A DNA stretch of 64,000 nucleotides, from assembly GCF_000348725.1 (NCBI RefSeq), contig NC_020813.1, positions 2,084,248-2,148,247 of the forward strand, given 5' to 3'. How positions within the stretch are numbered: the first letter of the stretch is position 1; every line of letters begins with the position of its first letter. The stretch comes from Pseudobdellovibrio exovorus JSS. Its GTDB lineage: Bacteria > Bdellovibrionota > Bdellovibrionia > Bdellovibrionales > Bdellovibrionaceae. The translations under genes and the position numbers were made by a program. Positions 1-64,000 of this stretch are shown here, piece by piece. The notes beneath the pieces are model-generated. The model saw only the letters and a list, made by a program, of their open reading frames with translations, did no database searches and had not been told where the DNA came from.

Positions 1-926
1 TGTGGGGCGCTTACGAATTGCAATCTCCGGCATTTATCCGCAACCGCTTCGGTACAGGCAAGAGCCAAGGCATTGGTGGCGCTTTGGTGATGGGACTTGT
101 CGCTGGTGTTGTGGCGAGCCCATGTGTTGGCCCTGTATTGGTCTCAGTTCTAAGTTATGTTTCCACTACTAAAAATGTCTTCTTGGGCTTTAGCTTACTT
201 TTCACATTTGCAATGGGGCTTGGATTGATTTTCCTTGTGATTGGATTGTCGAGCAATGCCCTACGTCTATTACCAAGATCAGGTAAATGGATGGATCGTG
301 TGAAGTTTCTACTTGGCGCTGGGATGTGGGGAGCCGCCCTCTACTACGCTCAATTCTTGATGTCAGACCGCTGGTGGACAGCGTTGATTGCCGCTAGCTT
401 TATTGCTTTTTCTATCTGGAAAGGCGCTTTCAAATTACATAATAAACACTATTTACGCCGTAGCTTCTTATTAGCCGTTTTTGTTTTTTCAACAACAGTG
501 CTTTTACTGAGCTTTTTTAAACCTCAGTATTTAAGTAATACTTTTTATCTTCAAGTCGACGAGCAACCCGCAAACTCACTGAATTGGATCGACTATTCGG
601 AAGAGGCTCTGCTAAATGCTCAAAAAGAAGGTAAACCCGTCATGATCGACTTTTTCGCCGAATGGTGTGCGGCCTGCCACGAATTGGATAAAAAGACGTT
701 CTCGACCCCCGAATTCCAAGAGCTGGCAGAGCAGTTTTACCTTGTTCGCTTTGATGCAACCGAAGATAGCGAGGCCGTACAGCAGGTTCTGCGAAAATAC
801 GACATCAAAGGCTTGCCAACTGTCATGTTTATCAATAGAAATGGCGTCTTACTTAAAGAACTTACCTTTACACAGTTTCTGGATATAGGCGCGGTTCAAC
901 CACGAATGCAGGAGGCTCTTAGATGA
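1..926 (+). CDS. DsbD/CcdA-type thiol:disulfide interchange protein, 3' part
   Basis: The reading frame is open from the first bases of the window, so the true start lies upstream; a TTG at 18 is only an internal codon. The visible part begins inside the membrane domain, with a Ser-Pro-Cys-Val-Gly-Pro motif (about 115-135) typical of the redox-active membrane segment of DsbD/CcdA, followed by several hydrophobic helices to about 540. The C-terminal third is a periplasmic thioredoxin-like domain with a Trp-Cys-Ala-Ala-Cys motif (Cys codons 666-668 and 675-677). The family passes electrons from cytoplasmic thioredoxin across the inner membrane to periplasmic proteins. The stop overlaps the next start as ATGA, so the two genes are probably translated together. 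The N-terminal domain cannot be judged from here. Confidence 0.88.
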   Translation, partial: WGAYELQSPAFIRNRFGTGKSQGIGGALVMGLVAGVVASPCVGPVLVSVLSYVSTTKNVFLGFSLLFTFAMGLGLIFLVIGLSSNALRLLPRSGKWMDRVKFLLGAGMWGAALYYAQFLMSDRWWTALIAASFIAFSIWKGAFKLHNKHYLRRSFLLAVFVFSTTVLLLSFFKPQYLSNTFYLQVDEQPANSLNWIDYSEEALLNAQKEGKPVMIDFFAEWCAACHELDKKTFSTPEFQELAEQFYLVRFDATEDSEAVQQVLRKYDIKGLPTVMFINRNGVLLKELTFTQFLDIGAVQPRMQEALR

Positions 927-1822
927 GCAGCACAAAAAATCCATTAAAAACTAGCGCTGATAAAAACACAGATCCAACAGTGCGTTTAAATAAACTCTTA
1001 GCTGAACGCGGCTTAGCTTCCCGTCGCGGAGCCGACAAGCTGATTGCCGATGGCCTTGTCATGGTTAACGGAAAAAAAGTGTACGAGCTGGGTGTTAAAG
1101 TAAATCCGAATAAAGACCGCATCACTGTAGATGGCAAACCCATCAAGTCTAAAACAGAAAGCCTGTACATCATGTTCAATAAACCTAAGAACGTGATCAC
1201 CTCAATGAGTGACCCTTTAGAGCGTCCTACTGTTGCCGACTTCATGGCTGAACTTCCTGTACGTGTCTTCCCTATTGGTCGTCTTGACTGGGATAGTGAA
1301 GGTTTATTGCTTCTGACAAATGACGGCGACTTTGCTCAACGTGTGATGCACCCGAAAACAGAAGTCACTAAAACGTATCACGTCAAATTAGATGGTCAGC
1401 CTTTAGATTATCAAATCAAAAAATTATTAACTGGTGTTTCTATCCCCGGTGGTCGTGTTAAAGCCAAACACGTAGAAAAACTGAAACAGGCAAAGTCTAA
1501 AGATCGTAAAACATCTGAAAAACATGACTGGTACAAAATCATCATCACTGAGGGTAAAAACCATCAAGTGCGCGAGATGTTCAAAAAAATCGGCTACGAT
1601 GTTTTAAAACTTCATCGCGTAGCTATCGGAAAACTGCGCATCGGTCAGCTTGGCCGCGGCGAAATGGTTTTCTTGAATGAAGCGGCCGCTAGCCGCGTGT
1701 TCTTGCAGGATCTTCCTGAAGAAGCACATGGTAAACGTGATGTGCGCCATAAATCGAAAAAGGCCACCAGCGAAAAACCACTGACGAAGAAAAAATTCAA
1801 TAAGGTGTTGAATAAGGCTTAG
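923..1822 (+). CDS. rluB: rRNA pseudouridine synthase, RluB/RsuA family
   Basis: This 299-residue protein has an N-terminal S4 RNA-binding domain (about residues 20-80, with the SRRGADKLI region) followed by an RsuA-type catalytic domain. The catalytic Asp sits in a clear GRLD motif that continues into the SEGLLLLTNDGD signature. A second family motif, GKNHQVREMF, lies near residue 213. Family members convert specific uridines of 16S or 23S rRNA to pseudouridine; the overall arrangement and Lys/Arg-rich C-terminal tail favour RluB (23S) over RsuA, but that choice is inference. The start overlaps the upstream DsbD-like stop by four bases. A basic tail of about 40 residues extends beyond the catalytic domain. 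Confidence 0.93.
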   Translation: MSSTKNPLKTSADKNTDPTVRLNKLLAERGLASRRGADKLIADGLVMVNGKKVYELGVKVNPNKDRITVDGKPIKSKTESLYIMFNKPKNVITSMSDPLERPTVADFMAELPVRVFPIGRLDWDSEGLLLLTNDGDFAQRVMHPKTEVTKTYHVKLDGQPLDYQIKKLLTGVSIPGGRVKAKHVEKLKQAKSKDRKTSEKHDWYKIIITEGKNHQVREMFKKIGYDVLKLHRVAIGKLRIGQLGRGEMVFLNEAAASRVFLQDLPEEAHGKRDVRHKSKKATSEKPLTKKKFNKVLNKA

Positions 1823-1946
1823 TCCCCGACTTCCATTATCAGCTCCGTTACTTTCAACTCTTTTCTAATTCCTATCCCCTATTTGGGGGGTGCCTGATGG
1901 CTTAATCTGCGGCTTAATTAAAAGGTGTTTATAGCAAGGAGCTACT

Positions 1947-3011
1947 ATGAAACCCCTAAGTCGCAATAAAAAATCTCTCTCTACCCGATCAAGTAAACTG
2001 AGACCAAAAAAGAGTGCTAGTCCAACTCGTTATTATCCTCCTGCCGTTATACAAAATAAACAGGCTCAGCTTCTAGATGGGGTCGATTTCAATGGAAAGT
2101 CAGTCCGCGCTTTGAAAGTAGTGGTAACTTTGGACCGAACAAAGGATGCTGTAAAACCACCCAAGCAAATAAAACTGCATGTTGAAAGTACCGAGTCTGG
2201 AACCTGGAAATATTATGGGCCAGGTAATTACTATCTGTATGCAAAAGGAAAAGTATGTCCTTCTGTGGCCTTCGGCACACATGGAACCAATGCCCATGTG
2301 TTCTTTATTCCAGATGCCTCGGGAGCTCATTCTGTACAGTTTATAATTAATCTTGCAGAAGGCAGCGGCAGCAAAGAATATGTCACCAGTCTAAGTGCTA
2401 ATTGGACGCCGAAACAAAGCATCCGTTTGATATCAGATAAAAACCGACCCACGGCCCGTAACGGCAAACGTATGTCACCTCCACGTAAAGCGATCGAAGC
2501 TGAACAAACATTTGGAAAATGGCAAAAAAGCCTAACTTCTCAGAAAAAATTTTCGGTTCCGAAAATCCGCAGCGAAGATGATCTTACCCGCGATCCAGCG
2601 ACCATCATCGGTGGTATTGCCGCTCTTTATCCGGTCGTAAAAGATTTTTTAAAAGATTGGTTTACCGGTAGCACACCAGTGGATATGGCTCCTAACACTT
2701 TATATGCGCGTGTGGGAGATGTGATCCGTATAGGTCTTTGGGACGCCGATGACTTCTGCACTATTTTAATGAATGACAAACTATGCGGAGGCTGTGGCAA
2801 AGGAGATCAGGTTCAATTTCTTGGAGATACGGTAGCAAAAGGTGCAAATCTTATCCTGTGCAAGCTTTCAAACCAGTTTCCCGTACAGACAGGTATTGAT
2901 ATCTGGATATGCCGTGACGGCCAGAAGAAATGGGAAATGCATTTTCAGGTAAATGAATTTTCACCGCTACCTTCTGATCGATTGATTCTGATTCAGATTT
3001 GGGGATCTTGA
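1947..3011 (+). CDS. hypothetical basic protein, 354 aa
   Basis: I do not recognise this protein. It starts with a strongly Arg/Lys/Ser-rich stretch of about 30 residues and has no convincing signal peptide. The middle contains beta-rich segments with many Tyr, Gly and Val residues, and the C-terminal 100 residues include a short Cys cluster (LCGGCGKGD near residue 279) and another Cys pair further on. The start follows a good ribosome binding site (AAGGAGCT about 6 bases upstream). It ends six bases before the convergent cyclase gene with no obvious terminator between. A structural or nucleic-acid-binding role is possible from the basic N-terminus, but nothing in the sequence proves one. Confidence 0.7.
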   Translation: MKPLSRNKKSLSTRSSKLRPKKSASPTRYYPPAVIQNKQAQLLDGVDFNGKSVRALKVVVTLDRTKDAVKPPKQIKLHVESTESGTWKYYGPGNYYLYAKGKVCPSVAFGTHGTNAHVFFIPDASGAHSVQFIINLAEGSGSKEYVTSLSANWTPKQSIRLISDKNRPTARNGKRMSPPRKAIEAEQTFGKWQKSLTSQKKFSVPKIRSEDDLTRDPATIIGGIAALYPVVKDFLKDWFTGSTPVDMAPNTLYARVGDVIRIGLWDADDFCTILMNDKLCGGCGKGDQVQFLGDTVAKGANLILCKLSNQFPVQTGIDIWICRDGQKKWEMHFQVNEFSPLPSDRLILIQIWGS

Positions 3012-3017
3012 ACAATC

Positions 3018-4469
3018 CTAAGAGGCTTTTGAGATTTTACGATCTGAAAAGCCAACTTGGGACTCTTCGTAATCACATTCACGGCATTTAAATACAAAAT
3101 GTCCGTCATTATTCGTATCTAGGAATAGAACTGAATGCGGATGATCCGGACATGTTTTTGCTTCTTCCCGATGAGTCAACATATGAGGCGCACTTATTAG
3201 CTCGAACACAGGGTTCTTATCTTCTTCAAATCCCTTGAGCTGTTTTTGTCCTTGGCTTTTTAACACATATCCCAGCTGATTCAAATTTTCAGCTATTTCT
3301 TGATTCACTAAAATTTGATTTGGCTCAGCAATGGATGTTAACCGGCTGGCGTACGGCAACGGAGTGCCAATTGCTGTAAATGTCTTAAAGTATTTTCTAT
3401 TTCCATAGAATCCAACATTCGCATATCCGACAGAAATACCGACGCGTACCTGCAGTTCCGACATCCAGTGCTTCATGTAGAATTCTCGATCGGCTTTAAT
3501 ACCATCAACAGCTTCTAATGCAGCCATACAAGTTCTTTCAATAAAATCTTCACGCGAAATTGGCATATTAGAAAAAGCCAATAGTCCATCTCCATGAAAC
3601 TTATCTATTGTCAGGTCGTACTTCAGGAATATTGTCAGACAAGTATCCAAAAATCTTGCTAAACACAGTTGAATATTTTGTTCTGGCAATTTAGTTACTT
3701 TATCTGTTGATCGGACTATATCAATAAAGATTGCACATATTTTTACACGTTGAACAGACTCATCAATTGATATCTGTCCTTCGCGAATGGCTTTTACAAC
3801 TTGTGGAGAAAACTGTGCCGACAATTGATGAAGTTTTGTCGCTTCTTCTGTTTTCTGCTTAATGATTTGTTCGCGCGAAAACAACTCTTCTTCCAAGGCC
3901 AGTCGTGAACTTAAAACCTTTTTTTTCAAAAGCTGTTTTAACGAATTCATACATATAGCAATAACAAATGTCGATGTTATAAAAAAAGCGTGAGCAAAAA
4001 AGTATCTAAAATCATTTTGTTGTCCAGCTTTATAAGAAGAATAGAGTAAATATGGCAAATAGACGCTGGCAGATGTTACAAAAAACATTTTCCATGAAAA
4101 TGAAAACATCAATAGAGCCGAGATTCCTACTAAGTTTAGACCCGCATAATAAGCAGAGTTAATACCATCTTTGGTAGCAATCGACATGTAAGTAATAATC
4201 GCGGCAGCAATGGTAGCATGAAAAAATGATAGAAACTCTAGAGCCTTATTATTCTGTATCTTACGAGACAACAAGTAACAACCTACAGGAATAGGTATGT
4301 ATACAAATCGCAATATTAAAAATTCTTTCAAGTGCTCTGGATAAAAAATAAAGTCCAGAATACCGAAAAGCGGATACACTAAAGCGAAGACAAGAAACAG
4401 CTTATGCATGACCTGAAAGTCATGCACTTCTTCCGCTTGAATTTTCTTGTCAAATTCGCTTCTATCCAC
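3018..4469 (-). CDS. membrane-anchored class III adenylate/guanylate cyclase
   Basis: The 483-residue protein has about six hydrophobic helices in its first 190 residues, a short coiled-coil linker, and a class III nucleotide cyclase domain at about 235-430. The metal-binding Asp residues are visible in FIDIVRSTD and in FHGDGLLAFSN. In the motif that normally reads VNxAxRL, the sequence is LPYASRL, so the usual transition-state Asn is replaced by Pro while the Arg is kept; activity or substrate choice may therefore differ from textbook enzymes. The C-terminus carries a small Cys-rich segment (CPDHPH and CRECDY) that could bind zinc. It lies 3 bases downstream of the methyltransferase gene on the same strand, so the two are probably one operon. 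Confidence 0.85.
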   Translation of the reverse strand: MDRSEFDKKIQAEEVHDFQVMHKLFLVFALVYPLFGILDFIFYPEHLKEFLILRFVYIPIPVGCYLLSRKIQNNKALEFLSFFHATIAAAIITYMSIATKDGINSAYYAGLNLVGISALLMFSFSWKMFFVTSASVYLPYLLYSSYKAGQQNDFRYFFAHAFFITSTFVIAICMNSLKQLLKKKVLSSRLALEEELFSREQIIKQKTEEATKLHQLSAQFSPQVVKAIREGQISIDESVQRVKICAIFIDIVRSTDKVTKLPEQNIQLCLARFLDTCLTIFLKYDLTIDKFHGDGLLAFSNMPISREDFIERTCMAALEAVDGIKADREFYMKHWMSELQVRVGISVGYANVGFYGNRKYFKTFTAIGTPLPYASRLTSIAEPNQILVNQEIAENLNQLGYVLKSQGQKQLKGFEEDKNPVFELISAPHMLTHREEAKTCPDHPHSVLFLDTNNDGHFVFKCRECDYEESQVGFSDRKISKAS

Positions 4470-4472
4470 TTT

Positions 4473-5903
4473 TTACTTTCTTAAATTTGCAAACAGATTA
4501 ATTCCTTTTTCTTCCGACTCAACCGTCATTGTACGACAGTGCTGGGCAAAAAGGCCGTGTAGATCTTCTTCCGAACGATAAATAAGATTCCAATCCAATA
4601 CCATATCCATACCGAATCTATTCGGATTCTCGATCCCGAAATTTCCGATAATTGCTAATCCACCATCATCTAAAGACTTAACTAGTTGATCTGCAGCAAA
4701 ACTCGCAACAGGATCAGTAAAATAGTCAAATAAACCAGCTGAATATATCAAATCAAAGTCGTTTGTAGGCAAACCTCTTGCTATCACATTCTTAATTGCA
4801 AGATTATGTAATTTTAGATTTACATGTTTATTCAAATTTTTCGAAATTGATAAAATTTTAAATTGAGCATGCTTTAAAGCATCTAAATCCTGATCCAACA
4901 AATGAATTTCAACCTTATTGAAGTCAATAGAATCATCCTGTAATAAGTTTTGAATTTCCATCGCTGGTCCACTAGCTATTGAAATCAGTTTAAATTTTCC
5001 ATTTCTAGCAATAGCTGATTTATATTCTTCCTTAATTTTACGTCTAAGATATTGTTCGCGGTTTTTAACAGCAATAGAAGCCGGCTCATCAATAAAATAT
5101 CGGTGAAGGCATTTTGCAAAAAGCGATTCACCACGAATTTGATTACTATACATGATATTCATCATTTCATAATCACCTGCGTATCCTTTTGGTTTATAAA
5201 AAGTACGATGGGCATATGGTGCTTTATATAACTTTTCACCTAACATCTGGCGGAAAAAATCAAAATGTGTTTTTTTGAAATCTGTCGATTTCCCTTTAAA
5301 TACACTTTCCATTTTTGCATAAACTGAATTAAACCCTTCAGAAAGAGCATTAGAAAGTAAGCTTGCAATCACCTCTTCCTTGCCGAAAACTGCTCTTGCA
5401 TCTGCGGACCCAGCATCCGGTTGTAATTCATTGATTTTAACTTCTAAAGAATCTACTAGGTGTCTTAACTCGTAGGTCATCAACTTAAACTGCTCATCTA
5501 TTTGAGATAGGTTCTGCTGTTGAGTGATCGTATCTGACAACAAGCTATTTACATTTTTTACAAGTGCTATGGTATCAATATCAATAATTGTTTCCGCCAT
5601 AGAAAACGCACTGTACTTTCCTAAATCATTTTCATCAGCTCGTACAAAGTGGGCTGTTAGCTTCATCAATTTAATATGGTCTACATAAAGATCAAAATCA
5701 TAAGATTGTTCTTTGACGAACTCGATATCACTTTTGACAGATATGCCAAAGCTGCTGAAGTTTAACACTGGATAAAAATTTCCTTCGAAATGAACCTTTA
5801 CTCTTTCAGAATCAACAATGACACGATCTTGTCTTACTAAATATTCAGATTTAAGTTTCGGGTTTAGTTCTTCGTGCACAAAGTTGCCATTACGAGCTGC
5901 CAT
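4473..5903 (-). CDS. PilZ-like domain plus SAM-dependent methyltransferase (PhcB-like)
   Basis: The first 110 residues resemble a divergent PilZ-type beta barrel (YPVLNFSSFGISVKS stands where PilZ proteins have the DxSxxG segment), without an obvious RxxxR c-di-GMP motif. A helical linker follows, then a class I methyltransferase domain from about residue 200 to the end. A glycine-poor SAM motif reads LISIASGPAMEI, followed by an acidic LLDQD strand end. The conserved stretch YKAPYAHRTFYKPKGYAGDYEMM is shared, from memory, with proteins annotated as 3-hydroxypalmitic acid methyl ester synthases (PhcB group). A fatty-acid or lipid methylation role is inference. The start is preceded by GGAGGT. 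It lies just upstream of the cyclase gene, suggesting a joint signalling function. Confidence 0.72.
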   Translation of the reverse strand: MAARNGNFVHEELNPKLKSEYLVRQDRVIVDSERVKVHFEGNFYPVLNFSSFGISVKSDIEFVKEQSYDFDLYVDHIKLMKLTAHFVRADENDLGKYSAFSMAETIIDIDTIALVKNVNSLLSDTITQQQNLSQIDEQFKLMTYELRHLVDSLEVKINELQPDAGSADARAVFGKEEVIASLLSNALSEGFNSVYAKMESVFKGKSTDFKKTHFDFFRQMLGEKLYKAPYAHRTFYKPKGYAGDYEMMNIMYSNQIRGESLFAKCLHRYFIDEPASIAVKNREQYLRRKIKEEYKSAIARNGKFKLISIASGPAMEIQNLLQDDSIDFNKVEIHLLDQDLDALKHAQFKILSISKNLNKHVNLKLHNLAIKNVIARGLPTNDFDLIYSAGLFDYFTDPVASFAADQLVKSLDDGGLAIIGNFGIENPNRFGMDMVLDWNLIYRSEEDLHGLFAQHCRTMTVESEEKGINLFANLRK

Positions 5904-5965
5904 TAGACCTCCATATTATTGCCCTTCCCCTTTCGACATACTTGAGTACTTATTCCATATATCCA

Positions 5966-6033
5966 AAGTCGAGTTTATTTATATACTTTTACCCTCTTCC
6001 AAAACCTCTGCATTTCTCGACTAGACTCGACTT
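5966..6033. promoter_or_regulatory. inverted AAGTCGAGT half-sites between divergent genes
   Basis: AAGTCGAGT at 5966-5974 has an exact inverted copy, ACTCGACTT, at 6025-6033, and a further TCTCGACT half-site directly precedes the second copy. They sit between the divergent methyltransferase gene (minus) and the secreted-protein gene (plus). This is the layout of a shared operator, but no regulator is identified. Confidence 0.3.
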
Positions 6034-6051
6034 ATCTTGAGCTAGGCGGAA

Positions 6052-6059
6052 GCCGATAC
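6052..6059 (+). promoter_or_regulatory. possible sigma-28-like -10 element
   Basis: GCCGATAC matches seven of eight bases of the FliA -10 consensus GCCGATAA and ends seven bases before the ATG at 6067, the same placement as at flaG. No good -35 lies at the expected distance (TATCTTGA), so this is weak. If active, the transcript would be almost leaderless; no Shine-Dalgarno sequence is seen close to the ATG. Confidence 0.25.
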
Positions 6060-6066
6060 GAAATAT

Positions 6067-6678
6067 ATGAAAACAATACGCCCTTTCACATTAGTCACAT
6101 TAGTCGGTTTCCTCTTAACAGGAGCTACTCTATCTGCACAAGATATCGTGATCGTTGATGTCAGACGTAACATCACCTTGGCTGACGATGATATCATCTA
6201 CAAGGACTACTATCTGAATGCAGGCGAAGGCAGCGCTTTGAAAAAAAATATGGTTGTCACGGTTAAACGAAAAATCAATGTGCGCGACTCTTCTACAAAA
6301 TCTGTCGGAGACTTTGAAGCTCCAGTCGGACAACTCAAAATTATTCACTTAGGAAATAATGTCTCTGTTGCGCGTGAATTCAAATTAATCTCACGTGATG
6401 AAGAGCCCATGCTCGAGCAAATCGGCATCATGTCCGGAGACCGCATCGATACCGCAGGGTCATTTATTGACACCTCGAAGCCTGTTTATAAACGCAAAAC
6501 GGCCGATGTAAACCCGACTGAAGCGCAAGCAAATGAAGTAATTGTTACAGAGTCACAGTTGGTGACTCCACTGACTCCGACAACACCGGCGGATAAAAGA
6601 GAACCCGCAGCCCAAACTCAGGGTGCTGGAACGCCCGTAGAAGCCCCTAAAGCGGCAGTGGAACTGCCCCAGATCTAA
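6067..6678 (+). CDS. secreted hypothetical protein, 203 aa
   Basis: An N-terminal signal peptide is clear (hydrophobic core about residues 8-22, cleavage probably after LSAQ or nearby). The mature part has a beta-rich domain with GEGSALKKNMVVTVKRK, then PVGQLKIIHLGNNVSVARE, a layout reminiscent of the C-terminal domain of flagellar protein FlgT, where a short barrel carries G-x-V/I-x-x-V strands. This likeness is weak and from memory. The last 60 residues are low-complexity, rich in Pro, Thr and Ala. It is transcribed divergently from the methyltransferase/cyclase pair. A FliA-like -10 just upstream would agree with a motility role, but this remains inference. Confidence 0.65.
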   Translation: MKTIRPFTLVTLVGFLLTGATLSAQDIVIVDVRRNITLADDDIIYKDYYLNAGEGSALKKNMVVTVKRKINVRDSSTKSVGDFEAPVGQLKIIHLGNNVSVAREFKLISRDEEPMLEQIGIMSGDRIDTAGSFIDTSKPVYKRKTADVNPTEAQANEVIVTESQLVTPLTPTTPADKREPAAQTQGAGTPVEAPKAAVELPQI

Positions 6679-6763
6679 CGGCGCCTATCTTACTGAAAAC
6701 ACGGTATTTTAGCGCCACTTTCTTCTAGTCACCATTCGGAAGTTATGGCAAATATAACCCCCT

Positions 6764-7666
6764 ATGAGTGACACCTATTTTCGCATCCGATTATCCAATG
6801 TAAACACCCCGCAAGAACAAGAGGTCAGCACCTTTTGTTTTGACCACAAAGCCTTGGGCCTTAGCGAAGTGTTAAGCTTCAGCCAGCCCGACTTAACCTA
6901 CGATCCCTCTTTGATCTCGCGACGCATTTTAGACTTGGATGTATTTTTTGAAGCGAAACCAAGTGAAGACTTCTTTCGTGAACTAAAAGCAAAATTTTCG
7001 GGAATCACCTACTCGACAAACGAAGAAGAAAGCAAAGACTGGCTTGAAGAATGGAAAAAAGGTTTTGTCCCTTTCAAATTGGTAGGCAAAACGTGGATCG
7101 TTCCCTCATGGCTAGAAAAACCGGAAGAAGCACAACACGAGATTAAAATTGATCCCGGCATGGCTTTCGGAACCGGAACCCATGCCACAACTAAAATGGC
7201 CTCTTACTTCGTTCATAAAATTGCAACAGAACACGCTGACCAAGTTAAAGACTGGACACTGTTAGACGTGGGCACGGGAACCGCTATCTTAGCGATGCTC
7301 GCCGAAAAAATGGGATTTGCTTTAATCACCGGAATTGAAATTGATCCGGAAGCTCGCAGAAAAGCCCGTGAAAACTGTGAACTGAACCAAACTCAAAGTG
7401 TCGACATCACAGACCAGCAATTAGATGAGATTCGCGATCAATACGATGTCGTCGTGGCGAATATTATTGATGGCGTGTTGATTCGATTACAAAAAGATCT
7501 GATGCGCGCCACGAAAGATGGCGGTCATTTATTTTTGACGGGAATTTTACAAGAGCGTGACAATTTATTTTTTGAAAAATTCATCGAAGCTCAACCTGTG
7601 AAAGTTATCAAACGCATTCAAAAAGATGAATGGGTGGGATACTGGGTTCAGAAAGGCACGCAGTAA
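6764..7666 (+). CDS. prmA: ribosomal protein L11 methyltransferase
   Basis: This 300-residue protein matches PrmA in length and motifs. The N-terminal substrate-recognition domain is followed by the family signature PGMAFGTGTHATTKM near residue 135, a SAM-binding motif I reading LLDVGTGTAILAM near 168, an acidic GIEIDPEA strand end, and VVANII near 230, which corresponds to the conserved N-I/P-x motif. PrmA trimethylates ribosomal protein L11 in the cytoplasm. The TAA stop shares one base with the ATG of rsmE, so both are translationally coupled. No promoter was identified beyond the 85-base gap to the preceding gene. Confidence 0.96.
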   Translation: MSDTYFRIRLSNVNTPQEQEVSTFCFDHKALGLSEVLSFSQPDLTYDPSLISRRILDLDVFFEAKPSEDFFRELKAKFSGITYSTNEEESKDWLEEWKKGFVPFKLVGKTWIVPSWLEKPEEAQHEIKIDPGMAFGTGTHATTKMASYFVHKIATEHADQVKDWTLLDVGTGTAILAMLAEKMGFALITGIEIDPEARRKARENCELNQTQSVDITDQQLDEIRDQYDVVVANIIDGVLIRLQKDLMRATKDGGHLFLTGILQERDNLFFEKFIEAQPVKVIKRIQKDEWVGYWVQKGTQ

Positions 7667-8439
7667 TGCGTCGCTATTGGATCGAAAAACAAATGATCTT
7701 CGAAGATCAGGTCTCATTTAAGGGCGACCTCTTCCATCACATCTTCGATGTCTGCAGGCAAGATGTGGGACATCACTTCGAAGTTTTAACAGAAGACGCA
7801 AAAGCTTACCTTGTTGAGGTGACCCAGAAAGATCGCAAGCAGGCGCAAGCGCGAATTTTAGAAACACGCGAGATTGAACCACTACCTCGTCCGCATGTGC
7901 ACATCGCTTTGTCTGTATCGCGCTATCAAGTGATGGATGCGATTGTCGAAAAAGCGGTCGAAATGGGTGTGAGTTCAATTCTACCTTTCTGTTCTGATTT
8001 CAGTTTTATTCGCAAACCTAATAACCTTCCTGCTGGAAAGTTAGACCGCTGGCAAAAAATTATCGTGTCGGCTACTCAGCAATGTGGACGTGGTGAATTG
8101 ATGAAAATATCAGATCCTGTTGAGTGGTCTGAGATGCTCAAAACAATTAACCCAAACACGGATAATTGGTGTCTATTTGCATATGAGGGTCATAGCGTTC
8201 TGGGCGTGAAAGCTCACTTAAATGCAGCTAAAGAAGCCGCAAAAGTAAGCAATCAACCACTTCCACAAAATCTTTGGGTTATTGTGGGTTCTGAGGGCGG
8301 TTTTTCAGAGGCTGAAGTCGAAGAAATGCGCCAACTAGGCCTTCATCCAGTGACCCTTGGACGGCAGGTTTTGCGCGTGGAAACGGCTTGCCTGACTTTA
8401 GTCTCCGTCCTAAAGTATGAGTTCGGCTTACTCACGTAA
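7666..8439 (+). CDS. rsmE: 16S rRNA m3U1498 methyltransferase
   Basis: The protein is 257 residues from the ATG at 7666 that overlaps the prmA stop; the longer open frame from 7630 lies inside prmA and is not needed. It shows the N-terminal PUA-like domain of RsmE (RRYWIEKQMIF onward) and a SPOUT methyltransferase domain with a deep-knot signature, VIVGSEGGFSEAEVEEM near residue 205, and LGRQVLRVETA close to the C-terminus. The family methylates N3 of U1498 in 16S rRNA. The pairing with prmA is common among bacteria and supports the call. Confidence 0.95.
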   Translation: MRRYWIEKQMIFEDQVSFKGDLFHHIFDVCRQDVGHHFEVLTEDAKAYLVEVTQKDRKQAQARILETREIEPLPRPHVHIALSVSRYQVMDAIVEKAVEMGVSSILPFCSDFSFIRKPNNLPAGKLDRWQKIIVSATQQCGRGELMKISDPVEWSEMLKTINPNTDNWCLFAYEGHSVLGVKAHLNAAKEAAKVSNQPLPQNLWVIVGSEGGFSEAEVEEMRQLGLHPVTLGRQVLRVETACLTLVSVLKYEFGLLT

Positions 8440-8490
8440 CTGCAACATATTCTGGATGGCCCAAAACAGAAAGCTTAATAGGAGCTGAAA

Positions 8491-9318
8491 ATGGCAGGAA
8501 CAAATAATATCAACTCTAATGGCAATGATCCTTTCGAGGAATTTGAATTCCGTCCTATTAACGAAGGTTTGGGCTTTCAAAAACGTCAGCGCTCGACTTC
8601 AGCAGCCTCTACTATGGGTATGGGTGCGAATGTGGATTCTGGATTCGAAGTTAATCCAACACGCAACACTCCCCGTTCTAGTCCTAGCTTTTCAGCTCCG
8701 CTTCCTCGCACAAGTACGCCTCGTCCGAACACAGCTCCGGTAACGCCAAAAGTTCCTTCTTTTGAAATCCCGACTATCGAAGACGACTCTATTGCTAAAG
8801 CACAAACAGCTGTAAATGAGATTCTGAAAAATCTAAATCAAAAGCGCCACTTAGATTTTTTAAATGAAACTGAAAAACAAAAAACTCTTTTAAAGAAATC
8901 AAAGCCATTCTTCTTTGCGGCCACATTGGATGCCATGTTGATCACGGCTATGTTTTTACTGAGTATGATCGCTATGCTGAGCATCACTAAAGTAGATCTT
9001 TTGATGAATCTAGGACATGCCAATACCTCTATGTCTGTCTTTGCGGCTACTGGTGGTTTATTCTTATCGATTATGTTCATTTACATGGTCACGACTCGTG
9101 CCTTCGCTGGATTTACTCCGGGCGAATGGGCTTTTGACCAACAAGTCGGCGATGAGTCTCACCAAAAAGGTTTAAGTTATATCCCACGTGTTGTGGCCAG
9201 AACGTTATTAGTTACGGCAACGGGTTTTATTTTGCTTCCTGTTCTTTCTTATCTTTTCAACAAAGATATCGCAGGACAACTGACTGGAACACCAATGTTC
9301 AGAAAACCAAATGGCTAA
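8491..9318 (+). CDS. RDD family membrane protein
   Basis: The 275-residue protein starts with about 140 hydrophilic residues rich in Ser, Pro, Asn and Thr, probably disordered and cytoplasmic. An RDD-type domain follows: a first helix with AATLDAMLI (the position of the Arg-Asp-Asp motif, here only the Asp is clear), a second helix near residue 185-205, TPGEWAFDQQVGDE (the usual G-x-x-x-x-G-x-x-V segment), and a last helix near 245. The family is of poorly defined transport or membrane-stress function. An AGGAGCT binding site lies 8 bases before the ATG. Its end overlaps rfaE2 by eight bases. Confidence 0.8.
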   Translation: MAGTNNINSNGNDPFEEFEFRPINEGLGFQKRQRSTSAASTMGMGANVDSGFEVNPTRNTPRSSPSFSAPLPRTSTPRPNTAPVTPKVPSFEIPTIEDDSIAKAQTAVNEILKNLNQKRHLDFLNETEKQKTLLKKSKPFFFAATLDAMLITAMFLLSMIAMLSITKVDLLMNLGHANTSMSVFAATGGLFLSIMFIYMVTTRAFAGFTPGEWAFDQQVGDESHQKGLSYIPRVVARTLLVTATGFILLPVLSYLFNKDIAGQLTGTPMFRKPNG

Positions 9319-9787
9319 CTTTCCACGCGTTTTAACCACCGCCAATGTAACTGAGTGCACAGACCTTTACCGATCTGAGAAAAAGAAAATCGTCTTCACG
9401 AATGGTTGCTTCGACCTTTTACATATCGGTCACGTAACATACTTAGAAGAAGCCAAAAAACTAGGTGATGTTCTTATTGTAGGGATTAATACAGATGCCT
9501 CTGTCAGTAAGCTCAAAGGTCCTACTCGCCCCATTCAAAATGAAAAAGATCGCAGTGAAATCTTAGCCGCTCTAAAATCCGTGGATCATACGATCCTATT
9601 TGCTGAAGAGACTCCATTGAATCTTATCCAAACCATTAAGCCTGATGTTTTAGTTAAAGGTGGAGACTGGAAAATTGAACAGATCGTCGGAAGTGACTTT
9701 GTACTTTCCTATGGTGGCAGCGTGCAGTCGCTTAATTTCGTTCACGGAAAATCGACCACGTCCATTATTGAGAAATCGAAAACTTAG
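9311..9787 (+). CDS. rfaE2: D-glycero-beta-D-manno-heptose 1-phosphate adenylyltransferase
   Basis: At 158 residues this is the stand-alone adenylyltransferase half of HldE. The nucleotidyltransferase signature TNGCFDLLHIGHVTYLEEA (HxGH type) is near residue 31, LIVGINTDASVSKLKGPTRP near 58, and KPDVLVKGGDW near 116, the last being characteristic of the RfaE domain II. It makes ADP-heptose for the lipopolysaccharide inner core. The kinase half is not next to it and must be elsewhere. It overlaps the RDD gene by eight bases and ends convergently against the next gene (four-base overlap). Confidence 0.94.
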   Translation: MANFPRVLTTANVTECTDLYRSEKKKIVFTNGCFDLLHIGHVTYLEEAKKLGDVLIVGINTDASVSKLKGPTRPIQNEKDRSEILAALKSVDHTILFAEETPLNLIQTIKPDVLVKGGDWKIEQIVGSDFVLSYGGSVQSLNFVHGKSTTSIIEKSKT

Positions 9788-10929
9788 TTCTGCGCCACGT
9801 TGTTCGGAGCCGAAGCTTGAATGATCGCAGCGACCTGTCTTGCAAGCCCAGCTAACTCTTGATCACTTGACGAAACCATCTGGCTTAATGCTGGCATTAA
9901 CACAAAGTAATCGCTCATTGAAAACATCACCACAGAATCATCACGTCTTTGACGAGGATCCGTAATCGCGCTGACATCACCTTGGCTTAACAGTGTTAAA
10001 TTCACATTTAACATATTCAAAACCTGAGTTTTTAAAGACTTATCTTGGGTCTGTAACGCCTGACTTAAATACTGCAAGTTCGGTTGAACTAAGTAAGCTT
10101 TGAATGACTGTTCAATATAAGATTGATACCCAGCAAAGCTGTTCACATCTAAGTGAGCTAACTGAGACAAACTCGCCAATGAAGGCACTGATCTTAAAGC
10201 CATCAAACCCAAAGATTTAAAGTTTTGATCACGTTGAGTCAGTAAATCCTGAGCCATCGCTTGGTACTCATCCGCAGTCACTTCATTTTGGCGATAAGCG
10301 GCTACAAATAATGATAAGTTCTCTGGAGTCGGAGATGCCAGCAATAGTGATCTCCACTCAGCGAAAGACTTTTTCTTAGTTTCTTCTGGCTCATTCTTAA
10401 CTTGATCTTGAGCTGCTTGAACTTGATTCGCATTCCCAGCGTAGCCATTGCTATCCACAACTGGTGCAGTTGTATTTGCCGCTTGAGTCGCATCTGCATT
10501 TCTTTTAGAAATGTCTTGCTGAGCCTGAGCTACAACGGGTGCAGACTTCTGGGCTGTCGTGAGTTGCTGTTGTCTTCTTTGATTAGCAGCTAATTGTTTC
10601 TTTTTAGCTTCGTCTTTCTTTTTTAGCTCTTCTTTTTTCTTAGCAATAAGCTCTTTCTTTTTCTTTTCAAATTCAGCTTTGCTAACTTTGCCATTTCCTT
10701 TTTTAGCTAAAGCTTCATAGATTTGCTCTAATTCGCGACCATCTAAGTTATATTCAGAATAAGATTCCTCAACACGGGCCATTTCGTAGTTAATAACCAT
10801 GCTGTTATCAAAAGAAGTTGAGGCTGAAGATTTACGGTTCAAGTGCATGAAAAGCGCAGCAAATGCGGCCAAAGCAGTTAAGGAAACTGCACCCACTATC
10901 TTTTCGTTTTTAGTAAAACCTGATTCCAT
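9784..10929 (-). CDS. hypothetical inner-membrane protein with Lys-rich coiled coil
   Basis: No family is recognised. The 381-residue protein has one N-terminal membrane helix (about residues 10-29), then a charged stretch at 65-120 made almost entirely of Lys, Glu, Ala and Gln, predicted to be a coiled coil. A Gln/Ala/Asn-rich spacer follows at 120-170. The C-terminal 190 residues look helical, with Leu/Gln-rich repeats of the kind seen in helical-repeat scaffolds. Topology suggests a membrane-anchored periplasmic or cytoplasmic scaffold. The 3' end overlaps rfaE2 by four bases. The start follows a GGAGC binding site. Confidence 0.68.
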   Translation of the reverse strand: MESGFTKNEKIVGAVSLTALAAFAALFMHLNRKSSASTSFDNSMVINYEMARVEESYSEYNLDGRELEQIYEALAKKGNGKVSKAEFEKKKKELIAKKKEELKKKDEAKKKQLAANQRRQQQLTTAQKSAPVVAQAQQDISKRNADATQAANTTAPVVDSNGYAGNANQVQAAQDQVKNEPEETKKKSFAEWRSLLLASPTPENLSLFVAAYRQNEVTADEYQAMAQDLLTQRDQNFKSLGLMALRSVPSLASLSQLAHLDVNSFAGYQSYIEQSFKAYLVQPNLQYLSQALQTQDKSLKTQVLNMLNVNLTLLSQGDVSAITDPRQRRDDSVVMFSMSDYFVLMPALSQMVSSSDQELAGLARQVAAIIQASAPNNVAQN

Positions 10930-11073
10930 ATAATGCTCCTTACGTAATGTAAGAGCACTTTCAAGACCAACTTGGCATGACTAACTATAATATAGATGAG
11001 CTGAGCGGTCCCTTATGAGACAGTGTCGTAAGAAGGCCTTTTTGCAGCTAACAGCCGTCAATAGAATAGACAC

Positions 11074-11451
11074 TTACTTCCATTCCACAGGACAAAATCC
11101 TACACGTGCACCTATCTGTGCGGGGAACTGACGACAGGTATCGGGACGACGTTCGTACACAGTGCAAAGTCTGGTCCTCGAGTCCAAGAAGTAGCAATCA
11201 CTATTTGCTTTCTGCGTGATCATAAAGAACTCTGTGCCCTCGCGATAAGACGTGATGATTTTTTCTTTCTTCAATCTTTTCGCTAACTTCTTAATCGAGT
11301 TGTCCACTTCATCTTGAGAAGCAACCCCTAATCGGACCAAATCTGAAGCTTTCACTTCTACCGGCATCGCACAGCAGTTAGCCCGACAACGGGAACAGTT
11401 ATCTGCATCATATTTTTTCCACGTGCTGGGCCGATCTTTATCCGGTTTCAT
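11074..11451 (-). CDS. YkgJ-family cysteine cluster protein
   Basis: This 125-residue protein has the Cys arrangement of the YkgJ/UPF0153 family: CSRCRANCCAMP near residue 19, then a CYFLD strand, CTVYERRPDTCRQFPAQ near 92, and a final Cys at 120. Such clusters are thought to bind zinc or an iron-sulfur centre; the biochemical role is not established. A second, longer family member lies at 56828-57286, so the window holds two. It is a single-gene unit on the minus strand with no close partner. Confidence 0.85.
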   Translation of the reverse strand: MKPDKDRPSTWKKYDADNCSRCRANCCAMPVEVKASDLVRLGVASQDEVDNSIKKLAKRLKKEKIITSYREGTEFFMITQKANSDCYFLDSRTRLCTVYERRPDTCRQFPAQIGARVGFCPVEWK

Positions 11452-11631
11452 AAAGCTAGAGTGTAAGCCCTAAACGTCATAACGTCCAAACTTTATACAA
11501 TCAGATCGCGTAAATTATTTATAGTTGATCTGAACACGCGGCATACCTTTTGCCTTAGTAGTCTTCAACTGGTTTTCAAAAACCCTTTTAAAACTATTAT
11601 AAAGTGATCCCCCATCACTTAAGGAGAAGAC

Positions 11632-13674
11632 ATGAAACGTGCAATTAATGCCTTGATGACAACGACCTTGCTCTTGGCGCAAACCGCTTGGTCAGAAGAT
11701 GGTACTATCAGCCGCATCCGTGAATCAGTAGGAGCTAAACTACGTGAAGCTGATATTAGAGCCGGAGTCGACTTCTTTGACTTAGGTTTTGATCTAGGTG
11801 ATGTATTGCATGCGTCTACAGGTTTAGAATATCAATATATATTAGATCCAGATTCTGGTCGCTATCTTAGACAAGATCGCTGGAAAGATAAAGTGCGTGT
11901 ACGCGTAGGTGCTGGTTTAGTGGCGGACCGCGAAGTGTCTCGTCAACTGACATACGGCCGTTATCATACGGACTGGAAAACTGCTGCAACTAATATTATG
12001 TTCAGCCCATACAATTTAAAAAATTTAAACTCTTCTGTTTTACAAAACAGTATGCGTGCCGGTGATATGGCTTCTATCACTTTGAATAAAGCCACATTCC
12101 TTGGATTAGACTTACATGATGGAACACGTTCAACACCTGCTAGTGGTGGTGTCCGCGCCGGTAAAATCTTCTCTGGTAAAATCACTGTTAAAATCCTAAA
12201 AGAGGCTGATGGTAAAATCACATTGAACTTTGCTAATGCCGACGAAAATGCCGTGCAGTTAGCTGGTAGCGTGAGCATCAATATCGTTCCAGGTTTATTG
12301 CGTTTAAAACTTTTATCTATTGAACACAACGCCCGTCTTCGTGGTACAGCCGATCTTGCTACGTTCACTTATGATCTTTCAAACCCAACAGCGACAGCTG
12401 CATTGGATAAGATTTTACAATCATTCGATGAAATCTCGATCTTACAAGATGAGCGCTTATTGCGCGAAGGTATCAGCTTAGACAATGAGTTAGCAAAAGG
12501 TCTTATCGATGTTGTCGCTTCAGATGAAGCCAGCACCGCAGCTAATTCAGGTGTGATCAAAACACAAAATGTTTCGAACAATATCGTGAGTGGTCAACGT
12601 ACACGTGTACGCTTCAGACTTATTCCTAACTTTATCCAAAGTAATACAGATAGCTTACAAAGTATGAACTTGGTGAACATGAATATGGGGACAAGCCAAT
12701 TAAGAGCTGGTCAGTACTTAGTGGGTTATAGATCTGAAACAAAACGTCAAAATCGTTCGCGTATTCAGTCTATTTCAAGCGTCGTTTACCAACCATCAGT
12801 ATTATTAACAGATAACAGCCAAGCGCGCGGTTACCGTGGATTAGATGATCTTGTCGGGATCTCTTACCATACAGAAGCTCGCCGTCACCAAAACGTAAAA
12901 GAGTTATTAACTTACGCGAAACTGTGTAATGCGGGAATCTTGCAATGTGGCCGTGACATCCAAACAACAGTTGTTGCAGATGACAGCGCAGAAGCAAGAC
13001 AGTTAGATAATATCTCGAATGTTTATTCGAACTACTTCTTCGCAAAAGGACTTTTTGTTAAGATTAAAGAGCGCATGAACTGGGATCAGTCTAGCCAAAA
13101 TCAAAAACAAGAGGCTATCAAGCAAACGATCCGTCCATTGGTAACTCAATTCGTAGTCGATCGCGTAGACGAACGTACGAACTCTTTATCAAACTTGATT
13201 TACGATGCTCTAGAGCATGGTTGCTACTCGAACTTAATCGGTATAAGCGCACGTGAACAAAGAAGCGGATTCTTTAAACGTATCGCTGAAAGATTATGGG
13301 GCGAGTGTAATACAAGCATCTACGATCTAGCACATGATTCAGACACTAACATCCGTAACAACATTCCGGCTCTGTTGATCGCTCTTTACAATCCGACAAT
13401 CTTTGGTGATGCGTCGAACCCATATGTAAAAGCAAGTGCTGAAACTAAAGCGGACTTAGCGAAATACTTCGCCGTGAGCATCAACACTCGTTACCAAGTT
13501 TCAGAAACTATGGAAAGAACAGTAAATGGTTTGGAATTCGGTTTATCAAATGCTCAAGCTGGTCAAGTGATGGAGTTCTCGAACTTGATCGATACTTGGC
13601 AACAACAGTCGAACAACACTTTGACTTTCGCCGATCGTCAAAGAATGTTAAGAGCAGGGGCTGGTCAACAATAA
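11632..13674 (+). CDS. large secreted protein, 680 aa, unknown family
   Basis: The ATG at 11632 follows AAGGAGA by six bases. A signal peptide is visible (hydrophobic core LMTTTLLLAQTAWS, cleavage near residue 21). The mature protein has no family I can name. Its first 300 residues are rich in alternating polar/hydrophobic beta-like strands (for example VKVRVGAGLV-type segments near 90 and ITVKIL near 185), and the C-terminal half is more helical, with Cys residues near 432, 438, 531 and 561 that could form disulfides. It ends with a strong rho-independent terminator. It may be an exported protein of the predatory life style, but this is only suggested by location in the genome of such an organism. 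Confidence 0.75.
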   Translation: MKRAINALMTTTLLLAQTAWSEDGTISRIRESVGAKLREADIRAGVDFFDLGFDLGDVLHASTGLEYQYILDPDSGRYLRQDRWKDKVRVRVGAGLVADREVSRQLTYGRYHTDWKTAATNIMFSPYNLKNLNSSVLQNSMRAGDMASITLNKATFLGLDLHDGTRSTPASGGVRAGKIFSGKITVKILKEADGKITLNFANADENAVQLAGSVSINIVPGLLRLKLLSIEHNARLRGTADLATFTYDLSNPTATAALDKILQSFDEISILQDERLLREGISLDNELAKGLIDVVASDEASTAANSGVIKTQNVSNNIVSGQRTRVRFRLIPNFIQSNTDSLQSMNLVNMNMGTSQLRAGQYLVGYRSETKRQNRSRIQSISSVVYQPSVLLTDNSQARGYRGLDDLVGISYHTEARRHQNVKELLTYAKLCNAGILQCGRDIQTTVVADDSAEARQLDNISNVYSNYFFAKGLFVKIKERMNWDQSSQNQKQEAIKQTIRPLVTQFVVDRVDERTNSLSNLIYDALEHGCYSNLIGISAREQRSGFFKRIAERLWGECNTSIYDLAHDSDTNIRNNIPALLIALYNPTIFGDASNPYVKASAETKADLAKYFAVSINTRYQVSETMERTVNGLEFGLSNAQAGQVMEFSNLIDTWQQQSNNTLTFADRQRMLRAGAGQQ

Positions 13675-13705
13675 CCAGCCGCCTCAAGACAATAACCCCT
13701 AACAG

Positions 13706-13740
13706 AAAAGCCGACCTAAAAAGTCGGCTTTTTCTTTTTT
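13706..13740 (+). terminator. rho-independent terminator
   Basis: AAAAGCCGAC (13706-13715) pairs with GTCGGCTTTT (13723-13732) around a seven-base loop, followed by a T-rich run to 13740. It lies 32 bases after the stop of the 680-aa secreted protein gene. Confidence 0.9.
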
Positions 13741-13802
13741 AATTAACGCTATGACTCTACTAGAGCTACTACAGCGACTCAATATGAGATGAAATTAAAG
13801 AT

Positions 13803-13830
13803 TAAGGTTTGGTCTAGTCCAGTCCGATAA
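13803..13830 (+). promoter_or_regulatory. sigma-28 (FliA)-type promoter
   Basis: TAAGGTTT (13803-13810) and TCCGATAA (13823-13830) each match seven of eight bases of the FliA consensus TAAAGTTT and GCCGATAA, with a 12-base spacer (11 is usual). The predicted transcript start is about 20 bases upstream of the ATG at 13858, leaving just enough leader for the GGAGG binding site. It would drive the operon that includes the YcgR-like PilZ protein. Confidence 0.65.
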
Positions 13831-13857
13831 ACTAAATGTACTGGAGGTACGTATATA

Positions 13858-14154
13858 ATGAACACAAATTACGATGCAAACTTAGTTTACCAGTTTTTGA
13901 CTCAGACACCGGAATCGGCTTTGAAGAAAATGCTCGTCGGTCCTTCTTTTAATGATGTTCACTTTTCTATGTTAATGAAAGTCGTACGCCATTCAAATGA
14001 AGACCAATTCTGCGATCATTTCTATAATAGCACTTATCCAAAAGCGAAATTCAGTGCTAATGAAATCAATTCAAAAGAAGTTTTTTGGAGCAACTGTATC
14101 AACACGTTAAATCAACATGGACTCCTTTCTCCTGCACAAAAAGCTGCCGCCTAA
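13858..14154 (+). CDS. hypothetical 98-aa protein, first gene of FliA-type operon
   Basis: This small soluble protein is not recognised. It has no signal peptide or membrane helix and looks mostly helical. Its ATG follows a good binding site (TGGAGG, eight bases upstream), and a FliA-type promoter is placed correctly in front of it. The 3' end overlaps by 38 bases the most upstream possible start of the methyltransferase gene, and a terminator-like hairpin follows 32 bases after its stop. Co-transcription with a YcgR-like PilZ gene hints at a motility link; the sequence itself does not show a function. Confidence 0.72.
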   Translation: MNTNYDANLVYQFLTQTPESALKKMLVGPSFNDVHFSMLMKVVRHSNEDQFCDHFYNSTYPKAKFSANEINSKEVFWSNCINTLNQHGLLSPAQKAAA

Positions 14155-15073
14155 TTTTAGCGTTCTAATTCCTTTTATAAGGTTTGAAAAGGAGCTCGAA
14201 AACGAGCTCCTTTTGTCTGGTCATACGATTGTATTTAAAAATAATAAGTACTTTATCGTTGCGCCCTTAGATAAAAAACCAATATGGGCACAAGAGCTGT
14301 TAAGCGACTGTCAGTGTATTGAGTTTTCTAATAAAGCCCATGCTGTTAAAGTTTTAAAATCTTTCGACACTCTAGGGGTTTATTTTCCTACCGATGCCAA
14401 TACTAAGTTGGCCGATAGTATACGTAAAGATCTGCGTGAACTGAGCCTCAAACGTATTGAATTCAAAGTCCCATCGCCATTTAATTTTAAGTATTTTGCA
14501 TGGGGACTATTAGATAGCTCCCATTTGATTGTATGCCAGTCCCCTTCATCACAATTTCCACTGGGGTGGCACGAGTTCAAAGAAGATAAGGCCATCCCAC
14601 CGAATCGAGCCTACCTGAAGCTCTGGGAAGTCTTGTCTTTAGGATACATCCATTTAGACAAATCGGATATCGCAATTGATTTGGGTTCAAGCCCCGGCGG
14701 CTGGTCGTGGGTTCTAAGCCAATTTGTTTCTAAAGTGTACTCGGTGGACAAAGCACCGCTGTCTGAGAAAATACAGCAACAAAAAAATATCCTCTATACC
14801 TCTGGGGATGCCTTCCAAATAAAGCCTACTGATTTTGCTGATTGCAGTTGGCTATTTTCAGATATTATCTGCACGCCAGAAAGACTTCTGGGTCTTGTTC
14901 ACAATTGGATAGACAACTCGAATGTACAAAACTTTGTCTGCACGATTAAATTTAAGGGTGATTGTAACTTTGATATCTTAAAAGAATTTCTACAGATTCA
15001 GGACTCAAGAATAATCCATTTGTATCAGAATAAAAATGAAGTAACATGGATTAGACAAGGTAATAAAAAATGA
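14117..15073 (+). CDS. RlmM/FtsJ-like 2'-O-ribose methyltransferase
   Basis: The C-terminal domain is an FtsJ-type methyltransferase. SAM motif I reads IAIDLGSSPGGWSWVL, and the K-D-K-E catalytic tetrad is intact: Lys in RAYLKLWEVL, Asp in LFSDIIC, Lys in CTIKFKGD, Glu in KNEVTWIR. The last motif closely resembles the RlmM version. The N-terminal FEKELENELLLSGH segment also looks like the start of RlmM, so I keep the upstream ATG at 14117 although it has no clear binding site; TTG at 14213 is the alternative. RlmM methylates C2498 of 23S rRNA; the substrate here is inferred. The stop overlaps the PilZ gene by four bases. The DNA encoding FEKELENELLL is a strong palindrome. Confidence 0.78.
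   Translation: MDSFLLHKKLPPNFSVLIPFIRFEKELENELLLSGHTIVFKNNKYFIVAPLDKKPIWAQELLSDCQCIEFSNKAHAVKVLKSFDTLGVYFPTDANTKLADSIRKDLRELSLKRIEFKVPSPFNFKYFAWGLLDSSHLIVCQSPSSQFPLGWHEFKEDKAIPPNRAYLKLWEVLSLGYIHLDKSDIAIDLGSSPGGWSWVLSQFVSKVYSVDKAPLSEKIQQQKNILYTSGDAFQIKPTDFADCSWLFSDIICTPERLLGLVHNWIDNSNVQNFVCTIKFKGDCNFDILKEFLQIQDSRIIHLYQNKNEVTWIRQGNKK
14187..14214 (+). terminator. strong hairpin inside the 5' part of the RlmM-like gene
   Basis: AAAAGGAGCTCG (14187-14198) pairs perfectly with CGAGCTCCTTTT (14203-14214) around AAAA. The GC-rich stem followed by TTTTG has the form of an intrinsic terminator, with a short U run. It lies just after the 98-aa gene and within the reading frame of the methyltransferase, so it could attenuate the downstream genes or hide their start region. 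Confidence 0.55.
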
Positions 15074-15747
15074 GCCAAGAATCTTTTTTTAACAAAATAA
15101 GTTCATCAGCTTTTTCAGAGATTATAAAATCAATTTCTGAACATCAAACAGAGCTGATTCTTAAGGTTCGTGATCAATATGCCAAGTCAGAAATAAAATC
15201 TGTCAGATCCAGTGGTTTCATTCTTCCCTCTTTAGGCACCAATCAAATTTTAGATGAAAAGGTCACTGTCTGTTTTCATCTAAACGATGAACTTTATTTT
15301 TTCGTTTCTGCCATTAATAATGAAGAAGCTGAGTGCCAGATAAAAAAACCAGAACATATTTTTCAATTACAAAGACGTAATAATTACCGCGTATCCATGC
15401 CTCTTGGCGTAAAATACACCTGTCGCCTAAAAAAAATTAATTTAGAGCCTTTAAAAAAAGAAGCCACCTTAGAAATTCGCGATATCAGTTTGGGTGGATG
15501 CCAAGTCTTTTTTGAATCGGCCAGCGGTGAATCCCTACTCAAACAAAATGATAAGTTTGAAATTTATCTAAAACTCGATCGCTTTGAATTTGCCGCTTTA
15601 CAGTTGATAGCTCGCCATATTAAACCACTGGAAGATAATGGCTTTTTAGTAGGTTGCAGTTTCGAAGAAGTGAATGCAGAAGTCCTATCGGAAGTTCAAG
15701 CTCTATTAATGTTTTTAGATCGCTTCCATCGTGGACGTAATAGCTAG
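15070..15747 (+). CDS. YcgR-like PilZ domain protein
   Basis: The 225-residue protein has an N-terminal barrel-like domain (about 1-95) and a PilZ domain (about 98-220). Both c-di-GMP-binding motifs are visible: RRNNYR near residue 101 and DISLGG near 137, which is the DxSxxG motif. This two-domain layout is that of YcgR/FlrZ proteins, which slow or steer the flagellar motor when c-di-GMP is high. It overlaps the methyltransferase stop by four bases and lies behind a FliA-type promoter, which supports a motility role. Binding residues are seen; target and effect are inferred. Confidence 0.87.
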   Translation: MSQESFFNKISSSAFSEIIKSISEHQTELILKVRDQYAKSEIKSVRSSGFILPSLGTNQILDEKVTVCFHLNDELYFFVSAINNEEAECQIKKPEHIFQLQRRNNYRVSMPLGVKYTCRLKKINLEPLKKEATLEIRDISLGGCQVFFESASGESLLKQNDKFEIYLKLDRFEFAALQLIARHIKPLEDNGFLVGCSFEEVNAEVLSEVQALLMFLDRFHRGRNS

Positions 15748-15768
15748 CTCTTTTTTTGCTGGTCCTCT

Positions 15769-16404
15769 TTAATACCCACTCGATTTTTGTGCTTTGTTCT
15801 TTTCATTCCAACGCAAAGTGTAGTCTTTATGAAGCTCGTTGAATTCGTCTATTTTTTCTTTTGCATAATCTTCAAAGTTTTTTCGTTTTTCACGAACATC
15901 CGCTTCAAATTCATCGCGGGCGTCGCGCTGATCGGCAGAAAAAGTACGTCTTCTTTCATCTTGATCGTTGAAAAAATCAGTGCGTTTTTCACTGGAAACT
16001 TTAGAGCTTAAAAAATTCTCACGAACTTCTTTTTGCTGCTTAGTGAACTCTTCGCGGTCACGGCGCTCTTTTTTATTAAACTCTTCACGTGCTCGGGTCA
16101 TGTCTTTATTAAAAAGCTCACGTTTTTTTCTAACCAGATCCATAAACTTTTCACGAACACGCGCTGGCGGCGTATTGAGGTCAGCCATCAATTCTGCCAT
16201 CAATGCTTTTTCATCATTCTGTCTGCGTGTTTCTTCTGGAACAGAACTGCGTAGCTTGTCTAATTCACTACGATCTTGTGCAATACTGTATTTGGGATCT
16301 ACCAACTGTTGGGGCGTTGAACTTCCAGCATCCTCACGAGTTGACGAAACCTGACAGCCCACTGCTAGCGCTAATATAATGAAGCCTAAGATATATTGAA
16401 TCAT
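15769..16404 (-). CDS. highly charged coiled-coil lipoprotein
   Basis: The 211-residue protein begins with a lipoprotein signal (hydrophobic core then LAVGC, lipidated Cys at residue 17). The mature part is extraordinarily rich in Arg, Glu, Lys and Asp, with repeated segments such as RREEFxxxQxxxR and DxRDEFEADVREKR and Phe at regular intervals, predicted to form one long alpha-helix or coiled coil. No family is recognised. It could be a periplasmic spacer or peptidoglycan-binding rod. It stands alone, convergent with the PilZ gene and upstream-adjacent to smpB on the same strand order. Confidence 0.75.
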   Translation of the reverse strand: MIQYILGFIILALAVGCQVSSTREDAGSSTPQQLVDPKYSIAQDRSELDKLRSSVPEETRRQNDEKALMAELMADLNTPPARVREKFMDLVRKKRELFNKDMTRAREEFNKKERRDREEFTKQQKEVRENFLSSKVSSEKRTDFFNDQDERRRTFSADQRDARDEFEADVREKRKNFEDYAKEKIDEFNELHKDYTLRWNEKNKAQKSSGY

Positions 16405-16441
16405 GTCCCCATTTTAACCTGTGCGGACAAAATTACCAACT

Positions 16442-16894
16442 TTATTTAGAAACTTGTTTCACTCGTCTTAAATGAGTATCCACATCACGCTTTTTGATAG
16501 CTTCGCGCTTATCGTGTAACTTCTTACCTTTAACCAAGGCGATCTCTACTTTAACACGACCTTTTTTGAAATAAATTTTGGTGGCTACGCAGGTCAGACC
16601 TTTTTCCCGTAAAGAGCCATAGATTTTATCTAGTTCACTCTTATGTAAAAGAATTTTTCTAAGTCTTTCTGGGTGATGGTTGTTATAGCTGCTAGCTTTG
16701 TATTCGCTGATATGGGCATTTTGTAAAAAAGCCTCATGGCCTTTAAATGAAATATAGGAATCTTTTAGCTGTACACTGTGTGCCCGAATAGATTTTACTT
16801 CACTACCCGTTAATACTAAACCCGCTTCAAAGGTTTCAATAATATGGTAGTCATGTCGAACACTGCGATTTTCTTGTATAATTAGAATCGACAT
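16442..16894 (-). CDS. smpB: SsrA-binding protein SmpB
   Basis: The 150-residue protein has the full SmpB pattern: NRSVRHDYHIIETFEAGLVL at the start, LTGSEVKSIRAHSVQLKDSY, EAFLQNAHISEY, the HHPERLRKILLHKSELD segment, and a basic C-terminal tail (HDKREAIKKRD) that inserts into the decoding path. It delivers tmRNA to stalled ribosomes in trans-translation. The tmRNA gene itself is not adjacent; I see none in the flanking short gaps. It is 13 bases downstream of rsmA and probably shares its transcript. Confidence 0.97.
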   Translation of the reverse strand: MSILIIQENRSVRHDYHIIETFEAGLVLTGSEVKSIRAHSVQLKDSYISFKGHEAFLQNAHISEYKASSYNNHHPERLRKILLHKSELDKIYGSLREKGLTCVATKIYFKKGRVKVEIALVKGKKLHDKREAIKKRDVDTHLRRVKQVSK

Positions 16895-16907
16895 ATACCC
16901 TATCCTA

Positions 16908-17714
16908 TCACTTCATCTTCAAAAAATGATACAGATTTGCAATTTCCTTAACAGAAAGCTCTTCTGCACGGACTTTATCACTTTTTTTGTTTTGCTCGAG
17001 CCAATCTTTAAACTTTGATTTGTCGTACTGCTGATTTAAAGCCGCTAAATTCGTACTTAAAACACGTCGGCGCTGCTGAAAGCACGCTTTTACAAAGGCC
17101 AGATACTCTGCCTTATTTTGAATTTCCGATGTACGCGGTAGGAATTTTAATACACGGCTCGACACTTTCGGCGCCGGCTTAAACTCACGCGAGCCGGCAT
17201 CACACACGGTGCTGATCTGCCAGAACTCTTGAGCTATGACCGACAGCATACCATAGTGTTCAGTCTGCGGCATCGCTCGAATTCTTTGCGCCACTTCTTT
17301 TTGAAACATCAGCACCATGGCCTGTAATTGGCTGTCATCCATGCTGCGTTCAATCACTAAAGAAGATGAAATCTGATAAGGCAGGTTACTGACCAGTAAG
17401 TAACTGGAACCAAAACTCCAGTCCATGCGTAAAGCATCGCCTTCGATCACATTCAGATTCTGCTGACGCCAAAATTCAGCCAGATGTCGATCTAATTCGA
17501 TTAACGTCAAATCCTTGTATTTTTCGGCAAGAAGATCTGTCAGAGCGCCACAACCAGGGCCAATTTCAAGAACCTTCTGAGGGCTTTCATCTGCAACGGC
17601 ATCTAAAATTTTATTGATGACACCATCAGAAACGAGGAAGTTCTGTCCCAATGACTTTTTAGCGATAATCTGCAATTCGGCTAAGCGTTTTTCAAGTCTT
17701 TCTAATGCTGTCAA
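16908..17714 (-). CDS. rsmA: 16S rRNA dimethyladenosine transferase
   Basis: The protein is 268 residues, usual for RsmA/KsgA. KKSLGQNFLVSDGVI near residue 18, SAM motif LEIGPGCGALTDLLA near 45, the catalytic NLPYQISS motif near 110 and a C-terminal helical domain with QRRRVL near 213 are all present. The enzyme dimethylates two adjacent adenosines in the 3' hairpin of 16S rRNA, a late step in small-subunit assembly. It follows tsaD by nine bases on the same strand and precedes smpB, so the three genes probably form one transcript. Confidence 0.96.
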   Translation of the reverse strand: MTALERLEKRLAELQIIAKKSLGQNFLVSDGVINKILDAVADESPQKVLEIGPGCGALTDLLAEKYKDLTLIELDRHLAEFWRQQNLNVIEGDALRMDWSFGSSYLLVSNLPYQISSSLVIERSMDDSQLQAMVLMFQKEVAQRIRAMPQTEHYGMLSVIAQEFWQISTVCDAGSREFKPAPKVSSRVLKFLPRTSEIQNKAEYLAFVKACFQQRRRVLSTNLAALNQQYDKSKFKDWLEQNKKSDKVRAEELSVKEIANLYHFLKMK

Positions 17715-17723
17715 CTTTCGCTC

Positions 17724-18773
17724 CTATTGCAAATCATAAGAAAAATCATTCTCATATAACTGCGGTGATGGCCCCATGCTGAGGTCATTTCTTTCACCAC
17801 GATTCAGTCGTAAAATACCTGTGTATCCAATCATCGCTGCATTGTCTGTACAGTAACGCAATGGAGGAATGACCACTTGATATTTAGGCTCTAAAGCTTG
17901 CGCCCGTGCTCTTAAGCGGCTATTCGCACTCACTCCCCCCGTAATCACAAGACGATTACATTGGTAGCGAGCGGCTGCCTTGGTCGCCTTGCTGATCAAG
18001 ACATCCACAATGGCTTCCTGAAAAGACGCACAAAGATGGTCCCGCTCGTGTTCAATTTGTTCCTGAGTCATGGTCTGCAAAAGGCGATGCGCGGATGACT
18101 TCAGGCCACTAAAACTCATCATCAGATTATCTTCATTCACCAAACTACGAGGAAACTGATACTTTTGAGGATCGCCTTGCTGCGCACACTTATCGACTTG
18201 CACTCCCCCCGGATATCCAAGACCGATCATCTTAGCAAATTTATCAAAGGCTTCTCCGGCAGCATCATCTTTGGTAGATCCGATGACAGTGTATTCAGAA
18301 AATGACTTCACCCAATATAAACTGCTGTGACCACCGCTGACAGCCAAAGCGATATACGGATAATTAAAGTCAGCTGGTGGAGCATAAGAATCATCTTTTA
18401 GAAATGGTGCTAATAGGTGTCCCTCAAGATGATTCACTCCAATTAATGGAATACCATAGGATTGCGAGATCGACTTCAATGTCATGATACCCACAATCAA
18501 CGAGCCAATTAAACCGGGACGATTGGTCACAACCAAACCCTCGATGTCTTTCCACGAGAGTTCCGATTTGTCTAATACGTGTTGAATTAAAGGCAGTAAA
18601 GCCACCGAGTGATTGCGACTGGCAATCTCGGGAACGATTCCTCCATAGGGAGCATGTTCTAAATCTTGATTCGCAGAAACTTGGCGTATGACGTAGCCTT
18701 GATCATCCACAATGGCAACAGAAGTGTCATCACAGCTGGTTTCAACGGATAAGACTCTTCTGATCTGGTTCAC
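17724..18773 (-). CDS. tsaD: tRNA N6-adenosine threonylcarbamoyltransferase
   Basis: At 349 residues this is a standard TsaD. ETSCDDTSVAIVD near the start, YGGIVPEIASRNH near residue 43, the metal-binding GVNHLEGH motif near 116, LAVSGGHSSLYWV near 147, and VITGGVSANSRLR near 275 are all visible. The protein transfers the threonylcarbamoyl group to A37 of tRNAs reading ANN codons, together with TsaB and TsaE, which are not in the window. It is four bases downstream of the cpoB-like gene; the cluster from pal to smpB seems to be one long unit. Confidence 0.97.
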   Translation of the reverse strand: MNQIRRVLSVETSCDDTSVAIVDDQGYVIRQVSANQDLEHAPYGGIVPEIASRNHSVALLPLIQHVLDKSELSWKDIEGLVVTNRPGLIGSLIVGIMTLKSISQSYGIPLIGVNHLEGHLLAPFLKDDSYAPPADFNYPYIALAVSGGHSSLYWVKSFSEYTVIGSTKDDAAGEAFDKFAKMIGLGYPGGVQVDKCAQQGDPQKYQFPRSLVNEDNLMMSFSGLKSSAHRLLQTMTQEQIEHERDHLCASFQEAIVDVLISKATKAAARYQCNRLVITGGVSANSRLRARAQALEPKYQVVIPPLRYCTDNAAMIGYTGILRLNRGERNDLSMGPSPQLYENDFSYDLQ

Positions 18774-18777
18774 ACAA

Positions 18778-19506
18778 TTACTTTTTCAATTTTGAAAGGC
18801 GGGAACGAGCACTCTTCCCCGCTTCGGTTTTAGAGTAATTAGCCACGACTTCTTCATAGAAAGCCATCGCTTCTTCTTTCATTCCTAACTCTTGGAAACT
18901 CACACCGATTCTGTATTTAGCATCAGCGATATTCTTACCTTTAGGAGACTCATCAGTATATTTTTGAAAATTTAAAATAGCCTTTTTCCATTCCTTACGA
19001 GCAAAGTGATCTTTTGCCACTTCGTAGGAATCTTTTTTCTTAGGTTCCACTACAGTTTCGGCAGATTCGTCTGCTTTCGGTTTTGTAATATCATCTAAGG
19101 CTTTATCTTCTGGCTTTGCAATAACAGTCGTGCTCGATAACTCGTGCTCTAACTTTTGTATTTGCAATTCCATTTTAGCCACAGCTTCTTGTAAAAGCGT
19201 AACCTTTTGCGCATCTTCAGATGGCGCTGCATTTTCTTTTTCTTGAATTAATGTACTTAATTGGTTTTCTAAAACTTCAACACGCCCATTTAAAGTGCGG
19301 ATGAGTTCATCTTTATCATCAAGAACCGCAGTGGTTTGTACAGCTTGTTCTCGTTGAATATTAGTGGACTGAATTTGAGCTAACTGATTATCAGCGTGTT
19401 TTTGCCCATAAAGATATTCTTGATCCTGTCCTGATAACTCTGAGCGAGTTTTTAAACACGAACTCAAAGCAATTAAAGACACTAACACTAAAATTTTTCG
19501 GATCAT
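18778..19506 (-). CDS. cpoB: CpoB/YbgF-like Tol-Pal coordinating lipoprotein
   Basis: The 242-residue protein starts with a lipoprotein signal (ALSSC; Cys at residue 17). A coiled-coil with heptads follows at about 60-130 (LIRTLNGRVEVLENQLSTL onward), then a low-complexity linker rich in Lys, Glu and Pro, and three TPR units at about 160-240 (AKDHFARKEWKKAILNFQKY, ADAKYRIGVSFQELG, EAMAFYEEVVANY). This coiled-coil plus TPR layout is that of CpoB, although classical CpoB is a soluble periplasmic protein while this one is lipidated. Context with pal supports the call. CpoB coordinates peptidoglycan synthesis with outer-membrane constriction. Confidence 0.8.
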   Translation of the reverse strand: MIRKILVLVSLIALSSCLKTRSELSGQDQEYLYGQKHADNQLAQIQSTNIQREQAVQTTAVLDDKDELIRTLNGRVEVLENQLSTLIQEKENAAPSEDAQKVTLLQEAVAKMELQIQKLEHELSSTTVIAKPEDKALDDITKPKADESAETVVEPKKKDSYEVAKDHFARKEWKKAILNFQKYTDESPKGKNIADAKYRIGVSFQELGMKEEAMAFYEEVVANYSKTEAGKSARSRLSKLKK

Positions 19507-19811
19507 AAAATCTCTCCGTTGCGTTGACGAATCAATCGTGCAGAGTTTTCTGCTTTCTCGGCTGCTGAGCGGGCTTTATTAAATAGATCTAGCGCTTGAT
19601 CATATTCCCGTTCTCTGTAAAGGATACGCGCTTGTCTGAAAGCTTCTTCTGCCTCATGCCACAAAGAAGGGGCATAGCGAACGGCCTGAACGGCTCTGGC
19701 AGACTTAATGGCCGTGTCGGCCAATGTGTATTCAAGAATAGGTGGAGGGGTATGCACGCAAGCACTCAGTGTGATTGCAAATACTAAAATAACTCCTCTC
19801 CACCAACTCAT
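19503..19811 (-). CDS. DUF4398-type small lipoprotein
   Basis: The 102-residue protein has a lipoprotein signal (ITLSAC, Cys at residue 18) and a helical DUF4398-like body: a helix with AIKSARAVQAVRYAPSLWHEA, then EAFRQARILYREREYDQALDLFNKAR, which resembles a TPR-like hairpin. Such proteins often sit next to OmpA/Pal-family genes. The gene overlaps the start of the cpoB-like gene by four bases and begins 17 bases after pal. A role at the outer membrane is likely from lipidation and context; the molecular function is unknown. Confidence 0.82.
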   Translation of the reverse strand: MSWWRGVILVFAITLSACVHTPPPILEYTLADTAIKSARAVQAVRYAPSLWHEAEEAFRQARILYREREYDQALDLFNKARSAAEKAENSARLIRQRNGEIL

Positions 19812-19827
19812 CAGATACCTAAATCAA

Positions 19828-20331
19828 TTACTGTGCTACGAAGTTAGCACGACGGTTTAAAGCTAAATCGCTTTCAGATTCACCACGAGTAAGAGGTCTC
19901 TCTTTACCATAGCTCACAGTAGATAAGCGGTTACCAGCGATACCTAAACCAACTAGCATTTGCTTAACTTTGTTAGCGCGTCTTTCACCTAAAGCCAAAT
20001 TGTACTCAGTAGAGCCTCTTTGGTCACAGTGACCTTCGATAATCAATTGAGCTGAAGAATTTGTTTTCAACCATTGAGCGTTGCCTTCTAACTTTTGTTG
20101 TTCGCCATCAGATAGAACATCACTGTCATATTTGAATCTTACAGTTTGAACGCCTGGGATTAAACCCGCGTCACTTCCTGTAGCTGCAAATCCCATTGAT
20201 GAATCTACTGCAACTGTTCCACCAGATGCTGTTGTTTCTGAAGTCACGCCTGAATCTGTGTTGCTGCTTCTGAACAGCGCACAACCAGAAACCATCGAGA
20301 CAATCGCTAATGATAACAATAACTTTTTCAT
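19828..20331 (-). CDS. pal: peptidoglycan-associated lipoprotein Pal
   Basis: The 167-residue protein has a lipoprotein signal (MVSGC, Cys at residue 17), a Ser/Thr/Gly-rich linker, and an OmpA-like domain from about residue 60. The motif LIIEGHCDQRGSTEYNLALG near 96 and RANKVKQMLVGLGI carry the Asp and Arg that bind diaminopimelate of peptidoglycan. Pal holds the outer membrane to the cell wall with the Tol system; tolQRAB are not in the window. The ATG has a GGAGT site just upstream. It is probably the first gene of the minus-strand unit that runs to smpB. Confidence 0.95.
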   Translation of the reverse strand: MKKLLLSLAIVSMVSGCALFRSSNTDSGVTSETTASGGTVAVDSSMGFAATGSDAGLIPGVQTVRFKYDSDVLSDGEQQKLEGNAQWLKTNSSAQLIIEGHCDQRGSTEYNLALGERRANKVKQMLVGLGIAGNRLSTVSYGKERPLTRGESESDLALNRRANFVAQ

Positions 20332-20425
20332 GTTTTACTCCTTCGTAAATTAAACTTAAACTTTACTGCTTATCCTGACAAACTTTAATAGACAAGTCAC
20401 ACATTACTAGCCAAAATGTAGGCGA

Positions 20426-23281
20426 ATGAAACTTATTATTTTTCTTAGTGCGCTTGTCTTTGCATTTTTCAATGGCAGCATTTCCCTCGCCCAACGGATA
20501 GGACACGCAAACGAAAACTGGAAAATCATTAAAACTGCGCACTTTGACGTCATTGTTTCTGCTAAGCAGCAAGACCTAGGTCTACACTATGCATCAGTAG
20601 CCGAAAAAGCCTATCAAAGACTGTCGCAAATCTTCACGCAAAACACTGAACGTATCATCCTTATTGTCAACGATACGACTGATATTACCAATGGATATGC
20701 GACTCGTATTCCCTACCCTCACATCATGGCTTTCACTGTACCCGCAAATGATCATGACTCTCTATCCGAGTCCGGAGAATGGGCGCGCGAACTTATCGTA
20801 CATGAGTTAACCCACATTCTTCAGTTCGAACCCGCCACTGGATTTTACTCTGTCTTACGACCTCTGTTCGGAACCATCATTGCCCCGAATCTCTTGATGC
20901 CTCTTTGGTGGAAAGAGGGAATGGCAGTAGAGCTAGAAACCCAGTTGACCCCAAGAGGCCGACTGCGCTCGACCTACCAAGATGCGATGATCCGCAGTTG
21001 GACTTTAGATGATAGCCTGTTGCAATTCACCTTACCCCAAGCGAATGAAGCTCTGCCCTCGTGGCCCTATGGCTCACGCCCCTATGTTTTCGGATCGCTC
21101 TTCTTCAGTCAGTTAAACTATACAACGAAAGACATTAAGTCTTCTGCCTACCTTGCCAACCGCCAAGGAGAGCGCGTTCCCTATTTTGTTGAAACCCCAA
21201 TGCAAGAGCTGACCCAAGGTTCTTACGAACAACTTTACAACGCCGCACTTGAAGACAATAAAGCAAATGCCAAGGCGCAAATTCAAATGTTGAACGCGGC
21301 CCCGTTAAGCGAACTGCAAGAGGTGCCGCAAAACAACTTAACTTCTCTTCGCCCTACCTACTCGCATCCATTTTCACTTTTAGCATTTATTCAAAGTACT
21401 GATGGCAAAGACCGCATACATGTTCAGGCACTTAATGGTGATAGCCTGAATCTTAAACGTCTTCCCTCTGAAGGTATCCAAAGTCTTGAGTTTCACCCGA
21501 CCGAAAAAAAATTACTCTACACGAAAACTGATCTTGTCGACTCTTACCATAATTTTTCCAATGTCTACGTCTATGATCTGGAAACGCAAAGATCTAAAAA
21601 AATCGACAACACCCAAAGAGCACGGGCGGCATCTTACTCGGACGATGGCTCGCAGATCACTTATGTGACAACCTTTGGCGGGCAGACCCAAATCCGAACA
21701 CTGAACTTGGATACCAATACCTCTCGCTTTGTCATTAACTCGACTGTACACAGTCGCTATGAATCACCGATATTCTGGGACAATAACACTCTGCTAGCGG
21801 TGAAGATTTCACGCGATGGTGACAGAAAATTAGTTCGCTTGAATTTACAAAATAATACCGAGTCTGTAGCGACCTTACAAATGCCGCAGATCCGTTTCTT
21901 GAAAAAGATCAACAACAGCCTTTACTTCACTTCAACTGCAAATGGCGTTAATAATCTTTATAAATCTACAAACCTAGAAACAGCGCAGCCCATTTCCCAC
22001 TTGATGACGGGGACATGGAGTTTCGACATTGATCCTACCGAAACACAGGCATGGGTTTCCGTTATGACGAGCTCTGGTTTTAAAGTGCAAAAGCTTACTT
22101 TAAAACCAGAAGGCTTAAGTCACCCTCTTCCTAAAATCAGCAATACTATCGCAGATCGCTATACTTTCCAAGAAGCTCAGTATGAACCTATCCGATATTC
22201 TTTGAAAGACTATGGAGCTTCTTCGTACCTTTTACCGAGCTATTGGATTCCGTTTGTCTCGACAAGTACGTCCTCTAGAGGAATTTATTTATTGGCCCAA
22301 ACCTCTGGGCACGACCCTTTAAATCGCCACGTCTATTCATTAGCGGTCGGCTATGAAACTGAACTGAACCGCGCCGACTTTAATGGCGTCTATCGCAACT
22401 CAACTACTTCGGTCCCATTTCAAATTAGCTCTTTGGTCTACAGCCGTGCGGTGGGAAATACTCGTAATATCGTACAGACAACAACACATGCGCTGTCGCT
22501 TTTACCCGATATGTTTTGGTTCAACAAAAATGTATCGGCTGAAATCGGCGTCCAACTTCAGGAAGTTGACTATACAACTAAGTCAGAACACTGGGGACCA
22601 TTCCTGCAAGCCTCGTATCAAGATTATGAGCAGACTCTTTTTCAAATCTCTCCGGAAAATGGCTGGGGCGGAATTTTAAAATTTGAAAAGAATTATAAAC
22701 TAAAAGATGAAAGCCTGAATGGCATAGCCCGTGACTACGAAAAAGCTTCGGCCACACTGATTGGCTTCACTTCCTATGGCCTCCCCGAACATCACGCCAT
22801 CAAAGCGGCAGCAAGTGGGCTAATGACTTTTTCTGGAGTCGCTGGTCGCTATGGAGCTAGCAGTGCTTCACAATTCCTGATGCATGATGCTCTTGTAGGC
22901 TCTCAATTCGTCAATCGCGCTTATGCTCCGGCACAGTTTTATGGGCGCAGTATGTGGGCCGCCAATATTGAATATCGTTTTCCGCTAACAGAAATCAACA
23001 CGGGTTCAGGTTCAGATCCTTACTTCCTCAAACGACTTTCGGGAGCTGTAGTGGTGGATGGACTCGGAGTCGAAGGTGCTGGGATGGAAGAAGACCTTGT
23101 GACTCCTCGAGCTTTATCTTTGAATGAAAGCATCTGGGGAACTGGGGCCGAGATTAAATTGGAAACAACAATCGGATATATTTTACCTATGAATTTTGTA
23201 CTCGGTTACTACCATCCCCACTCTCCTGTTTTCGCGTCGTCGGGACACCTTGGACTGTCTTTACAGATAGGTGGCTTTTAG
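20426..23281 (+). CDS. outer-membrane metallopeptidase / beta-propeller / barrel protein
   Basis: The 951-residue protein has a signal peptide (cleavage near residue 22) and three parts. A gluzincin-type peptidase domain at about 30-280 carries HELTH at 126-130 and the third-ligand region WWKEGMAVELE with Glu164. A TolB-like propeller at about 300-580 has repeats of the form LxxxPDGxxxxxT (for example ASYSDDGSQITYVT). The C-terminal 350 residues consist of alternating strands and end in LGLSLQIGGF, with a terminal Phe, as expected of an outer-membrane barrel. All three are read from motifs, not a search. It would be a surface-anchored protease with its active domain in the periplasm or outside. 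It is divergent from pal. Confidence 0.78.
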   Translation: MKLIIFLSALVFAFFNGSISLAQRIGHANENWKIIKTAHFDVIVSAKQQDLGLHYASVAEKAYQRLSQIFTQNTERIILIVNDTTDITNGYATRIPYPHIMAFTVPANDHDSLSESGEWARELIVHELTHILQFEPATGFYSVLRPLFGTIIAPNLLMPLWWKEGMAVELETQLTPRGRLRSTYQDAMIRSWTLDDSLLQFTLPQANEALPSWPYGSRPYVFGSLFFSQLNYTTKDIKSSAYLANRQGERVPYFVETPMQELTQGSYEQLYNAALEDNKANAKAQIQMLNAAPLSELQEVPQNNLTSLRPTYSHPFSLLAFIQSTDGKDRIHVQALNGDSLNLKRLPSEGIQSLEFHPTEKKLLYTKTDLVDSYHNFSNVYVYDLETQRSKKIDNTQRARAASYSDDGSQITYVTTFGGQTQIRTLNLDTNTSRFVINSTVHSRYESPIFWDNNTLLAVKISRDGDRKLVRLNLQNNTESVATLQMPQIRFLKKINNSLYFTSTANGVNNLYKSTNLETAQPISHLMTGTWSFDIDPTETQAWVSVMTSSGFKVQKLTLKPEGLSHPLPKISNTIADRYTFQEAQYEPIRYSLKDYGASSYLLPSYWIPFVSTSTSSRGIYLLAQTSGHDPLNRHVYSLAVGYETELNRADFNGVYRNSTTSVPFQISSLVYSRAVGNTRNIVQTTTHALSLLPDMFWFNKNVSAEIGVQLQEVDYTTKSEHWGPFLQASYQDYEQTLFQISPENGWGGILKFEKNYKLKDESLNGIARDYEKASATLIGFTSYGLPEHHAIKAAASGLMTFSGVAGRYGASSASQFLMHDALVGSQFVNRAYAPAQFYGRSMWAANIEYRFPLTEINTGSGSDPYFLKRLSGAVVVDGLGVEGAGMEEDLVTPRALSLNESIWGTGAEIKLETTIGYILPMNFVLGYYHPHSPVFASSGHLGLSLQIGGF

Positions 23282-23292
23282 TTTGACAAAAA

Positions 23293-23304
23293 GGACCTTG
23301 GTCC
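23293..23304. promoter_or_regulatory. GGACC-TT-GGTCC palindrome
   Basis: A perfect 12-base palindrome lies 30 bases before the start of the 173-aa gene. Similar GGTC-core elements occur in front of flagellar genes (see findings). It could be an operator, but this is only a sequence observation. Confidence 0.25.
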
Positions 23305-23330
23305 GGAAAAATGAACAAGAGTGAGGTGCC

Positions 23331-23852
23331 ATGATGGAAACCAATAGATATGAAAATAAGACGTGGATTCGCGAACTTGTTTCAGCCGATGAGCAAATCG
23401 AAAAATCGGTGATGATCGATATGAACCTAGGATTGGATACTCAACGTATTTTAGTTAACGAAACTATCGCTTACCTTTTACGCCTAAAAGGTGACTTTGC
23501 GGAAGCCTCTGCCAGCTTTAACGAACTGAAGCCCACCGCTTTAGGCCGTATCAAAATCTATGGGATTGCTAAAACTCATGCTGATTTCATGTTATTCCGC
23601 AACGGCTACAAAATGATCTTTTCGATCAAAAATGCAGGCCTGATCAGCATCCGTTTTCACTACGTAGGTAACCTTGCTATCCCACAACCTCAACAAAAAG
23701 AAAATGTGACGATCGTAATGGACGAGCAACTGATCGAAGCTAAATGGGGCGCATTTGAAGAAGTTCTATGGACCTACAAGGGCCAAGGATTCAAACCGGA
23801 ATACCTTGTGCGCCACTACATGACTGTCTTTATCAAAGAAAGCTCACGCTAA
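23331..23852 (+). CDS. hypothetical 173-aa protein
   Basis: No family is recognised. The protein is soluble by appearance, without signal or membrane helix, with an N-terminal helical half (EQIEKSVMIDMNLGLDTQRILVN) and a C-terminal beta-rich half (MLFRNGYKMIFSIKNAGLISIRFHY). Two adjacent ATG codons (23331 and 23334) follow a GTGAGGTG binding site; the second is equally possible. It follows the peptidase gene by 49 bases on the same strand, separated by a GGTCC palindrome. A composite terminator follows. Confidence 0.7.
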   Translation: MMETNRYENKTWIRELVSADEQIEKSVMIDMNLGLDTQRILVNETIAYLLRLKGDFAEASASFNELKPTALGRIKIYGIAKTHADFMLFRNGYKMIFSIKNAGLISIRFHYVGNLAIPQPQQKENVTIVMDEQLIEAKWGAFEEVLWTYKGQGFKPEYLVRHYMTVFIKESSR

Positions 23853-23920
23853 TTAATGGCCTCACTGTAGGCCGCTTTGTAGACCACTTTGCAGACCACA
23901 CTGATAAATTTGATCATTTA

Positions 23921-23971
23921 TAAAATATAAAAAAGCCAAAACATAAAACCGCTAAAATATAAAAAAGCCAA
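23921..23971. repeat. 19-bp direct repeat ending in terminator half-site
   Basis: TAAAATATAAAAAAGCCAA occurs at 23921-23939 and again at 23953-23971. Its AAAAAAGCCAA end is the left arm of the terminator stem; three GGCTTTTTT copies follow, so either left arm could pair with several right arms. Confidence 0.8.
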
Positions 23972-23992
23972 GTCTCTGAACTTGGCTTTTTT
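23961..23992. terminator. bidirectional rho-independent terminator
   Basis: AAAAAAGCCAAG (23961-23972) pairs with CTTGGCTTTTTT (23981-23992) around an eight-base loop. A-rich left and T-rich right arms serve both the plus-strand 173-aa gene and the minus-strand VWA lipoprotein gene, which converge here. Extra TTGGCTTTTTT copies continue to 24016. Confidence 0.9.
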
Positions 23993-24040
23993 TTGGCTTT
24001 TTTTATGGCTTTTTTGTTTTCTAGTATCGGAAGAAGGGAA

Positions 24041-26356
24041 TTAACTGCGAGGGCAGTTATATTCCACTTTCACTGTTCTACCTGCTGGAATTGCAGGGCT
24101 GAACACAACACTGTTATTTTGTAACTGAGTGGCTACTGAAGACATCGATGGAGTAATCGTCACATTGATTTGACCTACAGGAGCACACTCTAGAGGAATC
24201 GACGCCAACGAGTTTACGATACGATCTTTAAAGTAGTATAAGTTTGTCGAGTAATCATTAGCACAGATACTTGCAACACCACCACCTGTTAACTGCGACA
24301 ACTCATTATACTTGTAACCATAGTGTGATTTTGCTGCGCCCGCATCCTGAGCTGCCATACACTGTGAATCGCCCGGTCTTACGATAATAGAGTTGAAAGT
24401 CACACGTTTATCCACACCAAACTGCTGTCTGATCTTATTAACAAAGCTTTGTGGTTGATCGTCGGCCTCAAGAGGTTTGTACTCCCCTTGGTAGTACTGT
24501 AATGACGAGTTACCACCCACAGATCTTACGTCCTCATCCGAAATCACGATCACAGCTAAAGAAGCATCGTCACGATAACAGCCGTTGTACGGAGCATATT
24601 CCACACTCCACCATGCGGCTTTAATACCACGCTCATCATCTGTATTCGCCCAACCAGCCCCGATAGCCGCGATTGTACTTGTAAAGATGCTGTATGGATC
24701 TGTAGCTCCGGCCTTCATTAACCATGCTGGCGAACCTAAGTAGCCAACCCAGTTACGAGAAGCTCCCCAATAGAAAGTTCCGTTATTGTAGGCATCCTGT
24801 GAGCGCGTTACCGTCGCACACATTTGCCAGTCGACCCCAGAGGCCGTTAAATCTTGTACGAAACCCTGTAGTCTTTGAGCTAATTTTGTATTTTCAGGAG
24901 CCATTGAGTTCGAGTCATCCACAACAACCAAGATATCCACTTTGTTGTCTGTCACTTGAACTAATTTTTCGAAGACCACAGGACGAAGTGGATCATTTGC
25001 AGTCGCCACTGTCACTTCTAGCGGAGATGGACTCACATACGCATTGTATCCCGGTGCTGAAGCTGTCAAATAGATGAAGTAAGTTCCTAAACCAGCACCA
25101 ATGAAGTTACCAGTAGAAGAAGCTCCATTTAAGCCTCCGATAGTCACAGCACTTCCCGCTTTGAACACACTCCATGTATGAGTCACTGTTGAAGGGTTAC
25201 ATCCAGAAGTTACCAATGGATTGTTACCGCTCGGAGTAATCGTAACCGCCACAGATGTATTATTTAAACGTGGAGCACAACTCAATGTCTGAGTCGGACC
25301 CGTGTTATCTACTGTGATACTCAACGGAGTTGTTGTACTCCAGTTGCTGTGGTTAGGTGCACTTGCTGTTAGATAAATTAAATAAGTACCAGTTCCAAGT
25401 CCTAAGAAATTAGGATTTGAATTGGCTCCGCTTAAACCTGGCACTGTTACATTGCTTCCATTTTTAGTAACAGTCCATGTGTACTGAACTGCAGAGGGAG
25501 CACAGTTACCGCTAATTAAAGGATTCGGAGAACTTGAAGTCACAGTTAAATTTGTCAATGAACCATTGATACGCGGATTACACTGAATAGCCGCAATCGG
25601 TGTTGGATCATCTTGCACTGTCACCACTAATGGTGATGAGCTTTGCCAGTGAGTTGAACCTGTGGCTACCGCATATAAAGAGATACGATAAACACCTGGT
25701 CCATAAGATTTAATATTTGGAGTCGAAGAAGCTCCACTCAAACCTGCGATAGTAAAGTTAGAACCATCTTTTGTTGCCGTCCAAATATAGGTAGCAGCAG
25801 CAGGAGTACAATTTGCTGTGATCGCAGGGTTGCTATCGCTAGCACGTACCACCACACTTGTCTGAGTTCCATTTAATTTAGGATCACAAGTTAAGCTGTT
25901 ACCGACTCCAGAACCAGGAACGATAAATTCCAAAGGAGTAGTCGCATTGTAAGGATTTAACCCATTACCCGTTTTACCTGCTGTTAGATATACGTAGTAG
26001 TTACCTTGACCCAAAACAGTGAAATTCACATCTGAAGGATTGGCATTTTCTAGGCCTGGGATAGAGTTCGTAATAACAGTGCCATCAGCTTTTTTAACAA
26101 CCCATGTGTAATCTACATCTGTAGGGGCACAGTTAGATTGAATTGAAGGGTAGTTTGCCGTTAAGGATGTGTACGTAAATGTCGTCAAAGCTCCATTGAT
26201 CTTAGGATCACAGGCAACCGTTGAAGCAATACAGGCATCACCACTACAATTAGTTGCTACAGAGACATTATCTGAACGTGTAAATTTGACCGGTGCACAC
26301 GACGAAAGAAATAGAAATACCCCAGCAACCAACAAAGCCATTCTTGTTATCATCAT
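24041..26356 (-). CDS. lipoprotein with PKD-like repeats and a VWA domain
   Basis: I place the start at the ATG ending at 26356, not 39 bases upstream, because AGGGGAAG lies five bases before it and a lipoprotein signal (FLFLSSC) follows directly. Four repeats of about 95 residues follow, each with CxPxxNG, a TWxxxK strand and a GxGTYxIYLTA strand, resembling PKD/Ig-like folds. Next comes a VWA domain with a DDSNSM metal site (DxSxS form). The C-terminus returns to a short beta-rich segment. The build suggests a cell-surface adhesin or binding protein. It would be outer-membrane anchored. Domain names are from pattern reading. Confidence 0.78.
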   Translation of the reverse strand: MMITRMALLVAGVFLFLSSCAPVKFTRSDNVSVATNCSGDACIASTVACDPKINGALTTFTYTSLTANYPSIQSNCAPTDVDYTWVVKKADGTVITNSIPGLENANPSDVNFTVLGQGNYYVYLTAGKTGNGLNPYNATTPLEFIVPGSGVGNSLTCDPKLNGTQTSVVVRASDSNPAITANCTPAAATYIWTATKDGSNFTIAGLSGASSTPNIKSYGPGVYRISLYAVATGSTHWQSSSPLVVTVQDDPTPIAAIQCNPRINGSLTNLTVTSSSPNPLISGNCAPSAVQYTWTVTKNGSNVTVPGLSGANSNPNFLGLGTGTYLIYLTASAPNHSNWSTTTPLSITVDNTGPTQTLSCAPRLNNTSVAVTITPSGNNPLVTSGCNPSTVTHTWSVFKAGSAVTIGGLNGASSTGNFIGAGLGTYFIYLTASAPGYNAYVSPSPLEVTVATANDPLRPVVFEKLVQVTDNKVDILVVVDDSNSMAPENTKLAQRLQGFVQDLTASGVDWQMCATVTRSQDAYNNGTFYWGASRNWVGYLGSPAWLMKAGATDPYSIFTSTIAAIGAGWANTDDERGIKAAWWSVEYAPYNGCYRDDASLAVIVISDEDVRSVGGNSSLQYYQGEYKPLEADDQPQSFVNKIRQQFGVDKRVTFNSIIVRPGDSQCMAAQDAGAAKSHYGYKYNELSQLTGGGVASICANDYSTNLYYFKDRIVNSLASIPLECAPVGQINVTITPSMSSVATQLQNNSVVFSPAIPAGRTVKVEYNCPRS

Positions 26357-26505
26357 TAAAACTTCCCCTATTTGCCTAGTATCAGAATAAATCAATTCTC
26401 ATTCTGAGCATAGAGGCCTTTAGTCCGGTTATTAAAATTGAGACACTAGACCACCTTTCATGTCTCAGAATAAGTCGCTAAAATAAAAACTGATAAGGAG
26501 TCCCC

Positions 26506-27402
26506 GTGAACTATTGGTTACTAAGTCTATCTTTATTGAATGTGTTGTTAATTGCTTATATTGCGTTTAATCATCTTACGCAGAACAAGGCGAAGGCTGA
26601 AGATCAGCGCCTGACCAAAGGCTTGCAACTTTTACAAAACAAAATTTCGATCTTACAAGACCTCTCTGATAAGACAGATGAGCAAGTGCGTAAGTGGGTT
26701 CATCTTATCGAACAAAAGTCTTTGAGTGTACAAACACAACTGAATAAGTCCGATGAAAAAGTAGCACAGATTGAAAATGCTCTATCGAAGGCTTTAGATG
26801 TTTCTAAAATTTTCTACGAACAAGTCCCTCATGCCGAGATCGCAGAAAGGCAAAAAACGGGTAAGTACGTACAAGCAGCTAAGCTAGCAAATCAGGGCTT
26901 TACTGCAGATCAAATCAGTCAAAAAATCGATCTTTCAAAAGCTGAGATCGAAATGATCAGCAAAATGAATCGCGAAGAACTGCAATTCGCTGAAGAAAGT
27001 CTTCCAGCATGGGTAGATGCTGCAGCGAATACGGCTTCGGGTTCATCTGAAACGCGCTCTCAAGAAATAAATGAATTCGCATCTCAACTGCAAAAAATGA
27101 ATCAAATGGTTTCCTCTACCGCATTTGATATCGCTAAGCCAGACATGAGCAGCATGAATCAGATTCAACAACAATTCAAAAACAGCTTGAATGTATCTGC
27201 TGCTGGTTCTATGAACTCTATGACGAATTCTATGTCACACGTTATGGCGAATGCGACAACGAATGCCCTAACCGACACATTGGCACATAACTCGACACAG
27301 ATTCCTCAGACCTTTTTAGAAGAGCAAAAGCCAGCGCTGGAAACACGCACGGAGTCTGGCAAGATTGTGCGTCCGTTTGAGTTTCGTAAAATCACGAAAT
27401 AA
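26506..27402 (+). CDS. hypothetical membrane-anchored protein with HTH-like segment
   Basis: The 298-residue protein has one N-terminal membrane helix (residues 3-20), a helical region with Lys/Glu/Gln heptads to about 120, then AAKLANQGFTADQISQKIDL, which has the shape of a small helix-turn-helix (as in DUF6115-like proteins). The second half is Ser/Met/Asn/Gln-rich and probably disordered. The start has an AAGGAG site seven bases upstream. It is transcribed away from the VWA lipoprotein gene and converges with aspC. No function can be given. Confidence 0.65.
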   Translation: MNYWLLSLSLLNVLLIAYIAFNHLTQNKAKAEDQRLTKGLQLLQNKISILQDLSDKTDEQVRKWVHLIEQKSLSVQTQLNKSDEKVAQIENALSKALDVSKIFYEQVPHAEIAERQKTGKYVQAAKLANQGFTADQISQKIDLSKAEIEMISKMNREELQFAEESLPAWVDAAANTASGSSETRSQEINEFASQLQKMNQMVSSTAFDIAKPDMSSMNQIQQQFKNSLNVSAAGSMNSMTNSMSHVMANATTNALTDTLAHNSTQIPQTFLEEQKPALETRTESGKIVRPFEFRKITK

Positions 27403-27434
27403 TTTTTTCTTTAATTAACAAATAGCTTTTATAG

Positions 27435-27460
27435 AAATGGCCTAAGATCTTAGGCCATTT
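27435..27460. terminator. 26-bp perfect palindrome between convergent genes
   Basis: AAATGGCCTAAGA (27435-27447) is followed at once by its exact complement TCTTAGGCCATTT (27448-27460). It overlaps the last codons of aspC. The position between convergent stops suggests a shared terminator, though the T runs are short. Confidence 0.5.
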
Positions 27461-28646
27461 GATTTACTAGGTCACGCATCCGCCTAATCGCTTCCGCCAT
27501 TCTTTTAGAATCAATAGCAAAACTCAGACGCATAAAGCCCGGATTACCAAACTCTTCGCCAGGGACTGTAGCCACAAAGAACTTTTCCAAAAGGATTTGG
27601 CAAAAGTCTTTAGAACTCTGTACCGCTTGACCATTAAACGACCGCCCTAAGGCTGCACGCACATCCACCCATAGGTAAAAAGCCCCTTGAGGCTCAAATA
27701 CTTTAAACTGAGGCAAAGTCTTAAACTCGTGCATTGCCGCCACTAAACGATCTTTTAGCACCTGATTGGTTTCGCGAATATTGGCTTCGCAGTTGGTGAT
27801 CGCCTGTACCGCCGCATGCTGGGAAATACTTGAGGGAGCACCCGTCGATTGCGAAGCATAGTCTCCTAAAGCCTGAATCACTTTTTGTGGCCCTAAAGCC
27901 CAACCGATTCTCCACCCTGTCATCGAGTAGGCTTTTGAGCCGCCATTGATGATGATCGTGCGCTCGCGCAGCTCTGGCGCCACCTGTAAGATATGAGGAG
28001 CACAGTGGGAACCATCAAACATCAGGCGGTTATACATATCATCTGTGATCACTGCTACACGTGGATTCTCTTTTAAAACTTCCGCTAGGGCGGCTAGTTC
28101 TTCACGGCTATAGACAAATCCTGTCGGATTCGATGGAGAGCAAAATAAAAACGCTTTTGTTTTCGGCGTGATGTGTTTTCTTAATAAGTCTGCAGTGATT
28201 TTGAAGTTCGTCTCTTCCGTACAAGTCACCAGAACAGGTTTTCCTCCAGACAGTTCTACCATTGTGGGATAGCTCACCCAATACGGAGAGTGAATAATCA
28301 CCTCATCCTGTGGATCACACAAAACTTGTAAGGCAGCAAAAATGGCAAACTTAGCTCCACTGGTCACAGCGACTTCATTGATGGCATACGACTGCCCCAA
28401 ATCAGACTTAATACGCTCAACAATCGCTTTTCTAAGCTCAACAGTTCCATTGGCAGGAGTGTACTTTGTCATGCCTTTACGAATCGCTTCAATACCCGCT
28501 TCACTTGCTGCAGGGTATGTAGCCCAATCCGGCTCACCCACAGTTAAAGAGATCACATCGTGACCTTGCGATTGCAGCTCACGTGCTTTAGCAACTAAGA
28601 ATAAAGTCGGAGATGTTTTTAAACTCTGAGCTTTCTGCGATAACAT
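27450..28646 (-). CDS. aspC: pyridoxal-phosphate aspartate aminotransferase family
   Basis: At 398 residues, this is a class I/II aminotransferase of the bacterial AspC Igamma type. Visible motifs are VISLTVGEPDW near residue 32, the SNPTGFVY cofactor loop near 171, the PLP-binding Lys in INGGSKAYSMTGWRIGW near 234-240, and a substrate-binding Arg in FMRLSFA near the C-terminus. It would interconvert aspartate and oxaloacetate with 2-oxoglutarate/glutamate; related aminotransferases of aromatic amino acids or prephenate share these motifs. It is three bases upstream of... the order on the minus strand is aspC downstream of coaD, so the two share a transcript with rsmD. Confidence 0.92.
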   Translation of the reverse strand: MLSQKAQSLKTSPTLFLVAKARELQSQGHDVISLTVGEPDWATYPAASEAGIEAIRKGMTKYTPANGTVELRKAIVERIKSDLGQSYAINEVAVTSGAKFAIFAALQVLCDPQDEVIIHSPYWVSYPTMVELSGGKPVLVTCTEETNFKITADLLRKHITPKTKAFLFCSPSNPTGFVYSREELAALAEVLKENPRVAVITDDMYNRLMFDGSHCAPHILQVAPELRERTIIINGGSKAYSMTGWRIGWALGPQKVIQALGDYASQSTGAPSSISQHAAVQAITNCEANIRETNQVLKDRLVAAMHEFKTLPQFKVFEPQGAFYLWVDVRAALGRSFNGQAVQSSKDFCQILLEKFFVATVPGEEFGNPGFMRLSFAIDSKRMAEAIRRMRDLVNQMA

Positions 28647-28649
28647 AAA

Positions 28650-29132
28650 CTAACCTCTTATTTTTTTCTGTAAACTTTCGATAACAAAATCAGGTACTAA
28701 CCCATGCAAAGCCCCGCCGTTGCGGGCCACTTCTTTTACTCCGCGCGAAGAAATAAAGTAGTATTCAGGGCGAGAGAAAACCATAAACGTTTCCACTTCC
28801 GGAGCCAAACGGCGATTCATACTGGCCAATGTGCCCTCATATTCAAAATCAGCCACCGCGCGCAAGCCTCTAACAATCACATGGGCTTTACGTTTTCTCA
28901 TGTAGTCCACAGTGAGCCCCTGAAAAACATCGACTTCAATTTTAGAATTTCCTGCCGTTGCATTTTTTAAAAAAGCGGCTCTTTCTTCAGCGCTAAACAA
29001 ATAGTTTTTCTCGTTTGAATCCGCCACAAGGACAATCACATGATCGAAGATATGTGAAATTCTATCAATGATATCTAAATGACCCGTTGTAATCGGATCA
29101 AAACTTCCCGGATAAACTGCTATTTTTGACAT
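28650..29132 (-). CDS. coaD: phosphopantetheine adenylyltransferase
   Basis: The 160-residue protein shows the CoaD pattern throughout: YPGSFDPITTGHLDII at the start with the TxGH nucleotide motif, a conserved RGLRAVADFEYEGTLASMNRRL near residue 88, and YYFISSRGVKEVARNGG near 122. It adds AMP to phosphopantetheine, the penultimate step of coenzyme A synthesis. It lies three bases after rsmD and three bases before aspC on the minus strand. The rsmD-coaD pairing is widespread and supports both calls. Confidence 0.97.
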   Translation of the reverse strand: MSKIAVYPGSFDPITTGHLDIIDRISHIFDHVIVLVADSNEKNYLFSAEERAAFLKNATAGNSKIEVDVFQGLTVDYMRKRKAHVIVRGLRAVADFEYEGTLASMNRRLAPEVETFMVFSRPEYYFISSRGVKEVARNGGALHGLVPDFVIESLQKKIRG

Positions 29133-29135
29133 GCT

Positions 29136-29693
29136 CTAATCTTGCGCTTTTTTAGTAAAGAAAGAAAGGACTTTGTCGCCATAATCCCTGAAGTCATAGC
29201 GGTACAGATGCTCGTAATTTTCTTCCATACGCTCTTTTTTATGGGACTCAATGGCTATTAAAGTTTCACTATCAAAACATGAACTCTGGTCTAAAGCGAC
29301 CATCACATCATGGGCCATTTTCTCTGTAAAGGGAGGGTCTGCCAGAATCAAACTATATGGCTTTCCCTGATAGCGCTTTAAGTACTGTAATACATCTTGC
29401 TTGTAAATTTTGTACTCGCCATCGTCGAGCTTCAACAGCTCTGCATTTTTCTTTAAGATGTTGATTGATTTCACATTCATTTCAACAAAATCGACATGTA
29501 GGGCCCCACGCGATAGGGCTTCAAATCCCAAATTACCCGTACCAGAAAATAAATCTAAAACCTGTGCTCCTTCGACGTCAGACATCCATTTATTAAATAA
29601 TGTCTCTTTCACACGATCCGTTGTTGGACGGATGTGATCCGCTTGAAATGAACTCAGAACTCTACCTCTAAAACGACCGGATATGATCCTCAT
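29136..29693 (-). CDS. rsmD: 16S rRNA m2G966 methyltransferase
   Basis: The 185-residue protein has the RsmD N-terminal signature MRIISGRFRGRVL, RPTTDRVKETLFNKW near residue 24, SAM motif VLDLFSGTGNLGFEALSRGA near 45 and the catalytic LADPPF near 117. It methylates N2 of G966 in 16S rRNA. Its ATG overlaps the stop of the upstream receiver-domain gene by four bases, so it is the third gene of a histidine kinase-receiver-rsmD-coaD-aspC run on the minus strand. Confidence 0.95.
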   Translation of the reverse strand: MRIISGRFRGRVLSSFQADHIRPTTDRVKETLFNKWMSDVEGAQVLDLFSGTGNLGFEALSRGALHVDFVEMNVKSINILKKNAELLKLDDGEYKIYKQDVLQYLKRYQGKPYSLILADPPFTEKMAHDVMVALDQSSCFDSETLIAIESHKKERMEENYEHLYRYDFRDYGDKVLSFFTKKAQD

Positions 29694-30040
29694 GTTTTAC
29701 TTACCACCAATTTGACTATAGCAAATATATCTTCGAATGGCTTGGTTAGGTACTCAATAACTCTTGGGTCCTTTTGAATAAATCCGATATTGGTATCATC
29801 ACCTGTAAAAGCCGAGATCACAAAAACCGGAGTGTTCTTTTTCATCTCTAACAAAACTTCATAGCCATTTTTTTCTGGCATAATGACATCTAATAAAACA
29901 GCGCGGTAATTATTGGTATTAATTTTTTCTAGAGCTTGTTTACCATTTTCAGCTTCATCACACTGAAAGCCTGCGGCTGCAAATGCCCTAACTAGGGACT
30001 TTCGAATAAGCGCTTCATCATCTACAATTAAAAACTTCAT
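29690..30040 (-). CDS. single-domain response regulator
   Basis: This 116-residue protein is only a receiver domain. The acidic pocket is FLIVDDEA near the start, the phosphoacceptor Asp sits in LLDVIMPEKNG near residue 51, Ser in VISAFTG and Lys in YLTKPF complete the active site. Without an output domain it must act on another protein or in a phosphorelay. Its start overlaps the upstream histidine kinase stop by four bases, so the kinase is the obvious phosphodonor. Confidence 0.93.
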   Translation of the reverse strand: MKFLIVDDEALIRKSLVRAFAAAGFQCDEAENGKQALEKINTNNYRAVLLDVIMPEKNGYEVLLEMKKNTPVFVISAFTGDDTNIGFIQKDPRVIEYLTKPFEDIFAIVKLVVSKT

Positions 30041-31908
30041 AACTTATCAAACACCAATGAAATCTTGGCGCCCTTTTCTTTTGCCGAAGAGACTCTTAAA
30101 TCGGCTCCCATATTATTCATTAGTTTTTTAGAAAGATATAGTCCTAAACCAGTTCCTTCACCCTGAGCTTTTGTCGTCATAAAAGGCTGAAAGATGTTTT
30201 TTAAGATCGCCTCGTCAAAACCATCACCACTGTCTTCTACGTGGAATAAAATCTTATCCCCTTCAACTTCACTATAAACTTTAATGGTACCGGCATCTTT
30301 CATGGCCTGACATGAGTTCTTAATCAAATTAAAAAGTACCTGCTGTAAATCATGGGCATTGGCGCGAACGCGATCATCCTTTAAATCAATAAATAGACGA
30401 TGTGATCGCAATGCGGTTTTTAATAAAACTATTGTGTTCTGAAGAATTTCATCAAAGCTCACTTCTTCTAAAGAAGGTTCTTTCTTCTGACTGAAATCGA
30501 TAAAGTTCTTAATGATTTTTTGACAGCGCACAGTCGCTTTTAGAATTTCATTTAAGTCCGATGTGGCGGTGTTAGGTAACGACTCCACCACAGCTTTGTC
30601 TTCCAGCAAGGTTTGCACGTAGGACTTCACCCCAGTTAAAGGATTATTCAGTTCATGGGCCAAATGATTCCCTAAACGCCCTAGCGTCGACATTTTTTCT
30701 GTTTGAATAATCTGCATATGCAGCAAGTTCATTTTTGTAATGTCTTCGTAAATAACAAAGAAGAATTTCTTATGTTGAAATCTGAACTGGGAAAAGTAGG
30801 TCTTCATGGTCAGTTCATTTTTAAGAACTAACGTGGTGTTTTTGTTCTTAATGATCGGACAGCTCTCACAGGGAGTTTCGCGGCCTGCTAATAATTTATA
30901 GCAGTAGCTTTTTTCTTCAAATGGATAGTTGGCTTGATAAATGCGGAAATCTTCATCCACAACATGCGTAAACCCAGGAAAAGACTTAAATGTATTCTTC
31001 CAACGATCGACAACAACTTCTGTTTCTTTTTCAATCATCCAGCGATCAATGTACATGCTGGTGATCGCCAACCGTTCAGCAAAATAATCTTTAATTCTTT
31101 GCCAGTTCGTCTGTTGATCTACTGTTTCGATAAAAACAAAGGACTCGCGTGAAATTTCAGGCAATTGCCATGCGGCCACCTTGCCGACGGGGCGTCCCCA
31201 CACACTGGCTAACTGATTCGATATTTTCTCGGATTTAAAGTCCAAATACGGAGCTAATGTCGTCGACTCAGAAGATCCATCGAAAAACAATATCTTCGAT
31301 TTACCTGATTGCGTTGTCATTCCTAAACCAATCAGATGAACTCGCCCCATTTTTTTCAGGTCTTTCCAGATAAACCTAAAGAGTTTTTCTAGGAAATCGT
31401 AACTGACAGATTCAGATTGAATAAAATCTAAAAAGTGTAAAAGACTCTTTTCATTTCTGTTCTTTTCACTTTCTTCAACATGGGATTTTTCAAGACTTTG
31501 AATTTTTTTTTCGTTTTCATTCGAAAGCTGGCTATTGAGTTCCTCTAGCTCTTTTCGCTTTTTCTGAATCTCGGACTTAACTTGACTGATCTGGGATTTC
31601 TTTTCAGTCTTAGATTTAATTGTCAGTAAAATATCTTCTAACTGCCCGTCTTCCGGTTCAATAACATAGAGGCGGGATACTTCGGCAATATTCTGTAGTC
31701 GATCTACTTGTACATTTTTATCAGCAGAAACTAAAACTCGAATTTGCGAAGGCTCAAATGAAAATCCTTCTAAATAATCCAGATCTCCAATAAAAATCGC
31801 CCCTTCAGTTGAAGAGGCGTTCAGTTCGAAAAAACTATTCAATCCAGCTATATTACTTAATATAGTTTTAACATGATTTTGATACTGAGGTTGAACCTGA
31901 ACTAACAC
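30037..31908 (-). CDS. hybrid-free NtrB-like sensor histidine kinase, 623 aa
   Basis: The N-terminal 100 residues look like a receiver-like fold without the usual Asp pocket (IFIGDLDYLEGF onward). A coiled-coil of about 50 residues follows at 105-155, then a possible GAF-like region, then a PAS-like domain with CESCPIIKNKN near residue 350. The HisKA domain carries LAHELNNPLTGVKSYV near 425 and the ATPase domain carries N, G1 (DSGDGFDEAI) and G2 (GTGLGLYLSKKL) boxes. No membrane helix is apparent, so it senses something in the cytoplasm. It is the first gene of the pair with the single-domain regulator; a TPR gene precedes it by 13 bases. Confidence 0.88.
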   Translation of the reverse strand: MLVQVQPQYQNHVKTILSNIAGLNSFFELNASSTEGAIFIGDLDYLEGFSFEPSQIRVLVSADKNVQVDRLQNIAEVSRLYVIEPEDGQLEDILLTIKSKTEKKSQISQVKSEIQKKRKELEELNSQLSNENEKKIQSLEKSHVEESEKNRNEKSLLHFLDFIQSESVSYDFLEKLFRFIWKDLKKMGRVHLIGLGMTTQSGKSKILFFDGSSESTTLAPYLDFKSEKISNQLASVWGRPVGKVAAWQLPEISRESFVFIETVDQQTNWQRIKDYFAERLAITSMYIDRWMIEKETEVVVDRWKNTFKSFPGFTHVVDEDFRIYQANYPFEEKSYCYKLLAGRETPCESCPIIKNKNTTLVLKNELTMKTYFSQFRFQHKKFFFVIYEDITKMNLLHMQIIQTEKMSTLGRLGNHLAHELNNPLTGVKSYVQTLLEDKAVVESLPNTATSDLNEILKATVRCQKIIKNFIDFSQKKEPSLEEVSFDEILQNTIVLLKTALRSHRLFIDLKDDRVRANAHDLQQVLFNLIKNSCQAMKDAGTIKVYSEVEGDKILFHVEDSGDGFDEAILKNIFQPFMTTKAQGEGTGLGLYLSKKLMNNMGADLRVSSAKEKGAKISLVFDKL

Positions 31909-31921
31909 TCCTCAGAAGATA

Positions 31922-32803
31922 TCACATTCCAGCATGATCTTCTAAATTTTTTTTGACCTGCTGAAAGTGACCTTGCGTTGGATTTTCCAAAATCAACTTG
32001 TTCACTTCAAAAAAAGCAGGACCATACAATCGCTGATCTCTTAAAACTCGTATGTAACAAGAGCTCATTTCTTCATCAAAGTCATGGCGATCAAGGTAGT
32101 ACTGAATTTTACCAATAACCTCATCGACTTTTTCCACACTGCGACCGCACCACTGAGCCAATAACTTCAATCCCGTCGCATTTTCAGGGTTAACATCCAA
32201 AGCACGCTCTAAATTTGCTAGTGCTAATTCTCGGTCACCCATTTCGTCATGTAAAATAGCTAGGCTCACCCATGCACGATCATTTTGTGCATTGAGTTCA
32301 ACTGAGCGACGAAACTTATCTAACGCCATATTTTTATCATCTTCGGCCAAAGCGACGAGTCCCATCGCCCAAACAAGAAGCGCATCTTCTTCATGGCCTT
32401 TGCTTTGTTCTGCCAACTCGCGAATGCCCTCGTGATCTGAAAACTCAATATAAACACGCACCAAACAGTGTGTTAATGAGCGTTGCTGTACATGAGTCAA
32501 ATCACGCTCTTGCAAAAATAAGCCTATATCCAAAGCTTCATTCAAACGCCCTTGCGTATAAAGCACATACATCAAATCCAAATAGGCTGCGGAAGAATCT
32601 GAAATTTTAGCAGTGGCCGTTAATGTTTTTACCAGCCCTGCATAGTCAGCCAGCGCCGTTTGCGTCTGCGCTAACAAACCTAAGAAATACAAATTGTGAC
32701 TGTATTCATTTGAAACTTCGACTAGCTTTCGCATAGCGGAAGAATAGCGTTGAGATTGCAGATCACCCTCGATCTGACCAAAGACTTGAGTTTGCGGCAT
32801 CAT
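31922..32803 (-). CDS. TPR-repeat protein, 293 aa
   Basis: The protein has a run of tetratricopeptide-like helices from residue 10 to 240. The best repeats are MALDKFRRSVELNAQNDRAWVSLA and ELALANLERALDVNPENATGLKLLA near residues 170-210. No signal peptide or other domain is visible. It is the likely first gene of a unit with the histidine kinase 13 bases downstream, so it may be a protein-interaction partner in that signalling pathway; this is inference from spacing. Confidence 0.82.
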   Translation of the reverse strand: MMPQTQVFGQIEGDLQSQRYSSAMRKLVEVSNEYSHNLYFLGLLAQTQTALADYAGLVKTLTATAKISDSSAAYLDLMYVLYTQGRLNEALDIGLFLQERDLTHVQQRSLTHCLVRVYIEFSDHEGIRELAEQSKGHEEDALLVWAMGLVALAEDDKNMALDKFRRSVELNAQNDRAWVSLAILHDEMGDRELALANLERALDVNPENATGLKLLAQWCGRSVEKVDEVIGKIQYYLDRHDFDEEMSSCYIRVLRDQRLYGPAFFEVNKLILENPTQGHFQQVKKNLEDHAGM

Positions 32804-32916
32804 GCCCTCCGAAAAAGCGACACATCATATGTCGCATATATTTCGAAAGCAATGATGGTGCCATGCCCAAAACTTATTTATGAAGTTTGATTCTTTTTTC
32901 AACCAAGATCTCTGAC

Positions 32917-32940
32917 AGCCAGTCAAAACTCTGACTGGCT
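32917..32940. terminator. hairpin between the fliT-like and TPR genes
   Basis: AGCCAGTCA (32917-32925) pairs with TGACTGGCT (32932-32940) around a six-base loop. It lies 65 bases after the stop of the last flagellar gene on the minus strand. No T run follows closely, so termination or mRNA protection are both possible. Confidence 0.45.
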
Positions 32941-33004
32941 CTTCATCAAATCTAGACTAAAATCAAATAGCGCCGTGACCAATGGTCATGCTGACGCTTG
33001 CGAC

Positions 33005-33409
33005 TTAAGCAGCTGTGATCTTATATCCACCTAAAGCTTTGCGCGCTTTTTTCACACCTTGTAGTTCTTGGATGATTTGCGACTTCGCGCTGTCAATCAA
33101 TCCCAAGATAACTAAATCTTGCTCTAAGATGCGTTTTACATAAGCTTCTTTCGTGCGCAACATATCACGGATTTGTGCTTTTTGCTCTTCCGTGTATTGC
33201 CCACTTACATCTTTATGTAATTGGTGCGATCTGTGGATTTCATTATCAATGTACTTAATAATTTTAAGTAGATCTTCCCGTTGATGATAAAATGTCTCAA
33301 GCTGATCAAACCCTCCAGCTTGCAATCGAGTGATCTCGGACTCATTCAAAGAGAAAAACTTCTCTAGAAAATGGTTTTTCTCGTTCAAAAATTGTATTAA
33401 GCGAATCAT
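33005..33409 (-). CDS. FlgN/FliT-like flagellar chaperone
   Basis: The 134-residue protein is almost entirely helical, with long amphipathic helices (NHFLEKFFSLNESEITRLQ, then QLETFYHQREDLLKII) and a final short basic tail, the shape of FlgN/FliT-type export chaperones. No unmistakable family motif is present, so the assignment rests on fold-like pattern and on its position directly behind fliS (four-base overlap). Such chaperones escort hook-associated proteins or FliD to the export gate. Confidence 0.68.
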   Translation of the reverse strand: MIRLIQFLNEKNHFLEKFFSLNESEITRLQAGGFDQLETFYHQREDLLKIIKYIDNEIHRSHQLHKDVSGQYTEEQKAQIRDMLRTKEAYVKRILEQDLVILGLIDSAKSQIIQELQGVKKARKALGGYKITAA

Positions 33410-33807
33410 GCTGCCCCCCCTTTTTGTTCACTTTCCTTTTTCAACTTCTCGACGGCCAGTTTCCAGCCATCATAAAGGTTCTCTAGAATCTTCAGATTTT
33501 CTCTGAGAGGTTCCGGATCACCCTTCAAGTTCGCCTGTGTATAGCGTTCCATCATATACACATACAGTTGTTCTAACTGTTGAGCCAATTCGCCTCCAAC
33601 TTTGTGGTCCAGCGTTGCATTCAGCTCGGCAATAATGTCAAAAGCCCTCATTAAATTATGAGAACGATCTGCTACTTTTTTCTGTTCTGCACCTTGAATG
33701 GCAAGTTTAGTGAACTTGATTGCTCCTTCGTAAAGCATAAGCAATATCTGCTCACGGCTTGCACTCAGTACAGATGTCTGTTTGTATTTTTGATACGGAT
33801 TCGCCAC
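33406..33807 (-). CDS. fliS: flagellin export chaperone FliS
   Basis: The 133-residue protein has the typical FliS opening: PYQKYKQTSVLSASREQILLMLYEGAIKF, then a KVADRSHNLMRAFDIIAELNATLD helix and YVYMMERYTQANLKGDPEPL near residue 82. FliS binds the C-terminal helix of flagellin and keeps it unfolded until export. It is four bases after fliD and overlaps the fliT-like gene, giving the common order fliD-fliS-fliT. Confidence 0.95.
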   Translation of the reverse strand: MANPYQKYKQTSVLSASREQILLMLYEGAIKFTKLAIQGAEQKKVADRSHNLMRAFDIIAELNATLDHKVGGELAQQLEQLYVYMMERYTQANLKGDPEPLRENLKILENLYDGWKLAVEKLKKESEQKGGAA

Positions 33808-33811
33808 TTAG

Positions 33812-35167
33812 TTATCCCCCCCCGCCAATTGCTGCCGAAGCACCTTGGGTTTGTAATTTCGACATTGATTCTTCCATTTTCGCAAATTGTCTTCTGAGCT
33901 GCTCTTCACGTTTGCTGAGCATTCTTTCTTTTGCATCGATACGACGATCAATTTGTGACATTCGCTCTTGCATAGATTTTTTACGTGTTGTCACTGGTCC
34001 ACTTTGCGCATCTACAATGCTGCCAAGTCTATTTTTCATTGTCGTAACGAATCCGTTGGTCACAAAATCGCCACGTAAAAACTCCACTACATCTTCTGGG
34101 TTTTCCGATACGATTTTATTAAATTTATCCTGATTCAAATTCAATGTACCATTACGATTAAACTCGACACCCAGCTCTAGTATTCTTTTAAATTTACTAT
34201 TCGTCTGCTGAGGATCTTGAATCATGCTGCGCAGACGGCTTTCCGTCATACGAACCATGCTATCACCACCCAAAGGACCCAAACGCTGATTCCCATCACG
34301 ATCGGGTGTTAACTTATTCTGATTTTGAATAAAAGCTAATGCTCCATTGTAGGAATCCACAAATGTCTTGAGTTTGTCCGCGATGACTTCGTAGTTCTCA
34401 GTCACTTTTAAATTCACGACTTCATTAGGTTTAGCCTTTTTAAGATCTAATACGACCCCTGGGATCAAATCGGTGATTTTATTTTCTGTTGCTTCAAACT
34501 CGTGACCATCAATTTTGTATTTGGCATTTTGCGCTTTATTCGTCGCTACAAATTGTAAATCGCGACGACCATCTAATAAATAGACTGTCGGGAATTTAAC
34601 TTCATTGTCATCACCCGTTTTCAAGCCCGATATTTCTAATTTAAAACTGTCTTCTTTATCACTGCGATCATTCACGACCATCGCTCGCACTCCCGCACCT
34701 GAACGATTAATCGCCGCAGCTATCTTTTCAAGAGTTGAGTCGCCCTCAGTGATGTAAACTTCTTTTTCGCCCTCTTCCGTTTGGAATTTAATATATCCTA
34801 CTCCCAAAGTGGTTTTATCTTTATCAGGGAAGCCATTTGTTACAGCAGATGGTTTTCCCGCCAACTGTACAACCTCTAACGTCCACTCGCCTTTTTCGGC
34901 CACGTTAGGATCTAAAGTTCCCGTTATGATATCTGGGAAACTTGATTCAAACTTTCTGTCGACGAAACCTCTGGCTCCGACAATCGATGTTAAATTTTTT
35001 GAGATGTCGTTAATTTTAGTTTCAAGATCGGTAACTAATTTTACTTTATCTTCAATTGTATTTTTCTGACCTTGCATCTGCTTAATAGGCATGCGTTCTG
35101 CTTCGATCACTTGATCGACCAGATTGGGTGGTAACCCGCTTGCTAAGCCATTAATTCTTACAGACAC
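33812..35167 (-). CDS. fliD: flagellar filament cap protein FliD
   Basis: The 451-residue protein starts with SVRINGLASGLPPNLVDQVIEAERMPIKQMQ, the FliD N-terminal helix region, has a beta-rich middle (EWTLEVVQLAG, YITEGDSTLEKIAAAINRSGAGVRA), and a C-terminal heptad region from about 400 (RLGSIVDAQSGPV onward) that packs into the filament tip. It caps the filament and helps flagellin subunits fold into place. The start is GTG at 35167 with a GGAGG site eight bases upstream. No obvious FliA promoter was found before it. Confidence 0.95.
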   Translation of the reverse strand: MSVRINGLASGLPPNLVDQVIEAERMPIKQMQGQKNTIEDKVKLVTDLETKINDISKNLTSIVGARGFVDRKFESSFPDIITGTLDPNVAEKGEWTLEVVQLAGKPSAVTNGFPDKDKTTLGVGYIKFQTEEGEKEVYITEGDSTLEKIAAAINRSGAGVRAMVVNDRSDKEDSFKLEISGLKTGDDNEVKFPTVYLLDGRRDLQFVATNKAQNAKYKIDGHEFEATENKITDLIPGVVLDLKKAKPNEVVNLKVTENYEVIADKLKTFVDSYNGALAFIQNQNKLTPDRDGNQRLGPLGGDSMVRMTESRLRSMIQDPQQTNSKFKRILELGVEFNRNGTLNLNQDKFNKIVSENPEDVVEFLRGDFVTNGFVTTMKNRLGSIVDAQSGPVTTRKKSMQERMSQIDRRIDAKERMLSKREEQLRRQFAKMEESMSKLQTQGASAAIGGGG

Positions 35168-35359
35168 TTCAGTTCCTCCATGAATTGAAGAGTATTACCT
35201 TCTATTATTATTCCAGATAATATAGAAAAACCGTGAGTCAATTGATTGGCTTAGACGAAATACGAGTAGGCAAAAACGACCTGTTTTCCCTAGGAAATTC
35301 AGCCCTTGGTCTTAAGTTTTGATGATTTTTAGAGTCTTTAGATCTGTCTTTCGACACTC

Positions 35360-35752
35360 TTAAGCTGTACGCTTTAAAAGCTGGCCCTTTGTCCCCGCCT
35401 GAGCAGGCTCTTCAAAGATGTCCCATAGATCATATTCCGCAATTTTGCGGATCAGTTGTCCTGTAGAATCCTGTACCAAAGCGTATTTCACGTCATTTTC
35501 GTAAACCGCTAATACCACCCACTGCATATCTTTGATAAAACTTTTCTCTCGTAACAGAGCCAAAGCTTTTTCAAATTGCTCGCGTGACATTCTTTCTTTT
35601 GGTTTTTCTTTTTGATAGGACTGCTGTCCATTGGCATCACGATCATGAGTATTATCCGCTTGAATAGGCTTATCCACTTGCGCAACGTTTTTAACTGTCG
35701 CCGTTGTCACAGAAGAAGTAGCAGTATTTCCAAGAAGATTCTTGATATTCAT
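35360..35752 (-). CDS. flaG: FlaG-like flagellar protein
   Basis: The protein is 130 residues. The N-terminal 50 are disordered and polar; the C-terminal 75 contain the FlaG-type pattern, a helix MSREQFEKALALLREK followed by WVVLAVYENDVKYALVQDSTGQLIRKIAEYD, matching the FlaG strand pair V-x-V-x-D-x-x-T-G-x-V-I-R-x-I-P. FlaG proteins influence filament length. The gene lies between flagellin 1 and fliD. A near-perfect FliA promoter ends seven bases before the ATG and there is no Shine-Dalgarno sequence, so the mRNA may be leaderless. Confidence 0.75.
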   Translation of the reverse strand: MNIKNLLGNTATSSVTTATVKNVAQVDKPIQADNTHDRDANGQQSYQKEKPKERMSREQFEKALALLREKSFIKDMQWVVLAVYENDVKYALVQDSTGQLIRKIAEYDLWDIFEEPAQAGTKGQLLKRTA

Positions 35753-35759
35753 ACTGTAT

Positions 35760-35786
35760 TTATCGGCAGATTTTAAAGAAGACTTA
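35760..35786 (-). promoter_or_regulatory. sigma-28 (FliA) promoter of flaG
   Basis: On the minus strand TAAGTCTT (35786-35779), an 11-base spacer and a perfect GCCGATAA (35767-35760) form a FliA promoter. Only seven bases separate the -10 from the flaG ATG, so transcription should begin at or next to the start codon. Confidence 0.7.
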
Positions 35787-35888
35787 AACTGAGATTTTTC
35801 TAAAGAAAAGACTGCCAGAAAGACTAGTCCAGAAACGGAAAAACGAAGGTTTGGTGACCCAAACCCTCGACAAGTATTATTTTGGACA

Positions 35889-35911
35889 GGGCGGAGGTCA
35901 TCGCCCCGCCC
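35889..35911 (-). terminator. GC-rich hairpin after flagellin 1
   Basis: GGGCGG (35889-35894) pairs with CCGCCC (35906-35911). It is 24 bases beyond the flagellin stop. No T run follows on the minus strand, so it may stabilise the message rather than end it. Confidence 0.4.
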
Positions 35912-35934
35912 AAAAAACTTAGATTACTAAATTA

Positions 35935-36768
35935 TTATCCAATTAATTTCAGAGCCATTGATGGCATTTGGTTAGCTTGAACCAATGTCGCTGAAGTACC
36001 TTGCAACAAGATGTTGTTACGAGCTAAGTCAGAAGTTGATTGAGCTACGTCAGTATCACGGATACGAGAGTTAGCTGCGCTCAAGTTCTCAGACATAGTA
36101 CCTAATACGTCAACAGTTGATGACAATCTGTTTTGTAAAGCACCCAAGTTAGCACGTGAACCATTCACTGTTGATTGAGCAGAATCTAAAGCTGTTAAAC
36201 CAGCTCTTGCACCCTCTTTAGAAGAGAAGTCGATGTCATTGATACCCAATTTAGCAACAGTTACATCTGTTTGTGAAGAGTCATAAGAAATCCAGTCAGT
36301 AGCTTCGTTAGCACCAGTACCTACGTGGATATCATATACACCACCAGAACCATTTAACAATTTACGATCACCGAATGATGTAGATTCAGCAACACGTTGA
36401 ATTTCCGATTTTAAAGCATCTACTTCTTTTTGGATGAATCCACGCTCTTTATCACCGATAGAGTCAGAAGCAGCTTGAACACCTAGTTCGCGAAGACGAG
36501 TTACAAGGTTTGAAACCTCACCCATACTTTGCTCAGCAGTTTGTAACATTGAGATACCGTCGTTAGCATTACGAGATGCTTGACCGAATGAACGGATTGT
36601 TGATTTTAATCCTTCACTGATAGCCAAACCTGCAGCATCGTCACCGGCTTTAGTGATTCTTGAACCAGTTGACAATTGCGCCATACTTTTTTGCATCTCT
36701 TTAGAGTTAGTGTTCATAACTCTTTGTGCATTAATCGACGCTACGTTTGTTGAAATTCTCATTCCCAT
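35935..36768 (-). CDS. fliC: flagellin 1
   Basis: The 277-residue protein is a short flagellin with only the D0/D1 domains: the N-terminal MRISTNVASINAQRVMN helix, STGSRITKAGDDAAGLAISE near residue 33, a small middle region, and a C-terminal RIRDTDVAQSTSDLARNNIL helix. The variable surface domains D2/D3 are absent, as in many predatory bacteria with sheathed flagella. A second, related flagellin lies at 38564. An AAGAGG site precedes the ATG, and a FliA promoter is found 168 bases upstream, giving a long leader. Confidence 0.97.
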   Translation of the reverse strand: MGMRISTNVASINAQRVMNTNSKEMQKSMAQLSTGSRITKAGDDAAGLAISEGLKSTIRSFGQASRNANDGISMLQTAEQSMGEVSNLVTRLRELGVQAASDSIGDKERGFIQKEVDALKSEIQRVAESTSFGDRKLLNGSGGVYDIHVGTGANEATDWISYDSSQTDVTVAKLGINDIDFSSKEGARAGLTALDSAQSTVNGSRANLGALQNRLSSTVDVLGTMSENLSAANSRIRDTDVAQSTSDLARNNILLQGTSATLVQANQMPSMALKLIG

Positions 36769-36935
36769 TTTAGACCTCTTTCTTTAAAGCCTTTGTCTTT
36801 GCAAAGTGCTTTGTACACGTTGGTGACTTGCTCTCGTCATGCGTGATTCCTACAATCGAAAACTTATTGGCAGTCACACCTTTAAGCCTTCTCGGTACCA
36901 AGCCCGTCGAGTCTGGGTCGTTGTTGTTGATGTAC

Positions 36936-36962
36936 CTTTCGGCTAGTCTGTATGGCGCTTTA
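36936..36962 (-). promoter_or_regulatory. sigma-28 (FliA) promoter of flagellin 1
   Basis: TAAAGCGC (36962-36955), an 11-base spacer and GCCGAAAG (36943-36936) match FliA elements with exact spacing. The leader to the ATG at 36768 is about 160 bases. The stretch 36963-37211 upstream holds no gene but several GGTC/GACC motifs. Confidence 0.65.
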
Positions 36963-37211
36963 GTCTCGTCCTGCAAAACTAGACCTTCGTCCAACGGAAA
37001 CTGGACTAAAGTTTTGAAAAATAGACCATTTTATAGGGTTTTTGCACGATTTAGGGCCTAAAAGGCCTTGGTCCCAACCAGTCTGTATAGGACCTTTCGC
37101 TGTCAGACCTCAGTCTTTGCGACCTTTAGTAGATGTCTAGTCGTGATTCTGGATTTTTCACTCTGTAAGCAGAGTGTTTTCAGAGGGAAAATTCACATTT
37201 TTCAGAAATAA

Positions 37212-37237
37212 AAAAGGGTTGCGTGAGCAACCCTTTT
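37212..37237 (-). terminator. rho-independent terminator
   Basis: AAAAGGGTTGC (37212-37222) pairs with GCAACCCTTTT (37227-37237) around GTGA; on the minus strand the stem is followed by a T run. It ends the 130-aa gene at 37270 and could act in both directions. Confidence 0.88.
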
Positions 37238-37269
37238 ACGAATGAAACTTAAGTTTCAACAGCGACGTA

Positions 37270-37662
37270 TTAGTCAGCTTTTTTAAGTAAGAACTTTGTT
37301 GCTTCATCACCTAAAGCGTCGATCACAACATTCACTTCTGCACCTTTTGCAGATCTTAAGCTCTCTGCATTCACAGTCGTTACATCAATATTTACTTTCA
37401 CTTCACTTAATAAATCAGACTGACATTTCATATCTGCAGAAAACTTATTTCCCGCAACACTGTACTTACCTTTACATGCGATTGGCTGTGGTAACTCAGA
37501 TGTGCTCACTTTAAAATCCACATCGCCACCGGCTTTTAATTCAAAACTAGCTTGAATCGTACCCGTGTCTGCATCTACAGCTTTATACTTTCCTAATTCC
37601 ACATTACTTGCGAATGCAGATCCTGAAGCGACTAATAATAAAGATACTAAAATTGATTTCAT
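37270..37662 (-). CDS. secreted 130-aa protein, paralogue A
   Basis: I choose the ATG ending at 37662, because AAAGGAGAG lies just before it and a clean signal peptide follows (ILVSLLLVASGSAFAS). The upstream open extension would add 41 non-matching residues. The mature 110 residues form a beta-rich domain with a Cys pair (IACKG and MKCQS) and a conserved end, VNVVIDALGDEATKFLLKK. The protein at 37905-38300 is a clear paralogue with the same Cys pair and the same end. The family is unknown to me. Both lie between the two flagellin genes. Confidence 0.8.
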   Translation of the reverse strand: MKSILVSLLLVASGSAFASNVELGKYKAVDADTGTIQASFELKAGGDVDFKVSTSELPQPIACKGKYSVAGNKFSADMKCQSDLLSEVKVNIDVTTVNAESLRSAKGAEVNVVIDALGDEATKFLLKKAD

Positions 37663-37830
37663 AAGGCCCTCTCTCCTTTTGGTTTTTGGTTTCGGTAAAC
37701 TATATGCCAATGCTATTCCAGCCCCAAAGGTGTCTAAAATGCTTCTGTGACCATTTCGCTGTATAATTTTCCTAAGCTGAGACACTCTACGCCAAACAAT
37801 CTAAAATTTGTTTACATATTAACAAAAAGA

Positions 37831-37852
37831 AAGGGGCACCTAGGTACCCCTT
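37831..37852 (-). terminator. rho-independent terminator
   Basis: AAGGGG (37831-37836) pairs with CCCCTT (37847-37852), extended by the palindromic ACCTAGGT core; a CTTTTTG run follows on the minus strand. It lies 53 bases after the stop of paralogue B. Confidence 0.75.
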
Positions 37853-37904
37853 CAAAAGCTTTATATTGATTTAAGCCCTTTTAAGCCTTTCAAGCCTTGA
37901 AGGC

Positions 37905-38300
37905 TTAGTCGTTCTTTTTCAACAAGAACGGAGTCGCTTCGTCACCTAAGGCATCGATAACCACGTTTACACGTACGCCATCTTTGCTTCTTAAGCCTTC
38001 AGGAGTCACATTCGTGATGTCGATTTGTACGCTCGCTGTAGGCAAAAGCGGAGTTGGGCAGTTTACGTTAGCAGTGAAAGTGTTACCTTTTACACTGTAT
38101 TTACCTTCGCAACCCGGAGCTGGCATTGTGAAGTCCGGAGATTTCACTGTGAAGTGAACAGTTCCGTTTGCTCTTAATTGAAAGTCAGCGATGATACTTT
38201 TCGTATCTGCATCTACTGCTCTGTATTTTCCTAATTCAACTGTTGCTGCGTTAGCTTGAAAAGCTGCGGCTAAAACTAAAGACATCAATAATGACTTCAT
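37905..38300 (-). CDS. secreted 131-aa protein, paralogue B
   Basis: The protein has a signal peptide (LLMSLVLAAAFQANA) and a mature domain that aligns along its whole length with the protein at 37270: both begin with VELGKY-R/K-AVDADT, share a Cys pair with the same spacing (GCEGK and VNCPT) and end with VNVVIDALGDEAT-FLLKK. It has its own AAAGGGG site and terminator, so it is a separate unit. The pair is a tandem duplication that has diverged. A periplasmic or secreted beta-fold is likely; the role is unknown. Confidence 0.83.
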   Translation of the reverse strand: MKSLLMSLVLAAAFQANAATVELGKYRAVDADTKSIIADFQLRANGTVHFTVKSPDFTMPAPGCEGKYSVKGNTFTANVNCPTPLLPTASVQIDITNVTPEGLRSKDGVRVNVVIDALGDEATPFLLKKND

Positions 38301-38476
38301 GTGTACCCCTTTATGTAATGTGGCATTATTACTACACTGACTTTGAAAAGCCTGTAAAGGGACTTAAGTCTTGACATAGAGCGAAAACTCTAGAAATTTT
38401 GCTTACTATTCGAGCGCTTTAAAAGGCTCTCAGACGAAGGCAACGAAGGATCAGAGCCTTTTAAAGTGCTCTGAAT

Positions 38477-38508
38477 AAAAAAGCCCTGATGGCAGTCACC
38501 ATCAGGGC
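38477..38508 (-). terminator. rho-independent terminator of flagellin 2
   Basis: GCCCTGATGG (38483-38492) pairs with CCATCAGGGC (38499-38508); a run of six T follows on the minus strand at 38482-38477. It lies 56 bases after the flagellin 2 stop. Confidence 0.92.
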
Positions 38509-38563
38509 GGGGTTCTGAAGTTATCTTATTAGGGTGACAACCTCAAAGGATCACCAAAGCACA

Positions 38564-39391
38564 TTAACCCAGCAACTTCATCACAGCATAAGGCTGCTGG
38601 TTGGCCTGAGCCAATACTGATAGACCCGCAGATTGTAACATCGTCGCCGATGCCAAGTCCGAAGACTCTTTCGCAATATCCGCATCCGCGATACGCGAGC
38701 GGGCCGCACTCATGTTTTCGTACTTCACATCCAACCCATTCACGGTCGATTCTAAGCGCGACTGAATCGCACCAAAACTCGCACGCATGGTGGAAACTTT
38801 TTCGAGGGCCTGTTCGGCATTACTTAATAAATCCCTAGCTCCGGACTTACTTGTAATGTCCACAGAATCTAAATTCAATTCGGAAGAGGTCGCATTCCCT
38901 TCAATCCTGTAAGTAATAATATTTTCTTTTCCAGAGTCAGATCCCACATGGAAGTCAAATGCAGCATTTGATCCGTCCAGTAACATCTTTTCGCCAAATT
39001 TTGTTGTTTTCGCAATACGATCAATCTCGTCGGACAAACTCTTCGCCTCTAACTGTAAGTATTGGCGCTCTTTCTGTCCCACGGAATCGGAAGCCGCTTG
39101 CACTCCTAATTCACGTAAACGCGTGATCAAGTTAGAAACCTCGGACAATCCACCCTCACCGACCTGAGTCGCTGAGATCGCATTGAAGGCATTACTTCTG
39201 GCTTGCGCTGTCGCTCGAATCTCGGATTTCATATTTTCCGAGATCGCTAAACCGGCCGAGTCATCAGCAGCCCTTACGATACGCGAACCTGTGGATAGTG
39301 CCTGCGAGGCATGTTCTAGCTTTTTCGATTGCGCCGCTAACGATCTTTGCGCGGCTATCGAAGCCATATTCGTTGTCACCCTTAAACCCAT
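38564..39391 (-). CDS. fliC: flagellin 2
   Basis: The 275-residue protein is a second D0/D1-type flagellin, similar in size and layout to flagellin 1 but clearly diverged (STGSRIVRAADDSAGLAISEN near residue 33, ESDLASATMLQSAG-type C-terminal helix). Multiple flagellins are usual in predatory Bdellovibrio. Its ATG follows a purine-rich AAGGGGGA site. A FliA-like promoter lies about 220 bases upstream, so its mRNA leader is long and contains a 9-bp hairpin. Confidence 0.96.
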   Translation of the reverse strand: MGLRVTTNMASIAAQRSLAAQSKKLEHASQALSTGSRIVRAADDSAGLAISENMKSEIRATAQARSNAFNAISATQVGEGGLSEVSNLITRLRELGVQAASDSVGQKERQYLQLEAKSLSDEIDRIAKTTKFGEKMLLDGSNAAFDFHVGSDSGKENIITYRIEGNATSSELNLDSVDITSKSGARDLLSNAEQALEKVSTMRASFGAIQSRLESTVNGLDVKYENMSAARSRIADADIAKESSDLASATMLQSAGLSVLAQANQQPYAVMKLLG

Positions 39392-39460
39392 ATACGTCCC
39401 CCTTGGATAATTTGTTGTTACTCTTTCTTTTGTTAAAAACTTTAAAATTATTGGCGAAGG

Positions 39461-39504
39461 ACCTACGAAAAACTCAGGGTGACTGACCTGTGAAGTTCGT
39501 AGGT
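39461..39504 (-). promoter_or_regulatory. hairpin in the flagellin 2 mRNA leader
   Basis: ACCTACGAA (39461-39469) pairs exactly with TTCGTAGGT (39496-39504). The loop region can form a smaller inner pairing. It falls between the predicted FliA start site and the gene, so it would be part of the message and may control stability or translation. Confidence 0.45.
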
Positions 39505-39609
39505 ACGCCTAAGAAGGGATTTGGGGTCTTATCACAGCTTCAGAGAAATCTTCTGCCGTGGAAAGAGATCCGAGGTCACTTATTAGTTCCGCCAACGTGT
39601 ACGGATATC

Positions 39610-39637
39610 TCTTCGGACCTAGGTCTAGGTAACTTTA
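39610..39637 (-). promoter_or_regulatory. sigma-28-like promoter of flagellin 2
   Basis: TAAAGTTA (39637-39630), a 12-base spacer and TCCGAAGA (39617-39610) resemble the FliA elements; the -35 is nearly perfect, the -10 weaker. The same 12-base spacing occurs at 13803. The 39638-39791 stretch upstream contains three GGTC-core motifs and no gene. Confidence 0.5.
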
Positions 39638-39791
39638 GCCTTTGGTCTAGTTTTTTTTATGAATTTTAATAAGTATATGATTTTATTGATGATTTATTTT
39701 TGAAAAAGCCAGCCCAAGGTCTAGCTTTAAAGCGACTTAGGTCCAGTTCAGATCTTTTTTGCGACAGTTGAATCTACTGAAAAATCAGATT

Positions 39792-40457
39792 TTATCGTGT
39801 TTTTAAAGGCTCGATCGCACTGACTTTACCCGCAGATAAAATCACTCGCTGCTGCGACATGGAAAGCACGTCGTCTTGATCGTGCGTGATCAAATAGACT
39901 GGAATTTCCAACTGTGAAATCACATTTTTTACGAGAGAGCGCGCCTCGGCGCGCAGCTCTGGATCTAATGCTGAAAACGGCTCGTCTAAAATCAACAGTC
40001 GCGGATTCGACATCAAAGCTCTGAGTAAAGCGATTCTTTGTTTCTCTCCGCCAGAAAGATTTTGTGCCCGAGTTTGCCAACAGGATTCGACAGATAAAGT
40101 TTTTTTCAATACCTCTAACTTTTGCATCGCTTCGGAATAGTGATTCCCTCTGTGACGTGAGCGCAAAACCAATAAAACATTTTCTTCTGCACTCAAGTGG
40201 GGAAATAAATCGTAAGACTGAAAAACAACTCCGATGCGGCGATCTTCCATACGCATTTTATTCAAGTCTTCACCTTTAAAAGTCCATTGCCAATCTGTAT
40301 CGGGCTTTAGCAGTCCCACCAGAATATTCAGCAATGTGGTTTTTCCAGCTCCGGAATGCCCGACAATAGCTGTCACACCGGATTCAGGAAGCTGTAATTC
40401 GGGAATATCTAAAACAAAATCCTCTGTCTTATAACGCAAATTTTTTATAGACGACAT
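39792..40457 (-). CDS. thiQ: thiamine ABC transporter ATP-binding protein
   Basis: The 221-residue protein is a complete ABC ATPase: Walker A GHSGAGKTT near residue 33, Q-loop VVFQSYDLFP, signature LSGGEKQRIALLRAL near 129, Walker B LLILDEPFSALD and the switch His in YLITHDQDDV. The short length and the partnership with ThiB/ThiP-type genes indicate ThiQ. It energises uptake of thiamine across the inner membrane. Its start lies 29 bases inside the end of the permease gene, so translation is coupled. Confidence 0.88.
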   Translation of the reverse strand: MSSIKNLRYKTEDFVLDIPELQLPESGVTAIVGHSGAGKTTLLNILVGLLKPDTDWQWTFKGEDLNKMRMEDRRIGVVFQSYDLFPHLSAEENVLLVLRSRHRGNHYSEAMQKLEVLKKTLSVESCWQTRAQNLSGGEKQRIALLRALMSNPRLLILDEPFSALDPELRAEARSLVKNVISQLEIPVYLITHDQDDVLSMSQQRVILSAGKVSAIEPLKTR

Positions 40458-41910
40458 AGATCACCTTCACCGCAGTGTAAACAAGAACCATCACTAAGAC
40501 CCAAAATACTAAAATGTAAAAGCTAATGAGGTAAGACAGAGCCAAGCGATAGCTACTTAAAAAACCCGCCGAAATCATTCCCAGTGTTTGCGTCTGTATT
40601 CCTAAAGACTTCACAATAGCATAATCACTGCTTAGCCATAAAACCAAAAAAGAGGCCCATGCCAGCAGACGTGTTTTGAGCTGACGAAAAATAATTTCAG
40701 AAATAATCACTCGTTTGGAAATCCCTAAAGCTTTAGCGATATTTATCTGGTGGCTTAAGTTTTCAATCGGTTTTTGCAAAAATAATTTAAAGAGCGCTGG
40801 GAATAACAAAACGCTCATGCCAAAAATTATTTTTGTCTGGTCAAAGTCAGCACTGACCGGAAAAATCAAATAGAAAGCAAACCCTGTCACCACAGTGGAC
40901 ACCGAGATCATGTGCACAGCTGAGTTAAAACGACCACGCTGAATAAAATCCAAAAGCCACAGGATCAGCAGCACCCCATTCATCAGCAAAAATAGCAGCA
41001 CTGTTTTTAAAGTGAACGATGTGGCTGCAGCTAAATCCCATATGTACATAAAAAGAAATGGGACTTGCGCTAACGAAGTCGTAACACCTCGTAAATAGCC
41101 ACCAATATAAAGAAGCAAGTAAACCAAAACAAAAACTAAACCTGTGAAAGAGACTAAATAGCGACCTTTAACAAAGACCTCTTTCGGGCGGCGCTGCTCG
41201 CGAAAAATCAGCACACTCAGAAAGAAAATAAGTAATGTCTGCAAGAAACCTAAAGTGACGGCCATATTCCAGTTATGCTCCACAAAAATCTTTTCGTAGA
41301 TAAGCACTTCCAAATTAAGACCACGACCACCACCCACCATCAACGGCACGGAAAAGCTCGAAAAACAGAAAATAAAAATAATAAAGAAATTCACCCAAAG
41401 ATCTGCCTTCAATGCAGGAAAATAAATACGGCTTAAAAACCTCAATCTTCCTATGCCATAGACTTCGCTGATCAAAGCCATGCGGCCCATTTTGTTTTCT
41501 GTCGACCACAATGTCAGCAAGGTTGCAAACCCCAAGTTAATCACACAAAAGACAAGAATGATTCCATAGGTGCCCATCGGAAACGGATTCACCAATGAAA
41601 AGATAATTAATATGGAATAAAGAGCCGGAAAAATTTGAGGCAGCATTAAGAGCTTTTCAACCCAAGACCGTGTCTTTGAACCTAGAGCCATAAGGCCTTG
41701 GCTCATCGGAATACTTAAGACAGTCACAATAAAAGCGGCGGTTCCCGCCTGCCACGTTGAATTCTTTAACGCGAAAAAGATCTCTTCCGTTGAAATCGTA
41801 AACTTCGGAGAAAAATACTTAAACAAAATAAAATAGGGTGCCAAAAAGCAGACAAACAGCCCAAAACTTAGAAATGAAAAATTCGCGAAAAAGTTTTTAG
41901 AGCCCTTCAT
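40429..41910 (-). CDS. thiP: thiamine ABC transporter permease (fused two-domain)
   Basis: The 493-residue protein contains about 11-12 membrane helices and two permease halves, as in ThiP and FbpB. The EAA-type loops that contact the ATPase are visible: SEVYGIGRLRFLSRIYFPALK near residue 145 and AKALGISKRVIISEIIFRQLK near 390. Its closest partners here, a ThiB-like binding protein and a short ATPase, decide for thiamine over iron. It overlaps both neighbours. No TPP riboswitch is seen before the operon. Confidence 0.86.
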   Translation of the reverse strand: MKGSKNFFANFSFLSFGLFVCFLAPYFILFKYFSPKFTISTEEIFFALKNSTWQAGTAAFIVTVLSIPMSQGLMALGSKTRSWVEKLLMLPQIFPALYSILIIFSLVNPFPMGTYGIILVFCVINLGFATLLTLWSTENKMGRMALISEVYGIGRLRFLSRIYFPALKADLWVNFFIIFIFCFSSFSVPLMVGGGRGLNLEVLIYEKIFVEHNWNMAVTLGFLQTLLIFFLSVLIFREQRRPKEVFVKGRYLVSFTGLVFVLVYLLLYIGGYLRGVTTSLAQVPFLFMYIWDLAAATSFTLKTVLLFLLMNGVLLILWLLDFIQRGRFNSAVHMISVSTVVTGFAFYLIFPVSADFDQTKIIFGMSVLLFPALFKLFLQKPIENLSHQINIAKALGISKRVIISEIIFRQLKTRLLAWASFLVLWLSSDYAIVKSLGIQTQTLGMISAGFLSSYRLALSYLISFYILVFWVLVMVLVYTAVKVIYVVYKKFAL

Positions 41911-42931
41911 TCTTTCGAATCTCAGACCAAGTGGCTACCCACTTTTCTATTTCAGCCGGTTCATAGAACTTTGCAGGAAGAGTTCTATAGATCTTAATCG
42001 CATCAAATAGGGTTCCCTCTTTTGCGTGTTCGATAACTGGCAACATATAGTTTTTGCTCATGATAATTTTTTGAGCCTCAGCCGATAATAAAAAATTCAC
42101 AAACATCTCGGCCGCTTCACAGTTTTTACATGTAGCTGGAATTCCTGCGAACTCCACTTGCAGTGGAAGAGGCTCTGTCGTTTCAATACTAAAATAGCCC
42201 GCATCAGACTCTTCTACTTGATGGTAAATCGGCGACGTCACATACGAAAAAACTAAATCCACTTGTTTGTTAGTGAACAGTCCATAAGAAGCTGACCAGC
42301 TTGGGGAAAAACTATGAGCCTGCTTCGCCATTCCTTTTAGGTACTGCAAAGCCTCATCTGGTGATTTACTTAAGAAAACCCACGATAAAAACTGTAATCC
42401 CGGAGAACTGGTGCGAGGGTCCTGTAAAGCAATTCGTCTGCTGAATTGGGAATGCAGTAAATCCGATATGCTCGAAACTTCGTAAGTAAAATCTTTGCGA
42501 GCGATAAAGCTCATCGGCGCCCAGTCATAGGGAATGAAGTTTTTATCGTTGGCTACAGCCGCAATACTGCTGGCAAACTTAATATTCTGATTACGAGGAA
42601 TGTCCCGCCACTGTATTTTACTTGCAGCACGAATAGCATCAAACTGATCAATCCCTAAAACCACATCAGCTAAAGAGCTCTCGTTTTCAAAACTGATTTT
42701 TTGTAGAGCCATTGCCAAATCTGAAATTTCAATAAACTCAACTTTGAAAATATTTTGTTTTTCGAAAGCTTCTTTCAGAGCTGGGCCCGCACCCCACTTC
42801 GCAACAAAGGAAGAAGACGCATACACGTATATTTTTTTATCTTCACTTTTATTAGCACTATTTTCGCTATAAAAATAAATACCCAATAAAGCGACAAAAA
42901 CAAAAACTATAAAACCAACAAAGTGCTTCAT
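41897..42931 (-). CDS. thiB: thiamine-binding periplasmic protein
   Basis: The 344-residue protein starts with a membrane-anchor-like signal (FVGFIVFVFVALLGIYFY). The body matches ThiB/TbpA from memory: YVYASSSFVAKWGAGPALKEAF near 37, a ADVVLGIDQFD segment near 88, FIPYDWAPMSFIARK near 120, QDPRTSSPGLQFL near 155 and WSASYGLFTNKQVDLVFSYVTSP near 196. It captures thiamine or its phosphates and hands them to ThiP. The start is four bases after the doxX stop, so the ABC genes may be read from that upstream unit. Confidence 0.9.
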   Translation of the reverse strand: MKHFVGFIVFVFVALLGIYFYSENSANKSEDKKIYVYASSSFVAKWGAGPALKEAFEKQNIFKVEFIEISDLAMALQKISFENESSLADVVLGIDQFDAIRAASKIQWRDIPRNQNIKFASSIAAVANDKNFIPYDWAPMSFIARKDFTYEVSSISDLLHSQFSRRIALQDPRTSSPGLQFLSWVFLSKSPDEALQYLKGMAKQAHSFSPSWSASYGLFTNKQVDLVFSYVTSPIYHQVEESDAGYFSIETTEPLPLQVEFAGIPATCKNCEAAEMFVNFLLSAEAQKIIMSKNYMLPVIEHAKEGTLFDAIKIYRTLPAKFYEPAEIEKWVATWSEIRKNEGL

Positions 42932-42934
42932 TCA

Positions 42935-43417
42935 CTACCACCAAAGACCACGACGACGTTTATAAAAATAGTAATCGACGCCAAGACAGCGTCCCGCACC
43001 CACCCATGCCAACATAATGTGGCAGGCGATTAAAAGCTTAAAGAAAATTTCCTGATCAACGGAATAGAATGTCATGTAGTTTAAGCAAAGCAGAATCGCT
43101 AAAGCAGAAACTGGGCGAACCACATAGCCAATGATATAAGACACACCCACAACAAGTTGCAGAGCAATGATAATAAATGCATAAATCTGCCAGTTCGGCA
43201 CAATTTGCTCGCTTAAAAGTAAGCGATACCATGCAGGAATTTGAGCTTTGTTTAACGCCGCCACAAAGACATCGGAGTATCCGCCGACTTTCATCACAAA
43301 CTTAGGCCAATCTTGAACAACTAAATCGAGATAATAGTATCCCAAGAAGATGCGAAGAAAAGACATAGGCAGTAAATGCCCGACATATTTGATACTCTCG
43401 AAGTAGGCTTGAAGCAT
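42935..43417 (-). CDS. DoxX-family membrane protein
   Basis: The 160-residue protein has four membrane helices. The start with FLRIFLGYYYLDLVVQDWPKF and the central LQLVVGVSYIIGYVVRPVSALAILLCLNY match the DoxX family layout. Its biochemical role is not clear; some relatives are tied to redox or sulfur metabolism. It sits between nth and the thiamine transporter genes with short spacing on the same strand (3 bases before thiB). Confidence 0.8.
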   Translation of the reverse strand: MLQAYFESIKYVGHLLPMSFLRIFLGYYYLDLVVQDWPKFVMKVGGYSDVFVAALNKAQIPAWYRLLLSEQIVPNWQIYAFIIIALQLVVGVSYIIGYVVRPVSALAILLCLNYMTFYSVDQEIFFKLLIACHIMLAWVGAGRCLGVDYYFYKRRRGLWW

Positions 43418-43429
43418 GACTAAGCCTAC

Positions 43430-44113
43430 CTAAACTCCACGCTTAGGACAAGCTTCCTGAAGAAAACAGATATCACATTTAGGACTACGTGCTACACAGA
43501 TTTCCCGACCATGTGCGATCAAATAATGCGACAGCATGATCCAGTCCTTCTGTGGACACATCTTATTGAGTTTCATTTCGATTTTTACCGCATCGGTCAT
43601 TTTAACCCAGCCAAAACGATTCGACAGTCTTGTGACATGAGTATCCACGACAACACCTGACGCTATACCAAAAGCGTTCCCCAAAACCACATTGGCAGTT
43701 TTACGGCCCACACCGGGAAGTGCGTGCAGCTCTTCTAGCGTCTGTGGAACTTCACCCTTGTACTTTTCCACAAGCTCTTGCGCGCACATTTTGATATTGC
43801 GAGCCTTATTGCGAAAAAAACCAGTGGATTTAATGATCTCTTCGATTTCTTCAACTGGAGCCTCGCTCATACTGAAACTATCGGGATACGCTTCAAATAG
43901 ATGCGGAGTCACTTTGTTAACTCGCTCATCAGTGCATTGTGCCGACAGGATCGTGGCCACTAAAAGCTCAAATGGATTCGTGAAGTGCAAAGCACAGTGA
44001 GCATAGGGATAATGTTTTTTTAGTTTTTTAAGGACGAAATCAAACTCGACTTTTGTCGCAGATTTTTTAGTAAGCTGCCGAGAAGAACTAACCTTCCGAT
44101 TCGCCAAAGTCAC
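43430..44113 (-). CDS. nth: endonuclease III
   Basis: The 227-residue protein carries the complete Nth pattern: FELLVATILSAQCTDERVN near residue 50, the helix-hairpin-helix LHALPGVGRKTANVVLGNAFG near 128 with the catalytic Lys, an Asp in GVVVDTHVTRLSNR, and the C-terminal [4Fe-4S] loop with four Cys (ICVARSPKCDICFLQEACP). It removes oxidised pyrimidines from DNA and nicks the resulting site. The start used is GTG at 44113, inside the end of the ferredoxin gene; a later start is possible because the first 20 residues are a polar extension. Confidence 0.95.
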   Translation of the reverse strand: MTLANRKVSSSRQLTKKSATKVEFDFVLKKLKKHYPYAHCALHFTNPFELLVATILSAQCTDERVNKVTPHLFEAYPDSFSMSEAPVEEIEEIIKSTGFFRNKARNIKMCAQELVEKYKGEVPQTLEELHALPGVGRKTANVVLGNAFGIASGVVVDTHVTRLSNRFGWVKMTDAVKIEMKLNKMCPQKDWIMLSHYLIAHGREICVARSPKCDICFLQEACPKRGV

Positions 44114-44330
44114 CGATGGCCTCTACAGGACATCCCTCCATCGCCTCTTTACATGCAGCTTCTTCTTCTGGAGTATCGGGTTGCTTCACCACAAAGGCGT
44201 GGCCATCTTCTTCGTGCATGGCAAAGTTTTTCGGCGCTGAAAGAACACAGGCGTCACAGGCAATACAAGACTGATCAACAAACATTTTACCTGGTTTGTT
44301 TTCTTTCCATTTCTGATCCAGCTCAGCCAT
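44088..44330 (-). CDS. single-cluster [4Fe-4S] ferredoxin
   Basis: The 80-residue protein has the Cys pattern of a monocluster ferredoxin: CIACDACV near residue 22 provides three ligands and GCPVEAI near 67 the fourth. An acidic composition agrees. It would pass electrons in the cytoplasm; the partner is not known, although the neighbouring nth product also has an iron-sulfur cluster. The ATG follows GGAGG by five bases. It overlaps nth by 26 bases. Confidence 0.9.
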   Translation of the reverse strand: MAELDQKWKENKPGKMFVDQSCIACDACVLSAPKNFAMHEEDGHAFVVKQPDTPEEEAACKEAMEGCPVEAIGDFGESEG

Positions 44331-44467
44331 ATGCCTCCGAACGACTTCTGTCCCAATTAACTGCCTAATAGATTAGGACCCTATATGTAAAAAACTTCTG
44401 GGCCTAAGTCAAATTCATCTCGGCCAGATGTATATCCAAGTGCAGAAAACGGGTAAACTGAGCCTGA

Positions 44468-45592
44468 ATGAGCACGACTGCGCTGCATACTGGAGGAGCT
44501 ATGGAAGGACCCCGTTCACCCGAGAGCCATGAATGGACTCGCCTTGTAGACTTTTTAAATGCAAATTTAAGGCAAAATGAGCAGTGGCCTATCACGAGCG
44601 AGTACCCAACGGCTCTAACTGCTAACAATATTCACAACATGAGCATCATCACCGAAGATGAAAAAATTATAGCCCATGCCGTGCTGAAAACCCTGATCGT
44701 TAAGACCCCACATGCCGTTTTTAAAGTGGGGGCCATCGGATCTGTGATCACACACCCCGAACATCGCCAAAAAGGCTACAGCCGAAAAAACATCGAAAAA
44801 TGCATCGAGCTGGCGCAAAAACAAGAATGTGATCTGGTGATTCTATGGACCGACCAATTTGATTTCTATCGCAAAATGGGCTTTGAATTAGCCGGTTTCG
44901 ATTACAATTACCTTTTAGAAAAATCAGAACCTGTTAAGAATAATCAACTGCGATTTGTTTCTGGGAACAATGTAGATCCAGAAGCTCTACAGCGTCTTTA
45001 CTCGCAACACACAGTACATGCCGTGCGCAGCACCGAAGACTTCAGACAGTTTTTAAAAATTCCGAATACTCACCTTTTCACAGCATGGAATCAAAACAAT
45101 CAATTACTGGCTTATGCTGCTGAAGGAAAAGGAGCCGACCTCACAAACTACGTACACGAGTGGGCTGGACAAGTCGATGTCTTGATGGATCTGTTTCGTT
45201 ACATCCGCAATCAAAAGAATGAAACTCTAACGGTCATGGTGCCATCACATTCTCAGAATATGCGCCGTCACCTTGAGCAAGGTGCTACATTAGCCCATCA
45301 AGGCTTTTTAGGAATGCTAAAGATCGTCAATACGGATGCTCTGTTAGCTAAAATAAAAAAAGCTTTCCGCGCTGAAGGCTTTGATAAAATCGTTCTTGAA
45401 AAACAAGAAAGTCATTTTGTGTTCGGCTTTGGCACAGATCTTTATACTCTTGAACATGAATCGGACCTCGTTCAACTTTTATTTGGTCCAATGAATATCA
45501 ACTCTTTAAGTTTTGTTTCGGACGACACTCGTTACAAACTTTCAGCACTATTGCCTATGCCGCTTTGGGTATGGGGTTGGGACTCTATATGA
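44468..45592 (+). CDS. GNAT-family N-acetyltransferase, 374 aa
   Basis: The N-terminal half is a GNAT domain with AIGSVITHPEHRQKGYSRK near residue 88, which is the R/Q-x-x-G-x-G/S acetyl-CoA loop, followed by the ECDLVILWTDQFDFYRKMGFE strand. The C-terminal half appears to be a second, weaker GNAT-like domain (LLAYAAEGKGADLTNYVHEW near 210), so the protein resembles double-domain acetyltransferases such as the Eis-like or FemX-like groups. The substrate is not evident. It is divergent from the ferredoxin-nth unit and its stop overlaps the next start (ATGA). Confidence 0.83.
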   Translation: MSTTALHTGGAMEGPRSPESHEWTRLVDFLNANLRQNEQWPITSEYPTALTANNIHNMSIITEDEKIIAHAVLKTLIVKTPHAVFKVGAIGSVITHPEHRQKGYSRKNIEKCIELAQKQECDLVILWTDQFDFYRKMGFELAGFDYNYLLEKSEPVKNNQLRFVSGNNVDPEALQRLYSQHTVHAVRSTEDFRQFLKIPNTHLFTAWNQNNQLLAYAAEGKGADLTNYVHEWAGQVDVLMDLFRYIRNQKNETLTVMVPSHSQNMRRHLEQGATLAHQGFLGMLKIVNTDALLAKIKKAFRAEGFDKIVLEKQESHFVFGFGTDLYTLEHESDLVQLLFGPMNINSLSFVSDDTRYKLSALLPMPLWVWGWDSI

Positions 45593-46437
45593 AAAATTTT
45601 TCTACTACATTCCGACTCTTCTCTATTCTACTTTCGCTGGCATTGGTCAGCACAGCCTGTATGAAAAAACAAAATCTGAAAGAAGAGGATCTCGGGGTTG
45701 CCTTTAGCAGAGACGAAGTGGCTATTGCTTTATTTAGTGCATTTGGACCTTTTAACTTCAGCGAAATCAGACCATTAGAAAGCTATCGGATCGCCTCAAC
45801 AGAACGTGTCCAAGGCGGCTCTACTCAAACTGCATTCGTGCAAGATGTTGTGATTTACGAAATTAATGATGGAGTAATAGATCCAAACAAGCTCTATCTC
45901 GATATTGACCTTCTTACGAATACAGGATCTACACCCGGAATCGTCAAATCCGGAATTGTGTCATTTACTAAGCCATCAGGCATAAGTGGTGTCGCCTTTG
46001 TAGACGATACTATCCCATTTTTAAGTACTGAAGACCGCCGTCCTCTTTTCTTATTTGAGATCCTACAGCGTATTGCTTTTACTTCATGTATTACCGATGA
46101 AGACTACCAAGAAAGCTGCCACAAACTGACAACAAAGGCAGTTCAAAAAAGATTACCCTCTGGATCAGAAGCCCAAAAGGCAACTTGTCCCTCTACTCCT
46201 GACAACTGCCTAATCAATGCCACTCAGATTGAATTTGATATTATTCGACACAAACAACCAGATGATGATAACCGACCGGATAGAGTTCATTACACATTTG
46301 TCATTAGTCAAGACACTCCCTTTACAGCACGGGTTTTAGAGCTATGCTCAAGAGCCCTTTATCCGACAGAGTCTGGTGGGAAACTGCTAGCTGATGTATG
46401 TTATTCCGTTCGGGACTACACTTTCGGAGATCAATAG
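45589..46437 (+). CDS. hypothetical lipoprotein, 282 aa
   Basis: I use the ATG at 45589, which overlaps the GNAT stop, instead of the in-frame start 24 bases upstream, because it leads straight into a lipoprotein signal (ALVSTAC). The mature protein is mixed alpha/beta with Cys residues at about residues 165, 174, 205 and 211 that could pair. I recognise no family. Its stop lies 14 bases before ddl. A periplasm-facing role at the outer membrane is likely from lipidation; its partner may be the GNAT or ddl product by location only. Confidence 0.72.
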   Translation: MKNFSTTFRLFSILLSLALVSTACMKKQNLKEEDLGVAFSRDEVAIALFSAFGPFNFSEIRPLESYRIASTERVQGGSTQTAFVQDVVIYEINDGVIDPNKLYLDIDLLTNTGSTPGIVKSGIVSFTKPSGISGVAFVDDTIPFLSTEDRRPLFLFEILQRIAFTSCITDEDYQESCHKLTTKAVQKRLPSGSEAQKATCPSTPDNCLINATQIEFDIIRHKQPDDDNRPDRVHYTFVISQDTPFTARVLELCSRALYPTESGGKLLADVCYSVRDYTFGDQ

Positions 46438-46451
46438 TTTACAATGCGTAA

Positions 46452-47531
46452 ATGAAGAAAAAAATCGCCTTAGTGTTCGGCGGTCGTTCAGCCGAACATG
46501 AAGTTTCAATTAAATCCGCTCGCAATATCTACAAAGCTATCGATACTCAATTATTTACCCCGATTCTAATCGGTGTTTCCAAAGAGGGAAGTTGGTATCA
46601 TTTCGAAAATGATTCCGTTTTTGAAATGCCCGCTCTGACAGATAACAATTTGAATCCAGATCAAGCGATTTGCCTGCTGAGCCATAATGAAAAGCCTCAC
46701 ATGCTCTTACTTAAAAACGGCGAAAAAGTATCTTTAGATTGTGCCTTCCCTATCATTCACGGAACTATGGGCGAAGATGGAACTCTTCAAGGATATTTTA
46801 AAATTCTCAATATCCCATTTGTCGGCTGTAGTGTTCTAAGCAGTGCTGTCGGCATGGATAAAGACTACATGAAACGTCTTCTGACTGAAGCTCAGATTCC
46901 CAACTCACGTTATGTTGTTCTGACAAGGTCTCAACCTTTAAGTTACGCGCAAATCACAGAAAAGTTAGGAAGTCCGTTTTTTATTAAACCTGCTAATGCG
47001 GGTTCCTCTGTGGGCGTTCACAAAGTGAAAGATGCCACATCGTTTACTACTCTTTTGGCTGACTCTTTTCTATATGATCACAAAGTGATCGCTGAAGAAT
47101 TTATCGAAGGGCGTGAAGTGGAGTGCGCTGTTTTGGGTTTAAACCAAAATCCAAAAGCCTCTTTGCCAGGTGAGTTGATTGTAAAACATGAATTCTATTC
47201 TTACGAAGCGAAGTATTTAGATGCGCAAGGGGCTGAAATTGTTATTCCTGCCAATCTAACAACAGAACAAATTCAAGCCGTGCAAACTCTAGCAAAGCAA
47301 ACTTACACAGCTTTGGGATGCGATGGTTTAACTCGTGTGGACTTCTTCATTCGAAAAAATGGACAGGTCTATGTGAACGAGATCAACACTCTACCTGGTT
47401 TCACTCAAATTTCGATGTATCCAAAGATGTGGGAAGCCAGTGGAATTTCCTATTCACAGCTGATTTCCGATCTGATTCATTTGGCTTTTGAAAAACATCA
47501 GCACGACAATAGCCTTAAGATGAGCTTCTAG
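46452..47531 (+). CDS. ddl: D-alanine--D-alanine ligase
   Basis: The 359-residue protein is a typical Ddl: [19 protein letters not shown] near the start, [18 protein letters not shown] near residue 98, [16 protein letters not shown] near 176, [18 protein letters not shown] near 215, and a C-terminal [21 protein letters not shown] metal/ATP-grasp region. It joins two D-alanines for peptidoglycan precursors. The start is 14 bases after the lipoprotein gene, with no strong binding site of its own, so translation coupling is likely. Confidence 0.96.
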
Positions 47532-47618
47532 AAATCGCCTCACACAGCCCGACTTCGGCCTGTGTCTCAACTTTGCATATCTATTCATTTGCTAAAACAC
47601 GTTTTTTTGGGGAAGCAA

Positions 47619-47816
47619 ATGAAAGACATCAATTATTACGAAAATACGAACTCTGCGAATCAAATGGCCTATTTAAAGCTGCAATGTAACTGCGTGCTCT
47701 GCAATACAGCACTTGAGTTAAAGTTTGAGCAACTGAATGAATCCGAAATTAAAGAAGAGGCAACGTGCCCCGAATGTGAAATTCGTACACGTGCCAAAAC
47801 TCACACACTTCAGTAG
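47619..47816 (+). CDS. small zinc-ribbon protein, 65 aa
   Basis: The start is the ATG at 47619, with GGGGAAG five bases before it; the open frame to 47562 lacks such a site. The protein has two Cys pairs (CNCVLCNT near residue 27 and CPECE near 54) typical of a rubredoxin-like or zinc-ribbon fold. It has no signal peptide. A role as a small nucleic-acid- or protein-binding zinc protein is possible. It ends one base before the convergent dehydrogenase-like gene. Confidence 0.7.
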   Translation: MKDINYYENTNSANQMAYLKLQCNCVLCNTALELKFEQLNESEIKEEATCPECEIRTRAKTHTLQ

Positions 47817-49229
47817 TTAAAAAGACAGCTTTTTGACGTTTGAAAAGAAATCGCCAAAACTTTGAAAGTCCTGCTGGCCAAACCCTGACTGCTTGACGCC
47901 AGCTACAGGCCCGACAACATCAAATGAAGAACGATTGTAGGTCACTAGACCTACATCGAGAGCCTCAGCCACCTTCTTCAGTTTCTCGGGTTCACCCCAA
48001 AGGTGAGCCGCAAATCCAAAATAAGAAACATTCGAATACTTCGCCACATCAAATGGATATTTGACCGCAGATAAAATATAAAACGGAGAATGAATTTGGT
48101 CTTGCTGCAAAGTCGAACAGCGAGACATATCTTTAGTGAATACTGGCGGCAAAAAGACTTTCTTTTGTTGCTCACTTAACATGAACTCGGTCAGCAAAAG
48201 CTTCGCTTTATCTACGTGGGCCTGTTGTTTGATCTCGTCAAACTTCTCGAAGGAATCTCGCTTCAAACAGGGTGTCCAAACGGATGTGTCTTCAACAGAC
48301 TCCGATGGTCGCAAAGCGGCTAAATAATTACGAATACGTTCTTCCCAATCGGACTCAAACTTTTCAAGGATAAAAAGACGGGATGAGTTCCAGACCAATT
48401 GTCCCTGCCCTAACATAAAAGATTCCATCACCTCTGTAAAAATCTGATCTGTAGGTTCAGCTAAAACTACGGCTGAATTTTTAGAGCCAGAAGATATCTG
48501 AACTTTTTTAAATTGCTGCGATAAAAATGTAGCAGAAGATGCCAATACACTTTGGGCTGTCTGAATATTCCCTGCAACCGAAATAGCGCGCACACCCGGA
48601 TGGGCCAACAGGGCTTTTTTAACTTCTTTGTCTTGGCTGACCAAAACATTCACTAAGCCTTTCACAATACCCGCATTTTGTAGGATCTCGCCCAGAATAG
48701 CCGCCGTTACAACAGAATGTGACGAGACCTTTACCACCACCGCATTCCCCGCCAACAATGCAGGAATTAGGCGATCCAATGTTACTCTTAAAGAAAGATT
48801 CCACGGAGCTACGATGGCGATAACTCCGACAGGAGCATACTGCGGCAGCTCTGTATTGGCGTCAGTGATAGAGGCCGCCGACGACTTAAATATATTCAGT
48901 GTGGACTCTATCGTCTGTAGACTTTTTTGAATCCCATACTTTTGAACAAAATGAAGCGGTAACCCCTGATCCTGAGCCTCTAACAAAGCATAGCGATCGG
49001 CATTCTGTTTTAAAGATTCATATATTTTTTCAACAACTTGGATACGTTCGTCATATGAACTTGTACGCCACTGCGCAAACGCACGATTAGCCGCCTGTAT
49101 GGCCATAACTAAGCCCATCAGGTCACAGGACTTTACTTCATGCTGTGGCTCTAAGGTATAGGGATTTAATGCGGTAAATGACTCACTCGATTGATAGATT
49201 TCGTTATCAATAAAACTGGCGATTTGCAT
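47817..49229 (-). CDS. aldehyde-dehydrogenase-like protein lacking catalytic residues
   Basis: The 470-residue protein aligns over its full length with succinate-semialdehyde-type aldehyde dehydrogenases: a PWN motif (IAIVAPWNLS, Asn144) and Lys167 (VVVKVSS) of the cofactor site are kept. However, the general-base Glu of ELGGK is Ser246 (SSGSK), the nucleophilic Cys in the GQxCxA segment is Val279 (GQLVWNSSR), and the Glu of EIFGP is Gln in the QIHSP segment. The frame is uninterrupted, so these are real substitutions. The protein cannot be a normal dehydrogenase; it may bind a ligand, regulate, or be structural. A structured RNA element with a 16-codon ORF lies directly upstream. Confidence 0.85.
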   Translation of the reverse strand: MQIASFIDNEIYQSSESFTALNPYTLEPQHEVKSCDLMGLVMAIQAANRAFAQWRTSSYDERIQVVEKIYESLKQNADRYALLEAQDQGLPLHFVQKYGIQKSLQTIESTLNIFKSSAASITDANTELPQYAPVGVIAIVAPWNLSLRVTLDRLIPALLAGNAVVVKVSSHSVVTAAILGEILQNAGIVKGLVNVLVSQDKEVKKALLAHPGVRAISVAGNIQTAQSVLASSATFLSQQFKKVQISSGSKNSAVVLAEPTDQIFTEVMESFMLGQGQLVWNSSRLFILEKFESDWEERIRNYLAALRPSESVEDTSVWTPCLKRDSFEKFDEIKQQAHVDKAKLLLTEFMLSEQQKKVFLPPVFTKDMSRCSTLQQDQIHSPFYILSAVKYPFDVAKYSNVSYFGFAAHLWGEPEKLKKVAEALDVGLVTYNRSSFDVVGPVAGVKQSGFGQQDFQSFGDFFSNVKKLSF

Positions 49230-49314
49230 TTTTTGAATTTAGGGGATTTAGCTGAAAATACAAGGGAATATGCAAAGAGAGATGATGAGAGATTTGAAAG
49301 AAGGTTTTGAAGAT

Positions 49315-49502
49315 GGTGGTTAGGGCATCTTTGGTGCCTCTAACCACCGAAATTACAACTATGACGCTTAAACGGCGGAGGTTTCCAGCCTCTCAGACCG
49401 CGTCAGCCTTTGTGTGCGACTAAGGAGTCGGCACCTCCGCCTTTGTTATGTCATATTGTTTACCAATCATAACACCACCTCCTTTCTTGCCGTTAGAACG
49501 GC
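49315..49502. ncRNA. strongly structured intergenic element (hairpins plus pseudoknot)
   Basis: Between the dehydrogenase-like gene and the HIT gene (375 bases) several exact pairings are visible. A hairpin at 49315-49323/49340-49348 (nine pairs) is extended inward by GGCA/TGCC. TGACGC (49362-49367) pairs with GCGTCA (49400-49405), and GGCGGAGGT (49374-49382) pairs with ACCTCCGCC (49433-49441); these two interleave, the form of a pseudoknot. GACT/AGTC make a small hairpin at 49418-49429, and GCCGTT/AACGGC one at 49489-49502. The strand of the transcript is not fixed by pairing; the 16-codon ORF favours minus. It matches no RNA family I know. Confidence 0.55.
49420..49470 (-). CDS. 16-codon ORF with an exceptional ribosome binding site
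   Basis: The peptide reads MIGKQYDITKAEVPTP and ends in Pro-stop. Directly upstream, AGAAAGGAGGTG (49487-49476) complements 12 bases of the usual 3' end of 16S rRNA, far better than any other site in the window, with a hairpin immediately before it. Codons 11-13 form one arm of the nine-pair stem of the structured element. It lies about 190 bases before the dehydrogenase-like gene on the same strand, so a leader-peptide or attenuation role is plausible. It is too short to be sure of by coding statistics. Confidence 0.5.
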   Translation of the reverse strand: MIGKQYDITKAEVPTP

Positions 49503-49604
49503 TTATGAAAAGAGAATACAACACCCTCAGCCAGAATGCCTAAGTGAATATTTTAATCTGATCCATAATAAGAACTAATGATTCGGAATGATCTACAAAA
49601 TGAC

Positions 49605-49997
49605 TTACTTTAAAAAACTCAAAATTTTATTTTGAATATCTGTCATCTCGTCTGCAGATTTTTTTTGTGCTCGCTTGAAGTCCAGATCAGGAATGCTCCA
49701 TGCTGGAATTAAATGTAAGTGGTAATGAGGAACCTCAAAGCCCGCAACGATAGTGCCAACACGAGGGCAACCTGTCGCCGCCTGAATCGCCTTAGCGATC
49801 TTCTGAGCGTTTAATCCTACTTGCGTGTAAACATCGGCTGGCACATCAAACCAATGATTGACCTCTTGTTTTGGAATCACAAGAGTGTGCCCTAAATTCA
49901 CTTGGTCTAGTGCTAAAAAAGAAAAGGTCTTGTCATCTTCGTGGATTTTATAACAAGGAAGTTCGCCCTGAATGATTTTTGTAAAAATTGACGACAT
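49605..49997 (-). CDS. HIT-family nucleotide hydrolase/transferase
   Basis: The 130-residue protein is a histidine-triad protein: IFTKIIQGELPCYKIHEDD at the start, FLALDQVNLGHTLVIPKQEV near residue 28, and the catalytic triad VPHYHLHLIPAW near 88. Family members hydrolyse AMP- or GMP-linked substrates in the cytoplasm. It has a GGAGG-type site just before the start. It is the last gene of a run with the two LEA-type lipoprotein genes but separated from them by 40 bases. Confidence 0.93.
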   Translation of the reverse strand: MSSIFTKIIQGELPCYKIHEDDKTFSFLALDQVNLGHTLVIPKQEVNHWFDVPADVYTQVGLNAQKIAKAIQAATGCPRVGTIVAGFEVPHYHLHLIPAWSIPDLDFKRAQKKSADEMTDIQNKILSFLK

Positions 49998-50037
49998 AAC
50001 TTCCTCCTATTGAATCAGGTGATTTATCTGAATTAAC

Positions 50038-50496
50038 TTATTTACGGCTACTGACGAATTCGCCTTTGTGATTGAAGTGCATAACATGCAGCCCAACACT
50101 AGCTGTACCCGACAAAACATAGGGCTCAACAATAAGATTATTAGATGTCCCTTGTTGGTCTGATGTGTACTTAAATTTAATTTTTGCAGTTACAGACTCT
50201 TCTGAGTTTGGCTGAAGAGTCATGCTTTTATCAAACTTACCTGAAACCACATCGTCATCGTTAATAACAAGTTTGTAATTAACCTCACCAATTTGGATTG
50301 CGTAAGTGTTCGGGTTTTTAAAAGAAAGTTTAATCGTGGCCGCATATTCATTGCCAGCAACTGGTGTAGATTGAAATTCAACCAACGTCAGCTCAGCGTG
50401 ACGGAAGGTCTCTGAAATCGTTGTACAAGATGACATCGCAAAAAACATCAACAAGCACATTAAATTTGATAGACTTAACTTCATAGTACGGAACAT
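50038..50496 (-). CDS. LEA14/WHy-domain lipoprotein A
   Basis: The 152-residue protein has a lipoprotein signal (FAMSSC, Cys at residue 24) and a WHy/LEA type 2 domain: a long strand pair with AATIKLSFKNPNTYAIQIGEVNYKLVIN, where the F-K-N-P-N motif is the hallmark. It resembles its neighbour at 50515 along the domain (both have NPN followed by LKLDAVNYALK or IQIGEVNYKLV). Such domains occur in stress-linked plant proteins and bacterial lipoproteins; function is unclear. The pair is likely a duplication. Confidence 0.83.
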   Translation of the reverse strand: MFRTMKLSLSNLMCLLMFFAMSSCTTISETFRHAELTLVEFQSTPVAGNEYAATIKLSFKNPNTYAIQIGEVNYKLVINDDDVVSGKFDKSMTLQPNSEESVTAKIKFKYTSDQQGTSNNLIVEPYVLSGTASVGLHVMHFNHKGEFVSSRK

Positions 50497-50514
50497 ACAG
50501 CCTCCAATAGCGGA

Positions 50515-50958
50515 CTATTTATTAAACTTCACTTCGCCTTTTTGCTTAAATGGAATAGAAAAGATTCCCAATTTCGCTGAGCCATCTAATTCATACTCGC
50601 GTGTGAATGTATTATTCAACAAGCTCGTCACTAAATTGCCCAAAGAACTGTATTTGAAGCGAAAAGGCACAGTTACATTGTTTTCGCCAGATGCGGGAAC
50701 ATTAACTCCATCATCAAAAACGCCTTCAGTTACTTTTTCGCCAGAAAATTTCAGCGCGTAGTTAACCGCATCCAACTTAAGTGGGATTGGATTTGGATTT
50801 TTGATATTCATCTGAACCGCAACAGACACATCTTCTAAGGTCACATTTGTGACCTTGAAGTCGATCACTTTAACTTCAGGATCTTTTAAAAGATCCTTAG
50901 TTAAAGACGAACATGATGAGAGCATAAGAACTAATACTGCTGAGATCCAGAATTTCAT
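50515..50958 (-). CDS. LEA14/WHy-domain lipoprotein B
   Basis: The 147-residue protein begins with a lipoprotein signal (LMLSSC, Cys at residue 16) and has the same domain as lipoprotein A: VAVQMNIKNPNPIPLKLDAVNYALKFSG. It is upstream of A by 19 bases on the same strand and downstream of gltA by nine bases. Both would sit in the outer membrane or inner leaflet of the envelope. What they bind is unknown. Confidence 0.84.
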   Translation of the reverse strand: MKFWISAVLVLMLSSCSSLTKDLLKDPEVKVIDFKVTNVTLEDVSVAVQMNIKNPNPIPLKLDAVNYALKFSGEKVTEGVFDDGVNVPASGENNVTVPFRFKYSSLGNLVTSLLNNTFTREYELDGSAKLGIFSIPFKQKGEVKFNK

Positions 50959-50967
50959 CGAAATTTC

Positions 50968-52104
50968 CTATCTTTGCTCAACTGGCTGCCAGTTTAAGCC
51001 TTCTTTACCTTGCCATTTGCCACGAGGACGATAGATACGATTTTTTTCGTATTGTTCGTTAGCATGAGCAATCCAACCTGCAATACGAGAAACTGCGAAG
51101 ATCGGAGTGAAGATATCAGTTGGGATACCCATTGAGTGGTAAACAGTTGCCGAGTAGAAATCTACATTCGGCATCAAACCTTTTTGCTTATTCATCGTAT
51201 CGTCAATCAAAGCTGACATTTCATACAATTCAGGTTTGCCGATTTTTTTAGTTAACTGCTCAGAGAATTTTCTTAAGATCGCTGCACGAGGATCGCCATC
51301 TTTATAAACGCGGTGACCGATACCCATTACTTTTTCTTTAGCACTTAAAGCATCCTGTACAAATTGTTGTGCTTTTTCGATAGTACCGATTTTAGCTAAC
51401 ATCACCATTACTTGTTCATTCGCTCCACCATGTAAAGGTCCTTTTAAAGCACCGATAGCGGATACGATTGCAGAGTGCATATCTGAAAGTGATGACGTTG
51501 TTACGCGAGTTGCGAATGCAGAACAGTTTAACTCATGGTCTGCATGCAAGATAAGACATGTATCAAAAAGTTTTACTAAGTCAGCTTCTGGCTCAGCACC
51601 TTTTAACATGTACATGAAGTTGTACGCGATAGATTTGTCAGCTTTTGGGGCTAACACTTCACGTTTGTTACGAATCGCTTCAAACGCAGTAACCAGCGCA
51701 CCCATCTTAGCTGTTAAACGAACCGCTTTGCGGCTGTTAGCTTCAATTGAGTTATCGTTAGCATCTGTATCCCAGTGAGCTAATAATGAAACTGCCGTAC
51801 GCAACCACGCCATAGGATGAACGTTTGTCGGCAATGTTTTTAACACCGCGATAAACTCAGGCGACAATGCCATGTTTTTATTTAGCTCAGCAGAAAATGC
51901 TGTTAACTCTGCTTTATTTGGTAGGCGATTGTTCCAAAGTAGAAATACAACTTCTTCAAATGTTGAATTAGCCGCAAGATCTTCGATCGTGTAGCCGCGA
52001 TAGTTTAATGTATTTCCTACGATAAATGAAATCGAAGTTGTGCAGGCAACAACTCCTTCAAGACCCTTATCTATTGCACCTTCATAAATATTTACTTCTG
52101 CCAT
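50968..52104 (-). CDS. gltA: citrate synthase
   Basis: The 378-residue protein belongs to the short citrate synthase type. Catalytic and substrate residues are visible: ILHADHELNCSAFATRV near residue 188, GALKGPLHGGANEQVM near 218, MGIGHRVYKDGDPRA near 258, and VDFYSATVYHSMGIP near 318. It condenses oxaloacetate and acetyl-CoA to enter the TCA cycle. The ATG follows AAAGGAC. 2-Methylcitrate synthase has a similar sequence, but the genome context gives no propionate genes. Confidence 0.95.
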   Translation of the reverse strand: MAEVNIYEGAIDKGLEGVVACTTSISFIVGNTLNYRGYTIEDLAANSTFEEVVFLLWNNRLPNKAELTAFSAELNKNMALSPEFIAVLKTLPTNVHPMAWLRTAVSLLAHWDTDANDNSIEANSRKAVRLTAKMGALVTAFEAIRNKREVLAPKADKSIAYNFMYMLKGAEPEADLVKLFDTCLILHADHELNCSAFATRVTTSSLSDMHSAIVSAIGALKGPLHGGANEQVMVMLAKIGTIEKAQQFVQDALSAKEKVMGIGHRVYKDGDPRAAILRKFSEQLTKKIGKPELYEMSALIDDTMNKQKGLMPNVDFYSATVYHSMGIPTDIFTPIFAVSRIAGWIAHANEQYEKNRIYRPRGKWQGKEGLNWQPVEQR

Positions 52105-52153
52105 AATATTGTCCTTTGCTTTTTAGTATGTAAGAGAACTACCAAAAGCAGGC

Positions 52154-53023
52154 TTATTTGGCTAGCTTTATCACTCTGTCTTTGACTTCGATAACGACGA
52201 CAGTCTGGTCGCGAATTGGTTCTTCTGTCCCAGCTTTTCTTTGAGCCTGAAAAAGTAATTCATTGCGTAAGTCATGGACACCATTTTTGGCATTGTCAGT
52301 CATGATTCTCACTATGTTTTCAACTCCAAGTACGTTTTCTAGCCCCTCAGTCACTACACAAATGCGCGACTTGGGTTCTAGCTCTAGTGTGGCCAGACTT
52401 AATTTTTCTGAAAACTGCACTCCGAATGCGCTGTGCGAAGATTTCAAAACTTGAACCGGTTTGTGTGGAGCTAAATAATACCCGTTCACTTTTCCTGCAC
52501 TGCAAAACTGCAATGAGAAATCACGCCGATCAATCACCGCATAAAAAGCGCTGGTCAGGTCTTCGCCTTTAGCCGTTTTTTTTATTTCGTCCGCAATTTG
52601 TTGTAGAATTTTATCGGGCGCATTTCCCTTTTTAGCTTCCAACACATGTGACACTTTTAAAATTAACGATAGAAAAAGGGCTGACATTGCATAGCCCGAC
52701 GATGACGCCACCAGAATTCCGAATTTGAACTTATCTTCATGTTCAAATATATCAAAATAGTCTCCGCCATGTTTAGAGCCGAAAACAAACTTTCTGCTGA
52801 TCTCAAAACCCGGAATTGTGGGAATTTCAGTCGGCATTAAATTTTTTTGAACTTCAGATAAAACTTTTAAATCGTGGGAAATTTGCGACATCAAATAGTC
52901 CAACCGCTGAGAGATCTTAATCAACTCTTGGCGGTAAATAACAACTTCTGAATTTTTCTTACTCAGCTCGGACTCTAGCAAAGCTACTTTTTGCTTAAGA
53001 CGTGCGTTCTCATCGATAGACAT
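52154..53023 (-). CDS. SpoIIE/RsbU-like phosphatase domain protein, degenerate
   Basis: The 289-residue protein has an N-terminal coiled coil (about 5-55) and a PP2C domain of the SpoIIE type. The first metal motif, HGGDYFDIF, is kept near residue 85, but the DVSGHG motif reads VASSSGYA (Asp replaced), and the TDG motif reads VVTEGLENV (Glu for Asp); RDQTVVV near 275 stands for DDxTxxV. Because two metal ligands are changed, phosphatase activity is uncertain. Relatives control anti-sigma-factor antagonists. It lies 49 bases upstream of gltA on the same strand. Confidence 0.78.
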   Translation of the reverse strand: MSIDENARLKQKVALLESELSKKNSEVVIYRQELIKISQRLDYLMSQISHDLKVLSEVQKNLMPTEIPTIPGFEISRKFVFGSKHGGDYFDIFEHEDKFKFGILVASSSGYAMSALFLSLILKVSHVLEAKKGNAPDKILQQIADEIKKTAKGEDLTSAFYAVIDRRDFSLQFCSAGKVNGYYLAPHKPVQVLKSSHSAFGVQFSEKLSLATLELEPKSRICVVTEGLENVLGVENIVRIMTDNAKNGVHDLRNELLFQAQRKAGTEEPIRDQTVVVIEVKDRVIKLAK

Positions 53024-53043
53024 GCGTTAAGTCTGATGTGGGG

Positions 53044-54000
53044 TCAGATTTTGGTCAATCTTAAATTAGCCTCGCGAAGATAGTCGAGTTCTTGACGCAA
53101 AACACGATTCACCGGCAAGGACTCGAGTCCAGCATGAGACGCCGTAAGACCCTCTATTTTCTGGACGTTTTCACTGTGCTTCTCAATTTGGATGGGAACT
53201 ACTTTTTTAAGAATACTTTGTAAATGATAACTCATGCTAAAACGTAAAATCCAATTCGCTGTGGAATAGTATATTGGCAAATCCGCTGGGTCTGTTTTTA
53301 TTTGGTAATAAAAATGTCCCCATACACATAGAAATACATGTGACAACAAATGAAACAAGAACACGACAGCAAGTAAAAAGCTGCCACGAGTGACAACCAA
53401 AGACTCACTGAAAATCGCCTGATTAAACAAATGATTCACCTGCAAGAAATCAAGAGCGATCAAGGACACAACGGCTGTGATAACCCAGACAGAAAACTGC
53501 AATGCGTTCACCCATTTCCAAATCTGTTGCGTTTTACTTTTGATATCAATAGCGAGCCACCACACATACAAAACACGGGCAAAGTAGACACCAAGAACAC
53601 CTGAAACAGCCAAGTGAATATGAAGTTCGGATCTGTTTAGAAAATAAAAAATTAAACCAATCCATAAGTACTCTTTACGCAAAAGCCACTCCATCACAAA
53701 AAATACAAAAAAACATGTAACCATAGCGGCCATGTGGCCATTCAACAAAGCCAGCACGATAGAACTTTCATAGCCAAACCAGTGCACCAATGACCAAGAA
53801 CCTTTAAATGGATCGAGGAAAATGAGTCCGATCAATAAAAACAACGGCCACGCTGCTAAATTTGAAAAACACAATTCCATCAAGTGCGTCCGTGCATTCC
53901 CTACTTTAAAGTCATATTTGATCATGGACTCAATCAAACTGCGCGTCGGCATATAAGACAACAGCGCATCTTTAAGCGCCGATAAAATCATTTTCATCAT
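53044..54000 (-). CDS. hypothetical polytopic membrane protein, 318 aa
   Basis: About seven hydrophobic helices span residues 50-240 (for example LAAWPLFLLIGLIFL, MVTCFFVFFVMEWLL, FLLAVVFLFHLLSHVFLCVWG). The C-terminal 80 residues are a cytoplasmic-looking helix with Leu/Arg/Glu repeats. No family is recognised. The start overlaps the end of rsmJ by four bases, so it is co-transcribed with rsmJ, menA-like and polyprenyl synthase genes. A role in membrane lipids or quinone biology is only a guess from context. Confidence 0.68.
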   Translation of the reverse strand: MMKMILSALKDALLSYMPTRSLIESMIKYDFKVGNARTHLMELCFSNLAAWPLFLLIGLIFLDPFKGSWSLVHWFGYESSIVLALLNGHMAAMVTCFFVFFVMEWLLRKEYLWIGLIFYFLNRSELHIHLAVSGVLGVYFARVLYVWWLAIDIKSKTQQIWKWVNALQFSVWVITAVVSLIALDFLQVNHLFNQAIFSESLVVTRGSFLLAVVFLFHLLSHVFLCVWGHFYYQIKTDPADLPIYYSTANWILRFSMSYHLQSILKKVVPIQIEKHSENVQKIEGLTASHAGLESLPVNRVLRQELDYLREANLRLTKI

Positions 54001-54722
54001 ATAAGACCTCCGTAGATATCAAATCGGATTAACTTTCCTGCAATCGAGCTTTGAGGTTTTCTATCCCCTAGCCATGGAGCTTTGATCGGTCGCTTGACCA
54101 CTATGCGGCGCGCGCCCTGCCTCTGTATCGAAGTTTCCAGCACCTTTGCCGCGTCTTCATCGGCTCCGACCATCTGACGGAAGAACACCATCTCTTGACG
54201 AGGCAATGCCGATTTCGTTTTATCTGGAAACATAGGATCAAAATAGATAACAGGAAACTCCTCTTGTGTATTCTGTAAGAACTCTAGAGCTTCCGAAAAA
54301 ACAAATTTCACATCTAAATCAGAACACTGCTTTTGGGCTTCACTCAGAGCATAATAAATCAATGGGTTTCGCTCTAATGCGGTCACAGAAAACCCCAACT
54401 GAGCCAAAAACACAGAGTCGATCCCTAAGCCAGCACTGAGATCTAAAACTTTGTCACCATAGCGCCCTGAACCCATAGCGCGGGCAATGAGTTCTTTTTT
54501 CATCGACTGTTTTATCTTTTGGTAATTTTTTTTATCATTTATGAAATCTATTTTAAATTTATTCCCCGACAAATCCTGCATAACAGGAATATCCATCGTA
54601 AGATCAATAGATTTAATAGAGCTTAAGTCGCAATTATTCTGTGTTAAAAACTCAAGACACTGGGACGCTTTTACATGGCCCTCTTCCGTGTCTGAATGGA
54701 TAATAAGATTCTTTACATTCAA
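53997..54722 (-). CDS. rsmJ: 16S rRNA m2G1516 methyltransferase RsmJ
   Basis: The 241-residue protein shows RsmJ features: LDLSAGLGIDSVFLAQLGFSVTALERNPLIYYAL near residue 96, then VIYFDPMFPDKTKSALPRQEM near 158, and IVVKRPIKAPWLGDRKPQSS near 210 — the last typical of RsmJ. It methylates N2 of G1516 in 16S rRNA. It overlaps both neighbours by four bases (menA-like before, membrane protein after). Confidence 0.92.
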   Translation of the reverse strand: MNVKNLIIHSDTEEGHVKASQCLEFLTQNNCDLSSIKSIDLTMDIPVMQDLSGNKFKIDFINDKKNYQKIKQSMKKELIARAMGSGRYGDKVLDLSAGLGIDSVFLAQLGFSVTALERNPLIYYALSEAQKQCSDLDVKFVFSEALEFLQNTQEEFPVIYFDPMFPDKTKSALPRQEMVFFRQMVGADEDAAKVLETSIQRQGARRIVVKRPIKAPWLGDRKPQSSIAGKLIRFDIYGGLI

Positions 54723-55801
54723 TTGGCGTCAACCCAAAGGACCCACAAACTCTGTAGGAAAAAGATAAAGACCATAGCTAAAAATGTCTGATGAGCGATG
54801 CGCTTAACTAATCGTGGACCAGAACCCATTGGGCTTTTGATGTCAGTGATTTTCATAAACAGTGGGACCGACCAGAAAATCAAAAGCATCGTTCCAAAAA
54901 TAGTCCAATAGCGACTGCCAAAGTAGTGATGGAATGCCGTCCATAGGACAATGAACGCACCCCACATTAACAGCAAAAATTTCTGAGACAAATCAAATCC
55001 CAGCTTGGTTATCGTATTGCTAATTTTAGATTGCGACGAGGTCATAATGTGCGCGAAGTTATTCACCTGCACCAAGTACAAAACAGCAAATCCCCACAAT
55101 ACTCCAAAGCATAAAATCTCGGTGTCAATACCCGCACCAAGTGCCACTTGATATCCAGAAACTAAGCCCGGTCCGGCAAGAAGGAACAAGATCAATTCAC
55201 CGAAATGCTGATGCTTATAAGAATTCTTTTTTGCAAAACGCCCAACAAAGAAAAGCACTGAAGACACGATCAGGACACGTACCAATTCAGGCTGAAAGAC
55301 AAAAGCTGGAAATGCCACAACAGCAGAAACCAATATCAAAGCCATCGAAAGCCAAGAGGCCTGACGAGCTGTAATCCACCCCTCACGCAGGGGTTTAGGA
55401 CTAGAATCGATATTTACACGATCAAAACCCGAGATATGGTCGTGAATATCATTGCGAATGTTTAAACCCGAAAATAAAAACAGCATCCCCACAGAGGCCA
55501 ACACTATCGAGATCGGATCAAACAGACGATCATCCACATAGTTTTTTGTCAGCACGAAAAAAAGAGGAAATAGAATCAGAATAAAACTACGTAACTTAAT
55601 TAACGAAGCGATAAACTTAAACAAATTAGGTCTTTGAATTTCGGTAGCTTTTCTTAGCTCAAAAGTCACCGACTCTTCAGGAGTTCCTAAATTGTAGGTC
55701 TTAACCGGAACTGCACGTATATCTTTCGAGTTTCGCCCCCAAAGGTACTTTAAAAACTCTGCATTATTGCTGCGTTTTACGGTGACGTACTCTGTTGCCA
55801 T
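54719..55801 (-). CDS. menA: UbiA-family prenyltransferase (MenA-like)
   Basis: The 360-residue protein carries a UbiA fold with about eight helices. The first Asp-rich motif NIRNDIHDHISGFD near residue 112 and a second conserved region near 245-255 mark a prenyl acceptor synthase. A polar N-terminal extension of about 60 residues precedes the first helix. It sits directly after a polyprenyl diphosphate synthase gene (one-base overlap), so menaquinone synthesis (1,4-dihydroxy-2-naphthoate prenyl transfer) is the likeliest role; other UbiA substrates cannot be excluded. Confidence 0.75.
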   Translation of the reverse strand: MATEYVTVKRSNNAEFLKYLWGRNSKDIRAVPVKTYNLGTPEESVTFELRKATEIQRPNLFKFIASLIKLRSFILILFPLFFVLTKNYVDDRLFDPISIVLASVGMLFLFSGLNIRNDIHDHISGFDRVNIDSSPKPLREGWITARQASWLSMALILVSAVVAFPAFVFQPELVRVLIVSSVLFFVGRFAKKNSYKHQHFGELILFLLAGPGLVSGYQVALGAGIDTEILCFGVLWGFAVLYLVQVNNFAHIMTSSQSKISNTITKLGFDLSQKFLLLMWGAFIVLWTAFHHYFGSRYWTIFGTMLLIFWSVPLFMKITDIKSPMGSGPRLVKRIAHQTFLAMVFIFFLQSLWVLWVDAN

Positions 55802-56760
55802 TAGCTCGAAGGCTTTCTGCGCCAGTAAAGAATTTCTGTCAGTGGCTTCAAATTATTAACTAATTTTTTTTCGTCTCCGTTCAGAAGACTGTCGAGCGTA
55901 CTTAAATGGTGATTGTATAAATCAATGAGCTTCGTATTCATCTGGTCGAATTCTGCTATCTTTTTATCAAAAATCTCTTTACCTTTTTGCGGGTCCGAAG
56001 AAAAAGCTAAATGTAGATCTGCTAAAGAACTGGATTTAATCACCTGATCTAATTGCGTTCGGCTTAAGTCACGGGTCATAAAGGCACCCACAGAGTTTAA
56101 ATATCCTGATTTCAAATCTCCTAATACCGCTTTGCCCTCGTGATTACGAATATCATAATCCAACAGATCATCGCTACGCTGGAAGAGCTGTCCTAAAATC
56201 GCACCCATTTCCCCTAGCACGAAATGTAAGTCTTGAGTGTAGTCTTCACGTGCTATGAACGGCGAGCGCAAGCACCATTTAAAAAGTGACGCGGTTTTAA
56301 GATGATGAATGCGATCTAATTGCTCTAGCGTGACAAAATAATCCCCAACCACAGAGTCCTGTAACCACTCGCCTTCCAATAGGTCGGAAATGATCTCAGC
56401 CGTGTATTGCACCAGCTTAATATTTCCAAAAGAAGACAGATTCACCATGACTCGCGCTAAAAGATAATCTCCTGCCAGCACGGCATACTCGGGCGTGTAT
56501 TTAAGCCACGCCGTTTTCTTACCACGACGAAGATGCGAACGATCAATTAAGTCATCATGTAATAACGAGGCGTTATGGATAAATTCAATAGTTTGTGCCA
56601 ATAGGGTCTGCGTAGAAACTTCGAGCTTTAATGGTTCTGAAACCAAACCTATCAGTTTAGATCGAAACCCCTTCCCACCTGAAAATAAATCATCATACAA
56701 AGAATTCAGCTTAGGCAGATAAGCAGGAAAGTCCTGAGGGGAGTAAATTTTGTAATTCAT
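55801..56760 (-). CDS. polyprenyl diphosphate synthase
   Basis: The 319-residue protein is a trans-isoprenyl diphosphate synthase: HDDLIDRSHLRRGK near residue 72 is the first Asp-rich motif and RSDDLLDYDIRNHEGKAVLGDLKSG near 195 the second. GGKGFRSKLIG at the start binds diphosphate. Chain length is not clear from motifs, though the context with a UbiA-type gene indicates a quinone side chain (like IspB or HepB). It is the first gene of the minus-strand unit running to the membrane protein. Confidence 0.9.
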   Translation of the reverse strand: MNYKIYSPQDFPAYLPKLNSLYDDLFSGGKGFRSKLIGLVSEPLKLEVSTQTLLAQTIEFIHNASLLHDDLIDRSHLRRGKKTAWLKYTPEYAVLAGDYLLARVMVNLSSFGNIKLVQYTAEIISDLLEGEWLQDSVVGDYFVTLEQLDRIHHLKTASLFKWCLRSPFIAREDYTQDLHFVLGEMGAILGQLFQRSDDLLDYDIRNHEGKAVLGDLKSGYLNSVGAFMTRDLSRTQLDQVIKSSSLADLHLAFSSDPQKGKEIFDKKIAEFDQMNTKLIDLYNHHLSTLDSLLNGDEKKLVNNLKPLTEILYWRRKPSS

Positions 56761-56827
56761 AATAATAAAGCTAGTTTTGTTAATTCTGAGGCTTGAGTCA
56801 AGGCGGACTCAGGCATAAGATCAAATC

Positions 56828-57286
56828 ATGTCGGAAAATACAAAGAAAGATTTATTTTATGAGCACGGCCTTAGATTTCAATGCCAAGGTTCGGGCAAAT
56901 GCTGTACCTCACATGGCGAATTTGGCTTCGTCTTCCTCACTAAGGATGACCGCCGCCGTTTTGCCAAACACTTAAAAGTTACAACTAGCGCCTTTACCAA
57001 AAAGTATTGCGATCAAACCAATGGCATCTGGCACTTGAAAGAAGATAAAGGCAATCCTGACTGCATGTTTTTAAAGAACAAAGGTTGCTCTGTTTACGAA
57101 GCTCGCCCCAATCAGTGTCGCACGTGGCCTTTTTGGCCAGAAGTGATGAATGCCAAGGCATGGAAGTCAGAAGTCGCCAACTTCTGCCCCGGAGTCGGCA
57201 AAGGCCGTCTTTGGAGCAAAGAAGAAATCGAACAGGAAATGAGCAAAGATCGGGAAAATGAACGTAAGCTTTTAGGTGGACTATGA
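56828..57286 (+). CDS. YkgJ-family cysteine cluster protein, 152 aa
   Basis: A longer relative of the 125-residue protein at 11074: FQCQGSGKCCTSHGEFGFVFLT near residue 18, then CMFLKNKGCSVYEARPNQCRTWPFWP near 79, with a last Cys in NFCPG near 124. The eight or so Cys residues would hold a metal or iron-sulfur cluster. It opens the plus-strand run that continues through DUF4126, the kinase and the radical SAM genes, and its stop overlaps the next start by four bases. YkgJ proteins are often near tightly regulated membrane genes; no function is known. Confidence 0.87.
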   Translation: MSENTKKDLFYEHGLRFQCQGSGKCCTSHGEFGFVFLTKDDRRRFAKHLKVTTSAFTKKYCDQTNGIWHLKEDKGNPDCMFLKNKGCSVYEARPNQCRTWPFWPEVMNAKAWKSEVANFCPGVGKGRLWSKEEIEQEMSKDRENERKLLGGL

Positions 57287-57870
57287 GCCATACGGAAGTG
57301 ATCATCGCCATCATCGCGGGGATCGCCCTTTCAGCCTGCTGTGGATTCCGTGTTTTTATTCCTTTACTGATCGCGACTTTCGGTGTCCGCTTTGGTTTTA
57401 TTCCCTCAGAGTGGATCAATGAAGCCTCTGTTCATCTGATTCGCAACGATGTTTTCACGGCCGCAATTACTGTGGCCACTGTTATTGAGATCGCCGCGTA
57501 CAAAATTCCATTCGTCGATAACTTTCTAGATACTATCGCCACACCGCTAGCCGTTGTCGCCGCCACGTTACTATCGTCTTCTTTTTTCACTTTCGCAGAA
57601 GATTCCTATATGCGTTTTATTCTAGGTGCGATCACCGGTGGCCTTGGGGCTGGTATTATCCAAGCCTCCACTTCTGCTGTACGTGCGACCTCGAGCCAGT
57701 GGACGGCTGGCCTTGGTAATCCCATCTTCGCTTTGATTGAAACCATCACCGCCTTTGTCGGTTCTTTACTTGCGGTCTTATTCCCTATTCTTGGCATCCT
57801 GTTAATTCTGTTGATCTGCTGGGGCTCCCTCTGGTTACTCAAACGATTTTTCAGGACAAAAGAACGATGA
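57283..57870 (+). CDS. DUF4126 membrane protein
   Basis: The 195-residue protein has five or six hydrophobic helices and the DUF4126 layout: IAGIALSACCGFRVFIPLLIATFGVRFGFIP at the start, PLAVVAATLLSSSFF near 95 and a Gly-rich LGAITGGLGAGIIQ near 120. The function of the family is unknown. It overlaps both neighbours by four bases (stop of the YkgJ-like protein; start of the histidine kinase). The region is GC-rich (one 60-base line at 57661 has 36 G/C), in contrast to the genes that follow. Confidence 0.86.
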   Translation: MSHTEVIIAIIAGIALSACCGFRVFIPLLIATFGVRFGFIPSEWINEASVHLIRNDVFTAAITVATVIEIAAYKIPFVDNFLDTIATPLAVVAATLLSSSFFTFAEDSYMRFILGAITGGLGAGIIQASTSAVRATSSQWTAGLGNPIFALIETITAFVGSLLAVLFPILGILLILLICWGSLWLLKRFFRTKER

Positions 57871-59684
57871 AAAAGGTGTGGGGTCTTCTAAAGGAGTATT
57901 GGGGGAAGTCGCTTCTGGTGGTTTTACTGGGAGTGAGTTGTTGGGGGTTTTCTAAAGCATCATTTCATTCTATAGATTTTATTATCAGGGACGCTTTACA
58001 GCATTTCAATTTTGGATACACAGTCGATAAATCCATAGTATCTGTGAATATTGACATTACAAAAAACAATTTCACACATCCACTCAAAACTAAAGACCTT
58101 ATTAGTATTATTGATAAAATCTTATTAGGCGCCCCAAAGCATATTATATTAGTTCTTGAACCATCAGAACTATCTCAAAATCCAGAAGAGCGAATTGCTT
58201 TTTTTAACTATATTAACTCTCTTGAGAACTTCTCTTTATTTGCTTTAGAAGATTCTTATTTTGCTACGGGATTTGAATCTGATGAGGTATTTAGAAACTA
58301 TAAAAATCTCTTCTACATCACAACCACAGGGGATCGAATTAGCGCCTCAAAAAATGATGCGAAATTTAGACGCGCTCTTTTGAGTTACGACCAAATTGGG
58401 GAATCTCAAACCTCTATCAGTCTTAAAAAAATTGGAGTACAAACAAAAGAGATCTCAGATTTCAAGTATCCTTATAAATTTTGGAGAACTACTCAAGTAT
58501 ATATGAAGACTCCAAGAGTCGGAACATTTACCTTTTTCCAATCACCCAATTTTTTTACCGACAACTATCGGCCCGATTTCTTCAACAACAAGCTTGTTTT
58601 TATTGGCTCATTTAACGAGTTCTCATTTTTACATCGACCTTCAGCCCTTAACTTACTAAACAACAAATTAAATAGTAACTTTCAAGATCATTTCTATCCG
58701 TTTCAAGAGCTTGTCGCAAATTTAGTAAATTTGCATATCACTGGAGACTACATTAAGTATCTACAAAGCTGGAATGACTTAATCGTATTATTTATAGTTT
58801 TAACTTTTCTGATACTTTGCAATTTTAAACCTAAAACAAAGCTAATCTTATTCTTCTCATTGATTCCTATAAATCTGATCTTCATATTTATTTTATATAT
58901 TACCTCAAGCTACTATATTGACTTTTCTCGCTCCATTTCATTACTTATATTTGCTCAATATATTGTCGTACCACTATTAATGTTCCTAATGATGCGACTT
59001 CAGGAACAGCAGAAGCAAACTGAGCTTTTAAATGCTCGTATAGACTCTGTTTTGAGAATTTCCGAAAAAGTTGCTCATGACATTCGCTCCCCACTGTCTG
59101 TAGCGAATTTACTAATAAGTAAAGCTAAATTTGATGATCCTGAACATAAAAATCTTATAACCTCTTCACTCAAGCGAATTGATATTATCGCTGCAAATCT
59201 GTTAAAAAAATACAGAGCAACTAATTCTGAAATGAAATTAGAAGATGTTAATATCATAAATACTATTTCTGTAATTTTATCCGAAAAAAGATCCCTAAGA
59301 CCCAACATAGTGTTTAAATTAAGTGTCAAAACTGCTCTTACTCATGCCAAATCATCAGCATCAGAACTAGAACGTGTGATCAGCAATCTAATTGATAACT
59401 CCATCGATGCAACCCAGACGCAAGAATCACCCCAAATCACTATTGAACTTAGTGCTCTCTCTAATCAGTTCCTTATTACAATCTCTGACAATGGTGTTGG
59501 TATTTCTAGTGATATGCTAGCTTTATTAGGGCAACAAAGAATCACCTCAAAAAAAGATACTGGCGGCAATGGAATTGGTCTTTTACATGCAAAGCAAACA
59601 ATTGAAATGATGGGTGGTACCCTAGAGATTTCAAGTACAGAAAATATCGGCACGTCCATCGTAATTCGACTAATTCAAATATAA
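57867..59684 (+). CDS. CHASE2-domain sensor histidine kinase 1
   Basis: The 605-residue protein has an N-terminal membrane helix (about 14-30), a large extracytoplasmic CHASE2-like sensor domain (about 35-290), three membrane helices (about 305-380), a short coiled coil and a kinase core. His404 lies in VAHDIRSPLSVANLLI; the N-box (SNLIDNSIDATQ) and G-boxes (SDNGVGISSDM and GNGIGLLHAKQ) are present. It overlaps the DUF4126 stop by four bases and is 52 bases upstream of the radical SAM gene. Its first 90 bases are G-rich like the upstream genes, while the rest is very AT-rich. Confidence 0.9.
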   Translation: MKKVWGLLKEYWGKSLLVVLLGVSCWGFSKASFHSIDFIIRDALQHFNFGYTVDKSIVSVNIDITKNNFTHPLKTKDLISIIDKILLGAPKHIILVLEPSELSQNPEERIAFFNYINSLENFSLFALEDSYFATGFESDEVFRNYKNLFYITTTGDRISASKNDAKFRRALLSYDQIGESQTSISLKKIGVQTKEISDFKYPYKFWRTTQVYMKTPRVGTFTFFQSPNFFTDNYRPDFFNNKLVFIGSFNEFSFLHRPSALNLLNNKLNSNFQDHFYPFQELVANLVNLHITGDYIKYLQSWNDLIVLFIVLTFLILCNFKPKTKLILFFSLIPINLIFIFILYITSSYYIDFSRSISLLIFAQYIVVPLLMFLMMRLQEQQKQTELLNARIDSVLRISEKVAHDIRSPLSVANLLISKAKFDDPEHKNLITSSLKRIDIIAANLLKKYRATNSEMKLEDVNIINTISVILSEKRSLRPNIVFKLSVKTALTHAKSSASELERVISNLIDNSIDATQTQESPQITIELSALSNQFLITISDNGVGISSDMLALLGQQRITSKKDTGGNGIGLLHAKQTIEMMGGTLEISSTENIGTSIVIRLIQI

Positions 59685-59736
59685 TCTGGCTACATATTTG
59701 CTAGATTAATCTTTAAATCACTGTACTAGGGATAAA

Positions 59737-61104
59737 ATGGAACTAAAACGATTTAAAGATATTATTGCAATTAGAAAGCCGACAAGTGTTGATTCTTTTG
59801 ACAGTATCGTTGCGTTTCATGCTTCAAACCTAGAGGTCGCAGAGCTAAGTCTAGAGGCCTTTGAGGCAATGCAAGAAATTTCAATTACTACCGATGAACA
59901 ACCTCATTTAACACCTCACCCGCTAAGTGATGCGTATAATGCTCTTAACGATTGGAATGAAGAACCGTCATCTACCCAGCTTCGTTCTGGCAGAATAACT
60001 TCACAAATCAAAAACTTAACGATAAATGTTAGTCAAATATGCAATCTTAAATGCAACTATTGCTCTGCTGGAGGAGATGGAACATACGGAGCTCCTACTT
60101 TACAGATTTCAATAGAAAAAACTCTTCCGCAAATTAGTTTTTTTATATCTCGTCTGCCCCCTCAATCAACATTTTCGATTTCTTTTATCGGCGGTGAGCC
60201 ACTACTTTACCCACATGCAATAAAAGCAATCTATGACTATACAGTGAACCTATGTCTAGAAAGGGGCATAACTTCTGTTTTTAAGATAGTGACTAATGGC
60301 ACACTTGTTTCTAATTCAGAAACAATAAGTATATTGCGAACGATGAAATTAGACTTAACGATCAGTATAGATGGCACAAGAGACGTAAATGATTTAGTTC
60401 GCCCTTCAAAAGACAACAATAGTACTACAGATAAAATTCTTGAGGGTCTTCGGCTTTTAAATGAAGATCGCGGGAATATCTCTCTTATACATTTCTCCGC
60501 TATTACTTCAAAACACAACACGGATATAACAAGTAACTACTTGTTTTTGATGTCCTTAAACCCTGACTCCGTAGACTTTATATTTGATAATGAATCTTTC
60601 GATGACTTACTATTGGAAAAATTTATTACTGAAATAAACAATGTTGCCAAAATAGCTTGGCAAAAAGGTGGAGAACGTGAACTCCGCAAAATTCGCACTT
60701 TTGACCACTATTTCTCCTTACTAGATGGTCAGCAACGTGTGGAAAATCACTGCGGAGCTGGAAAAACCCACTTAACAATTGATGCAAAAAATCGCCTCTT
60801 TAGCTGTGTTTGGGACCCAAATGATCTCAAGACATCTGTAGGGCAACATAGCCAAATAGAAGATTCCGCCATATCTAAGTACTCGAAATCACTGATAGAA
60901 CTAAACAACTGCAATTCCTGTTGGGCTCGCTATCTATGTGGCGGAGGCTGTATGTACATCAATAATTTGCATACAGGTGATAAACACAATAAGAGTGTTT
61001 CTTTCTGCAAAAAGACAAGAAGCTTGATTTTGACAACACTTATATATTACAAAATAGCTCGTATTGAGCAGCAGTGTTCTGATACTGAAGGAGGGATATT
61101 ATGA
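59737..61104 (+). CDS. radical SAM/SPASM peptide maturase
   Basis: The 455-residue protein has an N-terminal region (1-95) of the kind found before many RiPP-modifying radical SAM domains. The [4Fe-4S] radical SAM motif CNLKCNYC is at Cys102, Cys106 and Cys109, followed by SAGGDGTYG, then a GGEPLL strand (about 148) typical of the SAM-binding barrel. The C-terminal SPASM domain has the Cys set HCGAG, FSCVW, CNSCWARYLCGGGC and SFCKK for two auxiliary clusters. Enzymes of this build install carbon-carbon or thioether links in ribosomal peptides. Its TGA overlaps the ATG of the 33-residue peptide gene. It is flanked by CHASE2 kinase genes. Confidence 0.92.
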   Translation: MELKRFKDIIAIRKPTSVDSFDSIVAFHASNLEVAELSLEAFEAMQEISITTDEQPHLTPHPLSDAYNALNDWNEEPSSTQLRSGRITSQIKNLTINVSQICNLKCNYCSAGGDGTYGAPTLQISIEKTLPQISFFISRLPPQSTFSISFIGGEPLLYPHAIKAIYDYTVNLCLERGITSVFKIVTNGTLVSNSETISILRTMKLDLTISIDGTRDVNDLVRPSKDNNSTTDKILEGLRLLNEDRGNISLIHFSAITSKHNTDITSNYLFLMSLNPDSVDFIFDNESFDDLLLEKFITEINNVAKIAWQKGGERELRKIRTFDHYFSLLDGQQRVENHCGAGKTHLTIDAKNRLFSCVWDPNDLKTSVGQHSQIEDSAISKYSKSLIELNNCNSCWARYLCGGGCMYINNLHTGDKHNKSVSFCKKTRSLILTTLIYYKIARIEQQCSDTEGGIL

Positions 61105-61202
61105 AAAAGGCGCAACACATTAAAAAAGTTAAACCGAATCCTAAATCAGCTTCTCCTTTGGTAAAAGGAGCACTGGGGACATCTTGTACTCCAACAAATT
61201 AG
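61101..61202 (+). CDS. RiPP precursor peptide candidate, 33 aa
   Basis: The ORF starts at an ATGA overlap with the maturase stop, has GGAGGG eight bases upstream, and is too short to appear in length-filtered lists. The N-terminal 22 residues are Lys-rich (seven Lys) and look like a leader; the C-terminal part GALGTSCTPTN has the only Cys (29) of the peptide and no aromatic residue. A thioether from Cys29 to a neighbouring residue is the simplest product if the maturase is of the sactipeptide/ranthipeptide kind; this is inference. No dedicated protease or exporter gene is in the window. It is 26 bases before kinase 2. Confidence 0.75.
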   Translation: MKKAQHIKKVKPNPKSASPLVKGALGTSCTPTN

Positions 61203-61228
61203 TTGATAGTACAAAGCCGTAGCTTTTT

Positions 61229-63109
61229 GTGAAAAATATTTCTTCTAAAACTCTAGCTTTACTACGATCAATCCACTTTTCTTATTATAAAATCGCATTT
61301 GCACTTGTTGCTACAATTATCATTAGTTCTTTTAAATTTGAGCTGGTAGAGCTTTTTCTCTTTGATTTAGGTACTACCATCAAAGCAGATCTTGGTCTTT
61401 CAAATCCAAAAAACAAAAAGATCACTCTTATTTATATTGATTCAAATACCATTGAATCTTTTAACGGCTATCCATCGTACAAAGATCATAGCACTTTCCT
61501 AGAAAAACTCTCTTTATACAAGTCGTCACAGATCGTCTATAATTTTCGCTTTGAAAACAAACAGATTATAGAAATCTCTGGTAGCACTAACGATCAGAAA
61601 CTCTTTGCTAAAACGGCATCCACCTTTAGCAATCTTTACTTTATAACCGATGACCTTGAGCTTAAAGGCCAAGAAAGTAATTTAAAGCTCGCCGCTCCAC
61701 TAAATGATTTACAGGTTGTCTCAGGACCACGAACAAAAGATATAAAACTTAATCCAAAAAATAAAATTAGTCGTCGTATATTGATTAGCTATCAGGATCA
61801 GCTCTTAATCCATCAAAGACTAGCGAGCATATATAACCCCAGCATCGTAAATGTAGAAAATATCAGAGGTAAATATCACTACATTGGAACAGATCAAGTC
61901 TACATTGATTTCCACAAGCCCAACTCATTTGATGCATTTAGATTCGAAGATGTTTTATCTGGCAATGTTCCCCCACAGTACTTAACAGATCGAATTATAT
62001 TAATTGGTACAAATACAAATAAATTCATTGAAGATTATGTTGCTACTCCTTATTCATCTGAAACACCTGATCTTATTACTATAACGGAACTTCAAGCCAA
62101 TATGTTCCAAACATTAATTGACAATAGCGCTCCTCAAAAAGTGCCGCCTTATATTAATATTATTGTAACAGCCGCTATTTCAATTTTAACAGTATATGTA
62201 GCCCTCTCAATGACACCATCTAAAGGCATTATGCTTTTAGTAAGTACCTTCTTGGGGTATAGTTTTCTTGCTGTTATACTTTTATACTTCAACATCTGGA
62301 TCGGGATGGCGCATCCGTTGCTTACGATCTTTTTGTGTTATTACTTTTTTATTCCTTATCGTCTGATCATTGAAAATCGGCGCAGTTGGGAGTACCTGCA
62401 AAAGAATAAACTTCTACAACAGGTAGAAGAACTCAAAAGTAATTTTATCTCGATGATGTCTCACGATTTGAAAACCCCTATCGCACGCATTCAGGGGATG
62501 ACGGAGGTTATTCTGAAAGATAACATCTCGTTGAGCTCAAATCAGCGCGAGGCTGTAGACACAATCAAAAGCAGCTCGGATGATCTTTTGCGCTTTATCA
62601 ATTCAATTCTGCAGTATGGACGTATCGAAAGCCAAGGGATCGAACTCAATCGTCAATCCAAGGATATCAATAAAATCCTACAAGAGATCGTCAAGAAACA
62701 CGATTTCCTTGCCAAGGTTAAACGTATCAAGCTCACAACAGATCTAGAGCCGATGTTCCCGGTTTCGGTGGATTCAGAGCTTGTTCGCCAAGTTTTTTCT
62801 AACCTGATCGAAAACGCTATCAAGTACAGTCCCGAAGAGTCCACAGTCACGATCAAGTCCTATGAAAGTGCGGATAAAGTGATTATTGAAATTCAAGATC
62901 AGGGCGTGGGGATTCCTCCGGAAGAGATTTCTAATATCTTTATGAAATTTTACCGCAGCCAAAATGCTAAGACCTCAACTATCAAAGGTACGGGCCTTGG
63001 CCTTTACCTAGCCCAATACTTTATTCAGTTACACAAGGGCGAAATCACTGTTACCAGTGAAGTTCAAAAGGGCTCTGTCTTCCGCGTTGAGCTACCGATC
63101 AACTCTTAG
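61229..63109 (+). CDS. CHASE2-domain sensor histidine kinase 2
   Basis: The 626-residue protein has the same layout as kinase 1: one N-terminal membrane helix (about 18-34), a CHASE2-type sensor domain (about 40-300), three membrane helices (about 305-380), and a HisKA/HATPase core. His412 is in MMSHDLKTPIARIQ; N-box (SNLIENAIKYS) and G-boxes (DQGVGIPPEE and GTGLGLYLAQYF) are clear. The sensor half is AT-rich, the kinase half of normal composition. The start codon is GTG with no Shine-Dalgarno site, so it may depend on translation of the peptide gene 26 bases upstream. The NtrC-type regulator gene follows 139 bases downstream. Confidence 0.9.
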   Translation: MKNISSKTLALLRSIHFSYYKIAFALVATIIISSFKFELVELFLFDLGTTIKADLGLSNPKNKKITLIYIDSNTIESFNGYPSYKDHSTFLEKLSLYKSSQIVYNFRFENKQIIEISGSTNDQKLFAKTASTFSNLYFITDDLELKGQESNLKLAAPLNDLQVVSGPRTKDIKLNPKNKISRRILISYQDQLLIHQRLASIYNPSIVNVENIRGKYHYIGTDQVYIDFHKPNSFDAFRFEDVLSGNVPPQYLTDRIILIGTNTNKFIEDYVATPYSSETPDLITITELQANMFQTLIDNSAPQKVPPYINIIVTAAISILTVYVALSMTPSKGIMLLVSTFLGYSFLAVILLYFNIWIGMAHPLLTIFLCYYFFIPYRLIIENRRSWEYLQKNKLLQQVEELKSNFISMMSHDLKTPIARIQGMTEVILKDNISLSSNQREAVDTIKSSSDDLLRFINSILQYGRIESQGIELNRQSKDINKILQEIVKKHDFLAKVKRIKLTTDLEPMFPVSVDSELVRQVFSNLIENAIKYSPEESTVTIKSYESADKVIIEIQDQGVGIPPEEISNIFMKFYRSQNAKTSTIKGTGLGLYLAQYFIQLHKGEITVTSEVQKGSVFRVELPINS

Positions 63110-63248
63110 CAGCCTTCCTCCCCCTCGAATCGTCAAAAGTTTCGACAGTTAAATTTTTCCTGTCAGAAAAATAACAGAGGCAAAAGTGACACCACTTAGT
63201 ATATCTTTGGCCCCAGTGACGGTAACGACTCTGCTTGGAGGTTCGATT

Positions 63249-64000
63249 ATGCTTAAAGTTCTTGTTGTTGATGACGATCAGGCCCTACGCTTTTCAGTCA
63301 GATCAGCTCTTGAAGCTACGAAAAAGTTCTATATTGAAGAGGCCTTCGATGGTGTGAATGCTATTGAAAAAATCAAAGAAAGAACTGCAGAAAAGAACAA
63401 AACACAACAAGCTGGAGCTCGCGCTTTCGATATCGTTATTTTAGACGTGGATATGCCACGCAAAAATGGTCTGAATACACTTAAAGAAATTAAAGAAATG
63501 GACCCCGGCATTATCGTATTAATGCTCACGGCACACGCCACAGTAGAAGTGGCCGTACAAGCAGTTAAAGACGGCGCCTATAACTTCTTATCTAAACCCC
63601 TATCTAGTGATGAGCTGATTCAATTAATCGATAAGGCCGTTACGGCACACACTCTGATTTCAACACTGGCTGTATCGTCTCCGGTATTTGTAGATGAAGG
63701 CCGTAAAATCATCGGCAACACCTCGCAAATGCAAAAGGTCTTCAATGTTATCCACAAGCTCGCTAAGGTTGATACTCCTGTATTAATTCGTGGCGCTTCA
63801 GGTACAGGTAAAGAATTAGTAGCTAAAGCGATTCACTTCAACTCTGCACGCAAAGACGAAAAGTTTGTTGCTATTAACTGCTCAGCTATTCCTGAAAATC
63901 TTTTTGAGTCAGAACTTTTTGGTCACGAAAAAGGATCTTTCACTGGAGCCAGTGAACGCAAAATCGGTAAGTTTCAATTTGCCGAAGGTGGAACTCTATT
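63249..64000 (+). CDS. sigma-54-dependent NtrC-type response regulator, 5' part
   Basis: The reading frame is open to the end of the window (250 codons shown). A receiver domain comes first (VLVVDDDQA, Asp66 in [11 protein letters not shown], Lys in FLSKPL) with a short insertion of about 12 residues rich in Lys and Gln that moves the phosphoacceptor from the usual ~54. The AAA+ domain follows: Walker [16 protein letters not shown], then [13 protein letters not shown], in which the sigma-54 contact loop GAFTGA is GSFTGA. The start follows TTGGAGG. It is the obvious partner of the CHASE2 kinases upstream. No -24/-12 promoter is seen before it. Confidence 0.9.

Follow-up and report, generated by a model that had tools for sequence, protein, structure and literature searches.

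In Gram-positive bacteria, peptide pherotypes are known to switch when a cassette of modifier, peptide, and receptor is exchanged. In Rgg/SHP loci, the RiPP is a product distinct from the signal, which is a separate short peptide, and no histidine kinase is known to take part. The streptococcal Rgg/SHP RaS-RiPP loci tie radical-SAM-modified peptides to peptide signalling (PMC13361665, PMC8092268). In the ComQXPA system of Bacillus, the sensor domain of the kinase is variable and the cytoplasmic kinase domain is conserved, and the peptide varies most at its C-terminal core (PMC4008528). In the literature searched, no pairing between a CHASE2 kinase and a RiPP maturase came up.

The window analysed here is a stretch of 64,000 nucleotides (bases 2084248-2148247) from the single contig of the Pseudobdellovibrio exovorus JSS genome (2657893 bases). 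Among named organisms, Pseudobdellovibrio and 'Bdellovibrio sp. qaytius' are the closest relatives. Near the end of the window, the gene order is PPsyn (- strand), CxxCxxCC, DUF4126, kinase 1, radical SAM/SPASM maturase, 33-aa peptide, kinase 2, and NtrC regulator. The maturase, peptide, kinase 2, and NtrC genes are adjacent on one strand. The order of modifier, pre-peptide, histidine kinase, and response regulator is the same as that of the four adjacent same-strand ComQXPA genes. As in ComQXPA, the modifier, peptide, and sensor are variable and the kinase half and regulator are conserved, although the differences here are between species and not yet within one. The parts themselves differ. 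The modifier is a radical SAM/SPASM enzyme (PF04055), whereas ComQ is an isoprenyl transferase, and this locus has a CHASE2 kinase receptor and an NtrC-type regulator with a sigma-54 promoter, in Gram-negative predators. In all genome comparisons, the present genome is G000 and the sample contains one genome per species, and the comparisons are between species.

The maturase (59737..61104, + strand) has the CxxxCxxC motif, the SPASM cysteines, and the adjacent small precursor that define a radical SAM/SPASM peptide maturase. Its invariant cysteines are C102, C106, C109, C339, C357, C392, C395, C401, C405, and C424. The best NCBIfam match is PapB (NF047865) with 151 bits, below the cut-off of 340, and the closest solved structure is 5wgg. 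The enzyme resembles the PapB/CteB-type maturases of ranthipeptides and SCIFF in best family, structure, CxxxCxxC motif, and C-terminal SPASM cysteines, but it is far below both cut-offs, and its precursor has one Cys in CxP where theirs have many. The precursor peptide, MKKAQHIKKVKPNPKSASPLVKGALGTSCTPTN (61101..61202, + strand), overlaps the maturase stop with its start (ATGA). Of 49 maturase loci, 48 contain a small ORF in which a Cys close to the end is part of CxP or CP, most with an HIKKxKP-like N-terminus. The window peptide and nearly all of its relatives have one Cys, in the CxP core, and are not Cys-rich. The core around this Cys is conserved in the genus members lacking kinase 1 (TG[IL][AS]C[IVP]P, 74%) and different in each kinase-1 carrier (mean 38%). 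A variable peptide core, taken with the history that maturase and sensor half have in common, recalls comQXP (PMC4008528). In G199 (L055), two tandem precursor peptides with related cores lie downstream of the maturase.

A sigma-54 promoter-like element, TGGCTACATATTTGCT (59687..59702, + strand), lies after kinase 1, 35 bp upstream of the maturase start. Counted at a score of at least 9 of 11, 35 of 48 loci had a TGGC...TTGC element before the maturase, mostly 28-82 bp from the start, compared with 0.46 expected by shuffling and 10 of 355 control upstream regions. The scan of the whole window gave no excess (31 found, 32 expected); only at the maturase start, compared across relatives, does the signal emerge. 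A perfect sigma-54 consensus match is located at 32848-32863 on the - strand. The local scan for a sigma-70 promoter and a terminator gave no excess. The last gene of the locus encodes an NtrC-type sigma-54 response regulator of 526 aa (63249..63998, + strand; PF00072 and PF00158), which extends beyond the window end. A predicted activator of the sigma-54 promoter is encoded in the same locus as the conserved -24/-12 element, and autoinduction would be the simplest reading of this arrangement.

Kinase 2 begins with GTG. Its sensor half contains CHASE2 (PF05226) and the first TM pair (61229..62285, + strand), and its output half contains the last TM helix, HisKA, and HATPase (62286..63109, + strand). 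CHASE2, HisKA, and HATPase all exceed the Pfam cut-offs, as in CHASE2 sensor histidine kinases. In the structural model, the output half opens with helix 361-430, which comprises the last TM helix and continues into the kinase core. Among the Foldseek matches listed, only the cytoplasmic half of the model matched solved kinases. Kinase 1 (57867..59684, + strand) is AT-rich and contains a CHASE2-like sensor, TM helices, and a histidine kinase. It has an HATPase_c match in Pfam, and profile comparison matched it to kinase 2 over the full length (E 7e-39). The initial annotation called it a CHASE2 kinase; its place in the family comes from profile comparison only, with no Pfam CHASE2 match. Kinase 1 is present in 5 of 14 genus members, and within the genus it lies beside the maturase solely in two non-sister lineages, clades A and B. 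The rooted kinase 1 tree settled no topology (p 0.24). In Bdellovibrio, kinase-1-like CHASE2 kinases with 24-28% identity to kinase 1 divergently adjoin the maturase (L067:5155-7356; neighbours in G101, G083, and G154). A CHASE5 kinase occupies this position in L055 (7724-9265).

In 47 of 54 Bdellovibrionales loci, drawn from the family and the order, maturase, peptide, and kinase 2 were neighbours, and NtrC was nearly always next; some of these loci were fetched through their maturase match. Full-length maturase relatives came almost only from Bdellovibrio-like records of the genome collection, apart from a few MAG titles that were unspecific or evidently mislabelled, followed by a drop in identity to generic SPASM enzymes. 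The gene comparison indicates that maturase, peptide, intact kinase 2, and NtrC form an old locus of the Bdellovibrionales. Six order-level relatives have kinase 2 and NtrC without maturase or peptide, so another input for kinase 2 is possible. A protein family of about 650-810 aa is encoded upstream of the maturase in several genera (L063, L070, L087, L092, L095, L096, L103, L067, and L098). The members scanned had no Pfam match, and the two that were read had an apparent signal peptide.

We regard a signalling role of the locus as an even call. The peptide could instead be an antibacterial or prey-directed product, with kinase 2 and NtrC timing its making and not sensing it. The organisms are predators, and radical SAM RiPPs are often antimicrobial. 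In G148, an SbmA/BacA-like peptide ABC transporter (L066:5574-7280), a candidate transporter of the peptide, lies directly upstream of the maturase. However, nearly every maturase-bearing genome of the order has one conserved peptide per locus, the maturase shares its history with the sensor half, and no exporter, protease, or immunity gene was conserved in the relatives' loci compared. We consider an antibacterial or prey-directed product rather unlikely.

The GC content was 0.48-0.50 at 56900-57950, fell to 0.30 at 57950, and returned to 0.42 past 62300. The AT-rich block that the initial annotation had placed at 57960-62300 is real. Sliding GC and codon-level analysis both found the steps at about 57950 and 62300, and its coordinates were right within about 20 bp. 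The background was 640 windows of 4341 bp and 277 genes from a 400 kb sample of the same genome. The GC of the block (0.346) was lower than that of all 640 equal-length windows, whose minimum was 0.368. The GC3 values of kinase 1, the maturase, and kinase 2 residues 1-320 were 0.30, 0.31, and 0.27, respectively, all at or below the 4th percentile of the sampled genes. The GC3 of kinase 2 changed at codon 352 (interval 324-355), position 62285 of the window, and none of 300 permutations was equally strong. All five kinase-1 carriers showed a step in kinase 2 (codons 352, 360, 345, 342, and 321), and none was significant in the six kinase-1-lacking genus members with complete genes. The initial annotation had taken a block of normal composition in relatives as evidence against its reading; such a block was found in the kinase-1-lacking genus members and not in the kinase-1 carriers. 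It had also described the part of kinase 2 after 62300 as genome-like. The step is there, but the GC3 of this half (0.50) is well above that of the genome sample (0.39), and part of the right-hand step is due to this high GC3. At 62286-63109, GC3 lies at the 97th percentile, and it is likewise unusually high in several other genus members.

On the left, the GC3 change point fell at kinase 1 codon 27 (interval 14-32). It was strong when DUF4126 was included and weak within kinase 1 alone (p 0.03). In relatives, PPsyn and CxxCxxCC are followed by ferredoxin-like and men-type genes, and PBP-MBL genes are followed by the maturase, with or without kinase 1 between them. Both junctions are swapped in G000, G198, and G201. 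The junction interval common to these three genomes is 57287..57866 (unstranded), with reciprocally swapped flanks, and the second junction lies near 573 kb, the mirror of 2.14 Mb about the origin. The zinc/iron-chelating CxxCxxCC gene (56828..57286, + strand; PF03692), the last gene of the segment delivered by the inversion, adjoins the ferredoxin-like/men-type genes in other genus members, and kinase 1 only in clade A. The gene for the DUF4126 membrane protein (57283..57870, + strand; PF13548) is found at this site in the present genome only and is absent there in G198 and G201. The reciprocal flanks indicate that the left composition step coincides with an inversion junction; this edge, previously read as an insertion edge, is explained by the inversion.

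The species tree was based on rpoB, secA, and gyrB and was built without the rpoB row of G171 (end branch 10; the reading frame was probably wrong). Clade A, comprising the present genome, G198, G201, and G195, adjoins G104/G199/G193/G197 in this tree, and clade B (G159/G194) lies across the genus root. A single clade of A and B, or of the kinase-1 carriers, was rejected (p 3e-5). The maturase tree grouped A with B (100/99) and rejected the species clade (p 0.0015). This conflict persisted without the two most diverged, longest rows (p 0.002) and after Dayhoff recoding (98). The sensor half of kinase 2 also rejected the species clade (p 0.008) and placed G201 with B. With the long rows removed, the maturase and sensor rows of G201 grouped with G159/G194 at 100/99 and 96/91, respectively. 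NtrC, in contrast, supported the species clade (98/98) and rejected the alternative (p 0.006). The kinase half of kinase 2 agreed with the species tree, and its conflict with A+B was weak when this half was taken alone (p 0.07).

Likelihoods of two topologies, the species topology and the cassette topology suggested by the maturase, were compared in windows of 120 residues. The cassette topology was favoured in all six maturase windows and the first five kinase 2 windows, and the species topology in all four later kinase 2 windows and all seven NtrC windows. The switch fell between kinase 2 windows 242-362 and 303-422, that is, within residues 303-362, and the likelihood sign was constant on either side. 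Within clade A, identity was 32-40% in the sensor half and 76-88% in the kinase half, and it climbed from some 45% to 98-100% around residues 360-380, shortly beyond the composition step. Identity and topology both point to vertical inheritance of the output half. The tree conflict and the GC3 step bear out the initial annotation in two respects: the block has a history different from that of its flanks, and it ends on the right within kinase 2 where that annotation had put the boundary. The partial Mantel test of the maturase against the sensor half was significant but hardly specific, its partial r of 0.41 being only slightly higher than the value for the kinase half (0.35). Taken together, we hold it to be likely that maturase, peptide, and sensor half were exchanged between lineages.

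The same presence pattern and tree conflict could arise if the genus ancestor already had two old allele types, one carrying kinase 1 and one lacking it, that were sorted or lost differentially with no later transfer, as trans-species polymorphism or hidden paralogy. The kinase-1-like kinases lying divergently beside the maturase in some Bdellovibrio suggest that kinase 1 may be old. Such a history, however, needs several losses of kinase 1 and long upkeep of both types, and it still needs recombination inside kinase 2 because the output half follows the species tree. We consider it unlikely. Alternatively, there was no exchange, and the maturase, peptide, and sensor of the kinase-1 carriers evolved rapidly where they are, driven by diversifying or relaxed selection, with AT-richness as a by-product of weak codon selection. 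In every pair, including those with no exchange, the sensor half indeed changes more quickly than the kinase half, and the two fast rows, G000 and G198, have the highest AT content. Saturation of synonymous sites in all pairs prevents dS from telling exchange apart from fast evolution in place. But rate changes alone do not group the G201 maturase and sensor rows with G159/G194, rate alone does not switch the topology at the codon of the composition step, and kinase 1 is common to the same two non-sister lineages. This makes evolution in place quite unlikely.

The initial annotation proposed that a block with most of kinase 1, the maturase, the peptide, and a sensor half was inserted into a single CHASE2 kinase and split it; this predicts the two composition steps where they are found, but it is extremely improbable, since kinase 2 is intact and full-length beside maturase and peptide in relatives without kinase 1, the two kinases are separate, complete, distantly related proteins (about 18% identical), an inversion junction flanks the kinase 1 N-terminus, and the age of the maturase-peptide-kinase 2 locus across the family and order implies that no split of kinase 2 ever took place. 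Intragenomic conversion between the two kinases was also considered and rejected, at about 18% identity.

We believe that the AT-rich stretch is probably an exchanged specificity cassette in an ancient peptide-signalling locus, the putative signalling steps included. In the ancestors of clade A, homologous replacement would have introduced a maturase, peptide, and kinase 2 sensor half of foreign origin. Kinase 1 most likely arrived with this cassette, and the donor may have been a lineage near B. qaytius. The right crossover would lie at about codon 350 of kinase 2, just before the last TM helix and a strongly conserved stretch, and the kinase 2 output half and NtrC would have been retained. 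A separate inversion, symmetrical about the origin, placed the PPsyn-CxxC genes before kinase 1. In the present cell, the matured peptide may be recognised by the CHASE2 sensor of kinase 2, kinase 2 may phosphorylate NtrC, and NtrC may activate the sigma-54 promoter upstream of the maturase, leading to autoinduction. The gene content, the composition steps, the tree conflict with its position, the inversion, and the promoter conservation are observed, and we infer peptide modification, export, binding by kinase 2, feedback, and a role of kinase 1. A joint swap of peptide, maturase, and sensor could create a new signal specificity and leave the output untouched.

Tentatively, the locus may represent a RiPP-based pheromone system of predatory Gram-negative bacteria, with a radical-SAM-modified peptide, a CHASE2 kinase, amplification through NtrC and sigma-54, and dialects created by exchange of maturase, peptide, and sensor half as a single cassette. 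No such system is described in the literature searched. It would add a RiPP family with a regulatory rather than an antimicrobial context. A conserved counterpart in the Bdellovibrionales would provide a testable cell-cell signal for predatory bacteria. With its predicted promoter and receptor, one small peptide would allow experiments on when these predators attack, divide, or stop.
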